In this document: positions 1 to 64,000 of the stretch, one piece after another
How the letters are laid out: every line of letters begins with the position of its first letter
Numbering within the stretch: the stretch's first letter is position 1
Assembly (NCBI GenBank): GCA_002702705.1
Contig: PABH01000053.1
Location: 1-64,000 of the forward strand
Reading direction: 5' to 3'
Origin: Anaerolineaceae bacterium
GTDB taxonomy: Bacteria > Chloroflexota > Anaerolineae > Anaerolineales > Anaerolineaceae
Length of the DNA stretch: 64,000 nt
Program-made: the position numbers and the translations under genes
The notes under the pieces: generated by a model
The model's input: the letters and a program-made list of their open reading frames with translations, nothing else
Told to the model about the DNA's origin: nothing
The model's database searches: none

Positions 1-35
1 CAATTCTTTTAACTAGTGTTTTTTCCCTCCTAGGT

Positions 36-82
36 GTGCGGCATCATCCGAATTGACTGTGCGTTTTCACCGAATTGCGCAC
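36..82. mobile_element. Possible end of an IS21-like insertion sequence
   Basis: Two imperfect direct repeats lie 23 bp apart: GTGCGGCATCATCCGAATTG at 36-55 and GTGCGTTTTCACCGAATTG at 59-77, followed by CGCAC. Short tandem repeats of this shape are known at the termini of IS21-family elements, where they bind the transposase. If that is what they are, the element extends left of the window and ends near 82 at a CA dinucleotide. No transposase is visible here, so this is an inference from repeat layout only. Confidence 0.3.
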
Positions 83-433
83 CTTATCCAGTTGTAACTT
101 TAACCCCAACTGAATAAGCAAGTCTTGAATTAGTTACTATCTTTTTTGTTTTGTTTACATTTAATTTAATTGGTAGATTAGTTCTTTTATCTTAATATTT
201 GAATCAGGAAAGTTGAAAGATGACCGATAATATAGGGCAATGATTGGATAATTAGCCTGCTGTAGGGGGAATTACTTTAATAAAAGTGACAAATAAAAAA
301 TGAAAATCGATAAACAATAATCAACAAAGCTATTCTTCAAAAGCTATTGAAAATTATGTGTTAATAACAATTTACAACGAAAGGGTACAAGGTAACTCGA
401 AGAAACAAGGGAAGGGAAAAATTTCAAATTCTT
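83..433. other. Gene-poor AT-rich stretch, no gene seen
   Basis: No reading frame with a believable start and ribosome binding site was found. The sequence is very AT-rich, with a short dyad TTCAA-AAGCTA-TTGAA near 340 and poly-A tracts. It lies between the possible insertion-sequence end and the 3' end of the LOG-family gene. It may be ordinary spacer or decayed sequence. Confidence 0.5.
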
Positions 434-991
434 TTATAGTGAACTTTCTACTATATGTGCTAATAAAGCAGCAGGGGCATCCTCTTTAAAGAGATTTACT
501 TTATTTGCGTCGTAAATAAATTTTTCTTGGTGAAGATGTTCAACAAGTTGTAAAACAGGAGAAAAAAAGTCTTTTGTATTTAATAAACCGATCGGTTTGT
601 TATGGATACCGATTTGAGCCCAAGTAATTGTTTCAAACAATTCATCCAACGTGCCAAAACCCCCGGGTAGGGCAATAAAAGCATCCGAGGCTTCGTGCAT
701 ACGGGCTTTCCGAAGATGTATATTTGAAACAATTTCCAGTTTGGTGAGTCCTTCATGTACGGTTTGAAGTTCAAATAAATTTTCCGGTACAATGCCAAAA
801 ACTTCTCCACCTGCAGATAATGCCCCATCCGCAACCGCACCCATCAAACCACTTTTACCAGCGCCGTATACTAATTGAATATTTTTTTTGGCTAAAAGGG
901 TGCCTAACAAATAGGCGTCTTTAAAGTATCGTTGGTCTAGTCCGTTGGAGGACCCGCAAAAAACACAAATAGAATGGATCTTATTTTTCAA
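434..991 (-). CDS. LOG-family protein (TIGR00730 type)
   Basis: A 185-residue Rossmann-fold protein of the LOG / lysine-decarboxylase-like family. The diagnostic PGGFGTLDE motif lies at residues 109-117 and HLRKARM at about 92-98, which together form the nucleotide-monophosphate site in family members that cleave cytokinin riboside 5'-monophosphate or other nucleotides. The length is normal for bacterial members. The start is TTG at 991, supported by GAGGT just upstream. The bacterial substrate cannot be told from sequence; a general nucleotide 5'-monophosphate nucleosidase (ribohydrolase) activity is likely. It lies downstream of, and on the same strand as, the ATP-cone kinase and may be cotranscribed with it. 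Confidence 0.88.
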   Translation of the reverse strand: MKNKIHSICVFCGSSNGLDQRYFKDAYLLGTLLAKKNIQLVYGAGKSGLMGAVADGALSAGGEVFGIVPENLFELQTVHEGLTKLEIVSNIHLRKARMHEASDAFIALPGGFGTLDELFETITWAQIGIHNKPIGLLNTKDFFSPVLQLVEHLHQEKFIYDANKVNLFKEDAPAALLAHIVESSL

Positions 992-1029
992 ACTTACCTC
1001 ATTCGATTTCTATGGCTGTAATGTTTTGG

Positions 1030-2370
1030 TCAAACTTCAAGTGTGCTGCCGCCAATAAATTCACGGATGACGGAATCGCCAGGAATTAACGCATCCGAGG
1101 CCAGCGGTTCAAACTCTTGCAGAACTTGATATGTGCGTTGAGCGCGAATAAAAGCATCTTCACGAAGCGGATTATCTTTAAGTTCTGAAACCCATTCCTC
1201 AAATTGGTGGAACAGGCGGTGTTTGTAAACACTTAATTCATAGGGCATTCCGGAGCTGATGATAAAATCCGTGGTGTTAATAAAGGGGATAATATTTCTC
1301 ATTTCACTGGAGCGGACATAATGCCAGTGTAAAAGGGTTTTTAGTGGATCATAAGCACGGTGGGCTGCATCACGCAGCATACGCCGCATCAGGCGAACAT
1401 CTGTCCAGCGAATATATTTTCCCTTTGAGTCTTGCATCTGTAACAATGGTTCCAGGTAAAGTTTAAATTTTTGTTCAACTGGTACACTGGCTGTCATGTC
1501 ATGATATAACCCATGGAGACTGTCAATTAATATGATTTCATTTTCGTGCAGCTGCATTGGGGTGACATTATCTGTCCGCTGACCAGTCTTAAAATCGTAA
1601 TATGGGATTAGTACTTCTTTACCAGCGGTTAAAGCACTAAGATGTTCATTTATCAACGGCAGGTCTAAAGCTTGTGGGGTTTCAAAATCGTAATCCCCAA
1701 ATTCATCTTTTGGGTGCATTTCTAAATTGAAAAAATAGTGATCCACATTAAGGGTGACCAGTTTTAACCCCATTCTTTCAAGACGTTTGCCGATTTTGGT
1801 AGTAGATGTGGTTTTTCCGGAAGATGAAGGGCCTGTGATAATGACGATTTTTAACTCTTCTCGCCGGGCTGCGATCATTTCCGCCGCATTTTCAATATCA
1901 ATTTCATAAAGCTCTTCACTTGCTTTGATGAGCTCTGGCAGCTCTCCGTTTAATAATCGTCGGTTGTAACCGGCGATCGTGTTGACGCCTTGGTCCACTG
2001 ACCAATCGAGTATTTTCCAGATTTTTGCCCAGGGGATATTTTCCGATGGGCGTAATGCGGTCTCAGCGCGTTCCTGCCTTTTTAATGCGCGTTCATTTCG
2101 ATAAAGGATATAGGCTTTTGCCACTTTGGCATGCCCGTTTTCGATTAATATTTTTTCAACTGTGTCTTGAATTTCTTCAATCGTGGGGATAGATTCCTGT
2201 GAATGGGTGTCTTCCAGTGTTTTAACAACCTGTTTGGCTAAGTTTTCGGCAATGGTTTTATCTCGACCACCCACAGCGACAGCTGCTCGATAAATGGCAT
2301 TGGTGATTCGTTCCGGGGTAAATGGTACTTTTACGCCGCTTCTTTTAATAACGTGGGTTATGTTACTCAT
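1030..2370 (-). CDS. ATP-cone domain fused to a uridine-kinase/phosphoribulokinase-like kinase
   Basis: A 446-residue two-domain protein. Residues 4-95 match an ATP-cone, the allosteric nucleotide-binding module best known from ribonucleotide reductases and NrdR. After a linker, a P-loop kinase domain of the uridine kinase / phosphoribulokinase superfamily begins, with Walker A GPSSSGKTTS at about 180-189 and the downstream NVDHYF acceptor-loop motif typical of that superfamily. The likely role is a nucleoside (probably pyrimidine) kinase whose activity responds to ATP/dATP through the cone. Substrate and allosteric effect are inferred. The start ATG at 2370 has a purine-rich GGCAGGGA upstream. 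A plain uridine kinase would be about half this length. Confidence 0.8.
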   Translation of the reverse strand: MSNITHVIKRSGVKVPFTPERITNAIYRAAVAVGGRDKTIAENLAKQVVKTLEDTHSQESIPTIEEIQDTVEKILIENGHAKVAKAYILYRNERALKRQERAETALRPSENIPWAKIWKILDWSVDQGVNTIAGYNRRLLNGELPELIKASEELYEIDIENAAEMIAARREELKIVIITGPSSSGKTTSTTKIGKRLERMGLKLVTLNVDHYFFNLEMHPKDEFGDYDFETPQALDLPLINEHLSALTAGKEVLIPYYDFKTGQRTDNVTPMQLHENEIILIDSLHGLYHDMTASVPVEQKFKLYLEPLLQMQDSKGKYIRWTDVRLMRRMLRDAAHRAYDPLKTLLHWHYVRSSEMRNIIPFINTTDFIISSGMPYELSVYKHRLFHQFEEWVSELKDNPLREDAFIRAQRTYQVLQEFEPLASDALIPGDSVIREFIGGSTLEV

Positions 2371-2463
2371 GATTTTTTCCCTGCCTCTGAACCTTGGATT
2401 GGAAATTAATTATACGGTTTTTTAAATAAAATTGGAAATGCTCCTCAATTCGAATTACGCTTC

Positions 2464-3078
2464 CTAAACGGAGATGTTTAATACAAACATACATCGGTTT
2501 GTGTTGTTTTGGGCAATTGTTTGCTGTTTACGAATTTCTGTTCCAGTTAATTCAGATAACAAGAATTGATCCATTTGACATAATTCAAAGTTTTGTCCTA
2601 CTATGTTTTTATAGGGGCAATTGTAAAAATAAATGACCGGACCGCTGGGTTTTATTTCCCAACGGGCATCATACTGCCGTTGGTTAAGTTCGGTAATGAT
2701 TTTATTCATTTTCAGAAAAAAGGAAGAGGATTCTCTATTGTGAACAAAATTTTTCGCTAATAAAGTGGCTGCTTTTTTTAAGGTTTCGGGATTTACACCG
2801 GTTAAACTAAACCATACCTGAATCAGCTCTTTAAGGTTATCGGGATAAACTTCATCTGAAACGGTAAAAACTTTGGCAGGTCGGCCCCTTTTGGAGGATG
2901 AATTAGATGTGGAAGTGCTTTTGATCTGTCCTTCTTTTATCAATCGAGAAACGTGATAACGAATATCAGCCTTTGTTAAATTTAATTGTTGGCTAATTTC
3001 AGCAATAGTAAGCGGGTGAGATTTAGATAATAAAGATAGGATTTCGGATGAGGTAGGTTGATCCATTTCCTTAATCAT
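2464..3078 (-). CDS. SufR-like winged-helix regulator with putative Fe-S cysteines
   Basis: A 204-residue protein with an N-terminal ArsR/DeoR-type winged helix (residues about 10-75, recognition helix near TKADIRYHVSRL) and a C-terminal segment with cysteines C154, C167 and C196. The spacing is C-X12-C-X13-E181-X14-C, exactly the CX12CX13CX14C frame of SufR-type [4Fe-4S] regulators with the third cysteine replaced by glutamate. It is encoded divergently from nuoB, and two palindromic boxes lie between the genes, so it probably regulates the nuoB operon and itself. The start (ATG 3078 or 3066) is not decided by a clear ribosome binding site. Confidence 0.72.
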   Translation of the reverse strand: MIKEMDQPTSSEILSLLSKSHPLTIAEISQQLNLTKADIRYHVSRLIKEGQIKSTSTSNSSSKRGRPAKVFTVSDEVYPDNLKELIQVWFSLTGVNPETLKKAATLLAKNFVHNRESSSFFLKMNKIITELNQRQYDARWEIKPSGPVIYFYNCPYKNIVGQNFELCQMDQFLLSELTGTEIRKQQTIAQNNTNRCMFVLNISV

Positions 3079-3089
3079 AACAATTTATT

Positions 3090-3123
3090 CTTAATTAAGC
3101 AAAAATTTTTTATCTTAATTAGG
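3090..3123. promoter_or_regulatory. Paired CTTAATTA boxes, candidate operator
   Basis: CTTAATTAAG at 3090-3099 is a perfect 10-bp palindrome. A near copy, CTTAATTAGG, lies at 3114-3123, 24 bp away (just over two helical turns) and 2 bp upstream of the -35 box of the nuoB promoter. The pair sits between the divergent Fe-S-type regulator gene and nuoB, so it is a good candidate binding site for that regulator. AT-rich palindromes can arise by chance, which limits confidence. Confidence 0.45.
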
Positions 3124-3125
3124 CG

Positions 3126-3153
3126 TTGACAGTTGAGTTTTCTTGTTTACAAT
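3126..3153 (+). promoter_or_regulatory. Sigma70-type promoter of the nuoB operon
   Basis: A consensus -35 box TTGACA (3126-3131) is separated by 16 bp from TACAAT (3148-3153). Transcription would begin near 3160, leaving a leader of about 33 nt before ATG 3193. This also argues that the TTG and ATG codons at 3163 and 3166 are too close to the promoter to be the real start. Confidence 0.65.
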
Positions 3154-3192
3154 TAAGCTGTATTGATGAAATTTATATCAAAAGGAAAAATT

Positions 3193-3849
3193 ATGGCTAT
3201 GGATGAAATTAATAAAGCAGGGGTGACGATTCCGCCTGAATTGCAAGGACAAATTGCAATTACAACATTGGATAAAATTTATAATTGGTCACGCTCAAAT
3301 TCCTTATGGCCAATGATGTTTGGATTAGCATGTTGTGCAATTGAGATGATTATTACAGCTGCCAGCCGGTATGATTTTTCACGGTTTGGTATGGAAGTGA
3401 TGCGCCCCAGCCCACGCCAGGCAGATATTATGATTGTTTCTGGCACTGTAACCAAAAAGATGGTGCCCCAAATTGTTCGTCTGTACAATCAAATGTCGGA
3501 ACCGCGTTATGTTTTAGCAATGGGGGCTTGTGCAAGTGGTGGTGGACCATTTAAAGAAGGATACAATGTTGTATCTGGGATCGATAAATTTATTCCGGTT
3601 GATATTTATATTCCTGGTTGTCCACCAACTCCACAAGCTTTGCTTCATGGATTAATCATTATGCAAAAAAAGATCGAGCGTCAAAAATTATCGGATGCAG
3701 ATTGGTATAAAAAAGATGTAGATAATGAAATTCCTGTCCCGATTTTAGGACCTGATCTGATTGACCCAAGAAAATATGCTTTAATTAAAGAACAAACACA
3801 TAAACCTGCCTTTCAAGTAGTGGAGGAAGTTCAAAATGGCGATGAGTGA
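3193..3849 (+). CDS. nuoB: NADH-quinone oxidoreductase subunit B (NuoB)
   Basis: A 218-residue NuoB/PSST-type subunit that binds cluster N2 and passes electrons to quinone. The four cluster ligands are visible: the tandem CC at residues 47-48, C113 in GACASGG and C143 in PGCPPTP. ATG 3193 is preferred over in-frame TTG 3163 and ATG 3166 because AAAGGA (3181-3186) precedes it at proper spacing and the promoter lies just upstream. It overlaps nuoCD by 14 bp. The operon carries only the B, CD and I peripheral subunits; membrane subunits and the NADH-oxidising E, F and G are not in the window. Confidence 0.95.
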
Positions 3850-5575
3850 ACAAGTATCTGTAAGTCAAATTCCGGCGTTTCATGAAATTTATGCGGATCA
3901 GGTCAAACTTGATGATCGGGAAGGTTATGAAGGATTTATCATTCCCGCTGAGTTCTTAGTACAGTTCGCGCAAGCCATTAAAAGCAAATGGGGATATGAT
4001 TTTCTTTCTTCGGTGACCGCGGTAGATTATTTTCCCGATATGATGGAAGTGGTTTACCATGCCTATCGATCCCTCGGTGGTCCAGCGCTCGTATTTAAGG
4101 TGCAGGTTTCACGGGAAGATTCGGTTGTGCCGTCTTTGGTGTCTGTTTTTCCGGGTGCTGAATTACAAGAAAGAGAAGCCTGGGACTTAATGGGGATTCG
4201 ATTTGAGAATCACCCTGATTTAAGAAGGATTTTAATGTGGGAAGGTTTTGCCGGACACCCACTTCGGAAGGATTGGAAAGAACCATATTTTGAGGAAGAA
4301 AATAAACCATTTTCCTCTCGTTGGCCAGAGGGGGTTGCGGTACGTTCTGAAACATTAAATCCTTATGGCAGTAATGTGCAATACCCCAAAGATTTTGACC
4401 CGGAAACATGGACGCCTGAAGCTGATGAATCGCTTTATTTAGGATTAAAATCCTTTAAAGAAAATGATGGTCTTGATACAGAAAAAATCATCATAAATCT
4501 TGGTCCACAACATCCTTCCACGCATGGTGTTTTTCGGATGGCTGCCCTATTGGATGGTGAAACGATCGTGGATCTCAAACCAGTTTGTGGTTATTTGCAC
4601 CGCAATCATGAAAAAATTGGAGAACGGAATACCTATCTCCAAAATATGCCATTTACAGATCGGCTGGATTATATATCTTCAATGAGTAATAATTTCGGTT
4701 ATGCTCTTGCTGTTGAAAAATTATTGGGGATTAAACCTCCAGAGCGTGCTGATTATATTCGGGTCATTATGGCAGAGTTAACCCGCATTGCCAGCCACTT
4801 TATGACGACCGGATTTTTATTAAATGATTTGGGTGCCTTTTTTACACCCGCTCTATATGCTTTAAAGGAACGAGAATTGATTTTGGACGTATTTGAGGCA
4901 GCCTCCGGTTCACGAATGATGTGCAATTATTTCCGGTTTGGTGGCGTTTTCCAGGATTTACCGGAGGGATTGTTGGAAGTGATTCGTGATCTTGCATTCA
5001 ATCGACTGCCAAAAAAGATTGATGAGATGGATGCGTTATTAACCGAGAATGAAATTGTTCGAAGTCGGTGCATCGGTATTGGTGTTCTTACTGCCGAAGA
5101 AGCGATTGCTTTATCGGCTTCCGGACCTGTTTTACGTGGTTCTGGAGTGCCATATGATATTCGTAAAGCCGATCCTTACAGTATTTATGACCGATTTGAT
5201 TTTGATGTTGCTGTTCGATATCATGGCGATATTTTTGATCGATACCTGGTTCGGATAGAAGAAATCCGGCAAAGTATTCGCATTATCCAACAGGCAGTTA
5301 CTCAAATTAAAGATGGGCCCATTTTTGATGGCAAATCTCAATATTCCTTTAAGGTACCTCCTGGGGAAGCATATGGCCGGGTTGAAGGTCCAAAAGGCGA
5401 ACTGGGTTTTTATTTGGTCTCTAATGGGCAGGCTAATCCGTGGCGTTACCATGTTCGTGCACCATCCTTTATTAACCTAACCAGCTTAAGGCAAATGAGT
5501 TTAGGTGAAAAAGTTGCTGATGTTGTTGCTGTTTTAGGTTCAATTGATATTGTACTCGGTGAAGTGGATCGATAG
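3836..5575 (+). CDS. nuoCD: NADH-quinone oxidoreductase, fused subunits C and D
   Basis: A 579-residue fusion. Residues 1 to about 165 are the 30-kDa NuoC domain, ending in the hallmark HPDLRRILM and GHPLRKDW motifs; residues from about 195 to the end are the 49-kDa NuoD domain. The latter keeps the HRNHEK segment, corresponding to HRGxEK near the quinone site, and ends in GEVDR as NuoD does. The RxCGxC and C-terminal CxxC of NiFe hydrogenase large subunits are absent, so this is quinone-reducing complex I and not a hydrogenase. GGAGG at 3822-3826 sets the start at ATG 3836. Fusion fixes C:D stoichiometry as in E. coli. Confidence 0.95.
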
Positions 5576-5588
5576 GATGGAGGATAAG

Positions 5589-6242
5589 ATGAGTGGAAGT
5601 GGTAAAGGTATATTAAAGGGACTTGGAATTACCTTAAAACATTTTATTGAAACGTACACCGTTGATCGAAAAGAAGGGAAGAACCGTTATTTTACGGAAG
5701 AAGGAATCTTATCGCGCCGGACCCCGGATACCAAAGGCGTGTTTACGGTTCAGTATCCGGAAGAAAAAGCCCCCTTACCGGAAGCTTTTCGATATATCCC
5801 ATTTTTGGTTTATGATGTTGGTGAAGATGGGAATCGTGATATTCGATGTACATCGTGTGGTATTTGCGCAAAGGTATGTCCTCCGCAGTGCATTTGGATT
5901 ACCAGGCGAACGGATGAAGAAACCGGTAAACCAATGAAGGAACCCTCTCAATTTATGATTGATGTGGATATTTGTATGAATTGTGGACTATGTGCTGAGT
6001 ATTGCCCATTTGAAGCGATTCGAATGGATCACGATTATGAAATTGCTAATGTAGACCGTATGAAACACCATATTTTTGACCTGGAAAAGTTATTAAAACC
6101 TGCGTCCTATTATAAAGCGATCCGTCCGGTTCAAGTTGAAAGGGAAGAAGCAGAAAAACGCGAAAAAGAAGCGAAAAAAGAAGCTGCGCGAGCAGCCGCT
6201 GCCGCAGCCAAAGCCAAAAAGGATGCAGAAAATAATAGTTAA
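5589..6242 (+). CDS. nuoI: NuoI-type 2x[4Fe-4S] ferredoxin subunit
   Basis: A 217-residue subunit carrying two complete ferredoxin motifs: C87, C90, C93, C97 and C129, C132, C135, C139. These would hold clusters N6a and N6b, which carry electrons toward NuoB. The C-terminal 40 residues are a charged Lys/Glu/Ala-rich helix not needed for clusters. GGAGG at 5579-5583 places the start at ATG 5589, 13 bp after the nuoCD stop; ATG 5577 and 5544 lie on or before that ribosome binding site. It is the third peripheral complex I subunit in this operon. Confidence 0.93.
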   Translation: MSGSGKGILKGLGITLKHFIETYTVDRKEGKNRYFTEEGILSRRTPDTKGVFTVQYPEEKAPLPEAFRYIPFLVYDVGEDGNRDIRCTSCGICAKVCPPQCIWITRRTDEETGKPMKEPSQFMIDVDICMNCGLCAEYCPFEAIRMDHDYEIANVDRMKHHIFDLEKLLKPASYYKAIRPVQVEREEAEKREKEAKKEAARAAAAAAKAKKDAENNS

Positions 6243-6275
6243 TAATATTGTTAGATTGGAACGGATCAAAACATC

Positions 6276-6596
6276 ATGTATAATTCAGAGAATGAAGTGA
6301 TTTTTCCAGCCAAAGCGATTCCTCAATTAAAGGGCTTACGTGGTCCATTGTGGGATAATTTGGTTGATGAAATTTTAACAAAAGACCCGGAATCATTAGA
6401 ACAGTTAGCCTTTGTGATGACTGTGGTCCGAATTGTGGGCTGCTCAGGCTGTAATTCTGATTCTTTTCGTGCGATGCGGGGTTGTGCCCGCTGTGCACAA
6501 CAGGGCATAAAACGATTTCGCGGTTCGGATGATGATCTTGTGAATCTTTATGAAAAGGCGAAAAAAGATGTTTCGGCGTTTTTAAATAAACAATGA
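6276..6596 (+). CDS. Small four-cysteine protein, unknown function
   Basis: A 106-residue soluble protein I do not recognise as a named family. Its only obvious feature is a CX2C-X10-CX2C arrangement (C56, C59, C70, C73), a spacing compatible with binding zinc or an iron-sulfur cluster. An N-terminal helical region precedes it and a short charged helix follows. It sits between nuoI and the Mrp-type ATPase in what looks like one operon, so a part in cluster delivery to, or assembly of, the Nuo subunits is a reasonable inference. It could also be an accessory electron-transfer subunit. Confidence 0.75.
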   Translation: MYNSENEVIFPAKAIPQLKGLRGPLWDNLVDEILTKDPESLEQLAFVMTVVRIVGCSGCNSDSFRAMRGCARCAQQGIKRFRGSDDDLVNLYEKAKKDVSAFLNKQ

Positions 6597-6621
6597 GATG
6601 GCCTTATATGAAAGGAAAAAA

Positions 6622-7704
6622 ATGGCAACAGACAACGAATTAACCAAGGCGGTATTAGCTGCTTTGAGCACTGTACAAGACCCTGATTTACACAAAGATT
6701 TGGTAACCCTTAATATGATTCAAGATCTTGTTATTGAGGGAAATAAAGCAAAATTTCGGGTTGTATTAACCACCCCAGCCTGTCCTTTAAAAGGGAAAAT
6801 TGAAAAAGATGCTCGTGATGCCGTTATGGCAGTGGATGGTATCGATCAAGTTGATATTAAGATGGATGCGGTTGTTGTATCAGATGGTAAACAACGTGGT
6901 AATCTTTCATTAAATGCAAAACATGTGGTAGCTGTAGCTTCTGGTAAGGGAGGGGTTGGGAAATCTACCGTTTCTGTAAATTTAGCCGTTGCTTTGGCGC
7001 AAACCGGGGCGAAGGTAGGTTTATTAGATGCCGACATTTATGGACCAAATATCCCTACAATGATGGGTTTAGATCGGTTACCTCCTTTTGCCGATGGGAA
7101 AATCATTCCTGGTGAGGCGTATGGGGTAAAGGTGATGTCGATTGGTTTTTTGGTCGAACCAGGAAAACCATTAATTTGGCGGGGACCCATGCTGCATTCA
7201 GCAATTCGTCAATTTTTAGGCGATGTGCTATGGGGCGATTTGGATTATTTTATTATTGATTTACCACCTGGAACAGGGGATGCTCAATTAAGTTTAGTGC
7301 AGTCTATCCCATTAACTGGTGGGATTATTGTAACTTTACCTCAAGCTGTATCATTAGAAGATGCTAGCCGTGGATTATATATGTTTAAACAATTAAATGT
7401 TCCGATTCTAGGTGTAGTTGAAAACATGAGTTACCTGGAACTGCCAGATGGGCAGCGGATGGAAGTATTTGGAAATGGAGCAGGAGAAAAGTTATCCTCT
7501 GAAGCTAATGCGCCATTCCTTGGAAAAATACCGATGATGCCTGAGGTGCGGGAAGGTGGAGATTTGGGGCGTCCCATTGTGGCAGCTCACCCAACAGCCT
7601 CAGCAGCACAGGCGTTACGTACGATTTCGGAAAATCTGGCCGCAAGCTTAAGTATTGCTGCCTATGATAATAAACCCGAAATCAAATTAAATGTTATAGG
7701 ATAA
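6622..7704 (+). CDS. mrp: Mrp/ApbC-type P-loop ATPase with MIP18 domain
   Basis: A 360-residue Mrp/NBP35-family protein, a class of ATPases that carry or insert Fe-S clusters. An N-terminal MIP18/DUF59 domain (about 1-90) with TTPACP is followed by the deviant Walker A SGKGGVGKST near 107-116 and a MinD-like ATPase fold. The CxxC pair normally found just after VENMSY is missing: the region reads LELPDGQ, and the only cysteine in the whole protein is C54. In canonical Mrp proteins that pair bridges the cluster at the dimer interface. AAAGGA (6610-6615) favours ATG 6622 over ATG 6598. It follows the four-cysteine protein and precedes ricT. Confidence 0.9.
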   Translation: MATDNELTKAVLAALSTVQDPDLHKDLVTLNMIQDLVIEGNKAKFRVVLTTPACPLKGKIEKDARDAVMAVDGIDQVDIKMDAVVVSDGKQRGNLSLNAKHVVAVASGKGGVGKSTVSVNLAVALAQTGAKVGLLDADIYGPNIPTMMGLDRLPPFADGKIIPGEAYGVKVMSIGFLVEPGKPLIWRGPMLHSAIRQFLGDVLWGDLDYFIIDLPPGTGDAQLSLVQSIPLTGGIIVTLPQAVSLEDASRGLYMFKQLNVPILGVVENMSYLELPDGQRMEVFGNGAGEKLSSEANAPFLGKIPMMPEVREGGDLGRPIVAAHPTASAAQALRTISENLAASLSIAAYDNKPEIKLNVIG

Positions 7705-7707
7705 AAA

Positions 7708-8853
7708 ATGGAAGAAACCCAAAAGGCGTTTGTTGTAGGGATTCGTTTTTCGAAAGTTGGTAAAATTTACCATTTTGATGCTTCTCACCTCTCCGATATT
7801 TTGGTTGAAGATCGGGTTGTGGTAGAAACTTCACGGGGATGGCAGCTTGGTGAAGTTGCTCAAATCATTGGCTGGGTAAAACCAGATGAAAATGAGGGTT
7901 GGAAATCCGTTAGTAGAAAAGCTAGCCCTGCTGATTTAATGAAGCGGAAAAGCCTGGAAGCTGAAGAAGAAAAGATTTTAGATTCTTGCCGGAGAGCAGT
8001 TTTTTCTAGGAATTTGTCCGGAGTTAAGATTGTTGCAGCTGAATATAGCCTGGATGGTATCCGTCTATCCATTTTATATAGTATTGAAGGTGATATTAAG
8101 GCCGATCTGCGTTTCTTAAAACAAGAAGTAAACAAAATTAACCGGCAAGCACAATTGGAATTACGACAAATTGGTCCCCGGGACGTGGCAAAAATTATTG
8201 CAGGGATGGGGGCATGTGGATTACCTATGCGGTGCTGCTCCAAATTTTTGACTGATTTCAGCTCAATTTCAATTAAAATGGCAAAAGAGCAGGGTATTTC
8301 TTTAACGCCGGCTGAAATTACGGGAATGTGTGGAAGACTGCGTTGTTGTTTGATTTATGAATATAGTCACTACCATGAAAACAGAAAATTACTTCCTAAA
8401 CGAAATAAAAAAGTGATGACGCCGGTTGGTGAAGGTAAAGTTGTTGATGTGCTTCCGTTAAAAATGGCGGCAATCGTGGATGTTCCTGAAGTGGGTCGAA
8501 AAGAGTTTAACCATGCCGATATGATTCCAATGGCTCAGTATCTGGCACAACAGGCAGAGAAAACAACATCGCATCAAAAAGAAGAAGCTGAGACACAAGA
8601 AAAACCTGCAGTTGACCAGCAGAAAGATCGTGAACAACAAAATCAAAACATGTCCGGTGAAGAAAAACAACCGCGGCAACGGAATAATAATCAGCAACGG
8701 CGTGGAAATTCCCGCCGTACTGGGTTTAGGAAAAAAGATTCTCAGAATAATAATCCTGGTTCGGGTGGTAATAAACCAAATACTGGTGCTAACCAACAAC
8801 AAAGGAGAAGACCACCTAATCAAAGAAAAGATCAAAATGACAAACAATCTTGA
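7708..8853 (+). CDS. ricT: PSP1-domain protein, RicT (YaaT) homologue
   Basis: A 381-residue protein with a PSP1 C-terminal-type domain over about residues 1-265. The cysteines C170, C176, C177, C208, C213 and C214, in the GACGLPMRCC and CGRLRCC segments, match those of B. subtilis RicT/YaaT, which with RicA and RicF holds [4Fe-4S] clusters and promotes RNase Y processing. The final 100 residues are rich in Gln, Asn, Arg and Glu, and are probably disordered or RNA-binding. No RicA or RicF homologue is in the window. It starts 3 bp after mrp and overlaps the next gene by 17 bp. Confidence 0.9.
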   Translation: MEETQKAFVVGIRFSKVGKIYHFDASHLSDILVEDRVVVETSRGWQLGEVAQIIGWVKPDENEGWKSVSRKASPADLMKRKSLEAEEEKILDSCRRAVFSRNLSGVKIVAAEYSLDGIRLSILYSIEGDIKADLRFLKQEVNKINRQAQLELRQIGPRDVAKIIAGMGACGLPMRCCSKFLTDFSSISIKMAKEQGISLTPAEITGMCGRLRCCLIYEYSHYHENRKLLPKRNKKVMTPVGEGKVVDVLPLKMAAIVDVPEVGRKEFNHADMIPMAQYLAQQAEKTTSHQKEEAETQEKPAVDQQKDREQQNQNMSGEEKQPRQRNNNQQRRGNSRRTGFRKKDSQNNNPGSGGNKPNTGANQQQRRRPPNQRKDQNDKQS

Positions 8854-10018
8854 TCTTGCATTACATGAATTTAATTATTCAAAAAACTTAAGAAGAGAAT
8901 TTCACCAATTTCCAGAACTTGGTTTTCAGGAGTTCCGTACATCCAAGATTGTGGCAGAAACTTTATCTTCTTTAGGTTATCGAGTTATTACTGGAATTGC
9001 TAAAACTGGTGTAGTTGGTTTGCTGCCTGGTAAATTGGGCAGCCCAACTATCATGTTACGGTTTGATATGGACGCATTACCGGTTTTGGAAAAAAACGAA
9101 ACGGATTATGCATCAAAAAATTTAGGTATCATGCATGCTTGCGGCCATGATGCGCATATGGCAATCGGCTTAACCGTTGCAAAAATATTAGTTGAAAATA
9201 AAGACAAAGTAAATGCAACGATTAAGCTGGTTTTTCAGCCAGCAGAAGAGGGTTTGGGGGGTGCAGAAGCAATGATTCAAGCTGATGTATTAAAAAATCC
9301 GAAACCGGATTATTGTATTGGAGCACATGTATGGAATGAAAAACCATTAGGTTGGGTTGGCTTAAGTGCTGGGCCTATTATGGCAGGTGCAGATACTTTT
9401 GAAATCAAAATCACTGGAAAGGGTGGTCATGGCGGCCATCCACACGAAACAATTGATCCAATTCCAGCTGCGGCGCAAATAATTTCGGCAACACAAACCA
9501 TTATTAGCCGAAATCTTTCACCATTAGAGAATGCAGTTATTAGTTTTTGCAGTATGAATGGTGGAACAACGTTTAATGTTATTCCAGATCAAGTCACTTT
9601 AAGTGGAACTATTCGTACCTATTTGCCATCTGTGCGAGATACCGTAATTAGGCGTTTGGAAGAAATTATTCAACATACAGCCCTAGCTTATCAGTGTCAA
9701 GCTGATTTAATTGTTGATAGTGTAACGCCAGCAGTGATCAATAATAAAGAGGTAGTAGATAAAATAACACAACCTATCTCAGAGCATATTTCGAATATAA
9801 AGATTGATACTGAAATAAAATCAATGGTATCCGAGGATTTTGCATTTTTCTTAAACCAAATTCCAGGATGTTTTATTTTTGTTGGTTCAGCTAAATCTGA
9901 TAAGGCATTAAACTTTGGCCATCATCATCCAAAATTTGACATTGATAAAGGTGTTTTACCTATTGCAGTGGCTGTTTTTTTGGAAGCTGTAGAGGCATTA
10001 TCTGCTTCTCAAATTTGA
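8837..10018 (+). CDS. M20-family amidohydrolase (N-acyl amino acid hydrolase type)
   Basis: A 393-residue metallopeptidase-like amidohydrolase of the M20D/IAL-ILR1 group, which removes acyl groups from amino acids. The metal-binding segment HACGHDAHM and FQPAEEG are present, and the dimerisation domain lies in the middle third. Start ATG 8837 is chosen because the frame upstream runs antiphase through the RicT coding region; the ribosome binding site is weak, so translation may be coupled to ricT across the 17-bp overlap. Exact substrate is not determinable. It is the last gene of the nuoB operon. Confidence 0.85.
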   Translation: MTNNLDLALHEFNYSKNLRREFHQFPELGFQEFRTSKIVAETLSSLGYRVITGIAKTGVVGLLPGKLGSPTIMLRFDMDALPVLEKNETDYASKNLGIMHACGHDAHMAIGLTVAKILVENKDKVNATIKLVFQPAEEGLGGAEAMIQADVLKNPKPDYCIGAHVWNEKPLGWVGLSAGPIMAGADTFEIKITGKGGHGGHPHETIDPIPAAAQIISATQTIISRNLSPLENAVISFCSMNGGTTFNVIPDQVTLSGTIRTYLPSVRDTVIRRLEEIIQHTALAYQCQADLIVDSVTPAVINNKEVVDKITQPISEHISNIKIDTEIKSMVSEDFAFFLNQIPGCFIFVGSAKSDKALNFGHHHPKFDIDKGVLPIAVAVFLEAVEALSASQI

Positions 10019-10090
10019 TCTTGATAGAAAGGACATCAAGATTGAAAAAATAATTATGGAATTCGGAACCATAATACATGAAATTAAACG

Positions 10091-10196
10091 ATAGGTTGGC
10101 TATGATCCGATGACAACCTATTATTCATATACTCTAAAGAGTTGAAATTATCAACGATACTTATCACTTTGTTATACGATTAAATCCCCGTATAAC
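10091..10196. repeat. Two perfect inverted repeats in the amidohydrolase-GntR gap
   Basis: ATAGGTTG at 10091-10098 pairs with CAACCTAT at 10114-10121 (15-nt loop), and GTTATACG at 10171-10178 pairs with CGTATAAC at 10189-10196 (10-nt loop). Neither is followed by a T-run, so they are not clear terminators. They lie upstream of the GntR promoter and may be regulatory sites or RNA structure at the end of the preceding operon. Confidence 0.4.
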
Positions 10197-10212
10197 CTAT
10201 TACAAAGGTCTC

Positions 10213-10241
10213 TTGACGTTGATATAGTGGGTTGCTATACT
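10213..10241 (+). promoter_or_regulatory. Sigma70-type promoter of the GntR-kor unit
   Basis: TTGACG (10213-10218), a 17-bp spacer and TATACT (10236-10241) form a near-consensus promoter. Transcription would start near 10248, so the palindrome at 10254-10269 lies just downstream of the start site. It is the only strong promoter seen before korA. Confidence 0.65.
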
Positions 10242-10253
10242 AGTTAATAAGAG

Positions 10254-10269
10254 TTAATCATCTGATTAA
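10254..10269. promoter_or_regulatory. Palindromic operator candidate for GntR autoregulation
   Basis: TTAATCA-TC-TGATTAA is a perfect 7-2-7 palindrome immediately downstream of the predicted transcription start and upstream of the GntR gene. GntR-family dimers bind short dyads of about this size, so autoregulation by the adjacent gene is the simplest reading. No binding data support it. Confidence 0.5.
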
Positions 10270-10270
10270 T

Positions 10271-11002
10271 ATGATTATTCGCAAGAGTAGCGGATGGTAT
10301 ATGGCAATACATTACAAATCAAATGAATTTTTATCGGAATTTTTGCAGTATCTGGCAGAAAAAGCAACCAATGGTGAAGAACGATTACCACCATTAACCG
10401 AATTAAGTAGAGAGTTGGGGGTCAGTGTTGCGAGTTTAAGGGAACAATTAGAAGTTGCCAGAATTTTTGGATTTGTTGAGGTTCGTCCAAAAACCGGGAT
10501 ACGCTGGCTACCTTACCAGTTTGCCCCATCTATTTTGATGTCCGTTGTTTATGCGATAACGATATCCCCTGAATTTTTTGATCAATTTCGTGATCTACGT
10601 AATCATTTGGAATCTGCATATTTTTATGAATCCCTAGCAAATTTAGACCTGCAACATATTGATAGGTTAATGGTACTTGTAGAATATGCTGAAAACAAGA
10701 TGGAAATGTATCCTCCCCAGTTGCCCCACCGTGAACATCGTGAATTGCACAATATTCTTTTTTCGGGCGTAACGAATACCTTTGTTAAGGGAATATTTTC
10801 CGTATATTGGGAAGTATATGAAGCACAGGGGTTTTCAGTAATCAGTGATTTAGATTATCTAAAACGGGTATGGAGTTATCACCGTCGAATTGTTGAAGCA
10901 ATATATAAAAAAGACTATGCTGAAGCATTTGAAATGTTTTTGGAACATAAAGACTTGATGATGCATACTCCCAAACCCGTATTAAACCAAAGATTTGAAT
11001 AA
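10271..11002 (+). CDS. GntR-family (FadR-type) transcriptional regulator
   Basis: A protein of 233-243 residues with an N-terminal GntR winged helix (LPPLTELSRELGVSVASLRE, the recognition helix included) and a C-terminal all-helical effector domain like FadR/FCD, with HREHRELHNILF and a late HRRIVEAI segment where family members bind a metal or ligand. It lies 24 bp upstream of korA, so it likely controls the 2-oxoacid:ferredoxin oxidoreductase genes and itself. Start is ATG 10271 or ATG 10301; neither has a strong ribosome binding site, and the second matches the usual family start better. Confidence 0.85.
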   Translation: MIIRKSSGWYMAIHYKSNEFLSEFLQYLAEKATNGEERLPPLTELSRELGVSVASLREQLEVARIFGFVEVRPKTGIRWLPYQFAPSILMSVVYAITISPEFFDQFRDLRNHLESAYFYESLANLDLQHIDRLMVLVEYAENKMEMYPPQLPHREHRELHNILFSGVTNTFVKGIFSVYWEVYEAQGFSVISDLDYLKRVWSYHRRIVEAIYKKDYAEAFEMFLEHKDLMMHTPKPVLNQRFE

Positions 11003-11026
11003 TATGGATCCAATTAAGGAGAAATA

Positions 11027-12874
11027 ATGAGCCAAAAAAATGAAACAAAAGATGTTTCGAGCGTAACAAAAGTAGCCCCCATTATTAATGATTTTTGTAT
11101 CACATTTGGTACAGTCAATGGTTCAGGTAGTGCAACGGCAAATACAACCTTGATGCGGGCCTTTTTCCAAATGGGGATTCCTGTTGCAGGAAAAAATATA
11201 TTTCCTTCCAATATTCAAGGATTGCCCACCTGGTATACATTAAGATTAAGCAAAAAAGGGTATTTGGCGCGGGTGGAACATGATGATATCGTAGTGGCGA
11301 TGAATCCAGCAACAATTGAAAAAGAAATGGAATTTTTGGTGCCGGGTGGAGTTTTATTCTATGCGGACAATATAAAATTTGAGAAGACACGGGATGATTT
11401 AATCTATTATCCTATGCCAGTTAAAAAAATTATTAAGGAAGTTGATATTTCACCATCATTAAGAGATTACGTTGCCAATATGGTATACGTTGGCATTGTT
11501 GCCCAGATGTTAGGTGTTGATCTTAACATCATCAAAAATGCGTTAATTTTTCATTTTAAAGAAAAAACCAAACCGGTAGATATTAACATGGAGGTTATTA
11601 CTTTAGCGGCAGATTGGGCGAAAGAAAATTTAGAAAAACAAGATCGTTATTTTGTCGAGCCAATGGATAAAACAACGGGTTGGATTATGGCTGATGGAAA
11701 TACGGCAGGTGCGATTGGTGCGTTATACGGTGGCGTGCAATTTACATCATGGTACCCCATTACACCAGCATCCAGTTTGGCTGAGTCGGTTCATGAGTTT
11801 GAACCCGTTTTACGACGCGATCCTCAAACTGGAAAAGAAACCTCTGTGATTGTTCAGGCTGAAGATGAATTGAGCGCGATTGGTATGGCAATTGGCGCGG
11901 GTTGGGCTGGATTAAGGTCAATGACTTCTACTTCCGGTCCCGGAATCAGTTTGATGACAGAATATCTTGGTCTGGCTTATTATTCTGAAGTACCTGTTGT
12001 GGTTTGGAATGTACAACGTGTTGGCCCAAGTACAGGCCTCCCCACAAGAACTGCTCAGGGTGATCTCACTTTTTCTTATTTCCTTGGTCATGGCGACGCT
12101 GATTTCATCATGTTATTTCCCGGTTCTGTTAATGAATGTTTTGAGTTCGGTTGGAAATCTTTTGATATTGCGGAACGTTTACAAGCACCAATTTTTGTTA
12201 TCTCTGATCTTGATTTAGGCATGAATGAATGGATGACACCAAAATTAGAGTATCCAAACCAACCAATGGACCGAGGAAAAGTTCTATGGGAAGAAGATTT
12301 GGAAGCCTTTGCCGAGAAAATGAAAACAAGCTATGGTCGATATAAAGATGTGGATGGTGATGGTATTCCCTATCGTACTGTTGTTGGAAACACACATCCA
12401 TTGGCCCCATACTTTACCCGCGGTACTGGACATGATGAATATGCCTATTACACAGAAGACCCGGTTGCTTGGGAAAAGGGAATGGAACGAATTAAGAAAA
12501 AGTATGAAACTGCAAAACAATATACTCCTAAGCCGGAGATTTTCACTGAAGAGAATGCCTCCATTGGTATTATTACGGCTGGGTCAACACATTTTGCGGT
12601 AGAGGAAGCGCGGGATATTTTGGCTGAAAACGGCGTTAAAAGTGATTATTTGCGATTGCGATCAATTCCTTTTCACGATGAAGTATATGATTTTATTCGA
12701 AATCATGATCGGGTATATATTGTTGAAGCCAATCGAGACGGGCAATTAAAACAAATTCTCACAATTAACATTCCCGAATGCGCCATGCAGCTAAGAAAAG
12801 TTGCAAAAGTAGATGGATTACCTTTATCTGCCAAGTGGATCACAGAACAGATCTTACAGCAGGAGGAGAAATAA
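11027..12874 (+). CDS. korA: 2-oxoacid:ferredoxin oxidoreductase, fused gamma-alpha subunit
   Basis: A 615-residue KorA-type subunit. The gamma domain (about 15-200, with GTVNGSGSATANTT) is fused ahead of the alpha/POR N domain, which begins near GNTAGAIGALYGG and holds the WYPITPASSLAE motif for CoA and substrate binding. With KorB it oxidatively decarboxylates a 2-oxoacid, probably 2-oxoglutarate, to the acyl-CoA while reducing ferredoxin. AAGGAG precedes ATG 11027. The stop shares a base with the korB start (TAATG). Substrate (2-oxoglutarate versus another 2-oxoacid) is not fixed by sequence. Confidence 0.92.
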   Translation: MSQKNETKDVSSVTKVAPIINDFCITFGTVNGSGSATANTTLMRAFFQMGIPVAGKNIFPSNIQGLPTWYTLRLSKKGYLARVEHDDIVVAMNPATIEKEMEFLVPGGVLFYADNIKFEKTRDDLIYYPMPVKKIIKEVDISPSLRDYVANMVYVGIVAQMLGVDLNIIKNALIFHFKEKTKPVDINMEVITLAADWAKENLEKQDRYFVEPMDKTTGWIMADGNTAGAIGALYGGVQFTSWYPITPASSLAESVHEFEPVLRRDPQTGKETSVIVQAEDELSAIGMAIGAGWAGLRSMTSTSGPGISLMTEYLGLAYYSEVPVVVWNVQRVGPSTGLPTRTAQGDLTFSYFLGHGDADFIMLFPGSVNECFEFGWKSFDIAERLQAPIFVISDLDLGMNEWMTPKLEYPNQPMDRGKVLWEEDLEAFAEKMKTSYGRYKDVDGDGIPYRTVVGNTHPLAPYFTRGTGHDEYAYYTEDPVAWEKGMERIKKKYETAKQYTPKPEIFTEENASIGIITAGSTHFAVEEARDILAENGVKSDYLRLRSIPFHDEVYDFIRNHDRVYIVEANRDGQLKQILTINIPECAMQLRKVAKVDGLPLSAKWITEQILQQEEK

Positions 12875-13926
12875 TGATGGAAACCACCACCAGTAAAAAT
12901 ACAAATACCAATACAATTGGATTAAGTCGGGCTGATTATCGTGGTGCCCCCAGTACTCTTTGTCAAGGATGTGGGCACAATTCTATATCAAGTCAAATTG
13001 TGGCAGCTTGTTATGAACTAAATATTCGACCTGAGAATATTATTAAGTTTAGTGGTATTGGTTGTTCTTCAAAAAGTCCAACTTATTTTCTAAATCGTTC
13101 ATTTGGCTTTAATGGTTTGCATGGAAGAATGCCGTCTTTGGCACAGGGAGCAATGTTTGCAAATATCCACATGAAAGGTTTGGGAGTAAGTGGAGATGGC
13201 GATACAGCTTCCATCGGTATGGGGCAGTTTAAGCATTTAGCCCGCCGTAATGCCCCTATGGTCTATATTGTCGAAAATAACGGTGTATATGGATTAACGA
13301 AAGGTCAGTTTTCAGCTACTGCTGAAGATGGATTGGTATTAAAAAAACAAGGTACAAATAGTTACCTGCCTGTTGATATTTGCATGGAAGCTTTGGTAAC
13401 AAATGCCTCTTTTGTGGCGCGAGGTTTTGCAGGTGACCCTAAACAATTGAAGAATTTGTTAAAAGCGGCCTTTAGTCACGTTGGTTTGGCAGTTTTAGAT
13501 ATCATCAGTCCATGTGTAACTTTTCATAATAAAGAAAATTCATTCCATTCTTATCAATGGGGTAAAGAAAATGAAATCGCATTACATGATATTACATTTG
13601 TTCCGGCTAAGGAAGAAATAACCATTGAAGATTTTGAACCAGGTTCAACAAAAGAAGTTGAGTTACATGATGGCTCAATGGTTATTTTGAAAAAGCTGGA
13701 TCAAGATTATGATCCAACCAATCGGGTAGAAGCATTAAGGGTATTGGAAGAAGCGGAACACAACAATACCATGTTAACAGGTTTGTTATATGTAGAACCA
13801 TGTGCCAAAACGATGTTTGATCGTTACGACTTACCTGATGAACCATTAAATCGGATGCCGAATGAAAGACTGCGTCCTGCGCCGGAAAGTATGGATAAAA
13901 TAAACCGGATGCTGTTTTTGAAATAA
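12874..13926 (+). CDS. korB: 2-oxoacid:ferredoxin oxidoreductase, beta subunit
   Basis: A 350-residue thiamine-pyrophosphate-binding subunit. The TPP motif begins at GDGDTASIGMGQ and ends at ENNGVYGLTKGQ; the N-terminal CQGCGH and GIGCSSKSP segments are typical of KorB. It pairs with KorA just upstream. ATG 12874 has AGGAGGAGAA directly before it and overlaps the korA stop by one base, implying coupled translation. Together with the GntR regulator it forms a three-gene unit closed by a strong hairpin terminator. Ferredoxin-linked rather than NAD-linked 2-oxoacid oxidation suggests a facultative or ancestrally anaerobic metabolism. Confidence 0.92.
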   Translation: MMETTTSKNTNTNTIGLSRADYRGAPSTLCQGCGHNSISSQIVAACYELNIRPENIIKFSGIGCSSKSPTYFLNRSFGFNGLHGRMPSLAQGAMFANIHMKGLGVSGDGDTASIGMGQFKHLARRNAPMVYIVENNGVYGLTKGQFSATAEDGLVLKKQGTNSYLPVDICMEALVTNASFVARGFAGDPKQLKNLLKAAFSHVGLAVLDIISPCVTFHNKENSFHSYQWGKENEIALHDITFVPAKEEITIEDFEPGSTKEVELHDGSMVILKKLDQDYDPTNRVEALRVLEEAEHNNTMLTGLLYVEPCAKTMFDRYDLPDEPLNRMPNERLRPAPESMDKINRMLFLK

Positions 13927-13928
13927 GG

Positions 13929-13963
13929 AAAAAAGGACTGCCCAAACGGCAGTCCTTTTTTTA
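13929..13963. terminator. Bidirectional terminator between korB and the sulfurtransferase
   Basis: A hairpin with AAAAGGACTGCC (13931-13942), loop CAAAC and GGCAGTCCTTTT is followed by a T-run, and preceded by an A-run that serves the opposite strand. It ends korB and overlaps the stop region of the convergent gene. Confidence 0.9.
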
Positions 13964-14806
13964 GGGTTTAATTATTGGACGACTTGGATCTTCGATCCAT
14001 TCGCTCCATGATCCAAGAAATAACTTTCCGTTTTTAAAACCTATTTTTTGAAGAGCTACCAGGTTTAAGCATGAGGTAACACCTGATCCGCAATAAACGA
14101 TGATTTCCTTAGAATTTATATCTTGTTTGCTTAGTTTGTTAAAAATTACTCTTAATTCCTGATCGGATTTAAAATATCCCTCTTCATTGATATTATCTTG
14201 GTGAAAATGATTTACCGCATGGGGGATATGTCCTGCAATGCGATCAATAGGTTCTTCTATCCCTTTGTATCGTTTATCAGCTCGAGAATCGATCAACAAT
14301 AAATTTGAATTATTTAATTTTTGTTCTAATTCTCTTGCTGTGACGAACAATTCAGGATGGATGTTTGGGGTGAATGTAGTATTTTTGAATGAAGGTATTG
14401 TTTTCGAAATGGGTCTATTCTCATTTTTCCAGGCTGTACAACCACCATCCAATACAGCTACATTGTTATGGCCTAAATACCTCAACAAACACCATAATCG
14501 GGCTGAAAAAGCACCTGACATGTGATCGTAAACAATTACCTGTGTTTTTTCGGTAATCCCCCAGCAAGAAAACTTATTCACCAAATGGGTAATATCCGGT
14601 AAAGGATGTCTGCCTGTTCCGGGTCGTTTTGGGCTGGACAAATCCAAGTCCAAATCTGCGAAAAAAGCGTTCGGAATATGATCTTCTAAATACATTTTTT
14701 TTCCCCAAGAAGGGTCACTTAACTCAAAACGACAGTCGATAATTACCCAGTCAGGATCATTTATATGTTTTTCAAGAGTATCCGGATGAATAATAGAATC
14801 AAACAT
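13961..14806 (-). CDS. sseA: Sulfurtransferase, tandem rhodanese domains (SseA type)
   Basis: A 281-residue protein with two rhodanese domains. The second keeps the catalytic cysteine C239 in CGSGVTSC, the loop typical of 3-mercaptopyruvate sulfurtransferases (CG[S/T]GVT) and less like thiosulfate-specific rhodanese (CRKGVT). It would transfer sulfane sulfur to cyanide or thiol acceptors in the cytoplasm. GGAGA precedes ATG 14806, and the gene starts 2 bp after the pyk stop, so the two are likely cotranscribed. Substrate preference is inferred from the loop. Confidence 0.87.
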   Translation of the reverse strand: MFDSIIHPDTLEKHINDPDWVIIDCRFELSDPSWGKKMYLEDHIPNAFFADLDLDLSSPKRPGTGRHPLPDITHLVNKFSCWGITEKTQVIVYDHMSGAFSARLWCLLRYLGHNNVAVLDGGCTAWKNENRPISKTIPSFKNTTFTPNIHPELFVTARELEQKLNNSNLLLIDSRADKRYKGIEEPIDRIAGHIPHAVNHFHQDNINEEGYFKSDQELRVIFNKLSKQDINSKEIIVYCGSGVTSCLNLVALQKIGFKNGKLFLGSWSEWIEDPSRPIIKP

Positions 14807-14808
14807 GA

Positions 14809-16263
14809 TTAGAAATCTCCAATTGTATGTAACAATAAAAAGTTCGGTGGACGGAAATCACCAATCGGCAAGCCAGAAACAAATATAATCTGGTCGTGGG
14901 ATTTAATAGGAGTTGTTGCGATAATCGCTTCTTCAACAAACGAAACCATATCTTCGATAGTCGTAGCGTGCGGGATGCGATATGGAGAAACCCCCCAATA
15001 CAAAGAAAGATGGCGGTAAGTTTCAATTTCTGGTGTAAATGCCAGAATTGGAACAGTGGGGTGAACTTTTGACATTAAACGAGCAGTTTTTCCCGATTGG
15101 GAGATAACAGCAATATAAGCTACATTCCTGTCTTGTGCCAATTCTTTTGCTGCCCTGGTGATGGCGACAGCATCCACTGCAGTTGGTTGTAGATTGCTGT
15201 TTTTGGTATAGCCCCATTCAATAAAGTTTGCCTCCGCTTCAATGATGATGGAATTCATCATTGAAACTGCTTCAATGGGATATTTTCCCACTGCAGTTTC
15301 TCCTGATAACATGACTGCATCTGAACCATCTAAAATGGCATTTGCGACATCAGATGCCTCGGCACGAGTAGGTCGCGGGTTATTTATCATGGAATCAAGC
15401 ATTTGGGTAGCGGTAATGACTACTTTCGCTTTTCGATAGGCAGCATCAATAATTTTTTTCTGGATTATGGGAACAGAAGCAGGAGATGTTTCTACTGCCA
15501 AATCACCACGGGCAACCATGACCCCATCTGCAATCTCAATGATTGCTTCTAAATTGTCAATTGCTTCAGGGCGCTCCAATTTGGCAATAATAGGTGGTGG
15601 GACGCGGTTGGGTGCCAATTCCCTAATTGCGTTTTTAACTTTTAAAATATCATCGGGAGTCGAAACAAAAGAAATCGCAACCACATCTAAACCTTGTTCC
15701 AAGCCAAATTTTAAATCTGCTTGATCTTTTTCTGAAAATCCCGGGATTTTTAAATCAGCACCTGGCAAATTAACGCCTTTATTCGAGGTTAATTTACCAC
15801 CAAGGATTACTTTGGCGATAACCACATCACCTTCTATTGATAATACTTCCAACTCCAGATTACCATCATCTAATAAAATTCTGTTTCCAGCTTTTACACT
15901 ACGAGCTAAATTTGGTACATCTAATGGTAAATTGAACTTAATTTGTTGATTATCTTGCTGGGGTGGCTCTGAATCGATCGGAACTAACGCAACAATATCC
16001 CCTTTTCTTAATAGGTACCCTTCCTTAGGCAAATCACCAACTCTTAATTTTGGGCCTTGAAGATCTTGTAAGATGGTGATTGGTTTATTTAATTCTTCAG
16101 ATACCTTTCTGATCGTGTTAATACGTATTGTGTGTTCTTCATGGCTGCCATGAGAAAAATTTAAGCGGGCGACGTCCATACCTGCTATAACCAACTTAGA
16201 TAACATTTCTTCGCTTTCAGTTGCCGGCCCAATAGTTGCTACAATCTTTGCTCTTCTTTCCAT
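14809..16263 (-). CDS. pyk: Pyruvate kinase
   Basis: A 484-residue pyruvate kinase, the last step of glycolysis (PEP + ADP to pyruvate + ATP). It opens with MERRAKIVATIGPAT and keeps GVMVARGDLAVE and the ITATQMLDSMI helix of the active site; the C-terminal allosteric domain is complete. GAGG eight bases upstream supports ATG 16263 over GTG 16272, which would overlap the ribosome binding site. It is followed directly by the sulfurtransferase gene and separated from rocD by a terminator. Confidence 0.96.
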   Translation of the reverse strand: MERRAKIVATIGPATESEEMLSKLVIAGMDVARLNFSHGSHEEHTIRINTIRKVSEELNKPITILQDLQGPKLRVGDLPKEGYLLRKGDIVALVPIDSEPPQQDNQQIKFNLPLDVPNLARSVKAGNRILLDDGNLELEVLSIEGDVVIAKVILGGKLTSNKGVNLPGADLKIPGFSEKDQADLKFGLEQGLDVVAISFVSTPDDILKVKNAIRELAPNRVPPPIIAKLERPEAIDNLEAIIEIADGVMVARGDLAVETSPASVPIIQKKIIDAAYRKAKVVITATQMLDSMINNPRPTRAEASDVANAILDGSDAVMLSGETAVGKYPIEAVSMMNSIIIEAEANFIEWGYTKNSNLQPTAVDAVAITRAAKELAQDRNVAYIAVISQSGKTARLMSKVHPTVPILAFTPEIETYRHLSLYWGVSPYRIPHATTIEDMVSFVEEAIIATTPIKSHDQIIFVSGLPIGDFRPPNFLLLHTIGDF

Positions 16264-16330
16264 GCAGATCACCTCATTTTTTAAATTATTCCGCCCAAAT
16301 AATTATAAAGCAAATCCCTTTAAATAAAAA

Positions 16331-16361
16331 ATCACCGCTTCTTTAATTTTGAAGCGGTGAT
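16331..16361 (-). terminator. Terminator after rocD
   Basis: ATCACCGCTTC at 16331-16341 and GAAGCGGTGAT at 16351-16361 form a perfect 11-bp stem with a 9-nt loop. On the minus strand it is followed by a T-rich run, fitting rho-independent termination of the argF-rocD transcript. Confidence 0.85.
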
Positions 16362-16384
16362 AAAGTTAAACGGTAAAAAGAATA

Positions 16385-17587
16385 CTAATTCATTAATAAC
16401 GTTTCACGAATAATTGGCAGAGCCCAGTCAATTGTTTCTTGGGTAATTACCAATGGTGGGGCAAAACGAATAACATTATCGTGAGTTTCTTTAGCAAGAA
16501 TACCATTTTCTTTCAAAACTTCACAGAAACGACGTGCACCACCAGCTTCCGGGTTTAATTCTACACCGATTAATAACCCTTTACCACGCACTTCTTTGAC
16601 ATGTTTACTTGGAATTTCTTTAAGTTTTTCAACAAAATAATTTCCAAGTGTTTCCGCTTTTTTAATTAAATCTTCTTCAACCAAGACAGATAGTGCGGCA
16701 CGGGCTACGGCAGCACCAAGTGGATTTCCTCCAAAGGTCGAACCATGTTCTCCAGGTTGGAAAAGCCCCATGATGGGTTCATCAGCCAATACTGCGGAAA
16801 CAGGGTAAAAACCACCAGAGAGTGCTTTACCGATAATGACGATATCTGGACGGACGTTGTCATGATGGGCTGCGAAAAGTTTTCCGGTTCGACCTAAACC
16901 AGTTTGGATTTCATCTGCTACAAATAAAATATTATTCTCTTTACATAATTTTTCAACTTCTTGCAGGTAACCAGAGGGTGGAATTAAAACCCCGCCTTCC
17001 CCTTGAATGGGTTCAAGCATGATCGCGGCGGTATTTGGGGTGATTGCATCGGCAATTGCTTGTGCATCACCATACGGGACGGTAATGAATCCGGGCGTAA
17101 ATGGTCCAAACTCTTTTTTATAATACTCTTCTGTAGAGAAAGAAATAATGGAGATTGTTCGTCCGTGGAAATTCCCTTCAGCAACAATTATCTCTGCTTG
17201 ATGATATGGTACTTTCTTTACTTGATAAGCCCATTTTCGAACCAGCTTGATGGCCGTTTCTACAGCTTCAGCACCACTGTTCATCGGAATGGACATTTCA
17301 TAACCTGTTAATTCCGATAACTCCTTATAAAAAAATGGGAGTTGTTCATTTCGGAAGGCTCTTGAGGTAAGGGTAACTTTTTTGGCTTGCTCAACCAATG
17401 CATTAAGGATTCTCGGATGAACGTGTCCTTGGTTTAATGCTGAATAAGCGCTTAAACAATCCAGGTATTTATTTCCGTCTACGTCATAGACCCAAACGCC
17501 CTCACCACGTTCGATAACGACATCTAACGGGTGATAATTATGAGCACCGTATTTTTCTTCAAGAGCGATATATTGTTTTGAATCCAT
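16385..17587 (-). CDS. rocD: Ornithine--oxo-acid aminotransferase
   Basis: A 400-residue class III PLP aminotransferase. It opens with the ornithine aminotransferase signature ([19 protein letters not shown]), has the PLP lysine K254 in IGKALSGGF and D225 in the [13 protein letters not shown] segment. It converts ornithine and 2-oxoglutarate to glutamate semialdehyde and glutamate. It lies 15 bp downstream of argF on the same strand; the two enzymes draw on the same ornithine pool, one toward citrulline, the other toward glutamate and proline. ATG 17587 follows AGGAAAGG. Confidence 0.94.
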
Positions 17588-17602
17588 TAAATTATACCTT
17601 TC

Positions 17603-18523
17603 CTATCCTAATAAAGTCGCAACAATTGCTTTTTGGGCATGCAGCCGGTTATGTGCTTGTGGGAATAAGCGAGAATGAGAACCATCAGCAACAGCATCCG
17701 TAATTTCCTGTCCACGATGAGCTGGCAAACAGTGCATTACTATGGCATCCTTATCTGCCTCGTTAACTAAGGATTCATTTACTTGGTATGGTGGAAAAAC
17801 TGCTTCTCGTTTCTTTGCTTCCTCTTCTTGTCCCATAGAAGTCCATGTGTCAGTATAAATTACATGTGAATTTTTAACAGCTTCATGAACATCACGAGTG
17901 AACTTAATTGTTGAACCACTTTCATCAGCAAATTTTTGAGCAATTTGAATGGCTTCTTGGGGCATGTCATATCCCTCAGGACCAGTTTGAGTAAAATGTG
18001 CCCCAAGTTTTGTACAAATGAACATCAAAGAAACCGCAACATTATTACCATCACCAACAAAGGTGACATTGATATCTTTTAATGTGCCAAAATTTTCAAG
18101 AATGGTCAGCGCATCGGCCATTGCCTGACAAGGGTGATTGTAATCACTTAAACCATTGATAACCGGGATATCTGCCCATTGAGCGAGCTTTAAGACGTGG
18201 TCATGTTCAAAAACACGTGCCATGATGATATCCACATATCCAGAAACAACGCGAGCAACATCAGCAATCGATTCGCGTTTACCAAGGCCAATTTCATTTG
18301 GAGAAAGATATAACGCATCTCCGCCTAATTGTCGCATAGCCATATCAAAACTTACTCGAGTTCGCAGACTGGGTTTTTGGAAGATCATTGCCATCGTTTT
18401 GTTTTTTAAAATTGGTTGATTTCCACCGTCTTTTAATTCCTGTTTAAGTTTTACGGCAAGATCAAGCATCGTTTGCAGTTCACTAGGGGAATAATCGGAA
18501 ACGGCAATAAAATCTTTTTTCAT
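17603..18523 (-). CDS. argF: Ornithine carbamoyltransferase
   Basis: A 306-residue transcarbamylase. It shows the carbamoyl-phosphate loop [14 protein letters not shown] within [13 protein letters not shown], the ornithine loop [11 protein letters not shown] and the C-terminal [10 protein letters not shown] motif. It forms citrulline from ornithine and carbamoyl phosphate in arginine synthesis or, in reverse, in arginine breakdown. CAGGAG before ATG 18523 sets the start; an upstream in-frame extension to 18583 has no ribosome binding site and is not conserved in the family. It heads an argF-rocD operon. Confidence 0.95.
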
Positions 18524-18622
18524 GGGTACTCCTGAATTATGATATAAAAAATGGGTGAATCTTAAGCAGTATATCATAGGCAATCCATAAACTAAATTGA
18601 TTTTCGGATGGAGAACTCATCA

Positions 18623-18647
18623 AAATGTCATCCATAAAATGACATTT
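18623..18647. repeat. Inverted repeat upstream of ctaA
   Basis: AAATGTCA (18623-18630) and TGACATTT (18640-18647) form a perfect 8-bp dyad with a 9-nt spacer. It lies between the divergent argF and ctaA genes and overlaps a TTGACG (18646-18651), but no matching -10 box at normal spacing was found, so a promoter is not called. It may be an operator. Confidence 0.35.
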
Positions 18648-18721
18648 GACGAGGTGTTTATACAAAAAAACCGCAAACAAAAAAGGTAGATTACAATAAA
18701 TTCGGGAAGGAAACTTTGAAA

Positions 18722-19672
18722 ATGAATAATCGCAGAATTTCAATATTTAGTGGTTTTTTATTAATTTATAATATATTGGTCATTTTATTTGGAGCGTTTG
18801 TGCGAGCAACAGGTTCTGGTGCGGGGTGCGGTGCACATTGGCCTCTCTGTAATGGTGATTTCATACCAAGACCTGAACAAGTGGAAACAATCATTGAGTT
18901 TACCCATCGCGTTACGAGTGGTTTTTCATTAGTCTTTGTATTGATTTTATTTGTTATGGTTTTTCGTAGTTTAAATAAAGGAAACCCAATTCGAAAAGCT
19001 GCGTTTTTTTCATTGTTTTTTACAATTACAGAAGCTTTAGTGGGGGCAGGTCTTGTTTTGTTTGAGCTGGTGGCAGGAAATACGTCTGGTATTCGAGCTT
19101 ATTCAGTATCGATACATTTAATTAACACTTATTTGTTATTAGGCAGCATCGTTTTTGTTTTTGTATGGAGCACTTTTGGTGTTCCGTTGCAAAAGAAAGA
19201 TCACAGTAAATTATTCTATTTTTTAACGTACGGCCTCATTTTATTATTATTAATTTTAGGAGCCAGTGGAGCAATTACTGCTCTGGGTGACACCCTTTTC
19301 CCGTCTGAAAGTTTTGCTTCCGGTTTAGCCCTAGATTTAGATCCCACAGCCCATTTTTTAATTAGACTGCGTGTATACCATCCGTTTGTTGCAGTAATTA
19401 CTGGTGTGGGTTTGGGTTTGTACTTGCGATATGCCAAAAAGAAAATTCATTCTCGCCATGGAAAACTTGGTTTGGATTTATTAACTGGTTTTTATTTAGC
19501 CCAATTAATTCTAGGGGGACTGAATGTTGTTTTGTTAGCACCAATTTGGATGCAAATTGTGCATCTGTTTGTTGCTGATTCAATTTGGATTTTATTCTTA
19601 GTTGTTCTTAATGATTTGTTATATCACTTTAATTTGTCTTCTTTGCCGCAGACCGAACCATCCAATCCATAA
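18722..19672 (+). CDS. ctaA: Heme A synthase (COX15/CtaA family)
   Basis: A 316-residue membrane protein with about eight transmembrane helices and the paired histidine regions of CtaA: EFTHRVTSG in the first half, RVYHPFVAV and MQIVHLFVAD in the second, plus the extracellular cysteines in GCGAHWPLC. It oxidises heme O to heme A for aa3-type cytochrome oxidases, so the cell probably has oxygen respiration. GGGAAGGAAA precedes ATG 18722. Its last 44 bp overlap the convergent dehydrogenase gene. No CtaB or oxidase subunit is nearby. Confidence 0.88.
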   Translation: MNNRRISIFSGFLLIYNILVILFGAFVRATGSGAGCGAHWPLCNGDFIPRPEQVETIIEFTHRVTSGFSLVFVLILFVMVFRSLNKGNPIRKAAFFSLFFTITEALVGAGLVLFELVAGNTSGIRAYSVSIHLINTYLLLGSIVFVFVWSTFGVPLQKKDHSKLFYFLTYGLILLLLILGASGAITALGDTLFPSESFASGLALDLDPTAHFLIRLRVYHPFVAVITGVGLGLYLRYAKKKIHSRHGKLGLDLLTGFYLAQLILGGLNVVLLAPIWMQIVHLFVADSIWILFLVVLNDLLYHFNLSSLPQTEPSNP

Positions 19673-20438
19673 TTGGGTACACTTTTCTGCCAAATAAATT
19701 AACGGCAAGATAAATTATTTTTGATTCTAACCCGGGAATAATGATGTATTTCTTTTTAAAAATGCCATTAATGATTTCATCTGCTACTTTTTCTGCAGAA
19801 AGGGCTCCTGCATTACCAGCTATTTCTTTTGTTATAGCTGGTTTAAATTGATTTTCAAATGCTAATTGTGGGGTTTCGGTATCCGGAGGAAAAACAAGGG
19901 ATACTTTTTTCTCGGATAAAAGAAGTTCGCTGCGAAGGACATCCGTAAAACCACGCACCGCGTATTTTGATGCACCATATGCTGAATAGCCATATACACC
20001 TAACACAGCAGCCATGGAAGCGATGTTTACAATATGTGCTTGAGTGGAGAGGTAAGGAAAAAGCAGTTTTATGATGTTGACCGTTCCAAAGTAATTAATC
20101 TCCATTAATTGATGGAAGGTGTCTAATGAAAGATTTTCAAAAGTACCAGGATAAGCGATACCAGCGGAATTTATTAATATATCAATGGTGTGTTTTTTAT
20201 CCCATCTCTCCGCAAGCGCTTTTACTTGATCGACCTGGCTGACATCTGTTGAAAAAATTCCTCCCCTTGAAGTAGGAGGTAAGGTGTCTAATGCTGAAGC
20301 TAGATTAAATTCGTCTCTTGCAACCAGCCAGATTACAGCGCCCATGGAAGAAAGTTTCTGTGCCAATGCCAACCCGATCCCACTTGAACCGCCTGTAATC
20401 AAAATGTTCTTATTCATAAAAAAGTCTTTTTTGTTCAT
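19629..20438 (-). CDS. Short-chain dehydrogenase (KDSR-like)
   Basis: A 269-residue SDR with the NAD(P)-binding TGGSSGIG near the N-terminus and the catalytic YGASK; the C-terminal hydrophobic stretch after IPGLESKIIYL resembles 3-ketosphinganine reductase-like SDRs, which reduce long-chain ketones. Substrate is unknown. CGGAGG at 20442-20447 selects ATG 20438; a further in-frame extension upstream overlaps the methylase gene. It is the last gene of a long minus-strand operon, and its 3' end overlaps ctaA by 44 bp. Confidence 0.8.
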   Translation of the reverse strand: MNKKDFFMNKNILITGGSSGIGLALAQKLSSMGAVIWLVARDEFNLASALDTLPPTSRGGIFSTDVSQVDQVKALAERWDKKHTIDILINSAGIAYPGTFENLSLDTFHQLMEINYFGTVNIIKLLFPYLSTQAHIVNIASMAAVLGVYGYSAYGASKYAVRGFTDVLRSELLLSEKKVSLVFPPDTETPQLAFENQFKPAITKEIAGNAGALSAEKVADEIINGIFKKKYIIIPGLESKIIYLAVNLFGRKVYPIMDWMVRSAAKKTN

Positions 20439-20448
20439 AAGCCTCCGT

Positions 20449-21099
20449 TTAATTTTGTGTTGACAAAAGATGGTAAACGGCAATGCCATAAGCTATCGCA
20501 ACATTTAGGGATCCTTTTAAGCCGTTCATCGATATATGGATATGTGCATCACATAAAGCCAAGACATCGGGATCCACACCAGCAACTTCATTTCCCACAA
20601 CGACTGCTGTAGGTTGATGGGGTTGCAAATGGATTGAGTCTAATGGGGTAGAAGTAGAAGTTTTTTCTAGGGCAATAAGATAATACCCTTGTTTCTTTAA
20701 ATCTGAGACAGCTTTCACACAGTTAGGGTGATAATGATAGGGGATCGTATTTTCTGCCCCTAAGGCAGTTTTTTGAACTTTTGTGTGTTCCGGAGGTGGT
20801 GTTATTCCTGTAAGGTGAATTTTCTTAACCCCAGCACCATCTGCTGTCCTAAACATAGCACCGACGTTGAAAGTGCTGCGAATATTATCTAAGACCATTT
20901 CCAGGTGGTAAGGATTATCCTGTTCTCGGTCTTTATCATGATCAGGTAATAATTGAATGGTATGGACGATTTTTGTTTGTCCATGACAACGAGGGCAAAT
21001 ATTCGCTTTTTCTAAATTTGTTGGAGCTGGAAAACGAAACATACAGTCGGGGTTCAAACATTCTCTGAATGTATAAGATAAAAGTGGCGTTTTGTTCAT
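20449..21099 (-). CDS. TrmH/SpoU-family RNA 2'-O-methyltransferase with zinc ribbon
   Basis: A 216-residue protein. An N-terminal zinc-ribbon-like segment (C14, C19, C35, C38) precedes a SPOUT domain with the three SpoU motifs: NIRSTFNVGAMFRTADG, VVGNEVAGVD and ISMNGLKGSLNVAIA. It should methylate a 2'-hydroxyl in tRNA or rRNA using S-adenosylmethionine through the trefoil knot. The target site is unknown. ATG 21099 overlaps the previous stop as ATGA, showing translational coupling within the operon. Confidence 0.87.
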   Translation of the reverse strand: MNKTPLLSYTFRECLNPDCMFRFPAPTNLEKANICPRCHGQTKIVHTIQLLPDHDKDREQDNPYHLEMVLDNIRSTFNVGAMFRTADGAGVKKIHLTGITPPPEHTKVQKTALGAENTIPYHYHPNCVKAVSDLKKQGYYLIALEKTSTSTPLDSIHLQPHQPTAVVVGNEVAGVDPDVLALCDAHIHISMNGLKGSLNVAIAYGIAVYHLLSTQN

Positions 21100-21881
21100 A
21101 AGGTAAAAGTTTCTTGAATGATTTTTTTGAATTTCGGGACTTGGGATAAGATGGATTCTTTTTCACTTCGATAATCAAATAGAGGTCCATAACCTCCATA
21201 TTCAAATGCAATTATTTCAAGTGGAAGATTGTTTATTTTCTTTATTATATTTAATACCATTACAAATATTTGCCAATCTTCATCTTGCATTGGATAATGG
21301 TCCATTTTTTCCCCATCGATTGTTTTGAATCCAGTCATGTGGATTTCTTTGATATAAGAGAGTGGAAAGGATTGTATAAAATCAATCGGCGGAAAATTTA
21401 GTTTAATTGCTGTGCGAATAGCATGAGAAATATCCAGTAAAAAACCACACTGATGAGCCTTAATCAATTCACCAATAAATTCTGGATCGGAAGCAGGATA
21501 TTGATAAGATTGTTTGTTTTTTCCAAATGGGGCATTTTCAATGATGATATTTTCATTACCAAATTCTTGGATCAAAAAAGATAATTGTTGATTTACTAAG
21601 TCTTTGTAAAATCCCAAATCATTTGTTTTGGGGAAGGATAGATGAGCATTTACATACCTGGTTTGGGTTAAAGTTAGTAATGTCTTTACTTGATCCCAAT
21701 CTACTTGTGAAAATTTCTTCGATCCAAGTTTGATATCAAAATGGACATAAACCGGATTGATTTTTAAAGCTTCAATTACCAAATCAGGCCAATCTGGGCA
21801 TTTTAGTAGATCTGGGTTGATTAATTTGTCCCGTGTTAAATTTTTTGATTCTTCTGAAAAATTTACAGCAAATTTAATCAT
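21096..21881 (-). CDS. TIM-barrel sugar isomerase/epimerase-like protein
   Basis: A 261-residue protein resembling the AP-endonuclease-2/xylose-isomerase-like TIM-barrel superfamily. Conserved-looking strand ends include ENAPFGK, FLLDISHAI, EIHMTGF and EIIAFEYGG, which would place His, Asp and Glu around a metal site. I cannot name a substrate. It sits between the DUF2344 gene (1 bp gap) and the TrmH gene (ATGA overlap), so it is cotranscribed with the radical SAM pair. Confidence 0.6.
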   Translation of the reverse strand: MIKFAVNFSEESKNLTRDKLINPDLLKCPDWPDLVIEALKINPVYVHFDIKLGSKKFSQVDWDQVKTLLTLTQTRYVNAHLSFPKTNDLGFYKDLVNQQLSFLIQEFGNENIIIENAPFGKNKQSYQYPASDPEFIGELIKAHQCGFLLDISHAIRTAIKLNFPPIDFIQSFPLSYIKEIHMTGFKTIDGEKMDHYPMQDEDWQIFVMVLNIIKKINNLPLEIIAFEYGGYGPLFDYRSEKESILSQVPKFKKIIQETFTL

Positions 21882-21882
21882 A

Positions 21883-22515
21883 TTAATTTGATCGATAAAT
21901 CATTGTCCGAATAATTCTTGTATCTTCAAGAGAGAAGCCAAGTTCACTTAGAACTTCCTCTGGTCTACCTGTAGCTCCTTCTTGCGACTTTAGATTCATT
22001 TGTAAATAAGGTTGTGTTGCGGTGGTAACTAACTCCAGTTGATTAATCAATGGACGTAGATCGTACTCTTTTTTTCTGCGAACACGGAGAATTTTTTCTT
22101 TTTCCATAAGGTTCTTAATCTTTTCATTAACATCGTTCTCGTTAATGGGATCTAAAAAGAAAACTTTATATTCGACAGCTTTTACCTGAACCTGTAAGGC
22201 AGGTTCTTTATTTGTAATTTGTTCAATGGTTAAAATTTCTAATCCTAATGGAACCTTTTCTTGAATTGTGGTTTGTAAACCAATCGAATCCATTTCTTCT
22301 GTAAGGTAAACATCCAACATCTCATATTCAGATAAAAATCCTAACGGTAATGGGCTGGCTTGCTGAATTCGGGGTTGAGGATGAAAACCCTCACTATATG
22401 CTAATGGTAATTTGCTTCTTCGGAAACTTCTTTCCCAGATTTTATGAACGTCTAAATTTCCGGTATAACGTAATGGTTCATTTTTTTTATAGATTATTCG
22501 ATATTGATATTTCAT
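21883..22515 (-). CDS. DUF2344 / TIGR03936 radical SAM-associated protein
   Basis: A 210-residue protein of the family that accompanies the TIGR03960 B12-binding radical SAM protein, recognisable by the opening YRIIYKKNEPLRYTGNLD and PLAYSEGFHPQPR. In other bacteria the two are adjacent or fused. Its biochemical role is unknown. ATG 22515 overlaps the radical SAM stop as ATGA, so the pair is translated in fixed order, supporting a complex. Confidence 0.9.
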   Translation of the reverse strand: MKYQYRIIYKKNEPLRYTGNLDVHKIWERSFRRSKLPLAYSEGFHPQPRIQQASPLPLGFLSEYEMLDVYLTEEMDSIGLQTTIQEKVPLGLEILTIEQITNKEPALQVQVKAVEYKVFFLDPINENDVNEKIKNLMEKEKILRVRRKKEYDLRPLINQLELVTTATQPYLQMNLKSQEGATGRPEEVLSELGFSLEDTRIIRTMIYRSN

Positions 22516-24407
22516 GCCATACTCACTTTATTTTTAATTTCTGGGCATTTCCAAACCGGACCCGGATTTTCACGGCGTATGTCACCAAAGTTCTGAATAA
22601 TACCGCAAGCAAAACACTGTTCCCTGCAATCATCGCGGAGGATAAGTGCAAGGCTGTTTTCATATTCTTTAACTAGATATGATTTTTTGACACCTGCGTT
22701 GAGATGTTCCCAAGGGAATGTTTCATCAATACCACGCGAGCGGGTCGTATAAAAAGAGGGGTCTAAACCGTTTTCTTCAAAGGCTTTAATCCAAGTATCA
22801 TAATTGTGGAAGTCCTGCCAAGCGTCAAATTTAACCCCATTTTTCCAGGCGGTGTAGATTACTTTTGATAATCTGCGGTCACCGCGGGATAACCACGCTT
22901 CTAACATGGTTTCTCGAGGATCATTCCATGTGAGTTTGAGGCCTTTTCCTCGAAGTTCTTGTCGTAATAATGCCTGTTTTTCCGTGATCTGATTGATGCT
23001 GTCGGTTGCGACCCATTGGAATGGGGTGTGAGGTTTAGGTACAAAAGTAGAAACACCTGCGTGGACTTTTGCTCGATTCCCTATGGCTTTTTTTCCGACT
23101 TGAAGCACCTTTTTACATAATTCAACAATTGCTTGTACATCTTCTATAGTTTCTGAAGGGTGGCCAATCATAAAATATAATTTAATGGTTTGCCAACCAC
23201 GATTAAAAATTTCATAAGCTGTGGTTAATAACTGATCTTCTGATATCGGTTTATTAATAATGCTGCGCATGCGATCGGTTGCTGCTTCGGGTGCTAAAGT
23301 AAATCCTCCCTGCCGTGCCCCCTTTAATTTTTCCATTAGGTCAATTGAAAATGTTTCAATTCTAAGAGAGGGCAAAGAAACGGTTAAATTTTCACCAGCA
23401 AAGTGTGACCCAATTTGATCTACCAAATCCACAATATTGCTGTAATCGGATGAAGAGAGAGATAATAAAGCAATTTCCTCAAACCCTGTATTGTCAAGAG
23501 CTATTTGAATAGTTTCAATAATTTCATCAATGGTTCGTTCCCGGATAGGTCGGTTGATCATACCGGCATGACAAAATCGGCAGCCTCGAGTGCAACCTCG
23601 CATAATTTCCACAGCAATCCGGTTATGGACGATATCGATTGAAGGTACAATGAATTTTTTTGGTGCAGTTGGCAATGTTCCAACGATACGTTTGGTAACA
23701 GTGGTTGGAGCATAGGATTTGGTACGATTGATATTGTTTATTGTTCCATCTGGATTGTATTCCGGTTCGTAAAAAGAAGGAACATATACTCCCGCAATCG
23801 AAGCTAATTTTTCCAATAAAGTGGATTTTGCTTGATCAGTTTTTTTCCATGATTGATAAACTTTAATCACGTCAAATAAAATATCTTCTCCTTCACCTAA
23901 AAGGAAAACATCAAAAAAATCAGCAATGGGTTCAGGATTGTAGGTAGCGTGCCCTCCAGCAATCAAAAGAGGCGTGTTTCTATCATCGCGGTCCTTGGCG
24001 TATAAAGGTAATTGTGCTAAATCAATTAAATTGAGTGCATTTGTGTATAAAGTTTCATATGGTAAGGTAAAAGCTAGTATGTCAAATTCTTTTAAGGGTG
24101 TTTTAGATTCCAAAGCGTATAGCGGAATTTTGTTTTCCCTTAGTTTCGCTTCCATATCAACCCATGGTGAATATGCACGTTCTGCCAGAATATCTGGTCG
24201 ATCGTTCAACATTTCATATAAAATTTGAAGCCCTAGATTTGACAAACCAATATCATATATATCGGGAAAAATTAATGCAATTTTTGTATCTGTAATTTCC
24301 CAATCTTTATAAACGACATTGTATTCACCACCAACATATCGCCCAGGTTTTTCAACGAGCGGCAAGATTCTTTCTAATTTTTCAGAAACGGTTTTATTAC
24401 TAAACAA
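22512..24407 (-). CDS. B12-binding radical SAM protein (TIGR03960 type)
   Basis: A 631-residue enzyme with an N-terminal cobalamin-binding-like domain (LIFPDIYDIGLSNLGLQIL region) followed by a radical SAM domain with CTRGCRFC as the [4Fe-4S] CX3CX2C motif. The C-terminal part has a further cysteine cluster, CREQCFAC. Its reaction is not known. TTG 24407 is chosen as start because AAAGGAG lies five bases upstream; the longer frame to 24470 lacks a ribosome binding site. It is followed by its usual DUF2344 partner. Confidence 0.9.
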   Translation of the reverse strand: MFSNKTVSEKLERILPLVEKPGRYVGGEYNVVYKDWEITDTKIALIFPDIYDIGLSNLGLQILYEMLNDRPDILAERAYSPWVDMEAKLRENKIPLYALESKTPLKEFDILAFTLPYETLYTNALNLIDLAQLPLYAKDRDDRNTPLLIAGGHATYNPEPIADFFDVFLLGEGEDILFDVIKVYQSWKKTDQAKSTLLEKLASIAGVYVPSFYEPEYNPDGTINNINRTKSYAPTTVTKRIVGTLPTAPKKFIVPSIDIVHNRIAVEIMRGCTRGCRFCHAGMINRPIRERTIDEIIETIQIALDNTGFEEIALLSLSSSDYSNIVDLVDQIGSHFAGENLTVSLPSLRIETFSIDLMEKLKGARQGGFTLAPEAATDRMRSIINKPISEDQLLTTAYEIFNRGWQTIKLYFMIGHPSETIEDVQAIVELCKKVLQVGKKAIGNRAKVHAGVSTFVPKPHTPFQWVATDSINQITEKQALLRQELRGKGLKLTWNDPRETMLEAWLSRGDRRLSKVIYTAWKNGVKFDAWQDFHNYDTWIKAFEENGLDPSFYTTRSRGIDETFPWEHLNAGVKKSYLVKEYENSLALILRDDCREQCFACGIIQNFGDIRRENPGPVWKCPEIKNKVSMA

Positions 24408-24466
24408 GTGAACTCCTTTTTCTACCGATAAAAAACTACTAAACAGGTCTAATTTTACTCGAAAAA

Positions 24467-25258
24467 TCAAAATGTGCTTTTAACTACGCCACCATCCACC
24501 GTTAACATAATACCTGTTAAGTAAGAAGCGGCTGGAGAAGTTAAAAATACAGCCACATTCGCAAATTCATGTGGTTCTGCCATTCGGGCTAAGGGTATTT
24601 CAGCAGTTATTTTTTCCATTTCTTCTGTTATTGATGTTTTGTTGGTCTCTGCCCGATTTTTTAATAATGCTGTCACTCTTTCTGTTTTTGTCCAACCGGG
24701 TAAGATGGAATTAAAACGGATGTTTTCCGAACCAAGTTCTAAAGAAAGTGTTTTTGTTAAACCAACTGCAGCAGCTCTTAAAACATTGGAAAGAATGAGG
24801 TTGGGGATGGGTTGTTTGGCGGAAAAAGAAGTAATCGTTAATACGCTGGGAGTTTTTGATTGGCGTAACAATGGTAAACATTCACGGATTAGCCTGATAT
24901 GACTCATCATCGATAAATCAATCGCGTCATACCAATCCTGATCGGAAAAACTTTCAAATTTTCCTGGTTTTGGCCCTCCAGCATTGGAAATCAAAATATC
25001 CAAAGAACCAAAGGTTTTTTTTATTTGATCAAAAAGTTTGGAAGGATAATCGTGATCTGAAACATTACCCTTATGGGTATGGATTCTTTGTCCACTGTTT
25101 TTATAAATATCATTTGCAGCTTGATCTAGGTGCTCTTGACTGCGACTATTAATCATCACGTTAGCTTTTTCATGTGCAAAAACTTCAGCAACAGCACGAC
25201 CAAGTCCTTTTGAGCCACCTGTTATGACAACATTTTTGTTTAATAGACCTAAATCCAT
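24467..25258 (-). CDS. Short-chain dehydrogenase/reductase (FabG-like)
   Basis: A 263-residue classical SDR with TGGSKGLG for NAD(P) binding and NAGG. The usual YxxxK is not obvious: the region after the catalytic serine (TITSFSAKQPIPNLILSN) lacks a clear tyrosine, reading PNLILSNVLRAA, as in some SDRs annotated as 3-oxoacyl-ACP reductases. Whether it is catalytically standard is therefore unclear. GGAGG before ATG 25258 fixes the start, 11 bp after the DUF503 gene. Substrate unknown. Confidence 0.75.
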   Translation of the reverse strand: MDLGLLNKNVVITGGSKGLGRAVAEVFAHEKANVMINSRSQEHLDQAANDIYKNSGQRIHTHKGNVSDHDYPSKLFDQIKKTFGSLDILISNAGGPKPGKFESFSDQDWYDAIDLSMMSHIRLIRECLPLLRQSKTPSVLTITSFSAKQPIPNLILSNVLRAAAVGLTKTLSLELGSENIRFNSILPGWTKTERVTALLKNRAETNKTSITEEMEKITAEIPLARMAEPHEFANVAVFLTSPAASYLTGIMLTVDGGVVKSTF

Positions 25259-25269
25259 TGTTCCTCCAT

Positions 25270-25554
25270 TTATAAAAATTCAATTTCTTCTTTGACAATT
25301 ATGATATTCTGAAAATTATTTTCAATAAATTTTTGTATTTCAGTGAGTGCAGTGTTTAAAACTTTTTTTTCGTTGGCTGTCATCACAATTCCAATTTGTG
25401 ATGATTGCCAGACATCTTGGTAATCGATTTCTGCAATTGAGACATTAAATTTTTTTCGAATGTGATTCTGAAAACTTTTTAAGATGCCTCTTTTTTCTTT
25501 AAGGGAATGAGATGCCTGTAAATAAAGATCTATTTGATAAATTAATATTTTCAT
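25270..25554 (-). CDS. DUF503 family protein
   Basis: A 94-residue protein matching the small DUF503/YlxP family, recognisable by the N-terminal HSLKEKRGILKS and the alternating beta/alpha pattern. Members are often near rbfA and translation genes; function is not established. It is the first gene of the minus-strand operon that runs to the KDSR-like dehydrogenase and lies divergent from folC. Confidence 0.85.
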   Translation of the reverse strand: MKILIYQIDLYLQASHSLKEKRGILKSFQNHIRKKFNVSIAEIDYQDVWQSSQIGIVMTANEKKVLNTALTEIQKFIENNFQNIIIVKEEIEFL

Positions 25555-25637
25555 AAAATGCTTTTGATGTGATATTTTACTGCTTATGCAATATAATACT
25601 ACCTGATTAAGTGTTCAACTGATGATAAGGAAAAATT

Positions 25638-27029
25638 ATGTCCATTGAAGAAAAATATCAAGAACAATTAGATTATCTATACAGTTTTATTGATTTTAGT
25701 TTAACAAAAAATTTAAGATATTCCGAAGAGAAATTCAACCTTAACCGCATGGTTAAATTTATGGATTTATTAAATAACCCACATCGTGAATATCCAATTA
25801 TTCATGTTGCCGGTTCTAAAGGGAAAGGTTCTACATCTGCATTAATTACCAGTGCTTTGATTGAATCTGGTTACAAGGTAGGTTTTTATACATCTCCTCA
25901 TTTGCACGATTTTTGTGAACGAATTCGAGTAAACCATCAATCGATTTCACACGAAGAATTTAATAATTTGGTTGACGAATTAAAACCAATCATTCAACAA
26001 GTTGAGGGTATTTCAACCTTTGAAATTTCCACGGCAATGGCGTTTTTATATTTTTTGAAGCAGAATGTGGATTTTGCCGTAATTGAGGTGGGATTAGGCG
26101 GTCGTTTGGATGCAACAAATGTAGTTAGTCCATTGGTTTCTGTAATTACATCTCTTTCTTTGGATCATATTGCAGTCTTAGGAGATACCCTGTCTAAAAT
26201 TGCAATGGAAAAAGGTGGAATTATAAAACATGGTCGTCCAGTAGTAGTTGCACCGCAAAAAGACGAAGCAAAAAAGGTATTACAAGAAATTGCGGCTGAT
26301 CGTAAAGCGGACTTGATTCAAGTTGGCAGTGATTATTTGTATGCGGCTCAATCACATAACCTGGTTGGACAAACATTTTTTGTATGGCCAAAAGAAGATC
26401 AAGCTCTGGTGGATACTTTTATAAATAGTGGTGGGCGTGAAGACTGGGAACCAATTCGACTATATATTCCATTATTAGGTTTTCATCAAGTACAAAATGC
26501 AGCGACTGCTTATGCTACATTGCAAGTTATTAAATCGAGTGGTGTTAATATTCCTCAAGAGAAAATTGTACTTGGCTTCAAAAAAGTAAACTGGGCTGGT
26601 CGTTTTGAGGTTTTAAATCAAAAGCCAGTAATAGTCGTGGATTCTGCTCATAATCGGGAATCTGCATTAAGATTACGGCACACAATAGATGATTATTTTC
26701 CCGGATTACCAGTTGTGTTAATTTTTGGCGCGTCGGAGGATAAAGACATTCAGGGAATGCTTTCAGAACTTTTACCACGGGTAAAAGTTATGGTGGCTAC
26801 AAAATCTTATCATCCACGTTCGATAGAGCCGGAGAAATTAAAAGAAATTGCATCCAAATTTGGAACAAAATGTATCGTTACAAAGAATATTGAAACCGCA
26901 CTAATCACAGCGGAAAAAATTGCCGGTAATGAATGGGTAATTATTGGTGCTGGTAGTATATTTGTTGCTGCAGGATTACGAGAAGAATTTTTTAAGCAGT
27001 ACAATCAATATCCAATGCAAGTTAAGTAA
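25638..27029 (+). CDS. folC: Folylpolyglutamate synthase / dihydrofolate synthase
   Basis: A 463-residue Mur-ligase-family enzyme. The P-loop VAGSKGKGSTSA, YTSPHLHDFCERI and the EVGLGGRLDATN loop are the standard FolC signatures. It adds glutamate to dihydropteroate and/or folates. ATG 25638 follows AAGGA. It is directly upstream of lon on the same strand with a 13-bp gap, so the two may share a transcript. Whether it has both activities cannot be told from sequence. Confidence 0.94.
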   Translation: MSIEEKYQEQLDYLYSFIDFSLTKNLRYSEEKFNLNRMVKFMDLLNNPHREYPIIHVAGSKGKGSTSALITSALIESGYKVGFYTSPHLHDFCERIRVNHQSISHEEFNNLVDELKPIIQQVEGISTFEISTAMAFLYFLKQNVDFAVIEVGLGGRLDATNVVSPLVSVITSLSLDHIAVLGDTLSKIAMEKGGIIKHGRPVVVAPQKDEAKKVLQEIAADRKADLIQVGSDYLYAAQSHNLVGQTFFVWPKEDQALVDTFINSGGREDWEPIRLYIPLLGFHQVQNAATAYATLQVIKSSGVNIPQEKIVLGFKKVNWAGRFEVLNQKPVIVVDSAHNRESALRLRHTIDDYFPGLPVVLIFGASEDKDIQGMLSELLPRVKVMVATKSYHPRSIEPEKLKEIASKFGTKCIVTKNIETALITAEKIAGNEWVIIGAGSIFVAAGLREEFFKQYNQYPMQVK

Positions 27030-27042
27030 GAAAGGTTCGTGA

Positions 27043-29511
27043 ATGAATAATAAGAGCTGGTTAAACCAATCAGATGAATATCCAATGAATTTTAATCAAC
27101 GGGCAGAAGAATTATATCAAATTCCAGATCAGGAAATCGACAGTAATGGCATTTTTGAAGCGCCAGCAATTATTGTGAATGAATTATTAATATTTCCTCG
27201 AATGGTTACACCGGTTTTTATCACCCAAGGGGCGAATTACACAGCCATTCAAGAGGCGCAATATAATTTTGAAACCTTAGTAACCTTGTATGTGACAGAA
27301 CATGACGAAGATGAAACAGATATTAAAAGCTACTTGCCGTTAGGTACCGAAGTAGCGGTAGGTCGTTTATTAGCTATGCCGGATGGGAGTTCCTCCGCCC
27401 TGGCACAAGGTCGCCGTAGAGTTGAAATATTAGAAATTTTGGAAGTTGAACCATGTGTTCGTGTCCGGGCAAAAGTTGTATTTGAAAACGATAAAAAAGA
27501 CAGGCATCTCAAAGCATTAATGCGGACAACACAAAGTTTGTTCGAAAATTGCGTTGAGTTAGACCGCACAATACCAGATGAGGCTCATTTATTTGCACTC
27601 AATATTGAAGATGCAAGTTGGTTGGCAGATATGGTGGCTTCCGCAATCTCATTCTCGTATGATAATCGGAAAGAATTATTTTTAACTACTGATGTGACTT
27701 CGCGGTTAAAATTGTTAAATAGTTTTTTGGCACAAGAATTAGATGTTCTGCAGTTAGAGGATGAGATTCAGAATAAGGTTCAAAGTGAAGTTGATCGGAG
27801 CCAGCGGGAGTTTTATTTACGAGAACAAATGAAAGCTATTCAGCTTGAACTAGGTGAGCAGGATATGTTTTTTGCTGAAGTAAGCGAATTGCAAACAAAA
27901 ATTGAGGAGTTAGGATTACCGCAAGAAGCAAAGGACCAGGCAATAAAAGAGGCAAAACGATTGAGTCAAATGCCTCCTATGGCTCCAGAAACAGGTATGA
28001 TTCGTACTTATTTAGATTGGATTGTCGAATTACCCTGGCAGTTTAAAACAGAAGATAACTTGGATTTAGAACACGTTAATCAGGTTTTAGAAAAAAATCA
28101 TTACGGTCTGGGGAAAGTCAAAGATAGAATTTTAGAATATATTGCGGTTCAAAAGTTAAAACCGGAAGAAGCGAGGCAGCCAATTTTATGTTTTGTTGGT
28201 GCACCTGGTACAGGTAAAACTTCTTTAGGTCGATCTATTGCAGAAGCAATTGGAAAAAAGTTTATTCGGGTTTCATTGGGTGGGGTGCGCGATGAGGCTG
28301 AAATTCGCGGGCATCGTCGAACTTATATTGGTGCAATGCCGGGTAGAATCATCCAAACGATGAAAAAAGCAGGCACAATTAATCCTCTTTTTATGTTAGA
28401 TGAAATTGATAAATTGGGTTCGGATTTCCGGGGTGATCCTTCCTCTGCGTTATTAGAAGTGTTAGATCCAGAACAAAATTCTGAATTTTCAGACCATTAT
28501 TTAGAAGTTGCTTATGACCTTTCAAAAGTAATGTTTATAACAACAGCAAATACATTAATGAGTATCCCATCTCCCTTATTGGACCGGATGGAAATCATTG
28601 AATTTTCTAGTTATTTGGAAGCGGAAAAAATCGCGATCGCAAAACAATTTATTATTCCTCGCCAAACTCACCAAACAGGCATTGATGATGAAAATGTTTT
28701 ATTTACTGAAGCTGCAATACGGTTAATTATTCGTAATTATACTTATGAGGCAGGAGTGAGAAACTTGGAACGGGAAATCAACAAGATCTGTCGAAAAATT
28801 GCCCGATTAAAATCTGAAAATAAACGTTTTCCAACAAAGATAGATCTCGTTGTTGTAGAAAAATTCTTAGGTCCACAACAAATTTTTGAATTAGAAGCGG
28901 AACAAGATGATGAAATTGGTGTAGCAACAGCGATGGCATGGACCGAAAATGGTGGGGATATTATGCCGGTGGAAGTGTTGATTCTGGATGGCAAAGGGAA
29001 TATTCAAGTGACAGGACAAATCGGTGAAGTGATGCAGGAATCTGCGCAAGCAGCGATGTCCTATGTAAAATCACGTGTTAAACAATTTGATATTGACCCG
29101 GAAATTTTTGAAGCAATCGATGTTCATATTCATATTCCAGAAGGTGGTATTCCAAAAGATGGCCCGAGTGCAGGTATTACGATTGCAACGGCTTTAATAT
29201 CCGCATTTACGAATAGAAAAGTACGCAAAGAAGTTTCTTTTACCGGTGAAATAACGCTACGGGGTCGAGTTTTACCTGTAGGTGGCATTCGCGAGAAGGT
29301 TTTGGCAGCTCATAGGGCTGGGATAAAAGTTGTATTTATTCCAAAGAAAAATGAAAAGGATTTATTGGAATTAAGTAAAAAAGTAAGATCGGACTTGAAC
29401 ATTATTCCAATCAATCACATTGATGAGTTGATTGAAGTTGCACTATTAGAAGCAGAACCTGTTCCTGAAGAGGAAAAAACTGAAGAGAAAGAGCAAGAAA
29501 CGGGAGGATAA
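27043..29511 (+). CDS. lon: ATP-dependent protease Lon
   Basis: An 822-residue LonA protease: N-terminal substrate-binding domain, AAA+ module with Walker A GAPGTGKT at 386-393, and a C-terminal peptidase with the Ser709-Lys752 dyad (PKDGPSAG and [10 protein letters not shown]), 43 residues apart as in E. coli Lon. It degrades misfolded and regulatory proteins. The N-terminus has an extra 35-40 residues before the LON domain; an internal ATG 27085 could give a shorter form. The C-terminal tail is Glu-rich. AAAGG precedes ATG 27043. Confidence 0.96.
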
Positions 29512-29520
29512 AAATTTTTG

Positions 29521-29590
29521 AATCCAGGCAATGATTTTCATTCGAATTCAAAAAATAACAGTAAATGGATGAAAAATTTTTGTCTGGATT
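29521..29590. repeat. Nested inverted repeats between lon and a convergent gene
   Basis: AATCCAG (29521-29527) pairs with CTGGATT (29584-29590), and within it TTTTCAT (29535-29541) with ATGAAAA (29569-29575). The structure lies between the ends of two convergent genes and may stop transcription in both directions, but there is no proper T-run directly after the stem. Confidence 0.35.
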
Positions 29591-29598
29591 ATTGAGTT

Positions 29599-30093
29599 TT
29601 ATTGTTCTTCGGTTTCCGCTGATTGAGCCTCGTAGGTTTCAGGTGGAAAATTTTCTTTATCCAATGTATTGATACCATTTTGAACTTGAGTTAATAATCG
29701 TTTTAATTCGAGTTCGAGTGCTGCTAAGGAAGAGATAACATATTGATCGGCTTCATCACGTGTGAATTTAGCTTCTCTTCGCGATTGTTCCACGATTTGA
29801 CTTGCTCTTGCCTGAGCACTTTGAATGATGGCATCTTTTTCAACCAATTGATCTGCTTTTTCCCGGGCAAGTTGTAAGGTTCGGTTAGCTTCTTCTTGTG
29901 CTTGAGCTAAGAGCCTATCTTTTTGAGACAACATTTGTTGCGCTTTTTTAATTTCTTCCGGAATTGACACTCTCATTTGGTCAATAATGGATAACATTTT
30001 TTCTTCATCAATAATAACACTGCGCATAAAAGGCAACTGTCGGCTGTCGTTAAAAAGTTCTTCCAATCGATCTACTAAATGTAAAATATCCAT
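29599..30093 (-). CDS. DivIVA-like coiled-coil protein
   Basis: A 164-residue, highly charged coiled-coil protein. Residues about 1-40 (IDRL..LP with IDEEKMLSIIDQMRVSIPEEIKKA) resemble the short N-terminal module of DivIVA/SepIVA-like proteins and also of ATP synthase b-like proteins; the rest is a long Ala/Glu/Arg-rich helix. It probably organises membrane or division-site components, but the family assignment is not firm. It is 50 bp downstream of coaD on the same strand. GAGGAAAATA precedes the ATG. Confidence 0.6.
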   Translation of the reverse strand: MDILHLVDRLEELFNDSRQLPFMRSVIIDEEKMLSIIDQMRVSIPEEIKKAQQMLSQKDRLLAQAQEEANRTLQLAREKADQLVEKDAIIQSAQARASQIVEQSRREAKFTRDEADQYVISSLAALELELKRLLTQVQNGINTLDKENFPPETYEAQSAETEEQ

Positions 30094-30145
30094 TATTTTC
30101 CTCCAATTAGATAGTGCATTTTCCTTGTTGCAAGAAACATTCCCT

Positions 30146-30670
30146 TTAATCCCTTAAATAAGTTAAAGGCACCACACTTTGGTTTTCACCTAATTCAAAA
30201 AAACGGGTATGCAATGCCTCCATAACGATTGGCGGCACCATTCTGGAAATATCTCCTCCGAGTGATGCAACTTCCCTCACTGTAGTTGAAGATAAAAACG
30301 TGTGTTGTTCACTAGTGATTAATGAGACCATTTCAATTTCTGGTGCCAAGTGGTGATTTGCTAATGCCATTCGGAATTCATGTTCAAAATCTGAGAACAC
30401 TCTCAAACCACGGACCAAGACTTTTGCGTTGATTTTTTTTGCAAAATCAACAGTAAGACCACTATATCCTACAACAGATATATTCTCAACATGTTTAAGT
30501 GCTTCTTTTGTCATCCAAAGGCGTTGGTCTGGGGGAAATAATAAATTTTTTAACGGTTTATCATAAACTGCAATTACAACTTCCTTAAATAATAATGAAG
30601 CGCGTTCAGCAATATCGATATGACCATAATGTATCGGATCAAATGTGCCTGGAAATAATGCTTTTACCAT
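30146..30670 (-). CDS. coaD: Phosphopantetheine adenylyltransferase
   Basis: A 174-residue nucleotidyltransferase of CoA synthesis (4'-phosphopantetheine + ATP to dephospho-CoA). It has the FPGTFDPIHYGH motif with the T/HxGH nucleotide-binding histidines and the C-terminal ISSTTVRE-type SSTTVREVA. ATG 30670 is taken because all family members start at this MVKALF position; it lies 5 bp after the recG stop, so translation is probably coupled. The longer frame to 30706 runs inside recG. Confidence 0.94.
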   Translation of the reverse strand: MVKALFPGTFDPIHYGHIDIAERASLLFKEVVIAVYDKPLKNLLFPPDQRLWMTKEALKHVENISVVGYSGLTVDFAKKINAKVLVRGLRVFSDFEHEFRMALANHHLAPEIEMVSLITSEQHTFLSSTTVREVASLGGDISRMVPPIVMEALHTRFFELGENQSVVPLTYLRD

Positions 30671-30675
30671 TCGGT

Positions 30676-33210
30676 TTAACTTATGTCTCCTGTTCCGGTT
30701 TTCCAATAATGATTTAAGATATGTTTAATTTCTTGATGTTCTTCAGCGTTTAAATCCGGATCTTTCTCAAAAATACTCTGTGCGAATTCTCTTGCTTTTT
30801 CAATCAATTTTACATCCATTATATTCGCCAAACGTAAATCCATATAACCTGATTGGCGATTTCCTAAAAAATCACCTGGTCCACGTTGGGCAAGGTCTTT
30901 TTCTGCTAAAACAAAACCATCATTCGTTTCTTGCATCACCTTTAATCGTTCATTTTCAACGGCATCTTCATTTTCAGGGATTAATAAACAATATGACTTA
31001 TGATTGCCACGTCCTACTCTTCCCCTTAATTGGTGCAGCTGGGCCAAGCCAAACCGGTTTGCGCCTTCAATTAACATTACGGATGCATTTGGAATGTCGA
31101 CACCAACTTCAACAACGGTTGTCGAAACCAGGATATCTATTTTTTTGTTTTTAAAATCAAACATAATTTGGTCTTTTTCTTCCGGACGCATTTTGCCATG
31201 GAGCAGACCAACGGTACGGGTACTAAAAATTTCAGTTTGCAATCTTGTATGTTCATTGACAGCTGCATTGGTAATCTGATCAGAATCATCTGATTCTTCC
31301 ACTTCTTCCGTGCTGACAAGTGGGTAAACAATGAAAGCTTGGCGTTCTTCTGCAAGTTGGTTGTGAATTAACTGGTAAACACGCGCTCGATCAAGTGGGC
31401 TGACGATATGGGTTGAAACAGGTTGTCTACCAGGCGGCATTTCATCCATTACACTAATATCCAGGTCACCACAAACTGTGAGCGCTAATGATCGCGGGAT
31501 TGGTGTTGCTGTCATGACAAGAATATGTGGTGAATTGCCTTTATCCCGTAAAACAGACCTTTGGGTAACACCAAAACGATGTTGTTCATCAATGACAACA
31601 AACTCAAGGTTGTTAAATTCTATGGGATCTTCCAACAAAGCGTGGGTGCCAATGATTACTTTAATTGTTCCATCTTTTAAAGACTGACGAATTTCTTCTT
31701 TTTCGGTATTTGATGTACTTCCAATTAAAAGACGTATCTGGTTGGAATGTAATAAATCTTGTTCTGTAAAAAAGTCCAACAAGTTTTTGTAATGCTGTTC
31801 TGCTAAAATGCTGGTTGGAGCCATTAAGGCTGCCTGAGTATTTCCATTTTGAGTAGCGATCGCAGCAGCAATAGCTGCTACCATCGTTTTTCCTGAGCCT
31901 ACGTCACCTTGAACCAATCTTGACATCGGAATGCCTTTCATGAAATCATTTCGAATATCTTGAATTGTTCTTAATTGGGCGTTGGTTAATTGATAGGGTA
32001 ATTTTTGATAAATTCCTTCTAACCATTCTGTTGTAACGTTAAAAACGGTGCTGGTTGCTTTTTGCCAATTTCTTCTTTGTTGAAGAACCCCGAGTTGCAA
32101 AAAAAAGATTTCGTCAAATGATATTCTTTGTTGTGCGCGGGCTAGAAGTTCAAAGGTTTCCGGGTTGTGAACTTCGTAGATGGCTTTACTTAAATCTAAA
32201 AGATCAGCTTTATTAATTAATGAGGTGGGAAAATAATCCGGAACCCGTGGAGCCCATTGGGATACTGTATGATCCATTATCTTTCGTAACCAATTTTGGG
32301 TAATGTTTTTTGTCAGTTTATAAATTGGAACAATACGATTGGTGAATAGATTTTTTTGATCAAGTTTTTCCCAATTGGGATTATTCATCGCAATGCGGCC
32401 TAAGTACATATCTGTTTTACCGGACACAACAATTTGTGCCCCTTTAAATAGTCGTTTGTGTAAAAAAGGTTGGTTAAAGAAAGTGATTCTTAAAGTTCCG
32501 GTGCCGTCTTCTAAAATTAATTCTGTTATCTTAATCTTGTTGTTTTTTGCACTTCGAGTGTGAATTGATTTAACAGAACCGATTACAGTGACTTTTTGGT
32601 TGTATTCAATCCTATTTATTGGCAGTAACAAACTATAGTCTTCGTATTTTCTGGGGAAAAAATATAATAAATCTTCTAATGTAAACAATCCAATCGTAGA
32701 CAATGCCTTTGATTTTGCAGGTCCTACATTAGGAATGGTTTGTAACGGTGCACCTAATCCAGTTTTCGGATCTAAAAATGAGATTTTTGTTGTCGAGAGT
32801 GTTTTTTCTGTTGTTTTAACTTGGTCTGTAATTTGAGAAGGTTCTTTTACAGGTTGCGATATTGATTTAGTTGAATTTTTAACTTCATAAGGCTGTTGAT
32901 TCTTCTGTAAATATTCTTCGTTAAGGTTTTTTTGTTCCTTTGACGAGTTAATTTGAGCAGACTCTGGTTTGTTCAGAATGGTTAACATGTTTTTGATTGT
33001 TTCAACACGTTGATCGTGGGTAGAGCGATCATAATCTTTAAACAGCGCTTCCACCTTGGTAATGAGATCTAGTGGTACGTTTTGTTTTTTTGCGTCTGGG
33101 ATCCAGACACTTAGCATATTTTCAAAACCACCAATTACAGCACTGTTTGTATAGTTATGGCTGATTTCTAATTGACAAAATTTAATTAAATTATGGATGG
33201 TAGGCTGCAT
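30676..33210 (-). CDS. recG: ATP-dependent DNA helicase RecG
   Basis: An 844-residue helicase. The wedge/OB domain starts near residue 160 (NVGPAKSKALSTIG), Walker A GDVGSGKT is at 435-442, the DEQH box near 540, and helicase motifs in the C-terminal half end in a QLRGRVGRG segment. RecG remodels stalled forks and Holliday junctions. About 155 residues precede the usual start; the first 80 are predicted helical and the next 70 low-complexity and polar. Such extensions occur in several bacterial lineages. It is followed directly by coaD. Confidence 0.95.
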   Translation of the reverse strand: MQPTIHNLIKFCQLEISHNYTNSAVIGGFENMLSVWIPDAKKQNVPLDLITKVEALFKDYDRSTHDQRVETIKNMLTILNKPESAQINSSKEQKNLNEEYLQKNQQPYEVKNSTKSISQPVKEPSQITDQVKTTEKTLSTTKISFLDPKTGLGAPLQTIPNVGPAKSKALSTIGLFTLEDLLYFFPRKYEDYSLLLPINRIEYNQKVTVIGSVKSIHTRSAKNNKIKITELILEDGTGTLRITFFNQPFLHKRLFKGAQIVVSGKTDMYLGRIAMNNPNWEKLDQKNLFTNRIVPIYKLTKNITQNWLRKIMDHTVSQWAPRVPDYFPTSLINKADLLDLSKAIYEVHNPETFELLARAQQRISFDEIFFLQLGVLQQRRNWQKATSTVFNVTTEWLEGIYQKLPYQLTNAQLRTIQDIRNDFMKGIPMSRLVQGDVGSGKTMVAAIAAAIATQNGNTQAALMAPTSILAEQHYKNLLDFFTEQDLLHSNQIRLLIGSTSNTEKEEIRQSLKDGTIKVIIGTHALLEDPIEFNNLEFVVIDEQHRFGVTQRSVLRDKGNSPHILVMTATPIPRSLALTVCGDLDISVMDEMPPGRQPVSTHIVSPLDRARVYQLIHNQLAEERQAFIVYPLVSTEEVEESDDSDQITNAAVNEHTRLQTEIFSTRTVGLLHGKMRPEEKDQIMFDFKNKKIDILVSTTVVEVGVDIPNASVMLIEGANRFGLAQLHQLRGRVGRGNHKSYCLLIPENEDAVENERLKVMQETNDGFVLAEKDLAQRGPGDFLGNRQSGYMDLRLANIMDVKLIEKAREFAQSIFEKDPDLNAEEHQEIKHILNHYWKTGTGDIS

Positions 33211-33241
33211 AAATTAATTTTTCCGTAATTTCAGTGTTCAA

Positions 33242-34111
33242 TTAACCTTCAAGTGAGTAGGGTTTTTCGATGACAATCAATCCTAATGTTTTTGGGCCAA
33301 AAATAGCTGCTAGATAAGAATTTAACCGGTGCTCACTAAACGGTGTATCAGGATGGATTTCTTGAGCATATTGTTTTAATGTACGGTTATCAAAGCCATT
33401 TATTCCGATACCTTTAATAATAGCAATATGTTTAAGAAACTCATATTCTTCAATAAATTCCTGGAAATAATCTTGTGTGTTCCTAAAGTTTTTTGTTTTA
33501 CATAACGATTTTGGTATCCCATCTTCCAGTGAATAGATGGGATACATTGAGAGTATTTCTCCAATTACAGCCTGAGAATAATCTAACAAACTGATATTAC
33601 TGAGATATCGCAAACATGGCGAACAAAAAAGGGTGTAAATATGTGGGATGAGTTGTCTAATCTCTCGTTCAGTCTCTGTAGAAGTTGCTCCAGTAGCAAT
33701 TTTTTCTGCAGCAATTTGAACTAAATGTCCTAATCCCACAGAAACTGTTTGCGAATCAATAACTTGTATTGCTGACTTCCCTTTAATCAGATCCACTGCA
33801 TCCACACAATTTTGATAGATGCTGGTGATATTTGTTGAACTGGTTAAAACAATTAATTCATTGTATGTTTTTAATAATTGGACAAACAGCTTGGATAATT
33901 CATTTTGATCCGGCATTACTAACTGGGGATCAGTTTTGCTAAAAGGGATTAATGGGAAATTACTTACCTTTGGTTTTTTATCCTCATCATTATCATATAG
34001 GACATCATTGAATTTAATTGATGCGGGAATGACTCGAACAATGTCATTCCCGTGAAAATTTGGGTTCGCAAATTGAGCGGTGCTATCCGTGATTATTGCT
34101 ATGTTTGGCAT
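33242..34111 (-). CDS. DegV-family fatty-acid-binding protein
   Basis: A 289-residue DegV protein. The N-terminal ITDSTAQF and the second-domain segments follow the family, which binds a single fatty acid and, as FakB, presents it to FakA for phosphorylation. It lies 2 bp downstream of fakA on the same strand, which supports a FakB role. Sequence is fairly divergent in the middle, with a cysteine-containing LFCSPCLRYL segment. Fatty-acid preference is unknown. Confidence 0.85.
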   Translation of the reverse strand: MPNIAIITDSTAQFANPNFHGNDIVRVIPASIKFNDVLYDNDEDKKPKVSNFPLIPFSKTDPQLVMPDQNELSKLFVQLLKTYNELIVLTSSTNITSIYQNCVDAVDLIKGKSAIQVIDSQTVSVGLGHLVQIAAEKIATGATSTETEREIRQLIPHIYTLFCSPCLRYLSNISLLDYSQAVIGEILSMYPIYSLEDGIPKSLCKTKNFRNTQDYFQEFIEEYEFLKHIAIIKGIGINGFDNRTLKQYAQEIHPDTPFSEHRLNSYLAAIFGPKTLGLIVIEKPYSLEG

Positions 34112-34113
34112 AA

Positions 34114-35769
34114 TTACTCAATCGAAATAATAAATTGGTAGTGTGGTTGTCCACCTTCGTGGATTTCTAACTCCATATCGGGAAACTGTTTTCGGACTGT
34201 ATCCGTGATTTGATTGACCTCATTTTTTGAAATTGAATTGCCGTAAAAGAAAGTTAATCTTTCTCGATCATCTAATTCTATTTTTGACAATAATTCAATC
34301 GTAGCAGATTCAATCGTTTTTGAAGAACAAATTAATTGTGAATTTAAAAGTGCAATGGCTTCACCCTGATTAACGCTGACATTGTTAATTTCAACAGACC
34401 GAGTAGCAACTGTTATCTCACCTGTATCTACCTCGTTAATCGCTTCTTTCATCTCTTCAACAACCGAATCAAAATCTCCAAAAGGGTCTAAGCGAAGCAT
34501 AGCTGAAAGGCCTTGAGGGATTGTTTTGGTTGGCAAAACTTCAACTTGTTTCACGGTAGCTTCTTTTGCCGCTTGGGCGGCCAAAAAAATATTTTTATTA
34601 TTTGGCAGAATTACGACTTTATCGGTTGGTAGATTTTCAAATGCACGAAGAATTTCCTCTGTGCTTGGATTCATTGTCTGACCACCTTCAACAATCGTTG
34701 CTGCTCCTAAACTGGCAAAGATTTTGGACAAACCAAAACCTGGTGAAATTGCGACTACTGCAATTTGCCCTGGTTCAATGGGAGTCAGTTCAAGTTTTTT
34801 GTCTGCCTGATTTTCTTTTTGATTCATCTGATCCATCAGGTTTTCGATGAAAACTTTCGTTATTGTACCGATGGACATGCTGTAGTCGATTGGGAGATAC
34901 CGGTTATCAGTTGGCACATGGATATGCATTCGGTACATGCCATCTCCCTCTCCTACCTGAATGGATGTACCCATTTCGGAAAGATCTTCATAAAATTTTT
35001 CCAAATTCAATGGGCCATTCGGTCGGAAATCAACGATAACTTCGTAATCCTGTCCTTCTTCAATTTCTTCCAAATTATTATGATCCATTGTGGTTATCGG
35101 TTGAATAATGGCTGTAGTTGATGATTCCAAATTTTCGCCTCTTATCAGTTTTAAAAATCCTTCAAGAATAAAATAATAACCTTTTCCACCTGAATCAACA
35201 ACACCGGCTTGTTTTAATATCGGTAAAAGTTCCGGTGTATTTTCGACAGATCGATCCGCTGCATGCAAAACGAAATCCAGCATTTCTTCTATATTGTCTG
35301 TTTTTTCAGAAATTTCAAGGGCTGCGGCAGCAACATCCTTAGCCACAGTTAAAATTGTTCCCTCAACAGGACGGACAACTCCTTTGTAAGCAGTTGATTT
35401 TGCTTTGTCCAGAGCTAGTGCTAACAACTTTGCATCCATTTTTTGCTCATTGTCGAGTGCTCTGGCGAAACCACGCCAGATTTGGGAAAGAATAACACCA
35501 GAGTTTCCCCGTGCGCCCATCAATGCACCTTGTGCCACTGCTTGAGCGACAACCCCGATATTATTCTCAGCAGAGTTCTGAATTTCATTATAAGCAGCCT
35601 GCATAGTTAATAACATATTGGTTCCAGTATCACCATCTGGAACCGGAAATACATTTAATGCATTGACTAATTGCTGGTTCGTTCGCAACCAGGTTAATCC
35701 AGATTCTATAAATCGTTTAAAACCTTGTCCGTCAATAAATTTTTGATCTATGATCACTTCATTCGTCAT
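34114..35769 (-). CDS. fakA: Fatty acid kinase FakA (DAK2-domain)
   Basis: A 551-residue protein with an N-terminal DhaL/DAK2 kinase domain (VFPVPDGDTGTNM binding Mg-ATP, GARGNSGVI) and C-terminal FakA domains. With FakB it makes acyl phosphate from exogenous fatty acid for phospholipid synthesis. AGGAG before ATG 35769 sets the start; the ORF runs 24 bp further upstream. Order Asp23-fakA-DegV on this strand, divergent from rpmB, matches the conserved rpmB-yloU-yloV neighbourhood of Firmicutes in gene content but not orientation of rpmB. Confidence 0.93.
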   Translation of the reverse strand: MTNEVIIDQKFIDGQGFKRFIESGLTWLRTNQQLVNALNVFPVPDGDTGTNMLLTMQAAYNEIQNSAENNIGVVAQAVAQGALMGARGNSGVILSQIWRGFARALDNEQKMDAKLLALALDKAKSTAYKGVVRPVEGTILTVAKDVAAAALEISEKTDNIEEMLDFVLHAADRSVENTPELLPILKQAGVVDSGGKGYYFILEGFLKLIRGENLESSTTAIIQPITTMDHNNLEEIEEGQDYEVIVDFRPNGPLNLEKFYEDLSEMGTSIQVGEGDGMYRMHIHVPTDNRYLPIDYSMSIGTITKVFIENLMDQMNQKENQADKKLELTPIEPGQIAVVAISPGFGLSKIFASLGAATIVEGGQTMNPSTEEILRAFENLPTDKVVILPNNKNIFLAAQAAKEATVKQVEVLPTKTIPQGLSAMLRLDPFGDFDSVVEEMKEAINEVDTGEITVATRSVEINNVSVNQGEAIALLNSQLICSSKTIESATIELLSKIELDDRERLTFFYGNSISKNEVNQITDTVRKQFPDMELEIHEGGQPHYQFIISIE

Positions 35770-35816
35770 AATACTCCTAATAATGACAGGCAAAATGCCA
35801 GGATAGTAAAAATAAA

Positions 35817-36173
35817 TTAATCTGGATCACTTACTCGTAATCCACGAATGTGGACATTTACATTGTTAACCGGAATGCCAATCGTTTTTTCGACACGGTA
35901 ACGAACATTATTACTGACTGATTCGGCTACCATTTTAATTCGTGTGCCATATTCTACTATGATGTATAGGTCTATCTCAATAGATTGGCCGTTGTATTTT
36001 ACATCCACGCCCATCATCGGGTCTTTATCCAAGACCTGAGTTATTCCTTCGACGATATTTTTTGCGGCTAAACCAACAACGCCATAAGATTCTACAGCGG
36101 ATTGATATGCAATTGTGGATATTGCACGGTGAGATACATAAATGTTTCCCATAAGTTGTTTAATTTCCTTCAT
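35817..36173 (-). CDS. Asp23/Gls24 family (DUF322) protein
   Basis: A 118-residue Asp23/YloU-type protein: NIYVSHRAISTIAYQSAVESYGVVGLAAKN type segment at the start and the closing VNVHIRGLRV are characteristic. Members attach to the membrane envelope or affect fatty acid and wall stress responses. AGGGGA before ATG 36173 defines the start; the frame extending to 36278 runs into the rpmB upstream region. It is directly upstream of fakA and the likely first gene of that operon. Confidence 0.88.
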   Translation of the reverse strand: MKEIKQLMGNIYVSHRAISTIAYQSAVESYGVVGLAAKNIVEGITQVLDKDPMMGVDVKYNGQSIEIDLYIIVEYGTRIKMVAESVSNNVRYRVEKTIGIPVNNVNVHIRGLRVSDPD

Positions 36174-36206
36174 AAGATTAATTCCCCTTTCATATAAACA
36201 CTTTTC

Positions 36207-36235
36207 TTGTAAAAAGATACGGGGTATGGTAGAAT
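36207..36235 (+). promoter_or_regulatory. Extended -10 promoter of rpmB
   Basis: TTGTAA (36207-36212), a 17-bp spacer and TAGAAT (36230-36235), with TG at 36227-36228 forming an extended -10. Transcription would begin near 36242, leaving a leader of about 60 nt that includes a hairpin. Confidence 0.6.
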
Positions 36236-36249
36236 GCTTGCTTGCTGAA

Positions 36250-36280
36250 GAGTGCCTAAGCCGGCAAAATATAAGCACTC
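36250..36280 (+). ncRNA. Hairpin in the rpmB 5' leader
   Basis: GAGTGC (36250-36255) pairs with GCACTC (36275-36280) over a 19-nt loop containing the self-complementary GCCGGC. It lies wholly within the predicted rpmB leader and ends about 20 nt before the start. Ribosomal protein leaders often carry autoregulatory structures; I do not recognise a named motif here. Confidence 0.35.
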
Positions 36281-36301
36281 AGAGTTGAAAGGATCCTTAT
36301 T

Positions 36302-36487
36302 ATGGCAAAGTGTGAAAAATGTGGAAAAGCAACTACATTCGGACATAATCGCAGTTTTTCCATGCGGGCTACAAATCGAAAATTCAAACCAAATTTGCAA
36401 AAGGTTAGTGTTTTTGAAGGTGGTCGAAAAGTCCGAAAAACGCTGTGCACACGGTGCATCCGTACTTTGGTCAAAACAACAGTTTAA
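36302..36487 (+). CDS. rpmB: 50S ribosomal protein L28
   Basis: A 61-residue L28 protein (bL28) with MAKCEKCGKA at the start and the C-terminal CTRCIRTL. Four cysteines, CEKC and CTRC, indicate the zinc-binding (C+) form rather than the cysteine-free form used under zinc limitation. AAAGGATCC precedes the ATG. It is divergent from Asp23-fakA and ends at a hairpin terminator shared with rpe. Confidence 0.95.
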   Translation: MAKCEKCGKATTFGHNRSFSMRATNRKFKPNLQKVSVFEGGRKVRKTLCTRCIRTLVKTTV

Positions 36488-36510
36488 GTTATATTGATCA
36501 ACTAGACTTA

Positions 36511-36540
36511 AATCACGACATTTGTCGTGATTTTTGTTTT
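36511..36540. terminator. Terminator between rpmB and rpe
   Basis: AATCACGACA (36511-36520) and TGTCGTGATT (36523-36532) form a stem closed by a tight loop, followed by TTTTGTTTT. The A-rich 5' side also gives a usable signal for the convergent rpe transcript. Confidence 0.8.
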
Positions 36541-37193
36541 TAAGAAGCATTTGATCGTAAAGCATTCACACCAGCCATAATTCCATCAGAATGTTTATAA
36601 ATTGCCGTGGCAGCTACAATAACGTCCGCTCCTGCTTTTTTTACTAAATTAATATTTGTGTGATTAATTCCTCCGTCAACTTGAATTAATGTATTAAGAT
36701 TTCTTTCCTTAATCATCTTTTTTAATATGGAAATTTTGGGTAACATTTCAGGCATAAATAATTGTCCTGAATAACCAGGATTTACTGTCATTACCAGTAT
36801 CATATCTACAAATGGTAGAAAGTATTCAATTGCGGTTAAATTTGTACCGGGGTTTAACACTATTGTGGGCTTAACACCCAGTTCTCGAATTTGCTGAATT
36901 GTTCTTAATGCATTAGGGTTGTTTTCAGTGTGGATACCGATGCGATTAGCCCCATGTTCTGCAAAAGCATGGATATGTTTTTCCGGCTCAACAATCATTA
37001 AATGGACATCTAATGGCAAGTTGGAAACTTTACGGCAATGATCTAACATGAATGGACCAATTGTAATATTGGGTACAAATTTTCCATCCATTACATCGAT
37101 GTGTAACCAGTCTACACCGGCTTTTTCGGTTTCGATGATTTGATCCCCAAAATTCGTAAAGTCAGAAGATATTATTGAAGCAGATAGTATCAT
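36540..37193 (-). CDS. rpe: Ribulose-phosphate 3-epimerase
   Basis: A 217-residue TIM-barrel epimerase interconverting ribulose- and xylulose-5-phosphate in the pentose phosphate pathway. Signature segments include LHIDVMDGKFVPNITIGP, HLMIVEP, VMTVNPGYSGQ and QVDGGI, carrying the metal His/Asp ligands. It is 18 bp downstream of the PknB-like kinase gene on the same strand and convergent with rpmB. Confidence 0.96.
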   Translation of the reverse strand: MILSASIISSDFTNFGDQIIETEKAGVDWLHIDVMDGKFVPNITIGPFMLDHCRKVSNLPLDVHLMIVEPEKHIHAFAEHGANRIGIHTENNPNALRTIQQIRELGVKPTIVLNPGTNLTAIEYFLPFVDMILVMTVNPGYSGQLFMPEMLPKISILKKMIKERNLNTLIQVDGGINHTNINLVKKAGADVIVAATAIYKHSDGIMAGVNALRSNAS

Positions 37194-37211
37194 GATCTTT
37201 CCTGTTGAAAG

Positions 37212-38270
37212 TTAATTAAAAGTGAACCAAATAAAAAGCCAAAAAGGAATTAAGCCGCCAGCCAGAAGAAAAGCGAGCAATCCTAACAGAATAGTTCCCC
37301 AATCTAGTGATGAGCGTGTTGGTATAGGTTTGGGGGGTTGTTGTTGTTCTTGAAAGTGATTTGATGAATAATTTATGGATGGAGGCGGTGTGACTGGTAA
37401 TGGATAAACTGAATTTTGAAAAAGACCCGAATCCATTTGTTTTCTGAAATTTTCAAGCACCCTGCTTAATTGATCAGCAGTGCGATACCGTGAAGAAGGT
37501 TCTTTTGACAAAACTTTAAGTATGATTTGTTCCAACGGTTTGGGAATATCAGGGTTTATTTTTCTGGGAGATACCGGTTGAGATTCCAAATGTAATTTAA
37601 TCATTTGATTGGCATCTTTAGAATAAAAAGGAAGCTTACCGGTCAATACTTCATACATGACAACACCAAGACTATAAACATCAGATGCTGGAGACGGTGC
37701 TTCTCCATTGGCTTGTTCGGGAGATAAATATTGCGGTGAGCCCCAAACTATATTACTTTTTTCATCTGGTTGAATGGAGGCTAGAGCTCGAGCAATACCG
37801 AAATCGGTCACTTTAACTCGTTTGTCTGGAGCAACTAAAATATTATGCGGTTTAACATCACAATGAACAATACCCGCGCGGTGCGCATAGCCAATACCAG
37901 CTGATGCCTGAATTAAAATATCAAGACCTTCATCAATACTCAGTTTTTCACGTTCTTGAATAATCTTTTTTAGATGAGTACCAGGAATGTACTCCATGAT
38001 GATAAATAATTGTTCACCTTCTAAACCAAAATCGTGAACAGTCACAATATTAGGATGTGATAAATTCGCAGCCGCTTTTGCTTCTTGATGAAATCGCTTA
38101 CGGAACCCTTCGTCTTTTGAAAAGTCTGGTCTTAAGATTTTTACCGCAACAAATCGTTCAAGATTAAGGTCCTTTGCACGGTAAACAACAGCCATCCCAC
38201 CTGCGCCTAAAGTTTGCAGAAGTTGGTATCGATTATCTAAGATTGGAGTAGCGGAGTTTATTGATTCCAT
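37212..38270 (-). CDS. Membrane-anchored Ser/Thr protein kinase (PknB-like)
   Basis: A 352-residue Hanks-type kinase: glycine loop GAGGMAVVY, lysine K44, catalytic HCD (136-138; usual HRD) with KPHNIL, DFG at 156-158 and SPEQ activation-segment end. A proline-rich linker leads to one C-terminal transmembrane helix (about 322-350), with almost nothing outside, so no PASTA or other sensor domain. It is divergent from an SH3b protein gene, a plausible partner. HCD instead of HRD is uncommon but found in active kinases. Confidence 0.9.
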   Translation of the reverse strand: MESINSATPILDNRYQLLQTLGAGGMAVVYRAKDLNLERFVAVKILRPDFSKDEGFRKRFHQEAKAAANLSHPNIVTVHDFGLEGEQLFIIMEYIPGTHLKKIIQEREKLSIDEGLDILIQASAGIGYAHRAGIVHCDVKPHNILVAPDKRVKVTDFGIARALASIQPDEKSNIVWGSPQYLSPEQANGEAPSPASDVYSLGVVMYEVLTGKLPFYSKDANQMIKLHLESQPVSPRKINPDIPKPLEQIILKVLSKEPSSRYRTADQLSRVLENFRKQMDSGLFQNSVYPLPVTPPPSINYSSNHFQEQQQPPKPIPTRSSLDWGTILLGLLAFLLAGGLIPFWLFIWFTFN

Positions 38271-38402
38271 AATTAAGGTTAGAATTACTTTAGCAAATTA
38301 TAACATACAGGCTATTGCCGCAATTGAAAAATTCTTAATCATCATTGTAGAATAGATAGATAAAAATCGGAAGTTTTTATAGAATTATTGGGAGAATAAT
38401 TT

Positions 38403-38870
38403 ATGAATCGGACCTGGGGCACTGTGGTTTTAGGATTGTTGATAACCTTGTTAATTATATTTTTTGCAATTCTCGGGTTATATTTTTTGCCGGATAATTC
38501 CAAAACAAGTTTGAATCCTACAGCAATCGTTACCGTAATTGAAGCCCCAATCGCTACTTCCATTCCGCGAGAGACCTGGGTACCTTCTCCTACACCGGAA
38601 CTAACCACTGAACCAATCACTACAGGTGGATTAAAGATGGGTGAATATGCACAAATTTACGGAACGGATGGTGATGGATTAAGGATTCGAACAGGCCCTG
38701 GGCAATCTTACAATGTAAATTTCATTGGCTTGGATTCAGAAGTGTTTTTAATTATTGGTGGACCTGAAGAAGCAGATGGATATGTTTGGTGGCATCTTGA
38801 GGCACCATACGATGAGGGCAGAAATGGTTGGGCTGCTGAAAATTATTTAAGAATTGTTACAACTCCATAA
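38403..38870 (+). CDS. Membrane-anchored SH3b-domain protein
   Basis: A 155-residue protein: one N-terminal transmembrane helix (about 8-28), a Thr/Pro/Ser-rich spacer, then an SH3b domain (about 80-150; DGLRIRTGPGQSYN, WWHLEAP and GWAAENYL). SH3b domains bind cell-wall or other surface ligands. The gene is divergent from the membrane kinase gene and 133 bp from it. GGGAGAATAATTT precedes the ATG. The ligand is unknown. Confidence 0.82.
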   Translation: MNRTWGTVVLGLLITLLIIFFAILGLYFLPDNSKTSLNPTAIVTVIEAPIATSIPRETWVPSPTPELTTEPITTGGLKMGEYAQIYGTDGDGLRIRTGPGQSYNVNFIGLDSEVFLIIGGPEEADGYVWWHLEAPYDEGRNGWAAENYLRIVTTP

Positions 38871-38881
38871 TGAGGTTATCC

Positions 38882-39238
38882 ATGTTACCAATTGCAATTA
38901 ATGTTCAAAAAAAAGATCGAATAGTGGAAATTGAGTGGGATGATTCCCATCATAGTATATTTGAATTTGGCTTATTACGAGCAGCGTGTCCATGTGCTAC
39001 ATGCCGTGGTGGGCATGAAAATATGAAAGCGGAACCTGATAGTGATGTCTTTGATAAAATCTTACCTGACAGTGAAATGACCCGCATTCAAAGTATTGAA
39101 TTGGTTGGTACTTATGCCGTCTCCATAACCTGGGAAGATGGACACCATTATGGGATTTATAACTGGCCTTTCTTGCGATTATTATGCAACTGTGATCAGT
39201 GCGCTTCAAAAAGAGCAAATAAATTAGTTACCGATTAA
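38882..39238 (+). CDS. DUF971 protein with two CxCxxC motifs
   Basis: A 118-residue DUF971 (GBBH-like N-terminal) protein. It has two identical-spacing motifs, C36-C38-C41 (CPCATC) and C102-C104-C107 (CNCDQC), good metal or Fe-S sites. DUF971 is also a C-terminal domain in HCF101-type Fe-S carriers, where it follows DUF59 and the P-loop domain; here it is a free protein, and the window also encodes an Mrp lacking its CxxC. GAGGTT favours ATG 38882 over ATG 38870, which sits on the SH3b stop. Confidence 0.82.
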   Translation: MLPIAINVQKKDRIVEIEWDDSHHSIFEFGLLRAACPCATCRGGHENMKAEPDSDVFDKILPDSEMTRIQSIELVGTYAVSITWEDGHHYGIYNWPFLRLLCNCDQCASKRANKLVTD

Positions 39239-39257
39239 AGTAGTAAACTACCTGATT

Positions 39258-40676
39258 TTATAGGTCATAATACATGGCGAATTCATAAGGATGAGGACGG
39301 ATTTGAATTTCCTGAATTTCTTTCTTTTTAGTTTTAATCCAAAGATCAATAAGTGATTTTGGAAATACATCGTTTTCTAACAAGAATTGATGGTCATTAG
39401 AAAGTGCGTTTAACGCCTCATCCAAACTGGTAGGAAGACTTTTTATAGTTGCACGCTTTTCATCTGACCATGAAAATATGTCTTCATTAATTGGCCCAAA
39501 ACCATGTTTGGTTGGATCAATTTTATTCCGAATGCCGTCAATTCCTGCCATTAACATGGCTGCCATAGCCAGATAAGGATTACAAGTGGCATCTGGTGGA
39601 CGAAATTCGAAACGCACCATATCAGGTTCAGTGGCGTATTTAGGTACTCTGATCGCTGCACTACGATTTCCGCTCGAAAAGAATGCATTGACAGGTGCTT
39701 CATAACCCGGAATAAGCCGTCGATAACTATTGGTGCTAGGGTTTGTGAAAGCTAAAACTGCTGGAGCATGAATCAGTAAACCGCCAATGTAATAAAGAGC
39801 AGTTTGACTTAACAGATTTGGTTGTGACGCGTCATAATAAAGATTTTTTCCATCTTTTATCAATTGCTGGTGAAAATGCATACCACTGCCGGCCTCACCA
39901 AAGAGAGGTTTTGGTAAAAAAGTTACAGACTGACCAGCCTCATGGGCGATCATTTTTGTGACATATTTAATAATTAACGCAGCATCACCAGATTCGATTA
40001 GCCCCATTAAGGGTGTTTCAATTTCATGTTGCCCCGGACCGCCGACTTCATGATGATGATATTTTACGGGGACTCCTAAGGTTTCCAGTGTTTCAACCAT
40101 TTTTGCACGCAGTCGAAAATTTTGATCTTTTGGTGGAATCGCATGGTAGCCACCATGTGGGGTAATTAAATGTCCGTGATTTGAGTGGTGACTATTCCAC
40201 ATGGCTTCGTTAGAATCAACCGAATATGAAGCTGAATTGATATGGTTTTCAAAACAAACATGATTAAATAAATAAAATTCAAATTCTGGGCCCCATATAC
40301 TTTGGTCAGCGATCTGAGTTTGTTTTAAGAAGCTTTCTGCTTTTCTCGCAATCTCTCTTGGTTCTCCCGTAAAAAGAATTTTTGAATCGGCTTCTACTGT
40401 ATTACAAATGAAACTTAATGTACTGGTTTCCCAAAAGGGATCAATGAATCCGGTTGATAAATCCGGAATTAATGCCATATCTCCTGATGCAACACTCTTA
40501 AAACCCACACTAGATCCATCAAAACCAATTCCAGCTTTCATTAAATCAGGCGTAAATTCTCGTTTCGTGATGGTGACATGGTGCCAGCGGCCCCATAAAT
40601 CACAAAATTTTAAATCAATCATTTTAATATCATTTTGTTGAACATATTGATGGGCTTCATTAAAATTTTTGAACAT
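39258..40676 (-). CDS. glnA: Glutamine synthetase type I
   Basis: A 472-residue GSI enzyme that condenses glutamate and ammonia. Motifs include GFDGSSV, PKPLFGEAGSGMHFHQQL and NRSAAIRVP. Length and the extra loop fit the GSI-beta subtype, but the adenylylation tyrosine of the NLYDLP motif is not there: the aligned segment is DIFSWS with Phe401. Regulation by GlnE-type adenylylation is thus unlikely. GGGAGAACA precedes ATG 40676. It faces a long intergenic region that also serves the STK gene. Confidence 0.93.
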   Translation of the reverse strand: MFKNFNEAHQYVQQNDIKMIDLKFCDLWGRWHHVTITKREFTPDLMKAGIGFDGSSVGFKSVASGDMALIPDLSTGFIDPFWETSTLSFICNTVEADSKILFTGEPREIARKAESFLKQTQIADQSIWGPEFEFYLFNHVCFENHINSASYSVDSNEAMWNSHHSNHGHLITPHGGYHAIPPKDQNFRLRAKMVETLETLGVPVKYHHHEVGGPGQHEIETPLMGLIESGDAALIIKYVTKMIAHEAGQSVTFLPKPLFGEAGSGMHFHQQLIKDGKNLYYDASQPNLLSQTALYYIGGLLIHAPAVLAFTNPSTNSYRRLIPGYEAPVNAFFSSGNRSAAIRVPKYATEPDMVRFEFRPPDATCNPYLAMAAMLMAGIDGIRNKIDPTKHGFGPINEDIFSWSDEKRATIKSLPTSLDEALNALSNDHQFLLENDVFPKSLIDLWIKTKKKEIQEIQIRPHPYEFAMYYDL

Positions 40677-41040
40677 TGTTCTCCCTGATTAACGCATTAA
40701 GTTTATTTGAATGAAAGATAGAAAGTGCTTGTTTCATTCTACAAATCCGTAATGACTCCTGATAGTTACAGGTATCGTATTTAAGGATGCCTCTTATCCA
40801 TAATCCATTTGACATTCAACATGCATTTTTATGCAATGTGTTCTTCCATTCATCATTCTTAAATTGAATGTGCATGACCGGATTTTGTTGAAAAAAATTT
40901 TATAAACAATCGTTATTATTTATTTATAATGAATTTGCAAAAAGACACTTCGTGATTTTTTGATACTTCTATATTTTTATTATTGTTTTTGATGCTCAGA
41001 TAAAAAGGAGGAGACAATTTATTAAAGAGGGGGGTTGATA
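40677..41040. other. Intergenic region between glnA and the kinase operon
   Basis: About 360 bp without a gene, between divergent genes. It holds nested dyads: ACATTCAA (40812-40819) with TTGAATGT (40864-40871), enclosing TGCAT-TTTT-ATGCA (40822-40835). A TTGACA lies at 40809-40814 with only a weak TATGCA downstream, and a TATAAT at 40925-40930 without an obvious -35. A strong Shine-Dalgarno-like run lies at 41005-41012 with no start codon behind it. Promoters for both operons are expected here. Confidence 0.4.
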
Positions 41041-41154
41041 ATGGTTGCAAATCAAATGTTTGCATTTTATAATCATTTACAATATCAAATAAAAAAGGTG
41101 ACAACTTGGTTTTTGATTTTGATGAAAACAATCAAAAAAATAGAGGGTTTCTAG
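41041..41154 (+). CDS. Possible 37-residue leader peptide before the kinase operon
   Basis: ATG 41041 follows GGGGGG TTGATA, a strong ribosome binding site at good spacing, and opens a 37-residue frame that ends at 41154. It overlaps the start of the kinase gene (TTG 41106) in another frame by 49 bp. The middle of the peptide is hydrophobic. It could couple translation to the kinase or be a small membrane peptide; it could also be a chance frame. A dyad TGCAAA-N7-TTTGCA lies inside its first codons (41046-41064). Confidence 0.35.
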   Translation: MVANQMFAFYNHLQYQIKKVTTWFLILMKTIKKIEGF

Positions 41155-43028
41155 ATACCCAAAAAATAACTTCCAGCTTTAATCCTCACGAAAGCAAATC
41201 TTTCACTCAGCTTCAATCTGGAACAGTGCTTGTTAATCGATATCAGATTCAAGACGTCATTGGCGTAGGAGGAATGGGGTCCGTTTACCGTGCTAGAGAT
41301 AACCACTTTCCTAATGTTGTGAAATATGTTGCTGTAAAAGAAATGATTATTAACGCACCAGACCCATTGGTGCGCGAAACTATCGTGACAAATTTTGAAC
41401 GTGAAGCGAATATTCTCGTTACATTAAATCATCCATCCATTCCACAAATCTATGATTATTTTTCTAAAGACGAGCGCTCTTATTTGGTAATGGAATACAT
41501 CGCTGGTAAAGATTTAGAATCGATTTTAGCCGAAAATGATGGTCCATTACCTGAAGAGAAAGTAATGGCCTGGACTATTGAATTGTGTGATGTGTTAAGC
41601 TTTTTACATGGCCATCAACCGGAACCAATCATTTTTCGAGATATAAAACCCAGCAATATTATGATTGACCAATATGGAAAGGTAAAACTGGTTGATTTTG
41701 GTATCGCAAAAACTTTCCGATCCGGACAAAAAGGTACGATGATTGGTACGGAAGGCTATTCACCACCTGAGCAATATCGGGGTGAAGCCACACCAGTGGC
41801 AGATATATATGCATTGGGTGCAACGATTCATCATTTGTTAACAAATAAAGATCCCCGTGTAGAAGCGCCTTTTTCTTTTAATGAAAGAATGATACGTTCT
41901 ATTAATCCATTAATTTCTACTGAATTGGAAGTTGTTATTTACACAGCTCTTCATTATGACCCTGAAGATCGTTTTAAAACCACCGAAGATTTAAAACAAG
42001 CATTGGTATTGGCAGCAAGAAAAACTGGCATGTTGTCCAAAATAAATGTTAACAAAATCAACAAAGAACAAAATATTAAACCAATTTGGACCTTTAAATG
42101 TGAAGATGAAATCAGGGGATCAGTTCTTTATGAAAATGGTAGTGTCTATTGCGGTTCTTATGACAATAATCTTTACTCAGTTAATGCATCTGATGGTTCA
42201 TTCAATTGGAAATACCCGACTGAAGGTGGAGTTATTACCAAACCTACCTATCAGGATGGATTAATTCTGATAGGGTCGGAAGATGGTGGTTTACATGCTG
42301 TTTCAAGCAGAACAGGTAAACGGACCTGGTTTTTTAAAGCTGATGGACCAATACGAAGTTCAGCAAATATTGCGGAAGGGCATGCTTTTTTTGGGGCTGA
42401 TGATGGTTATTTGTATGCGGTAAACTTACTCTCAAATCGTTTAACATGGCGAGTAGAAAGTGGAGCACCTATCCGAACAACACCATTTGTTTCCAAAGAT
42501 TTTGTTTATGCCGGAACTGAAATGGGTGATTTTTTCAGCGTTGATTTCCGGGGACAAATTAAGTGGCGATTTAAAGCCAAAAGAGCCATTACTTCTTCTC
42601 CATTGGTTTCGGATGGAATTGTTTATTTTGCATCTTTAGATGCCCAATTTTATGCACTTGATTCCAAATCTGGTTGGGTTGTTTGGCGTTTTCGGATGGA
42701 AAAAGGATCTATTTCCTCCCCATGTAAAAAAGATAACAATGTTATTTTTGGCTCAGCTGATGGTTTTATTTATTGTCTTGATTCTGGCAATGCTAAAGAA
42801 ATTTGGAGTTTTAAAACAGACCATCAAGTTAGTGGTTCCCCGGTAATTTATAAGGATGGCGTTTACTGTGGTACTGCTGATGGCACCATGTACTGCCTTG
42901 ATTTCAATAAGGGTCATTTACGATGGAAATATAAAACGGGTGGACCAATTACAGGCACACCGACTGTTGTAAATGATGTAATTTATTTTGGATCAAGTGA
43001 TCATATGATTTATGCTCTTTATGCTTAA
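41106..43028 (+). CDS. Ser/Thr kinase fused to a PQQ-like beta-propeller
   Basis: A 640-residue protein. The kinase domain (about 45-305) has GVGGMGSVY, lysine K78, catalytic FRD (177-179, instead of HRD) followed by KPSNIM, and DFG at 197-199. Residues from about 320 form roughly seven PQQ-like blades, repeated WxF/Y..YAVD-type units such as VYAGTEMGDFFSVD, resembling AfsK-type kinases. There is no clear transmembrane helix, so the protein is probably cytoplasmic. TTG 41106 with AAAGGTGAC upstream is the likely start. It heads the PP2C/J-vWA/FHA set. Confidence 0.9.
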   Translation: MVFDFDENNQKNRGFLDTQKITSSFNPHESKSFTQLQSGTVLVNRYQIQDVIGVGGMGSVYRARDNHFPNVVKYVAVKEMIINAPDPLVRETIVTNFEREANILVTLNHPSIPQIYDYFSKDERSYLVMEYIAGKDLESILAENDGPLPEEKVMAWTIELCDVLSFLHGHQPEPIIFRDIKPSNIMIDQYGKVKLVDFGIAKTFRSGQKGTMIGTEGYSPPEQYRGEATPVADIYALGATIHHLLTNKDPRVEAPFSFNERMIRSINPLISTELEVVIYTALHYDPEDRFKTTEDLKQALVLAARKTGMLSKINVNKINKEQNIKPIWTFKCEDEIRGSVLYENGSVYCGSYDNNLYSVNASDGSFNWKYPTEGGVITKPTYQDGLILIGSEDGGLHAVSSRTGKRTWFFKADGPIRSSANIAEGHAFFGADDGYLYAVNLLSNRLTWRVESGAPIRTTPFVSKDFVYAGTEMGDFFSVDFRGQIKWRFKAKRAITSSPLVSDGIVYFASLDAQFYALDSKSGWVVWRFRMEKGSISSPCKKDNNVIFGSADGFIYCLDSGNAKEIWSFKTDHQVSGSPVIYKDGVYCGTADGTMYCLDFNKGHLRWKYKTGGPITGTPTVVNDVIYFGSSDHMIYALYA

Positions 43029-43055
43029 TATAGTTTGTTCGCCGTGGAGGAGAAT

Positions 43056-43955
43056 TTGTTAAATTCATTAAAAAACTTATTTCGACGAAAACAGCCCAAA
43101 AAAATTTTTGTGAATGTAGAGACTGCTCCACTTTCTGAAGAACAGTTAAAACGTGTAACGCGTCAGAATATTGAAATTAGTCCAACTCAATTTATTGTGG
43201 GGTGCGGTCAATCTGTTGGGAAACAAAGAGACCACAATGAAGATGCAATTTTTTATTTTAGCGCTATCTTTGCTGATGGGAATAAAGATGTACAATTTGG
43301 TGTATTTGTCGTTGCAGATGGAATGGGAGGGCATCAATTTGGTGAGGTAGCCAGTGGTTCGGCAGCCAGAGCGATGGGAGAATATCTTGTTCAAAAACTT
43401 TATTTTCCATTGTTCAGTATTGAATCAGAAATGCCAACCGAAAGTTTGCAAGAAATTATGGAAAATGGCGTAAAAAATGCCCAAAATGCTGTCGTTAGAA
43501 ATGCTCCAGGTGGAGGAACAACATTAACAGCTGTTTTGATTTTGGGTGAACAGGTAACAATTGCACATGTTGGTGATTCACGACTCTATAATATATATCC
43601 TGATGGTAGGATGGAAGCTATGACCAATGACCATTCATTGGTTCAACGTTTATTGGAATTAGGTCAAATAACTGAGAAAGAAGCTGAAAATCACCCAAAT
43701 AAAAATGTATTATATCGGGCTTTAGGCCAATCTGAGCCATTCAAACCAGATATTCAGACTTCACCTTTACCAAAACCAGGATACATATTAATTTGCAGCG
43801 ATGGTTTGTGGGGATTAGTTTCTGAGGATGAAATTTTTAGGATAATATCGTCTGAAGAATGTCCATCAAAAGCTTGTTCGTTATTAGTTGATGCAGCAAA
43901 TCAAGCTGGAGGACCAGATAATATTAGCGCCGTGTTGATAAAAACGTATTCATAA
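43056..43955 (+). CDS. PP2C-family Ser/Thr phosphatase
   Basis: A 299-residue PPM phosphatase with every metal-binding motif: RDHNED, VADGMGGH, HVGDSRLY, CSDGLWGL and GGPDNIS. It should remove phosphates placed by the adjacent kinase. The N-terminal 45 residues are basic and not part of the fold. GGAGG (43046-43050) favours TTG 43056; an upstream in-frame TTG 43035 and GTG 43044 lie before or on that site. It follows the kinase by 27 bp and precedes the J/vWA gene by 9 bp. Confidence 0.92.
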   Translation: MLNSLKNLFRRKQPKKIFVNVETAPLSEEQLKRVTRQNIEISPTQFIVGCGQSVGKQRDHNEDAIFYFSAIFADGNKDVQFGVFVVADGMGGHQFGEVASGSAARAMGEYLVQKLYFPLFSIESEMPTESLQEIMENGVKNAQNAVVRNAPGGGTTLTAVLILGEQVTIAHVGDSRLYNIYPDGRMEAMTNDHSLVQRLLELGQITEKEAENHPNKNVLYRALGQSEPFKPDIQTSPLPKPGYILICSDGLWGLVSEDEIFRIISSEECPSKACSLLVDAANQAGGPDNISAVLIKTYS

Positions 43956-43964
43956 AGAGGGGGT

Positions 43965-45431
43965 ATGGACTATTACAATCTATTAGAAATTCCTTTAGAC
44001 GCGACCACGGATGAAATTAGACGTTCGTATTTTCTTGCTGCCAAGAAATTTCATCCAGATAAAAACCCGAACATACAGTCTAATGAAAGATTTATTTTGA
44101 TTCAAAAGGCTTATGATGTTCTGATTGATCCAATTCGGCGAAAGGAATATGATGAACAATTTTCTGAAGAGGAAAAAAAATCACAATTCTTAAAAATGAA
44201 ATTGCAATTCAGCAGATCAGCAATTCCTATTATTGAAGGAAGTCAAAAAATATACACGTTGCTGGATATTTCAACAAAAAATGGCTTAGATCCTAATAGT
44301 TTTCCACCAATTAATATTTGTTTAGTTATTGATCGATCCACTTCTATGCAAGGTGAATTGTTAGAAAAAATAAAATTTGAGGCAATTAATTTATTACGAT
44401 TGTTAAGACCTGAAGATATGATTTCAGTAATTGCCTTTAGCGACCGAGCAGAAATTATTGTACCACCAACTCCAAGTTCAAATTTAGAACAAATAATTCC
44501 TAAAATTCAAACAATTCAAGCAAGCGGTGCAACAGAAATATTTCAAGGATTGTCATTTGGAGTTGAAGTATTAAGATCCATGGGCAAGGATAATGATCAA
44601 ATTCGTCAATTGATATTATTAACAGACGGACATACTTATGGTGATGAGGATAATTGTTATAATTTGATGCGCGAAGCACATCAAGATGGGATTACTTTGT
44701 TTGGAATTGGTGTGGGGGATGGTTGGAATGATCAATTTTTGGATAAGTTAACGCAGATTACTGGGGGAGAAACTCAATTTGTCAGCACTGCTCAAGAAAT
44801 GTATAATTCTCTTATAGACCGAGTTGTTTCTGCTGGTGTGGTTTTAGCTCATAATGTTCAATTATCTTTTGAAACAAACCAGATGGTTAAATTAAACTAT
44901 GTTTTCCGGTACAGCCCGGGGCTATCTCAATTAGCGGTCGATTCACCCATTGCATTGGGAAATCTTCAATACGGTAAACATTTAAGGATTATTTTCGAAT
45001 TTGAAATTGATGAATTGCCAGTTTCTACAACAGAATTAAAGCTTTTACGTGGTGTCATCACCATGGATTTGCCCTCATTAAGTGTTCATCGGAAAAGATT
45101 TTTTGTGGATTTTAACCGGACAGTAAAATTACGAATCGATAAAGAATCTCCACCAGCACAAATTATTGAAGCCATGTCTCATTTAACCTTATATCGAATT
45201 CAGGAAAAAGCACAGGAATCTATTAAATTAGGAGATATGACAAAAGCTTCTAAACATTTACATCATATGGCTACTCATTTATTAGCAAAAGGTGATCGAA
45301 ATCTTGCTCATACAGTGCTAAAGGAAGCTGAGTTTTTGAAAAATAACAACAAATTATCAGATTTGGGTGAGAAAAAAATTAAATATGGTACCAGGGCATT
45401 ATTGTTGTTACCTGAACCGGAGATGGATTAG
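43965..45431 (+). CDS. J-domain/von Willebrand factor A fusion protein
   Basis: A 488-residue protein. Residues 1-66 are a J-domain with the HPDK tripeptide-plus at 30-33, needed to stimulate DnaK. Residues about 115-290 are a vWA domain with a complete metal-ion-dependent adhesion site: D123xS125xS127, T190 and D221. The rest forms a beta-rich segment then an amphipathic helical tail. No signal peptide or membrane helix. GGGGG before the ATG. It stands between the phosphatase and FHA genes, so is probably a phospho-regulated scaffold or chaperone adaptor; function is inferred. Confidence 0.88.
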   Translation: MDYYNLLEIPLDATTDEIRRSYFLAAKKFHPDKNPNIQSNERFILIQKAYDVLIDPIRRKEYDEQFSEEEKKSQFLKMKLQFSRSAIPIIEGSQKIYTLLDISTKNGLDPNSFPPINICLVIDRSTSMQGELLEKIKFEAINLLRLLRPEDMISVIAFSDRAEIIVPPTPSSNLEQIIPKIQTIQASGATEIFQGLSFGVEVLRSMGKDNDQIRQLILLTDGHTYGDEDNCYNLMREAHQDGITLFGIGVGDGWNDQFLDKLTQITGGETQFVSTAQEMYNSLIDRVVSAGVVLAHNVQLSFETNQMVKLNYVFRYSPGLSQLAVDSPIALGNLQYGKHLRIIFEFEIDELPVSTTELKLLRGVITMDLPSLSVHRKRFFVDFNRTVKLRIDKESPPAQIIEAMSHLTLYRIQEKAQESIKLGDMTKASKHLHHMATHLLAKGDRNLAHTVLKEAEFLKNNNKLSDLGEKKIKYGTRALLLLPEPEMD

Positions 45432-45433
45432 TT

Positions 45434-45970
45434 ATGATTATTTGTCCAAATTGTCATCACAAAGAATTGCCAGGCGCTTTATTTTGTAGCGAATGCGGTG
45501 CAAGATTAATATCGCTTGATTATCTTACAACACAATCATTACAAAAGGCGCCTAGTGATCATCTGCATGAACCGGTTGGGTATTCCAATTCAACCGTAAA
45601 AGATATTGATCATGTTGATGATCCAGAGTTGCCGGAAGATATCGATGCTGAATTGGCTTTGTATGTGCTGGAAAATAAACAGACATTGCATTTAGCTGGG
45701 CGAGCAGAGTTTACTTTAGGCAGAGTAGCTGAAGGACAGCCCATTTTACCGGATGTGGATTTATCGCCTTATGATGCTTATGCTCAAGGAGTCTCACGTT
45801 TGCATGCCGCGCTAAAAGTTACTCGAAACCGTGTTGCAATCATGGATCTGGGTTCTTCCAATGGAACCAGAGTTAATGGTCAAAAAATTGTTCCCCATGT
45901 CGATTATCCCTTAAATCATAGTGATGTCATTGCGTTAGGTAAATTAAAATTACAGGTTATTATTAAATAG
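45434..45970 (+). CDS. Zinc-ribbon/FHA-domain protein
   Basis: A 178-residue protein with an N-terminal zinc ribbon (C4, C7, C18, C21) and a C-terminal FHA domain (about 85-178). The FHA keeps the GR, VSRLHAAL and GSSNGTRVNG motifs that form the phosphothreonine pocket. The middle is acidic. It should recognise phosphorylated proteins, and the kinase just upstream is the obvious source. It begins 2 bp after the J/vWA stop and is followed 9 bp later by the 79-residue gene. Confidence 0.88.
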   Translation: MIICPNCHHKELPGALFCSECGARLISLDYLTTQSLQKAPSDHLHEPVGYSNSTVKDIDHVDDPELPEDIDAELALYVLENKQTLHLAGRAEFTLGRVAEGQPILPDVDLSPYDAYAQGVSRLHAALKVTRNRVAIMDLGSSNGTRVNGQKIVPHVDYPLNHSDVIALGKLKLQVIIK

Positions 45971-45979
45971 GGAGATTAA

Positions 45980-46219
45980 ATGCCTTCAGTAATCTTACAT
46001 GTTTCAAATGAAGAACCAGTGATAGGGGAAGTCGATGAATTACCAAAGATGAGTGATGTAATGATTCAGCTAAAAAATCCGCGTCGTAGGGATGGAAAAG
46101 ATTTGCATTATTTGGAAGCGAATATCACGGTTGTTATCTGGCCTATTCATCGCGTGAACTTTATTGAAATTATTCCTTCAGGAGAAGAAGACGATATTAT
46201 TTCGTTTGTTAGAGAATAA
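45980..46219 (+). CDS. Unrecognised 79-residue protein
   Basis: A 79-residue protein of predicted beta-rich, single-domain character: MPSVILHVSN and EANITVVIWPIHRVNFIEIIP are alternating hydrophobic strands, with a basic NPRRRDGKD loop between and an acidic C-terminus. The strand pattern is a little like an Sm-type or small barrel fold, but I do not recognise a family. GGAGATTAA precedes the ATG. Its place between the FHA and response regulator genes suggests it belongs to the same signalling operon. Confidence 0.7.
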   Translation: MPSVILHVSNEEPVIGEVDELPKMSDVMIQLKNPRRRDGKDLHYLEANITVVIWPIHRVNFIEIIPSGEEDDIISFVRE

Positions 46220-46223
46220 AATT

Positions 46224-46952
46224 ATGGATGATACTTTTAAAAACAAAACGATTCTTGTTGTAGACGATGAAGAGCGGATGGCTCGTTTCATTCGACTTAA
46301 TCTTGAACATGATGGTTTTCGAGTCGTTGAAGCTTACCGTGGAATGCAAGCCTTACAGGAGTATAGAGATTCATTGCCTGATTTGGTATTACTTGATGTG
46401 ATGCTTCCAGATATTGAGGGTTTTGAAGTACTAAAACTACTACGTGAAATCAGTAATGTCCCAGTCATTATGCTTACAGCAAAAAGCGAAGAAGATGATC
46501 GTGTACGTGGATTAGAATTAGGCGCAGATGATTATGTGACTAAACCATTTAGCCCGAGAGAGCTTGTTAGCCGTGTGCGAGCAGTTTTACGTAGGACTGA
46601 AGCAACTTCTAATGAAAGTTCCGATTTGGTTGAGGTGGATTCTAGATTAAAATTGGATTTCTCACGACGCGAAATTTGGGTGAATGATGAGCTCGTAAAA
46701 CTTCGGCCAACTGAATATCGGTTGTTATATCACCTGGTAAAAAATGCAGGTTGGGTCTTAACATATGACCAATTGTTATCCCGAGTTTGGGGATATGAGT
46801 ATAGGGATGAGCCTCATTACGTACGTTTGTATATTAATTATTTACGACAAAAGTTAGAGGAAGATCCTTCAAACCCGGTTTATATTTTAACAGAGCGTGG
46901 AGTAGGTTACCGTTTTGTTGATTTCCGGCGTAAAGATATTGAAAAATCATAA
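46224..46952 (+). CDS. OmpR/PhoB-family response regulator (orphan)
   Basis: A 242-residue regulator. The receiver domain has D14-D15, phosphoacceptor D58, T85 and K107; the C-terminal winged helix (about 150-240) has LRPTEYRLLYHL and VWGYEYRDEPHYVRLYINYLRQKL. No histidine kinase is nearby, so it may be phosphorylated by an unlinked kinase or by the adjacent Ser/Thr kinase. ATG 46224 lies 4 bp after the 79-residue gene, with a weak ribosome binding site, and the in-frame extension to 46164 runs inside that gene. DNA target unknown. Confidence 0.92.
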   Translation: MDDTFKNKTILVVDDEERMARFIRLNLEHDGFRVVEAYRGMQALQEYRDSLPDLVLLDVMLPDIEGFEVLKLLREISNVPVIMLTAKSEEDDRVRGLELGADDYVTKPFSPRELVSRVRAVLRRTEATSNESSDLVEVDSRLKLDFSRREIWVNDELVKLRPTEYRLLYHLVKNAGWVLTYDQLLSRVWGYEYRDEPHYVRLYINYLRQKLEEDPSNPVYILTERGVGYRFVDFRRKDIEKS

Positions 46953-46999
46953 GAACTTTATTAGAAATGGAAAAGACACAACTCCAATTAATGGTTTTG

Positions 47000-47020
47000 T
47001 GATATACTCCTGGGGAGTAT
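47000..47020 (+). promoter_or_regulatory. Extended -10 promoter and overlapping operator of the thioredoxin gene
   Basis: TGA-TATACT (47000-47008) is an extended -10. It overlaps a perfect 7-3-7 palindrome, ATACTCC-TGG-GGAGTAT (47004-47020). The palindrome closely resembles the G/C-tract operators of CsoR/CstR-family repressors (ATACCCC-N-GGGGTAT), which sense copper, formaldehyde or persulfide. A repressor bound here would block the -10. No such regulator is in the window. Confidence 0.55.
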
Positions 47021-47052
47021 AAAAAATAATATTTTTTCTTTGAGGAGTGAAA

Positions 47053-47400
47053 ATGATAAACGAACCTGTGCATGTAACAGATAGTGCCTTTGAAAAAACC
47101 GTACTTCAATCCGAACTACCGGTGATTGTCGATTTTTGGGCACCGTGGTGTGGCCCTTGTAAGATGGTTGCTCCAGTACTTGATAAACTGGCAAAAGAAT
47201 ATGCTGGAAAAGTATTGATTGCAAAAGTTAATACTGATGAAAATCCGGAATGGGCTGGAAGATTTGGCGTCCAGGGAATTCCTACTATGTTATTTGTTAG
47301 CGGTGGAAAGATTGCGCATCGACAAGTAGGCGCTTTGCCTGAAGGCATGTTAAGAAGTATTGTAGATCAATTCTTGGAAGTGATTGCATCACCTGAGTAA
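47053..47400 (+). CDS. trx: Thioredoxin
   Basis: A 115-residue thioredoxin with the classic WCGPCK (C33, C36) and cis-proline IPTMLF. It reduces protein disulfides in the cytoplasm. GAGGAG at 47042-47047 fixes ATG 47053; an in-frame GTG at 47047 would sit on the ribosome binding site. The gene has its own promoter with an overlapping palindrome, and ends at a bidirectional terminator, so it is a single-gene transcript downstream of the signalling operon. Confidence 0.95.
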   Translation: MINEPVHVTDSAFEKTVLQSELPVIVDFWAPWCGPCKMVAPVLDKLAKEYAGKVLIAKVNTDENPEWAGRFGVQGIPTMLFVSGGKIAHRQVGALPEGMLRSIVDQFLEVIASPE

Positions 47401-47401
47401 T

Positions 47402-47431
47402 AAAAAAAGCGGCTGACAGCCGCTTTTTTTA
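47402..47431. terminator. Bidirectional terminator between thioredoxin and murA
   Basis: GCGGCT (47409-47414) and AGCCGC (47418-47423) form a stem with a 3-nt loop, flanked by seven A on the left and seven T on the right. It ends both the thioredoxin and the convergent murA transcripts. Confidence 0.92.
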
Positions 47432-48712
47432 TTACTCAGTTTCACGCACAATGTTTGCACCCAATTTTTGCAATTTTATTTCTACTTGTTCATAGCCACG
47501 ATCAATTTGACGTACATTTCTTAAAACTGATTTTCCCTGGGCACTTAATGAAGCAATGACAAGTGACATACCTGCTCGAATATCAGGGCTTTCCAATTTT
47601 TCCCCAAATAATTGGGTTGGCCCTTGAACGATACAGCGGTGAGGATCACATAAGACGATTTGTGCGCCCATACCTACTAATTTATCTGTAAAATACATAC
47701 GACTAGGATACATCCAATCGTGAAATAGCATAGAGCCTTTCGATTGAGTAGCTGTAACAATAGCAATACTCATTAGATCGGTAGGAAATGCTGGCCAGGG
47801 CATGACACTGATTTCCGGAATGGCATTACCCAAATCGGGTTCAATTTCTAATGGTTGGTTGGAAGGAACAAAGAGATCATCCCCATTGGTTTCCCATACG
47901 ATACCAATTCGTTTAAAAACTAATCGAACCATATCAAGATATTGGTTTCCCGCATTGTGAATTCGAATTTCTCCCTTTGTTACAGCCGCAGCACCAATAA
48001 AACTGACGACTTCCAAATAATCAGGCCCGACTGTGAATTCACAGCCATGTAATTTGTCTACGCCTGTGATATGCAAAGTGTTTGAACCGATATTTTCAAT
48101 TTTTGCACCCATTAAATTTAAGAAATGACATAGTTCTTGAACATGAGGTTCTGAAGCTGCATTGCGTAAAACGGATTCACCTTTCGCTAAAACACATGCC
48201 ATAATCGCATTTTCAGTTGCTGTCACACTGGCTTCGTCCAGTAAAATATCGGCTCCCTTTAATTCTTTTACACTAAAATGAAAAGACCGATGGTAACTTA
48301 CTTCAACGCCTAATTTCTGGAGTGCTAATATATGTGTATCAACTCTACGACGGCCAATAACATCGCCGCCCGGAGGGGGTAGATGTAATTCTTTGCAGCG
48401 AGCCACCATAGGCCCAGCAATCAAAATTGATGCTCTAATTTTTCTGCATAATTCTGGGTCTAAATCAGAAAAACTAACATTTTTTGCATGAATATGCCAG
48501 GTGTTGTTTTCCTGGACATTTATCTGAACCCCCAAGCTTTCCATGAGTTTTTTCATGGCAAGCACATCCAAGATATTGGGCATGTTCTTTAAAGTGATTG
48601 GTTCATCTGTAAGGATACAAGCTGCTAACAAGGGTAATGCTGCGTTTTTATTTCCTGAAGGAGTAAAATCACCTTTTAGCGGAATACCACCTTCTATTAT
48701 AAATTTTTCCAA
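47432..48712 (-). CDS. murA: UDP-N-acetylglucosamine 1-carboxyvinyltransferase
   Basis: A 426-residue EPSP-synthase-fold enzyme, the first committed step of peptidoglycan synthesis. The usual catalytic loop PGGCAIG reads PGGDVIG, so the cysteine that fosfomycin alkylates is aspartate (D117). Homologues with this change, for example in Mycobacterium and Chlamydia, are active and resistant to fosfomycin. GGAGG five bases upstream of TTG 48712 sets the start; the TTG at 48724 lies before that ribosome binding site. Convergent with the thioredoxin gene. Confidence 0.93.
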   Translation of the reverse strand: MEKFIIEGGIPLKGDFTPSGNKNAALPLLAACILTDEPITLKNMPNILDVLAMKKLMESLGVQINVQENNTWHIHAKNVSFSDLDPELCRKIRASILIAGPMVARCKELHLPPPGGDVIGRRRVDTHILALQKLGVEVSYHRSFHFSVKELKGADILLDEASVTATENAIMACVLAKGESVLRNAASEPHVQELCHFLNLMGAKIENIGSNTLHITGVDKLHGCEFTVGPDYLEVVSFIGAAAVTKGEIRIHNAGNQYLDMVRLVFKRIGIVWETNGDDLFVPSNQPLEIEPDLGNAIPEISVMPWPAFPTDLMSIAIVTATQSKGSMLFHDWMYPSRMYFTDKLVGMGAQIVLCDPHRCIVQGPTQLFGEKLESPDIRAGMSLVIASLSAQGKSVLRNVRQIDRGYEQVEIKLQKLGANIVRETE

Positions 48713-48919
48713 AAATACCTCCAATTAGCTTTCATTTATCAAGAATTCTACGATTATTTGCTTTAATTAAGATACCGAATAAAGCCCATTTCAGTTTAAT
48801 GATCTTTAAGAAACCTTATTCGAATTAAAAAAGACAGGAATCAGTTTGATCTAGATTTGATCCTATTTTACCAAAGGGAACTGTTTTGATTATATCAAAT
48901 AGAGTTTTGTTTAAGGGTT

Positions 48920-50920
48920 CTAATCAGGTTTAAATCCTAATTCTGTCAATATTTTTTCTTCATTATTTGTTGGAAGAGAACAAGTGTGATTTTTACATAA
49001 GTAAAAGGTGGCATGGTTGTTTAGTACATTTTTATTTTGAAAAATATCCAAGTTTATTTTCTCAAATACAGATCTCGTTCCGATAATCAATTGTCCGGGA
49101 AAGGGTAATATTTTTCTAAATATTTTTAGTTTTTCCTGATCAAAATCCTTGTTATCTTCTAACACAACGATTAATTGTTGTGGTGGCGTGTTCCAATCAT
49201 AAATTATTTTAAGCCAATTGGCTGCAGCGAGTGGGTATTTCAAAATCAATCCCAAATTATTATTCAATGAATCCTCAATGATCGTTAAATATTCCTGGTT
49301 TAGGCTAATTTGGTTTAACCTTAACAGAGACATAACAGCAGCAGAACTACCAGAGGGCATTACGTTATCTTCTATGGTTTTTGGTCTGATAATTAATGGC
49401 TGATCATATGGTGTATCAAAAAAATTGCCTTCATCATAAAAAATTTCAATCATTTCTTTAGCAAGTTCGTTAGCAAGAAAAAACCATTTTTCATTTATCT
49501 CTAGATAAAAAATATCAATTAGTGCATTGATCAAAATTGCGTAATCACTAAGAAAGCTAGAAACACCAATATGCTCATTTCTGGCGCTGTGCCGTAAACG
49601 ATTTTTCATTATATGTTTTGCGATCAATTGGTTTGCAGCACGGATAGCAATTTTTTTATAATCTGGTCGATTTAAGACGGAAGCAGCATAAACAAAAACC
49701 CGAATTGTTAAAGCGTTCCAATCGGTAAGGATTTTATCATCAGTTATGGGGCGATTGCGCTGGTTTTGAATGAGACGTAATTTTTGAAATAGGGGATGAG
49801 TTGAATCATGAATTTGTTCCGATGGAATGGGAGAAGCAAACCTCAATACTGTTTTTCCTTCCAATTGATTATCTGGAATGATTTCAAAATCAGATGGAGA
49901 TAGTGACACAGCCAATATTTCATCGGTTAATTTTTCTTTTTCCCATATATAAAATTTTCCTTCTTGTCCATCCGAGTCGGCATCGATACTAGACCAAAAC
50001 AAACCGGATGAGTCCATCAATTCGTTTTTAATGAAATCAAGTGAGTTTTCAGCTACTCTTAAATAGTTTTTATTGTTAAATATTATTCCAGCAATCAGAT
50101 AGCTTAAGGGTATTTGTGCATTATCGTATAACATTTTTTCGAAATGGGGAACACGCCAATCACGGTCAGTGCTGTAACGATGGAATCCTCCACGGTTCAA
50201 ATCATACATCCCCCCTTGAATCATGTGGTTTAATGTGAGTTCAATTGCTTTTTTGACTTCAGTCTGGTTTGCATACCTTAATAAAAAATCTATAACAATG
50301 GGGTGAGGAAATTTTGGGCTTGTACCCCAGCCACCAAACTCCCAATCTACTAAACTCATGATTTTTTGCAATGCTTTTTCAGTAATATGGGGTGAAAGTG
50401 GCGTTTCAGTTTCAAAATGACTGGTATTTTGATTTATATGGTTGGTGATCGTTTCAGCTTGTTGAATTAGCTCAGTTCTATTGGAAACCCAGTTTTCTTG
50501 AATCGAACTTACCAACTGAAGAAATGATGGCATACCATATCGGGGTGTGGCAGGAAAATAGGTGCCGCCGTAAAATGGATACCCATCGGGGGTTAAGAAT
50601 ACTGATAAAGGCCAACCACCTTGTCCGGTTAAAGCCATAACAGAATCCATATAGATTTTATCCAAATCCGGTCTTTCTTCTCGGTCCACTTTTATTGAAA
50701 CAAAATATTTGTTCATAAAATCAGCTACGGTTTGGTTGACAAATGTTTCTTTTTCCATAACATGGCACCAATGACAAGCCGCATATCCGATGCTTAAAAA
50801 AATTGGTTTATCTTCAGATTTTGCTTTCAACAAAGCTTCTTCACCCCAAGGGTACCAATCAATTGGGTTATCGGCATGTTGTAAAAGATATATGGAATTT
50901 GAGTTTTTTAATTTATTCAT
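48920..50920 (-). CDS. Thioredoxin-domain protein, YyaL/DUF255 family
   Basis: A 666-residue protein of the YyaL/SPATA20 family: an N-terminal thioredoxin-like domain ([16 protein letters not shown], then CHWCHVM with C49 and C52) and a long alpha/alpha-toroid domain like N-acylglucosamine 2-epimerases and glycosidases, with [12 protein letters not shown] and [21 protein letters not shown]. Biochemical function is not established. ATG 50920 is preceded by AGGATAACC. It is divergent from the GNAT-like gene. Confidence 0.9.
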
Positions 50921-51079
50921 AGGATAACCTCATTAAGATTGTATGAAAGCTCTCCATAAATCAGAACTTATTGTATAGGTAATAATAAATAACATAACTC
51001 GAGACTTGTTTTTGTGTTAACGATTTTGTGGTTGGTGTATACTGATTAAATTCATCTTATAGATCACGAAAGGTATATT

Positions 51080-52210
51080 ATGTTATCAGTCCATTCATTA
51101 GATCTTCAATCGAAAAAAGATGTTATGGAATTTATTTCCTTCCCGTTTAAGTTATATAAAGATGTACCACAATGGGTCCCTCCGTTTATAACAGATCAAA
51201 AAACAATGTTAAACCCAGCCAAACATCCATTTTATGAACATTCAGTAGCTGAATTCTTCACTGCAAAACAAGATGGAGAAATCGTAGGCCGGATTGCTGC
51301 GATCGAAAATGTTCCTTATAACCGGACCCATGATGTGAAAAAAGCTCAATTTTATTTCTTTGATTCAATTAATGATCAAAGTGTGGCAGATATTTTATTT
51401 GCTAGAGCTTTTGAGTGGGCAAAAAACCGGGGTTTGGATACAGTTTCAGGTCCCAAGGGTTTAAGCGCATTTGATGGATATGGCATTCAAATCCAAGGTA
51501 CAGAGCATAGACAAATGATGACGATGATGAATTACAATTTCCCATATTATCAGACCTTAGTCGAAAATATTGGTTTTGAAAAAGATGTGGATTTTGTTTC
51601 CTGTCACATTAAAAATGATCAATTTAACATTCCTGAAAAAGCGCAATTAGTCGCTGACAGAGTTAGAGAGCGGGGAAAATTCAAAGTTGTTAATTTCACT
51701 TCGAAGCGAGAACTGAAAAAATGGGTAAAACCAATTGGTGAAGCTTATAACAAAACATTTATTTATAACTGGGAGTATTATCCTTTAACTGAGCGGGAAA
51801 TTCAATTTTCATTGGATGACATTATGATGGTAGCCGATCCCAAATTAATAAAAGTTATATTATATAAAGAACAAATAGTTGGTTTCTTATTTGCGTTTCC
51901 GGATGTGTCTGCTGCTTTACAAAGACAAAAAGGAAAAATCACCCCTTGGGGTATTTTGGATATAATGCGAGAATTTAAAGCCACAAAAATGGTTTCATTA
52001 AATGGTGCTGGAATATTACCAGATTACCAAGGTGGTGGTGGAAATGCCCTTCTATACTCCGAAATGGCAGAGACTTTAAAAAGCAGTGGTCAATTTCTAG
52101 AGGGAGAACTGACCCAAGTGGCTGAGACTACACAGCAGATGCGTAAGGATTTAATTACGATGGGGGGCGTGCCTTACAAAAATCACCGTGTGTACCAGAA
52201 AAAGATATAG
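51080..52210 (+). CDS. GNAT-like acyltransferase family protein
   Basis: A 376-residue protein resembling large GNAT-fold proteins annotated as N-acetyltransferases: LYKDVPQWVPPFI near the start, GEIVGRIAAIEN as a strand-loop typical of GNAT motif A, and GAGILPDYQGGGGNALLY in the C-terminal half, which looks like the acetyl-CoA-binding turn. Two GNAT-like halves are likely. Substrate unknown. AAAGG precedes the ATG. It ends at a long hairpin shared with the convergent glycosyltransferase gene. Confidence 0.65.
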   Translation: MLSVHSLDLQSKKDVMEFISFPFKLYKDVPQWVPPFITDQKTMLNPAKHPFYEHSVAEFFTAKQDGEIVGRIAAIENVPYNRTHDVKKAQFYFFDSINDQSVADILFARAFEWAKNRGLDTVSGPKGLSAFDGYGIQIQGTEHRQMMTMMNYNFPYYQTLVENIGFEKDVDFVSCHIKNDQFNIPEKAQLVADRVRERGKFKVVNFTSKRELKKWVKPIGEAYNKTFIYNWEYYPLTEREIQFSLDDIMMVADPKLIKVILYKEQIVGFLFAFPDVSAALQRQKGKITPWGILDIMREFKATKMVSLNGAGILPDYQGGGGNALLYSEMAETLKSSGQFLEGELTQVAETTQQMRKDLITMGGVPYKNHRVYQKKI

Positions 52211-52232
52211 GGTGATTTTATAGCGATACCGT

Positions 52233-52273
52233 AATTTGACCTTTTGGCATAATAAATGCCAAAAGGTCAAATT
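52233..52273. terminator. Perfect 18-bp hairpin between convergent genes
   Basis: AATTTGACCTTTTGGCAT (52233-52250) is a perfect reverse complement of 52256-52273 around an AATAA loop. It lies between the 3' ends of the GNAT-like gene and the first glycosyltransferase gene. The tail is only moderately T-rich, so a terminator role is likely in both directions but could also be RNA processing or stability. Confidence 0.75.
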
Positions 52274-52296
52274 TCTTAACCAGGTGTTATTTTTAT

Positions 52297-53571
52297 TTAC
52301 TTTATTAATGAATGAATTGTCATCTGTTTTAATCCAATGAATAGCTTAGTAAAAAAGACGGCAATCAAAACAAAAATAAAAGGATAGAGCGGTAAATAAT
52401 ATCTTTGAAAAGGAATTGGAAAGGCATATAAAATTTCCCCTAAAGCCAATAAAAATAAAATAAGGAAACTAATTTTGTCTATTTGTTTATCCGACAAAAC
52501 AATAATAAACCCAATTATTGAAAGAACAAAAAAAATAATCCCAGGTATAATGCTGCGAAAAACTCCTTGATGAAAAAAGTTTCGATTATATCGTTGAATA
52601 GATGGTTCTAAATAGTCCTCGTAATTTGCAACATCTTGATAGGCGGGTGGAGTGATGTATGTTTGAGCGATAAACCCTACCAACCGTTCAAATGGTGTGT
52701 CTAAAATAAATTCAGGTGATACAAAATGAATGGTTTCAAGCTGAGATTCGAGTAAGGCAGCTCTTTTATCAATCATGATTCTTGCAGCTTCTATTGGGCG
52801 ATTCCAAAGTACTGGATTCAGGAAACCTGTTATTAAAAAGATCAAAATTAGAAAAAGTACAATTTGTTTTAACAAGGACCAAGTAAATTTTGTTTTTATT
52901 AAATAAATTAAAATCGATGCGGGAATTAAGAATAATAAACTTTGTTTTGTATTGATTGCAAAGGCTATTGGAATTGCGCTTAAATAATAAAGATGTGGTT
53001 TTACACTAAAAATCATCCAAATGGAAAGCAGCATAAAAAATAACATCAGGCTTTCAGCCATAGCACGTCTGGTATGTAATAGAATAACGGAATTAAACAT
53101 GAATAATAAACCAGCGATAACAGCGGCTTCAACGGAAAAAAGTTTGCGAGTGATCAAAAACAACAAAAGTACAGAAAATGGATAAACGAGTGAAACTCCA
53201 AAGCGAGCAAAAAACAACAAGGATGGATTTGGAATGGCTGATTGATTGTCTTTCCAGTTTGCACTCCAATTCCAGTCTTTTTGTAGTGTCGGTTGGTTTG
53301 TTAAATGTCTCCAAATTCCGATTGTATAACGAGTTAGTGGAGAATCTAAAAATCGATAGGATTGTTTTTGGTCGTTAGCCGCTTTTTTAGAATAAAATAA
53401 GGAAGATGGTTCTGAAAAAAACAAATCAACATCATCACTCATGAAGATTTGAGTGGATTCATCTGGGTGAAAGGGAACTACATCGAGGTTTATATAATAA
53501 AAAACCATCCAGATAATAAATATTGAGATAAAAAAAATAAATATTGGCTGTTTTTTCAAAAAGGCATACAT
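52297..53571 (-). CDS. GT39/PMT-like membrane glycosyltransferase
   Basis: A 424-residue protein with about ten transmembrane helices and the GT-C acidic pair HPDES in the first outer loop. GT-C enzymes of family 39 use lipid-phosphate-linked sugars on the outer face. Acceptor unknown. Its start ATG shares bases with the divergent ATG 53570; its ribosome binding site is weak. It is the only glycosyltransferase of this set on the minus strand. Confidence 0.78.
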   Translation of the reverse strand: MYAFLKKQPIFIFFISIFIIWMVFYYINLDVVPFHPDESTQIFMSDDVDLFFSEPSSLFYSKKAANDQKQSYRFLDSPLTRYTIGIWRHLTNQPTLQKDWNWSANWKDNQSAIPNPSLLFFARFGVSLVYPFSVLLLFLITRKLFSVEAAVIAGLLFMFNSVILLHTRRAMAESLMLFFMLLSIWMIFSVKPHLYYLSAIPIAFAINTKQSLLFLIPASILIYLIKTKFTWSLLKQIVLFLILIFLITGFLNPVLWNRPIEAARIMIDKRAALLESQLETIHFVSPEFILDTPFERLVGFIAQTYITPPAYQDVANYEDYLEPSIQRYNRNFFHQGVFRSIIPGIIFFVLSIIGFIIVLSDKQIDKISFLILFLLALGEILYAFPIPFQRYYLPLYPFIFVLIAVFFTKLFIGLKQMTIHSLIK

Positions 53572-55207
53572 GTTAAATTCAATTCAAAAGACCTTAAATA
53601 GATTTTTAAATACTCCAATTTTATTTATTATATTGGTAATTGGGGGAATGTGGTTGTTCCGTGGGGTATTATTAATTAACAAGGCATTCCCTTTTAACGC
53701 TGATGAAGCAATTGTTGGTTTGATGGCAAAACATATTTTGGCTGGGGCACGTCCTATTTTTTTTTATGGTCAAGTTTATATGGGGAGTCTGGATGCCTAT
53801 ATAATCTCTATCTTTTTTAATTTATTTGGAACTGAAATTATCTGGATAAGAATTGTTCAAATCATTTTATTTTCAGCGACTTTGATTGAATTTTATATTT
53901 TTATGCAAGTGGTTTTTGAAAAAAAAATTGTATCAATGATTGCTATGTTGTTTTTAGCGTTCCCGGTTGTAAATGTTGTTTTGTACACTACAGTATCTTT
54001 AGGGGGATATGGCGAAGCATTTTTATTGGGTATGACCGATTTGCTTCTAGCCGCAATTTTTGTAAAAACGAATATGGAACAAACCGAAAAACAAAAAAAG
54101 ACCTGGGTTTTGGTAATCCTGGGTTTTTGTATCGGACTTGGTTTGTGGGCTAATGCATTAAGCCTGGTATTTGCTGGTCCAGCAGTAATTTTTATACTAA
54201 GCAATAATTTGAAAAAAAATATTAATGTATGGAAAATCGTAAAACAATTAACTATGATTGTTTTTGGTTTTTTCGCAGGAGCTTTTTTTTGGTTCTACGG
54301 TTTTTTTGCAAATGGTGGAATATTACTTCAAGAGATGTTTGGCAGTGCTGTTTCGGTAGAAACCTTGTCTTTTTGGGAACGCATCATTAATCATCTTCTT
54401 TCTTTTGTTTTATTTGCCCCGACAGTGATTTTTGGCTTTCGTCCTCCCTGGTCAGTAGATGGAATATTGTTGCCATTGATTCCAATTGTAATTTTATTCT
54501 GGATCGTGACGATAAAAAAAGTAAACATATCAACCTTTTCTTATTTCCAAAAATCGGTATTTTTTACCGTTTGCAGTGTGGGATTTCTTTTGTTTGTGGG
54601 TTTTGTTTTTACATCTTTCGGAGTTGATCCATCCGGCAGATACTTTTTACCGTTTGTATTCCTATTGAGTATGCTGGTTGGATTAGCTGGATATTCAAAA
54701 GGATTCGGTAAGATATATACTGGTTTGTTAATACTAGTTTTGTTTTATCAAATTGCTGGCAGTTTAATCTATATGAAACAACAACCAAAAATTACAACCC
54801 AGTTTTTTAGACCTGCACAAGTGCAGCAAGAATACTTACCAGAATTAGTAAGTTTTTTATCAAGCAAAAATGAATTTTTTGGATATAGTAATTATTGGGT
54901 TAGTTATCCATTGGCTTTCTTAAGTGATGAAAAAATTATTAGTGTTCCCAGCCTGCCTTATCATCCCCATCTAACATATACTTCACGCGATAGTAGAATA
55001 AAAGATTATGAAGTTCAGGTTTCCGAAAGCGAACAGGTATTTTATATCACCACAAATAATGAAATGCTTGACCAGGTTTTGCAAACTGGGTTTAAAGAAT
55101 TAGAAGTTCAATATTCATATCAAGAAATTGGAGATTATCATATATACTACGAACTTTCGGAAAAAGTAGAACCCCAACAATTGGCGGCTTATGGACTCTA
55201 TCAATAA
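53570..55207 (+). CDS. GT39-like membrane glycosyltransferase
   Basis: A 545-residue multi-pass protein. The first outer loop has the acidic motif NADEAIVGLMA followed by a GQVYMGS segment, typical of GT39-like enzymes; about eleven helices follow, then a soluble outer C-terminal domain of about 140 residues. AAGG lies six bases before ATG 53570. It overlaps the next gene by 17 bp. Sugar donor and acceptor are unknown. Confidence 0.78.
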   Translation: MLNSIQKTLNRFLNTPILFIILVIGGMWLFRGVLLINKAFPFNADEAIVGLMAKHILAGARPIFFYGQVYMGSLDAYIISIFFNLFGTEIIWIRIVQIILFSATLIEFYIFMQVVFEKKIVSMIAMLFLAFPVVNVVLYTTVSLGGYGEAFLLGMTDLLLAAIFVKTNMEQTEKQKKTWVLVILGFCIGLGLWANALSLVFAGPAVIFILSNNLKKNINVWKIVKQLTMIVFGFFAGAFFWFYGFFANGGILLQEMFGSAVSVETLSFWERIINHLLSFVLFAPTVIFGFRPPWSVDGILLPLIPIVILFWIVTIKKVNISTFSYFQKSVFFTVCSVGFLLFVGFVFTSFGVDPSGRYFLPFVFLLSMLVGLAGYSKGFGKIYTGLLILVLFYQIAGSLIYMKQQPKITTQFFRPAQVQQEYLPELVSFLSSKNEFFGYSNYWVSYPLAFLSDEKIISVPSLPYHPHLTYTSRDSRIKDYEVQVSESEQVFYITTNNEMLDQVLQTGFKELEVQYSYQEIGDYHIYYELSEKVEPQQLAAYGLYQ

Positions 55208-56681
55208 TTCAAATCGAGATCGTTTTATTTTTGTTCTAATATTCTTATTGGTCTTAATGATGGCATTGAGACTTCCATTTGATACAGATTTCTGGTGGCA
55301 TATCCGAGCAGGGCAGGATACATTCTCTTCTGGTAAACCAGTGTTAACCGATTCATACTCATATACAAAGCTTAGTTCGGAATGGATTAATCATTCCTGG
55401 TTAGGTCAGGTGATATTTTATATAACTTTTAACTTGTTTTCTTTTCCTGGGGTGATGGTATTAGTGGCAATGGTTGTAGCTATATCGATTTATTTTATAT
55501 ATAAAACAATGAGTGGTCCTGTTTTGCTAAGAGCATTTATTCTTGTACTTACAGTCGCAATTTCTGCCGTTATATGGGCGCCTCGCCCACAATTATTCAC
55601 CTTTTTATTTCTTGCTATTGAACAATATCTTCTTCAACAAACTCGGAAATTTTCAAAAACAACCATATCTATTGTATTTTTGTTATTTTTTATAGTGTGG
55701 TCAAATCTGCATGCTGGTTTTTCTCTTGGGATATTGTTTTTAGTTTTTTGGTTCCTGGGAAGTTTGATAGACCGTTTTTTGGAACAAAATAACCAATTTT
55801 CATTTAATAAAAATGACCTTTATTGGGTGATTTTAATAATTCTTATATCCCTTGTTGTGATGATAAATCCAAATGGGTGGAATGTGTGGGGGGTTCAGTT
55901 CAATACCATCTCGGTTTCTGTTTTGCAAGACTTAATACCAGAATGGGCATCACCAAATTTCCATGAATTAATTCAACAACCTTTTTTATGGGCTTGGCTT
56001 ATGGTTATATTTTTGGCTTTGGCAATTCCACAACAGATAACTACTGCAAAATCACTGCCATTGTTGCTGTTTGGTTACTTAGGCTTTGTTGCAAGACGGA
56101 ATTTTGGACCCTTTGCGATTTTAGTAACCCCAATTTTAAGCGAATTAGTTCTCGCTTTTTATCTGACTCGATTAAAAGATTCTGTTTGGCTCAGACAAAT
56201 CTTAAGAAGATCAGCTTTTCAAAATAAATCTTTTCGACCCGGTTTGACGAAAGGGATTAATTTGATTTTATTTTCGGTCATATCTTTGGGTTTATTAGGA
56301 AAGTTTGTTTATTTATCCAATTCAGTGATCATAAATTATTATGAAGAGCAGTTATATCCCAAAAAAGCTGTTTTGTGGTTACAAGAAAATAAACTTCCTG
56401 GAAATGGATTAAATGAATATGCTTGGGGTGGTTATATGTATTGGTATCTCCAAGATAACAAAGTGTTTGTAGATGGGCGGACCGATTTATTCGGTGATGA
56501 GATTATTTTAGATTGGTTGGCTTTGGTATCAGGTTCGGAAGACTGGCAGAGAAAAATCAATCAATACGATATTGAATGGGTCTTTTTAGAAAAGGGACGA
56601 CCACTTAATTCACTTTTACTAAATGAAAAGTGGCAGATGGTTTATGAAGATGAAATATCGTTGATTTTACAGGCACCATAA
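55191..56681 (+). CDS. Multi-pass membrane protein, GT-C-like
   Basis: A 496-residue protein with about ten helices. The first loop holds DTDFWWHIRAGQ, an acidic motif in the GT-C position, and DVDW is replaced by a later EYAWGGYMYWYL segment; the C-terminal outer domain includes FVDGRTDLFG. This resembles proteins annotated as GT-C or oligosaccharyl-transferase-like, but the family call is weak. It overlaps the previous gene by 17 bp and the next starts directly after its stop. Confidence 0.6.
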   Translation: MDSINNSNRDRFIFVLIFLLVLMMALRLPFDTDFWWHIRAGQDTFSSGKPVLTDSYSYTKLSSEWINHSWLGQVIFYITFNLFSFPGVMVLVAMVVAISIYFIYKTMSGPVLLRAFILVLTVAISAVIWAPRPQLFTFLFLAIEQYLLQQTRKFSKTTISIVFLLFFIVWSNLHAGFSLGILFLVFWFLGSLIDRFLEQNNQFSFNKNDLYWVILIILISLVVMINPNGWNVWGVQFNTISVSVLQDLIPEWASPNFHELIQQPFLWAWLMVIFLALAIPQQITTAKSLPLLLFGYLGFVARRNFGPFAILVTPILSELVLAFYLTRLKDSVWLRQILRRSAFQNKSFRPGLTKGINLILFSVISLGLLGKFVYLSNSVIINYYEEQLYPKKAVLWLQENKLPGNGLNEYAWGGYMYWYLQDNKVFVDGRTDLFGDEIILDWLALVSGSEDWQRKINQYDIEWVFLEKGRPLNSLLLNEKWQMVYEDEISLILQAP

Positions 56682-57875
56682 ATGAAGAATAAAAATCTAT
56701 CATTAGATATTATTCCATTTCAAAAAATACTGTTAATAATCCTTATTTTTTTCTCGTTAGTAAAAATCTTTGTTGTTCCTTTAGAGCTGCTGCGAGGTTT
56801 CGGTGATATTACACATTTTTATCAGCTTGCACAGATTCCGGGGCTACCGTTTATCGACTATTGGGTCGAATTTCCTCCTATACCCGTTTATTTATTTGAG
56901 TTATTTTATTGGGTTGGAAAAGAAGATTTCCAGAAATTTAGTATTTTGTTTTTGTTTTTTATCTCACTAGTGAATGTTGGAAATTTTTATTTGGTTTCTA
57001 TTATTCTCAATCAGATCGAACCTATCAAAACACAACACAGAAAAAATATAATATTTTTTTACTTAATTGTGATGCTGTTCCTGCCTTATAACTGGTGGTA
57101 TTTTGATGGTTTAACGTTGTTATTTTTATTGCTTGGTATGTCACAATTCCTCAATAAAAAGTTCTTCATGTCTGTAGTTTTTATTTCATTCGGTGTATTA
57201 ACAAAATTATTCCCCTTTTTGTTTTTTGTAGTTTTTATTAAACAAAAAATAGATTGGAAAATTCTAATAAAATCTATCATCCTAATTGTTCTAATAGTTG
57301 GCTTACCTTACTTACTATTTTTTGTTCTTTCTCCTGAAATGACTCGTGCATCTTTGGTATCACAAGCTATGAAAGGGTCTTGGGAGACGATTTGGGCATT
57401 AATAGATGGAAATTATCATACCGGTAATTTTGGACCATTATGGGAACGGCTTGATCCGTCGACTGCATTTAACCAAATTGGTAATACGTCATTGATCGAT
57501 CCAAAAATCACCTTTATATTTTTCGGTTTGTTGGGTTTAATTGGGATTTGGCGAAAAACAATCCATAGACCACGGCAAGTGACTCAATTGGTTTTATTTA
57601 CCTTTTGTATTTTCTTTATTTGGTCGGTTGGCTGGAGTCCTCAATGGGTTTTGTATGTTATTCCATTTTTGTTATTTTCAATCCCAGACCATCGAATTGG
57701 GTTACTTATATCAGTTATATTTATTCTGGTTAATTTTTTTGAATGGCCAATAATAATTGGGTTTCAATGGTTAAATTTATTGCCGATAACGATTTTGATT
57801 CGAACAATTGGCTTTATACTTCTTGCGATTTATCTTTATCGGAAAATGGCGGATGTACAAAAAAATGCGGGGTAA
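56682..57875 (+). CDS. Multi-pass membrane protein, GT87-like
   Basis: A 397-residue protein with about ten helices. The first outer loop has GDITHFYQLAQ and the YWVEFPPIP stretch, as in GT87/mannosyltransferase-like proteins. It begins one base after the preceding stop, so these genes are cotranscribed. Its last 62 bp overlap the convergent nitrilase gene. Sugar and acceptor unknown. Confidence 0.62.
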   Translation: MKNKNLSLDIIPFQKILLIILIFFSLVKIFVVPLELLRGFGDITHFYQLAQIPGLPFIDYWVEFPPIPVYLFELFYWVGKEDFQKFSILFLFFISLVNVGNFYLVSIILNQIEPIKTQHRKNIIFFYLIVMLFLPYNWWYFDGLTLLFLLLGMSQFLNKKFFMSVVFISFGVLTKLFPFLFFVVFIKQKIDWKILIKSIILIVLIVGLPYLLFFVLSPEMTRASLVSQAMKGSWETIWALIDGNYHTGNFGPLWERLDPSTAFNQIGNTSLIDPKITFIFFGLLGLIGIWRKTIHRPRQVTQLVLFTFCIFFIWSVGWSPQWVLYVIPFLLFSIPDHRIGLLISVIFILVNFFEWPIIIGFQWLNLLPITILIRTIGFILLAIYLYRKMADVQKNAG

Positions 57876-58668
57876 TCCGCTCTGTTGGGCTTTGATCGGA
57901 TAAAACAGGAAAATTCTTTCTGGTTTTTTTAACCAAATCGAGGTCAATGGTTTGGGTAACGATTTCCTCATCAGTTGTGGAAAGCTGGATTAACGGATTT
58001 CCATTGGGGTCGGTTATCATACTACTTCCCCCAAAATGGGTGTTACCAATTTTGCCGACAGTGTTTACACCCGCAAAAAAGAATTGATTTTCAATGGATC
58101 TGGCTTGAATCAATTTTGTGAAATGTTCAATTCGTTTGGATGGCCACTGTGCGGGCAAAAGGCATAATTCTACCTTATGATTTGCATAATTTCTAAACAA
58201 ATCAGGAAAACGAAGATCATAACAGATGGATAATCCAAAAATCTGATTGTTTTGATAAACGATGGAAGGTTGTTTTCCGGGCGTAAACCAAACAATTTCA
58301 TTCATTTGTGAAAACAAATGGATTTTTTCATAAGAAGGAATCAAAGTTGCGTTTGGGATAACTAACTCAAATGTATTCGCGTAGTCATCCGAATTATTTC
58401 TATGAATATAGGAACCGCCAATCATAATTTGAAATTCTGTAGAAAGTTGAATGACTTCCCGAATTATTTCTTTGTTCTGTCCGGCGGCATTATCCAAATC
58501 GGGGGTGAAACCAGTACTCCATAATTCAGGCAGTAAAATTAAGTGGGGTGGTTTGATGGATTGGTTAATTGCCAGATTTTTGATAACCATTAATAATTTT
58601 TCAAAGTTTTTTGAACTATTTTCAGGTTGAATATTAATTTGAGCGAGTGTAATTGTAAGGTTTGCCAT
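57814..58668 (-). CDS. Nitrilase-superfamily amidase (omega-amidase-like)
   Basis: A 284-residue carbon-nitrogen hydrolase with the catalytic triad Glu48 (LLPELWSTG), Lys115 (YEKIHLF) and Cys149 (SICYDLRFPDLFR). The segments match omega-amidase/Nit2-type enzymes, which deaminate 2-oxoglutaramate or 2-oxosuccinamate. It is the only gene in this part of the window not related to membrane glycosylation, and its 3' end overlaps the previous gene by 62 bp. ATG 58668 begins MANLTITLAQ. Confidence 0.88.
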   Translation of the reverse strand: MANLTITLAQINIQPENSSKNFEKLLMVIKNLAINQSIKPPHLILLPELWSTGFTPDLDNAAGQNKEIIREVIQLSTEFQIMIGGSYIHRNNSDDYANTFELVIPNATLIPSYEKIHLFSQMNEIVWFTPGKQPSIVYQNNQIFGLSICYDLRFPDLFRNYANHKVELCLLPAQWPSKRIEHFTKLIQARSIENQFFFAGVNTVGKIGNTHFGGSSMITDPNGNPLIQLSTTDEEIVTQTIDLDLVKKTRKNFPVLSDQSPTERITPHFFVHPPFSDKDKSQEV

Positions 58669-58721
58669 AACTGTAGTTTATAATAAAAGCAAATAGAAAA
58701 CGAATCAATGAGGAGTCTATA

Positions 58722-59954
58722 TTGTTTAGAATTGGTAACCAAGCCACAAAAAATTTTTTGTTTTTTATTTTAATGACAGGGTTAATTGTTTTAATGGTTT
58801 GGGGAAATTTTAATTTTGTAAAACAGAACCCAGGCGGTTATGACTTTTTAATTAATTGGATCGGTACTCAAAGTTTAGTAAAAGAAAATTTAAATCCTTA
58901 TTCAGACACTGTCGCTAACAGGATCGAAAAACAAGCCTATGGGAGACAGGCTATTGTGGGTGAGGAAGTAGAATTACGAGTATCATATCCTTTATATTCG
59001 ACTTTTTTATTTTTGCCATTTTCATTAATAAATTACTTTGAGATGGCACGAGCAATGTGGATGACGTTGTCAGAAATTGCTTTGTTTTTTATGGTTATTT
59101 TAAGTTTAAAAATTTCAAACTGGCGGCCTGGAACACTCATTACCGTATTATTATTGATATTCAGTTTATTTTGGTACCATAGTCTAAGGCCATTAATTGC
59201 TGGAAATGCCATCGTATTAATTGCATTTTGTACTGTTTTTGTTTTATTTTTGATAAGCCAAAAACAAGATGAATTGGCTGGTATCTTTTTGGCTTTAACG
59301 ACAATCCAATTTCAGGTGGTGCTAGCATTTATTCTGTTTATATTATTTTGGTCGTTATTTAATCGACGTTGGCGAATTGTATTTTGGTTCTTCGCAACAA
59401 TTATTTTGTTGATGTTATTGAGTTTGTTTTTCAAACCCAATTGGATTATTCTGTATCTTCAAGAAATGTTCCGTGAGCCTGGTTTGCAATTTCCATCAAC
59501 ACCTGCTCAAGCTTTAGATGTATTGTTACCTGGAATTGGATTTCGTATGGGTTTGTTAATTTCAGCTTTATCTGGATTAATTTTGATATTGGAAGCTTTT
59601 TTAGCAAGAGAAGCACGTGGACCGATTCTCGTATGGATAGCCAGTCTGACACTCGTTTTGGGCCAATGGGTCAATATTAAAACTGATCCAACATATTTTC
59701 TGGTTATGCTACCAGCATTATTTATTTCGTTAAAAATGATTCAAGAACGGTGGCCTACCATTGGTCATTGGATAAGTTTGTCAATTTTGCTGGTTTTGTT
59801 TATTGTTCCTTGGTGGATATTTACTGATTTAACGATTTACGGAAGCCAAGTTGTGGAGTCACCGCTTTTGTTTTTTGTTAGTCCAGTGATTTTCATAATT
59901 TTATTATATTGGGTGCGTTGGTGGACAAAAAATCCGATAAAACATACATTGTAA
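58722..59954 (+). CDS. GT87-like membrane glycosyltransferase
   Basis: A 410-residue protein with about eleven helices. The outer-loop segment GGYDFLINWIG then ENLNPYS matches DUF2029/GT87, a family of polyprenyl-phosphate-mannose-dependent mannosyltransferases in Actinobacteria. AGGAG (58711-58715) and TTG 58722 give the start. The end overlaps the next gene by 34-46 bp depending on its start. Donor and acceptor are not determined. Confidence 0.75.
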   Translation: MFRIGNQATKNFLFFILMTGLIVLMVWGNFNFVKQNPGGYDFLINWIGTQSLVKENLNPYSDTVANRIEKQAYGRQAIVGEEVELRVSYPLYSTFLFLPFSLINYFEMARAMWMTLSEIALFFMVILSLKISNWRPGTLITVLLLIFSLFWYHSLRPLIAGNAIVLIAFCTVFVLFLISQKQDELAGIFLALTTIQFQVVLAFILFILFWSLFNRRWRIVFWFFATIILLMLLSLFFKPNWIILYLQEMFREPGLQFPSTPAQALDVLLPGIGFRMGLLISALSGLILILEAFLAREARGPILVWIASLTLVLGQWVNIKTDPTYFLVMLPALFISLKMIQERWPTIGHWISLSILLVLFIVPWWIFTDLTIYGSQVVESPLLFFVSPVIFIILLYWVRWWTKNPIKHTL

Positions 59955-61423
59955 AAATAATTGATTCTCGACCATACTTGGCTTTATCCGTCATCCTTGT
60001 TTTCGCGTTTGTACTGCGTTTATTATTTATTAACAGTCGAGAAATATTTTATGATGATGGATTTAGTTTTTGGTTATCAATCAACTCATTTGGCGATATC
60101 GTGAAGGGGACAGTAGCGGATACCATGCCACCCTTATATTATTTTTTATTACATTTTTGGAGCGATATTTCCTATCAATTATGGTTTTTGCGATTATTAA
60201 ACGTATTGTTAAGTCTGGTACTGCTGTTTTTTATTTATAAACTTACAAGCGCCTGGTTTGGAAAAAAACAGGGTTTGATTTCTGTGTTATTAACAGCAAT
60301 ACTGCCTTTTCAAATCTATCATGCACAAGAATTGCGAATGTATATTTTATTGTGTGTTGGACAGATCGGATATATATATTTTGTTTATCGGTTGGTTTCT
60401 CAAGATGATAATCGTGTGCGAAATGTTTCTTTATCGCTATTTTTTGGATTCATTGCGATGTATTCTCATAATCTGGTAATTTTTGGATTGATCACGGTGA
60501 ATTTATTTTTTTTCTTGGAGAAAAACTTTAAAACTGTCAAAAAGCTGGCTGTAGTTCAGATAGCTTTGTTGGTGGGTTTTATACCTTGGTTAGTTTATTT
60601 ACCTCAACAGATATCGAAAATTCAAACCGCTTTTTGGACACCGAAACCCGGGCTTTTAGAAATTGTACAGGCTGTGCTCTCTTTGTTCTCTTTTTTGCCA
60701 ATGCCTCTTTTATGGGTTATGGTTGTGGCTGTTTTGATTTTTCAGACTTTTGCATTAGTTTTATATTGGACAGTTAAGAACGCAAATAAAAAACGATTGA
60801 TTTTGGTTGGACTGATATTTCTACCAGGTTTGTTCTTATTTCTAATATCTTATTTAATGAGACCTGTCTTTGTTCCCCGAGCACTTATCAGCAGTAGTAT
60901 TTTATTCATCGTTTTAGTAAGCGATTTTGTTGTGAATAACTGGCATAATCAGATTGGAAAATTTGTGTTGTTCAGTCTTGTGATCTCTGCAGGAGTGGGC
61001 TTACCTTATTTTTATCAGTTTGAATCATTCCCCCGTTCCTCTTTTCGAAGCGCAACCCAATATCTTAAAACGACAGTTGATCAAGGCGCATTGATTCTAC
61101 ACGATAATAAACTAAGTTTTTTCCCAATGCATTTTTATGCACCAGACTTGGCGCAATCTTACCTTGCAGATGAACCAGGCTCACATAATGATACATTAGC
61201 TTTACCATCACAGGAAGTAATGGGATTGCTTGCAGAAAAGGATATTAATTCTATCAATTTGGATCAAGATGTATATTTTGTTGTTTTTGATAAAGCAATT
61301 CAAGAATACGAAGTCCAAGGATTGTCTCATCCTGGCCTTATGAGACTAAAAGAAGGCCATCAAATTTTTAAAATAGAACAATTTGGTGATTTATATGTTT
61401 ATTACTTCAAGGTAAAAACATGA
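59909..61423 (+). CDS. GT39-like membrane glycosyltransferase
   Basis: A protein of about 500 residues with some ten helices, the acidic pair FYDDGFSF in the first outer loop and the HAQELRMY segment common in GT39/ArnT-like enzymes, plus a soluble outer C-terminal domain. The start is uncertain: TTG 59909 or GTG 59921, neither with a good ribosome binding site, so translation is probably coupled to the upstream gene. It overlaps the next gene by 4 bp (ATGA). Confidence 0.78.
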   Translation: MGALVDKKSDKTYIVKIIDSRPYLALSVILVFAFVLRLLFINSREIFYDDGFSFWLSINSFGDIVKGTVADTMPPLYYFLLHFWSDISYQLWFLRLLNVLLSLVLLFFIYKLTSAWFGKKQGLISVLLTAILPFQIYHAQELRMYILLCVGQIGYIYFVYRLVSQDDNRVRNVSLSLFFGFIAMYSHNLVIFGLITVNLFFFLEKNFKTVKKLAVVQIALLVGFIPWLVYLPQQISKIQTAFWTPKPGLLEIVQAVLSLFSFLPMPLLWVMVVAVLIFQTFALVLYWTVKNANKKRLILVGLIFLPGLFLFLISYLMRPVFVPRALISSSILFIVLVSDFVVNNWHNQIGKFVLFSLVISAGVGLPYFYQFESFPRSSFRSATQYLKTTVDQGALILHDNKLSFFPMHFYAPDLAQSYLADEPGSHNDTLALPSQEVMGLLAEKDINSINLDQDVYFVVFDKAIQEYEVQGLSHPGLMRLKEGHQIFKIEQFGDLYVYYFKVKT

Positions 61424-63012
61424 AAAAACAAGTTTATTTTTTGTTTTTTTTGTTAGCATTGCTTGTTTTCGCTGTAAATTTTATTTATCAAAAAAATCCG
61501 GGTTATATGGATGCCGATTATTATTTTTTGGGTGGAAAATATTTAGCAGAAAAAACAATAAAAGCGCCTTTTTTATGGAATTATCTTGATAATCCTACAG
61601 GCTTACCTCATCCTTTATTTACCTATTGGAAACCATTAGCATCTATTGTGACGGCTATTCCATTGTTTATGTTTGGTTCTGATAATTTTCAGGTAGGAAG
61701 AATTATTTTTTACTTAATTGCGAGCCTGATCCCGCCATTAGCGATATATTTTGCGTATCAGATCACGAAAAATAACTTTATTAGTTACCTGGTTGGTTTT
61801 TTTGTTGTGTTTAGCGGATATTATTTCAAATTCTTTACAATCCCGGAAACGATTGCTTTATATGTCGGATTAGGCGCATTGTATTTTTATACAGTGTTTT
61901 CTTTGATTAAGTCTTCTGAAAGTTCATCGAGACAAATAGGTATGAAAACAGCTGTAATTGGAATTTTATCCGGATTGATGGCAGTAACTCGGGTAGACGG
62001 TATTTTGTATTTCGGATTTTCTCTATTACTGGTTGTTTTTTTACAAATCAAACATTTTAGAGGTGGCAAGTCTTTTTTTCTAAAAATATTAGGATATGGA
62101 ACTGTTTGTTCCATTGGCTTCTTTCTAATGATGATTCCTGATTGCTTGATCAATTATCTGAACTTCGGTTCGGTATCATCTCCAGTTGGCTTAAAAGCAA
62201 TTTGGATTAATATTTATGATGATACATTTATTTATCCAGCAAACCAACTCACTTTCACTTATTGGTTATCGGCGGGTTGGACAGAAAAAATGCAAAATAT
62301 AAGTAATGCGTTTTTATTAAATTTGGGAACGTTTAGTGCTGTGCAATTAAATGTTTTTGGTATTCCTTTATATTTTTTGGGTGTTTGGCGTTATAAAAAA
62401 GAAATATGGATGAAATTCTTTTTATTCGTTTCATTAAGCTTGTTCTTATTCATGACAATTTTGTTTCCATTGGCTGGTTCACGTGGTGGTTATTTACACG
62501 CAGCTGCCTCATTACAGGTTGTTAATTGGATCCTTATCTCAGTTGGTTTTTATGAATTTCTATTATGGGGAATTAAAAAAAGAAATTGGCAGCTGCTCCG
62601 TTCAAAAATAATGTTTGGTTCTGCAATTATCCTTTTTAGTTTAGTCATTACATCCGCCATTTATTATCAGGATGTTATTGGAAGCGAAACAAATTCATTT
62701 GAATGGAATCAAGATTATGATCGGTATTCTCAAATAGGAAAGATAATCTCCGACCAAACCGTAGAGAAAACAGCGGTTGTGATGATTAATAATCCAGTTG
62801 GTTTTCATTATCAAACGGGGCAATGGGCGATTACCTTACCAAATTCGGAATGGGATCAATTTTTGGAAGCACTATATAAGTTTAATGTCCATTTTTTAGT
62901 CTTGGATGAAAATATTCCTGTTAGAATGAAAAATTACATCGAAGAAATGGACAAGTTCACTGAAATTGGCTATATTCCTACTTATGAAACAACAATTTAT
63001 GAAATCAAGTAG
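61420..63012 (+). CDS. Multi-pass membrane protein, GT-C-like
   Basis: A 530-residue protein with about eleven helices; MDADYYFLGGKYLAE in the first outer loop is the acidic motif, and a soluble tail follows the last helix. Related by architecture to the neighbouring GT39-like proteins. ATG 61420 overlaps the preceding stop as ATGA and its own 3' end overlaps the next gene by 14 bp. Family assignment is by architecture. Confidence 0.68.
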   Translation: MKKQVYFLFFLLALLVFAVNFIYQKNPGYMDADYYFLGGKYLAEKTIKAPFLWNYLDNPTGLPHPLFTYWKPLASIVTAIPLFMFGSDNFQVGRIIFYLIASLIPPLAIYFAYQITKNNFISYLVGFFVVFSGYYFKFFTIPETIALYVGLGALYFYTVFSLIKSSESSSRQIGMKTAVIGILSGLMAVTRVDGILYFGFSLLLVVFLQIKHFRGGKSFFLKILGYGTVCSIGFFLMMIPDCLINYLNFGSVSSPVGLKAIWINIYDDTFIYPANQLTFTYWLSAGWTEKMQNISNAFLLNLGTFSAVQLNVFGIPLYFLGVWRYKKEIWMKFFLFVSLSLFLFMTILFPLAGSRGGYLHAAASLQVVNWILISVGFYEFLLWGIKKRNWQLLRSKIMFGSAIILFSLVITSAIYYQDVIGSETNSFEWNQDYDRYSQIGKIISDQTVEKTAVVMINNPVGFHYQTGQWAITLPNSEWDQFLEALYKFNVHFLVLDENIPVRMKNYIEEMDKFTEIGYIPTYETTIYEIK

Positions 63013-64000
63013 GGTTAATTTTCAGAAATTTTATCAAAAAAACCTTTGGCTAATTATCATTATATTTATTACTCAAGGATTGTTTTTGATGATGAGTTAT
63101 TGGCGTTATCGAAATGGTTTTCCTTTGGACGATGCATGGATTCACCAAACCTATGCCCGTAATTTCGCTAAAACCGGGGTGTGGGCATTTAATTTGAATG
63201 TACCTTCTGGCGGATCAACATCCCCATTGTGGAGCTTTTTATTAATTCCAGGACATCTTATGGGTGGAAAAACCTTTTTGGTATACACCTATTTAATAAA
63301 TTGGATTTTATTATTTTTCAGCGCCGTAATTTTTGAGAATATTATTAATAATCTAGTTAAAAATCAATATAAATTTCCTGTATTTGGCGTTATTTTTTTA
63401 TTGGAGTGGCATTTTATTTGGGCGGCTAATTCGGGAATGGAAACAATTTTATTTATCTTATTAATCCTTTTGTTCTTTGATCAACTATTAAAAAAACAAT
63501 TTGGATTGGTTATGGGTGTGGTCTTAGGTTTAATTTTGTGGGTTCGTCCAGATGGGTTAACATTGTTAGGTCCGCTATTATTTGTTTTATTTTTTTCCCG
63601 TAAAAACGTTATTCACTCAAAAAGAGCGATTTGGGGTGGTGTTTTCTTTTTCCTAAGTTTCGTAATGTATATAGTTTTTAATTTGAAAATATCCGGATCG
63701 ATTTTTCCCAACACGTTTTATGCAAAACAAGCTGAATATGCAATTTTATATGAGAGAAATATTCTTTTCCGTTTTTGGGATATGTTAAAAACCCAGTTTA
63801 TTGGCTTTGGTATTTTATTAATCCCTGGTTTGATTAACCAATTTTGGGAGGCGATAAAAAACAAAAAATGGGTTTGGTTTGGATTGTTCTTATGGTGGAT
63901 CGGTTATCTTGGGCTTTATGCTCTGCGTCTGCCTGTAACTTACCAACATGGGCGATATCAAATTCCTGCCATTAGTGTATTTTTGTTGTTATCAATACCG
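62999..64000 (+). CDS. Membrane glycosyltransferase-like protein, cut by the window end
   Basis: A frame open from ATG 62999 to the window end (334 codons seen). It begins MKSSRVNFQKF and has several membrane helices, with the acidic pair PLDDAWIHQTYARNF in the first outer loop and a later NSGMET and VRPDG pair seen in GT-C enzymes. It overlaps the previous gene by 14 bp, so it continues the same operon. The C-terminus lies outside the window. Confidence 0.75.
   Translation, partial: MKSSRVNFQKFYQKNLWLIIIIFITQGLFLMMSYWRYRNGFPLDDAWIHQTYARNFAKTGVWAFNLNVPSGGSTSPLWSFLLIPGHLMGGKTFLVYTYLINWILLFFSAVIFENIINNLVKNQYKFPVFGVIFLLEWHFIWAANSGMETILFILLILLFFDQLLKKQFGLVMGVVLGLILWVRPDGLTLLGPLLFVLFFSRKNVIHSKRAIWGGVFFFLSFVMYIVFNLKISGSIFPNTFYAKQAEYAILYERNILFRFWDMLKTQFIGFGILLIPGLINQFWEAIKNKKWVWFGLFLWWIGYLGLYALRLPVTYQHGRYQIPAISVFLLLSIP

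Follow-up and report, generated by a model that had tools for sequence, protein, structure and literature searches.

The 488-residue protein encoded at positions 43965-45431 of the window, i.e., the whole 64,000-nucleotide stretch of Anaerolineaceae DNA analysed here, combines an N-terminal J-domain with a vWA protein of the ArnB type (J-vWA protein), and is followed by a gene for an ArnA-like partner with a Zn-ribbon and an FHA domain. The assignment of this pair as ArnAB-like is well supported. We further consider it somewhat more likely than not that the J-vWA protein supplies the ArnB-like part of a bacterial phospho-switch of the ArnA/ArnB type, with the J-domain bringing DnaK. This reading is based on the domain make-up, the intact motifs, the predicted fold, the ArnA-like neighbour, the gene order, and the joint absence of the pair. 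The features concerned are the following.

41106-43028, + strand: Ser/Thr protein kinase (residues 45-297) with a C-terminal PQQ/BamB-like beta-propeller, AfsK-like, first gene of the run (Pfam Pkinase, 4.6e-42; PQQ_2, 3.3e-39; 71 aligned rows)
43035-43955, + strand: PP2C-type protein phosphatase (Pfam PP2C, 1.8e-13; NCBIfam Stp1_PP2C_phos, 219.3 bits; 79 rows)
43965-45431, + strand: J-domain plus ArnB-like vWA protein, 488 aa, the main subject
43968-44153, + strand: DnaJ domain, residues 2-63 (Pfam DnaJ, E 2.7e-19; model helices 3-6, 15-29, 37-54 and 56-63)
44052-44060, + strand: HPD motif, residues 30-32 (sequence and alignments)
44313-44786, + strand: vWA domain, residues 117-274 (Pfam VWA, E 7.5e-20)
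44331-44345, + strand: MIDAS DxSxS, residues 123-127, with D123, S125 and S127 (sequence and alignments)
44532-44534, + strand: MIDAS T190 (alignments)
44625-44627, + strand: MIDAS D221 (alignments)
45156-45398, + strand: predicted C-terminal helical bundle, residues 398-478, putative counterpart of the ArnB regulatory bundle (model helices; ArnB alignment to residue 483)
45390-45392, + strand: T476 of the YGTR motif, candidate phospho-acceptor (conservation; near ArnB T375 by range ends)
45434-45970, + strand: Zn-ribbon plus FHA protein, ArnA-like (Pfam FHA, 3.2e-14; Zn_Ribbon_1, 7e-6; PDB profile)
45980-46219, + strand: unnamed conserved 79-aa protein (P0009), found in 101 of 112 cluster loci
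46224-46952, + strand: OmpR-type response regulator (Pfam Response_reg and Trans_reg_C), 4 bp after the 79-aa gene

The J-vWA protein is read from one complete ORF, which starts with the ATG at 43965 and has the stretch AAAGAGGGGG a short way upstream. The Pfam search places both domains in this single ORF, DnaJ with 69.5 bits against a cut-off of 27.8 and VWA with 72.3 bits against a cut-off of 23.8. This bears out the earlier note, which had described a J-domain fused to a vWA domain with a complete MIDAS; the residues it gave, H30-P31-D32-K33 and DxSxS/T190/D221, are all intact, and both domains are conserved in relatives. Given that DnaJ models cover only about residues 1-83, with no other DnaJ module, the protein is best assigned to the class C type of J-domain proteins (Hsp40), which have the HPD-bearing J-domain alone. 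Seven families of the class, and at least three genomes outside it, show this frame uninterrupted, and full-length homologues are encoded in 8 of the 8 genus genomes searched; hence a J-domain joined by a misread frame, raised in that note as a possible refutation, is excluded.

Within the genus, the eight full-length J-vWA genes include that of the window's own genome, and the seven others are 46-58% identical to it. Among the 101 family genomes sampled, 48 present a match extending over the J-domain (that of G087 being a fragment located at the end of a contig), six present only a J-less vWA match, and 47 present none at E 1e-20; in the phylum, 96 of 301 genomes have a match. Among the matches listed, the class families with the J-bearing frame are f1, f2, f5, f8, f10, f11 and f12, with the HPD lost in the sampled members of f8 and f12, and at least three genomes outside the class (G111, G285 and G184) have it as well. 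When genome contigs were searched, the best 80 of at least 437 relatives all bore the names of Chloroflexota groups, carriers among these 80 including Anaerolinea thermolimosa, Thermanaerothrix daxensis and Ornatilinea apprima. The view that this is not a standard architecture holds insofar as no description of a fusion between a J-domain and a vWA or ArnB-like protein was found among the matches listed in the open-licence literature; as to frequency, the architecture is not rare, given its 48 of 101 family genomes.

The motifs are well kept. The HPD is present in 55 of 57 J-bearing homologues, the exceptions being a QPN in L064/G335 and a deletion in L069/G243. The MIDAS is complete in both of these, as it is in all 57 J-bearing and all 18 J-less rows, the distant paralogues L100 and L101 having been dropped before this count. 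In a second set of 80 loci plus P0001, both motifs are kept in 81 of 81 proteins, this set having been chosen by similarity and thus being biased towards conservation. Taken together, the HPD counts (55/57 and 81/81) indicate that the J-domain is under selection.

Versions without a J-domain also exist. In G327, G019 and G051, as well as in other Chloroflexota classes, the vWA gene of the cluster lacks a J-domain, and J-less orthologues of the same order and of other classes keep the same gene arrangement. A plasmid search returned 34 records, and none of the best 15 matches spans the whole J-domain; the vWA proteins of Trichormus variabilis plasmid B and Tolypothrix PCC 7712 can be aligned over residues 73-478 or 39-478 with 22-23% identity. 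Given these J-less versions in other Chloroflexota and on cyanobacterial plasmids, the J-domain would be a lineage-specific feature. It is also dispensable to the gene set, in view of the J-less clusters and of the two lineages that have a J region without the HPD. The J-domain tree does not reject a single origin for all the fused J-domains (AU p = 0.734), a value that decides little with 84 columns and six free J-domains, and in the vWA tree the J/no-J labels require four changes, several branches being long or open. The simplest account, and a likely one, is that the J-domain was joined once and early, and that G327 and G019/G051 lost it later.

The six genes of the run lie on one strand in the order kinase with propeller, PP2C, J-vWA, FHA, 79-aa protein and regulator, separated by gaps of 6, 9, 2, 9 and 4 bp. 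TTG is called as the start of the kinase and PP2C genes, and both of these starts are uncertain; the regulator probably starts at the ATG at 46224 and not at the TTG at 46164, which lies within the 79-aa gene. The Stp1_PP2C_phos score of the phosphatase is below that model's own cut-off of 230 bits. Considering the loci of the 80-locus set with enough flank, the kinase with propeller is found upstream in 69 of 72, the PP2C upstream in 76 of 78, the FHA gene downstream in 75 of 77, and the regulator nearby in 70 of 71. Those kinase, PP2C and FHA genes that this count did not see, seven in all, were every one recovered by tblastn (kinase in L121, L144 and L160; PP2C in L163 and L164; FHA in L139 and L164), and these initial gaps are artefacts of the ORF and distance limits. 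The kinase of L160 is split over two frames, and that of L144 lies about 1.2 kb further away. The FHA genes of L080 and L088 are likewise present on frame reading. In the genus genomes, the cluster usually lies between the same flanking genes, e.g., thioredoxin and MurA. A promoter and terminator scan yielded counts near those of shuffles. At one further locus of a family member, L094 (G015:C251:14000-33500), four vWA genes, kinases, PP2Cs and Zn-ribbon plus FHA genes are packed in 19.5 kb.

The 79-aa ORF falls below the size cut-off of the ORF list. Its presence in the cluster loci is divided into 24 of 32 in one set and 77 of 80 in the other, and R35 and D38-G39-K40 are invariant in 26 of 26 aligned rows. 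No match was found for this protein in Pfam or NCBIfam at E <= 1, nor in the PDB by profile at E <= 1.

The AlphaFold2 model of the J-vWA protein, built from an alignment of 54 sequences, presents a pLDDT of 89.5 and a pTM of 0.85. After the J-domain, the order is strands 76-104, the vWA domain, strands 293-388, and helices 398-421, 425-441, 445-461 and 466-478. This is the beta-sandwich split by the vWA domain and followed by a C-terminal helical bundle that characterizes ArnB, a feature seen here in the predicted model only. The top fold match is Catenulispora 4fx5 (Z 34.8, 386 aligned residues), followed by the ArnB chain in 8s05, a structure of the ArnAB complex (Z 30.5, 371 aligned, model residues 74-483), and Sulfolobus vWA2 5a8j (Z 26.3, 351 aligned). 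A second fold search agrees, as the same three structures head the Foldseek list. The next matches are an inter-alpha-inhibitor heavy chain, with Z 24.5 over 324 residues at 6.6 Å, and single vWA domains, with Z of about 22-25 over about 170-190 residues.

At the sequence level, similarity to ArnB is confined to the vWA domain (profile 119-313). A profile of the helical bundle searched against the PDB returned mostly designed helical proteins and no ArnB, and Pfam ArnB_C, applied to 23 members, matched three (best E 0.0091), the protein at 43965-45431 not being among them. Judging by the model, the part following the J-domain as an ArnB-type vWA/beta-sandwich/helical-bundle protein, and more than a generic vWA, is well supported. 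The earlier note was hence right that the J-domain's partner is a vWA, but the predicted fold and the ArnA-like neighbour identify it as ArnB-type rather than generic. Near the end of the bundle, 56 of 57 J-bearing and 13 of 18 J-less rows share T476, which may correspond approximately to ArnB residue 375, a placement taken from the ends of the aligned ranges (483 versus 382) and not from a residue-level alignment.

Turning to the partner, a profile of the FHA protein from 27 family members gives ArnA as its best PDB matches (5a8i, 1.3e-15; 8s05_C, 2e-15). This pair tops 56 PDB sequences, with the next protein at 7.8e-12, and both the Zn-ribbon and the FHA stretches are aligned. Zn-ribbons share a general consensus, and a resemblance of the ribbon alone would be weak. 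With the single FHA-protein sequence as query, ArnA is not the best PDB match (E 0.0078, rank 12 of 25). The four Cys and the GR, SRxH and N positions are kept in 78 of 78 rows, and the gene run thus encodes a Zn-ribbon plus FHA partner with intact phosphopeptide residues, as in ArnA/ArnB. In genus g11 (four genomes), the FHA profile matches only from position 66; the FHA genes L198 and L199 of this genus have the Zn-ribbon and a shorter linker. A structure model of the FHA protein made without an alignment reached a pLDDT of 43.4 and was set aside. The linker between Zn-ribbon and FHA domain contains a TTQ motif (residues 32-34, 45527-45535, + strand), found in many aligned rows, which is a possible phosphorylation site.

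The two genes also travel together. An FHA orthologue (E <= 1e-25) is present in 49 of the 101 family genomes, namely 47 of the 48 J-vWA genomes plus G015 and G051, and the sole J-vWA genome without one is G087, with its fragment at a contig end. The 79-aa protein is present in 56 of the 101: the same 47 J-vWA genomes, G019 and G051 (both with a J-less vWA), and seven more without a full-length cluster vWA match (G009, G015, G025, G032, G083, G090 and G100). Five of these seven were inspected (L193 in G032, L194 in G090, L195 in G025, L196 in G083 and L197 in G009), and all five have the kinase, PP2C, 79-aa and regulator genes in the usual sequence, vWA and FHA genes being absent from the interval. 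Given this joint absence while the rest persists, the gene content indicates that the vWA and FHA genes form a unit and that the kinase, PP2C, 79-aa protein and regulator have another role too.

J-proteins stimulate Hsp70 on nearby clients in an HPD-dependent manner. Since both domains are intact and conserved, it is reasonable to read the J-vWA protein as a vWA protein that would likely recruit DnaK. The genome has two full-length HSP70 genes (G000:C22:113446-115233 and G000:C44:115605-117383). Copy number was considered as a sign of a dedicated DnaK and gives no clear signal: at least two HSP70 matches occur in 35 of 48 J-vWA genomes versus 28 of 53 others, raw counts that ignore kinship and do not clearly separate the groups. 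Six family genomes, four of them with J-vWA, have no HSP70 match at E <= 1e-100, all six being 61-90% complete. DnaK paralogues are reported as frequent in Chloroflexi, in 54.5% of 55 genomes (PMC11019930).

As for how the proposed phospho-switch would work, phosphorylation sites, FHA binding, DnaK recruitment, the effect of DnaK and the output are parts that we infer. The propeller kinase would phosphorylate threonines in the C-terminal helical bundle, with T476 as the best candidate, and the PP2C would strip these phosphates again. Before phosphorylation, the Zn-ribbon plus FHA partner may be loosely attached via its Zn-ribbon, and once the bundle is phosphorylated and loosened, the FHA domain would grip it. 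The J-domain, which adjoins the beta-sandwich along the polypeptide, would stimulate DnaK on the same complex. DnaK might then either hold the opened bundle for the FHA partner, or strip and refold the bundle and so release the partner, and its action would set the duration of the switched state. The output would probably run via the co-directional 79-aa protein and the OmpR-type regulator. A bundle opened by phosphorylation would be the type of exposed segment that Hsp70 binds, and DnaK would be guided there by a J-domain belonging to that very polypeptide. Taken further, this would make the protein a phosphorylation-gated Hsp70 machine, in which the bundle is partly unfolded, its own J-domain directs DnaK in cis, and a general chaperone becomes the motor that resets a kinase/FHA switch with a Sec23/24-type fold; we offer this extension tentatively. 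Evidence on the other side of the switch reading is that the kinase, with its propeller, and the PP2C differ from the ArnC and PP2A of Sulfolobus, and that the ArnB likeness in sequence is found in the vWA domain only. The J-less clusters and HPD-less lineages, the persistence of kinase, PP2C and regulator where the pair is absent, and the reported spread of ArnB-like architecture, mostly outside multi-phosphorylation systems (PMC12852372), also weigh against it.

The earlier note's own reading was a client adaptor, in which the vWA domain (through its MIDAS) and the beta-sandwich would catch a third protein and the J-domain would hand it over to DnaK, with kinase, phosphatase and FHA protein regulating delivery. 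The MIDAS, intact in 57/57 J-bearing and 18/18 J-less rows, and the HPD, kept in 55/57, are consistent with such a role, and vWA proteins are described as co-chaperones of MoxR ATPases (PMC7159879). However, the tight pairing with an ArnA-like FHA protein and the ArnB-like bundle suggest that the main partner is the FHA protein, and the MIDAS is equally intact without a J-domain, which argues that it is independent of delivery to DnaK. We thus regard a client adaptor as unlikely. Metal-dependent binding passed on to DnaK, as that note suggested, is possible but is not the best-supported mechanism, given that the contacts reported for the Arn proteins are made via FHA domain and bundle and via the zinc finger.

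The J-domain could also be a docking or scaffold element for the kinase, the regulator or the FHA protein, acting other than via DnaK. The two lineages with a J region lacking the HPD (QPN in G335, deletion in G243) and the J-less members that retain the cluster would agree with this, but a J-fold with a pure docking role could do without the HPD, which is kept in 55/57 and 81/81 proteins, and we find a non-chaperone role quite improbable. Finally, vWA, PP2C and kinase are the three protein classes of TerY-P-type triads (PMC11090510), and sets of these three are noted in PMC7159879; on this reading, the run would be tied to stress or phage defence, with the J-domain as decoration. The kinase matches several PADLOC kinase models over its kinase domain (PD-T4-6 and others), and the PP2C matches PDC-M21C (E 8.4e-15), yet PADLOC finds no match for the J-vWA or the FHA protein. 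At the C-terminus of TerY-P kinases lies a Zn-ribbon, or an OB-fold in TerY-P-like sets, whereas here the kinase ends in a propeller and it is the FHA protein that bears the Zn-ribbon. Nor does the run resemble a mobile defence island, as all 8 genus genomes searched have it, usually with identical flanks (thioredoxin, MurA). A defence role is therefore very hard to credit. The ArnAB-like phospho-switch with a DnaK-recruiting J-domain is the reading we retain.

If so, this would be a bacterial ArnAB counterpart with kinase, phosphatase, both switch halves and regulator in one gene run, in which the J-domain may be seen as a natural marker of the cellular machine that acts on the complex. It would also offer a testable link between Hsp70 and a phospho-switch, in that the cell's general folding machinery may here be part of a switch run by phosphorylation. 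Nature provides J-plus, J-minus and HPD-less versions for comparison, and the analysis exposes the 79-aa protein as a conserved component of the run.

Several known systems touch on parts of this set. Pairs of MoxR ATPases and vWA proteins, DnaJ fused to FNIII proteins in GAP1-N2 systems, and sets of kinase, PP2C and vWA have been noted (PMC7159879), and in yeast Hsp70 affects the vWA-bearing kinase scaffold Ste5 (PMC10584130); none of the MoxR-vWA, DnaJ-FNIII and Ste5/Hsp70 cases shares the J-vWA architecture. TerY-P likewise co-encodes vWA, PP2C and Ser/Thr kinase, but its description in PMC11090510 names no FHA partner, a Zn-ribbon or OB-fold rather than a propeller accompanies its kinase, and it is tied to tellurite resistance and to DNA restriction and processing systems. 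The COPII Sec23/Sec24 core shares the vWA/beta-sandwich/helical core, as indicated by Foldseek and by the authors of 8s05, and differs in having no J-domain, a gelsolin-type domain and a role in a eukaryotic coat, with query TM-scores of 0.41-0.47.

Closer in gene content are the cyanobacterial plasmid sets, in which FHA and PP2C genes come after a vWA gene, Tolypothrix having a kinase in addition. They differ from the J-vWA locus in that the J-domain is lacking (one Trichormus protein, by Pfam), the kinase is of a TPR type, and extra vWA and ARC6-like IMS proteins are present. The plasmid sets L190 and L192 (the latter with the kinase) both encode a protein annotated as of the ARC6/PARC6 family, and the one of L190, which was scanned, has an ARC6-like IMS domain. 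An archaeal operon co-encodes a phosphatase, a Zn-ribbon plus FHA protein and vWA plus beta-barrel proteins, as does the J-vWA set in outline, but its phosphatase is calcineurin-like and its description in PMC7016017 mentions neither a kinase nor a J-domain. The highest structural match, 4fx5 (caci_2163) of Catenulispora acidiphila, is a bacterial protein of ArnB-like architecture, for which the account in PMC6509490 mentions neither a J-domain nor a function. ArnB-like architecture is reported to be widespread, mostly outside multi-phosphorylation systems (PMC12852372).

In the Sulfolobus ArnA-ArnB system, as long as ArnB is unphosphorylated, the zinc finger of ArnA touches its beta-sandwich and its C-terminal domain. 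When ArnC phosphorylates ArnB, in a process that advances to the buried threonines T371-T375, the helical bundle is rearranged and the FHA domain of ArnA binds it (PMC12852372). The complex is thus described as loose through the zinc finger and as tight once phosphorylation has loosened the bundle. The reported contacts are thus those between the FHA domain and phospho-threonines of the bundle and those between the zinc finger and the beta-sandwich plus bundle, a MIDAS contact being only suggested (PMC12852372, PMC6509490). The ArnB phosphopeptide is IDTVEQTR, the bundle is required for ArnA binding, and single alanine changes in ArnB leave motility unaffected (PMC6509490); according to its authors, the downstream mechanism of the ArnAB motility switch is unexplained (PMC12852372). 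Archaella occur in some Chloroflexota, Anaerolineae included (PMC12488501). Control of archaellum genes was considered for the present set and rejected: archaellin (PF01917) was found in 0 of the 101 family genomes, and the set is therefore classed as ArnAB-like only and not as an archaellum regulator.

Compared with Sulfolobus ArnA-ArnB (8s05, 5a8i and the paralogue 5a8j), the J-vWA set differs in being bacterial, in its N-terminal J-domain, in the downstream regulator and 79-aa protein, and in having a propeller kinase and a PP2C where Sulfolobus has ArnC (OB, TPR-like) and PP2A. It resembles that system in the vWA domain with an intact MIDAS, the split beta-sandwich and C-terminal bundle of the predicted fold, the Zn-ribbon plus FHA partner, the accompanying Ser/Thr kinase and phosphatase, and a threonine near the end of the bundle.
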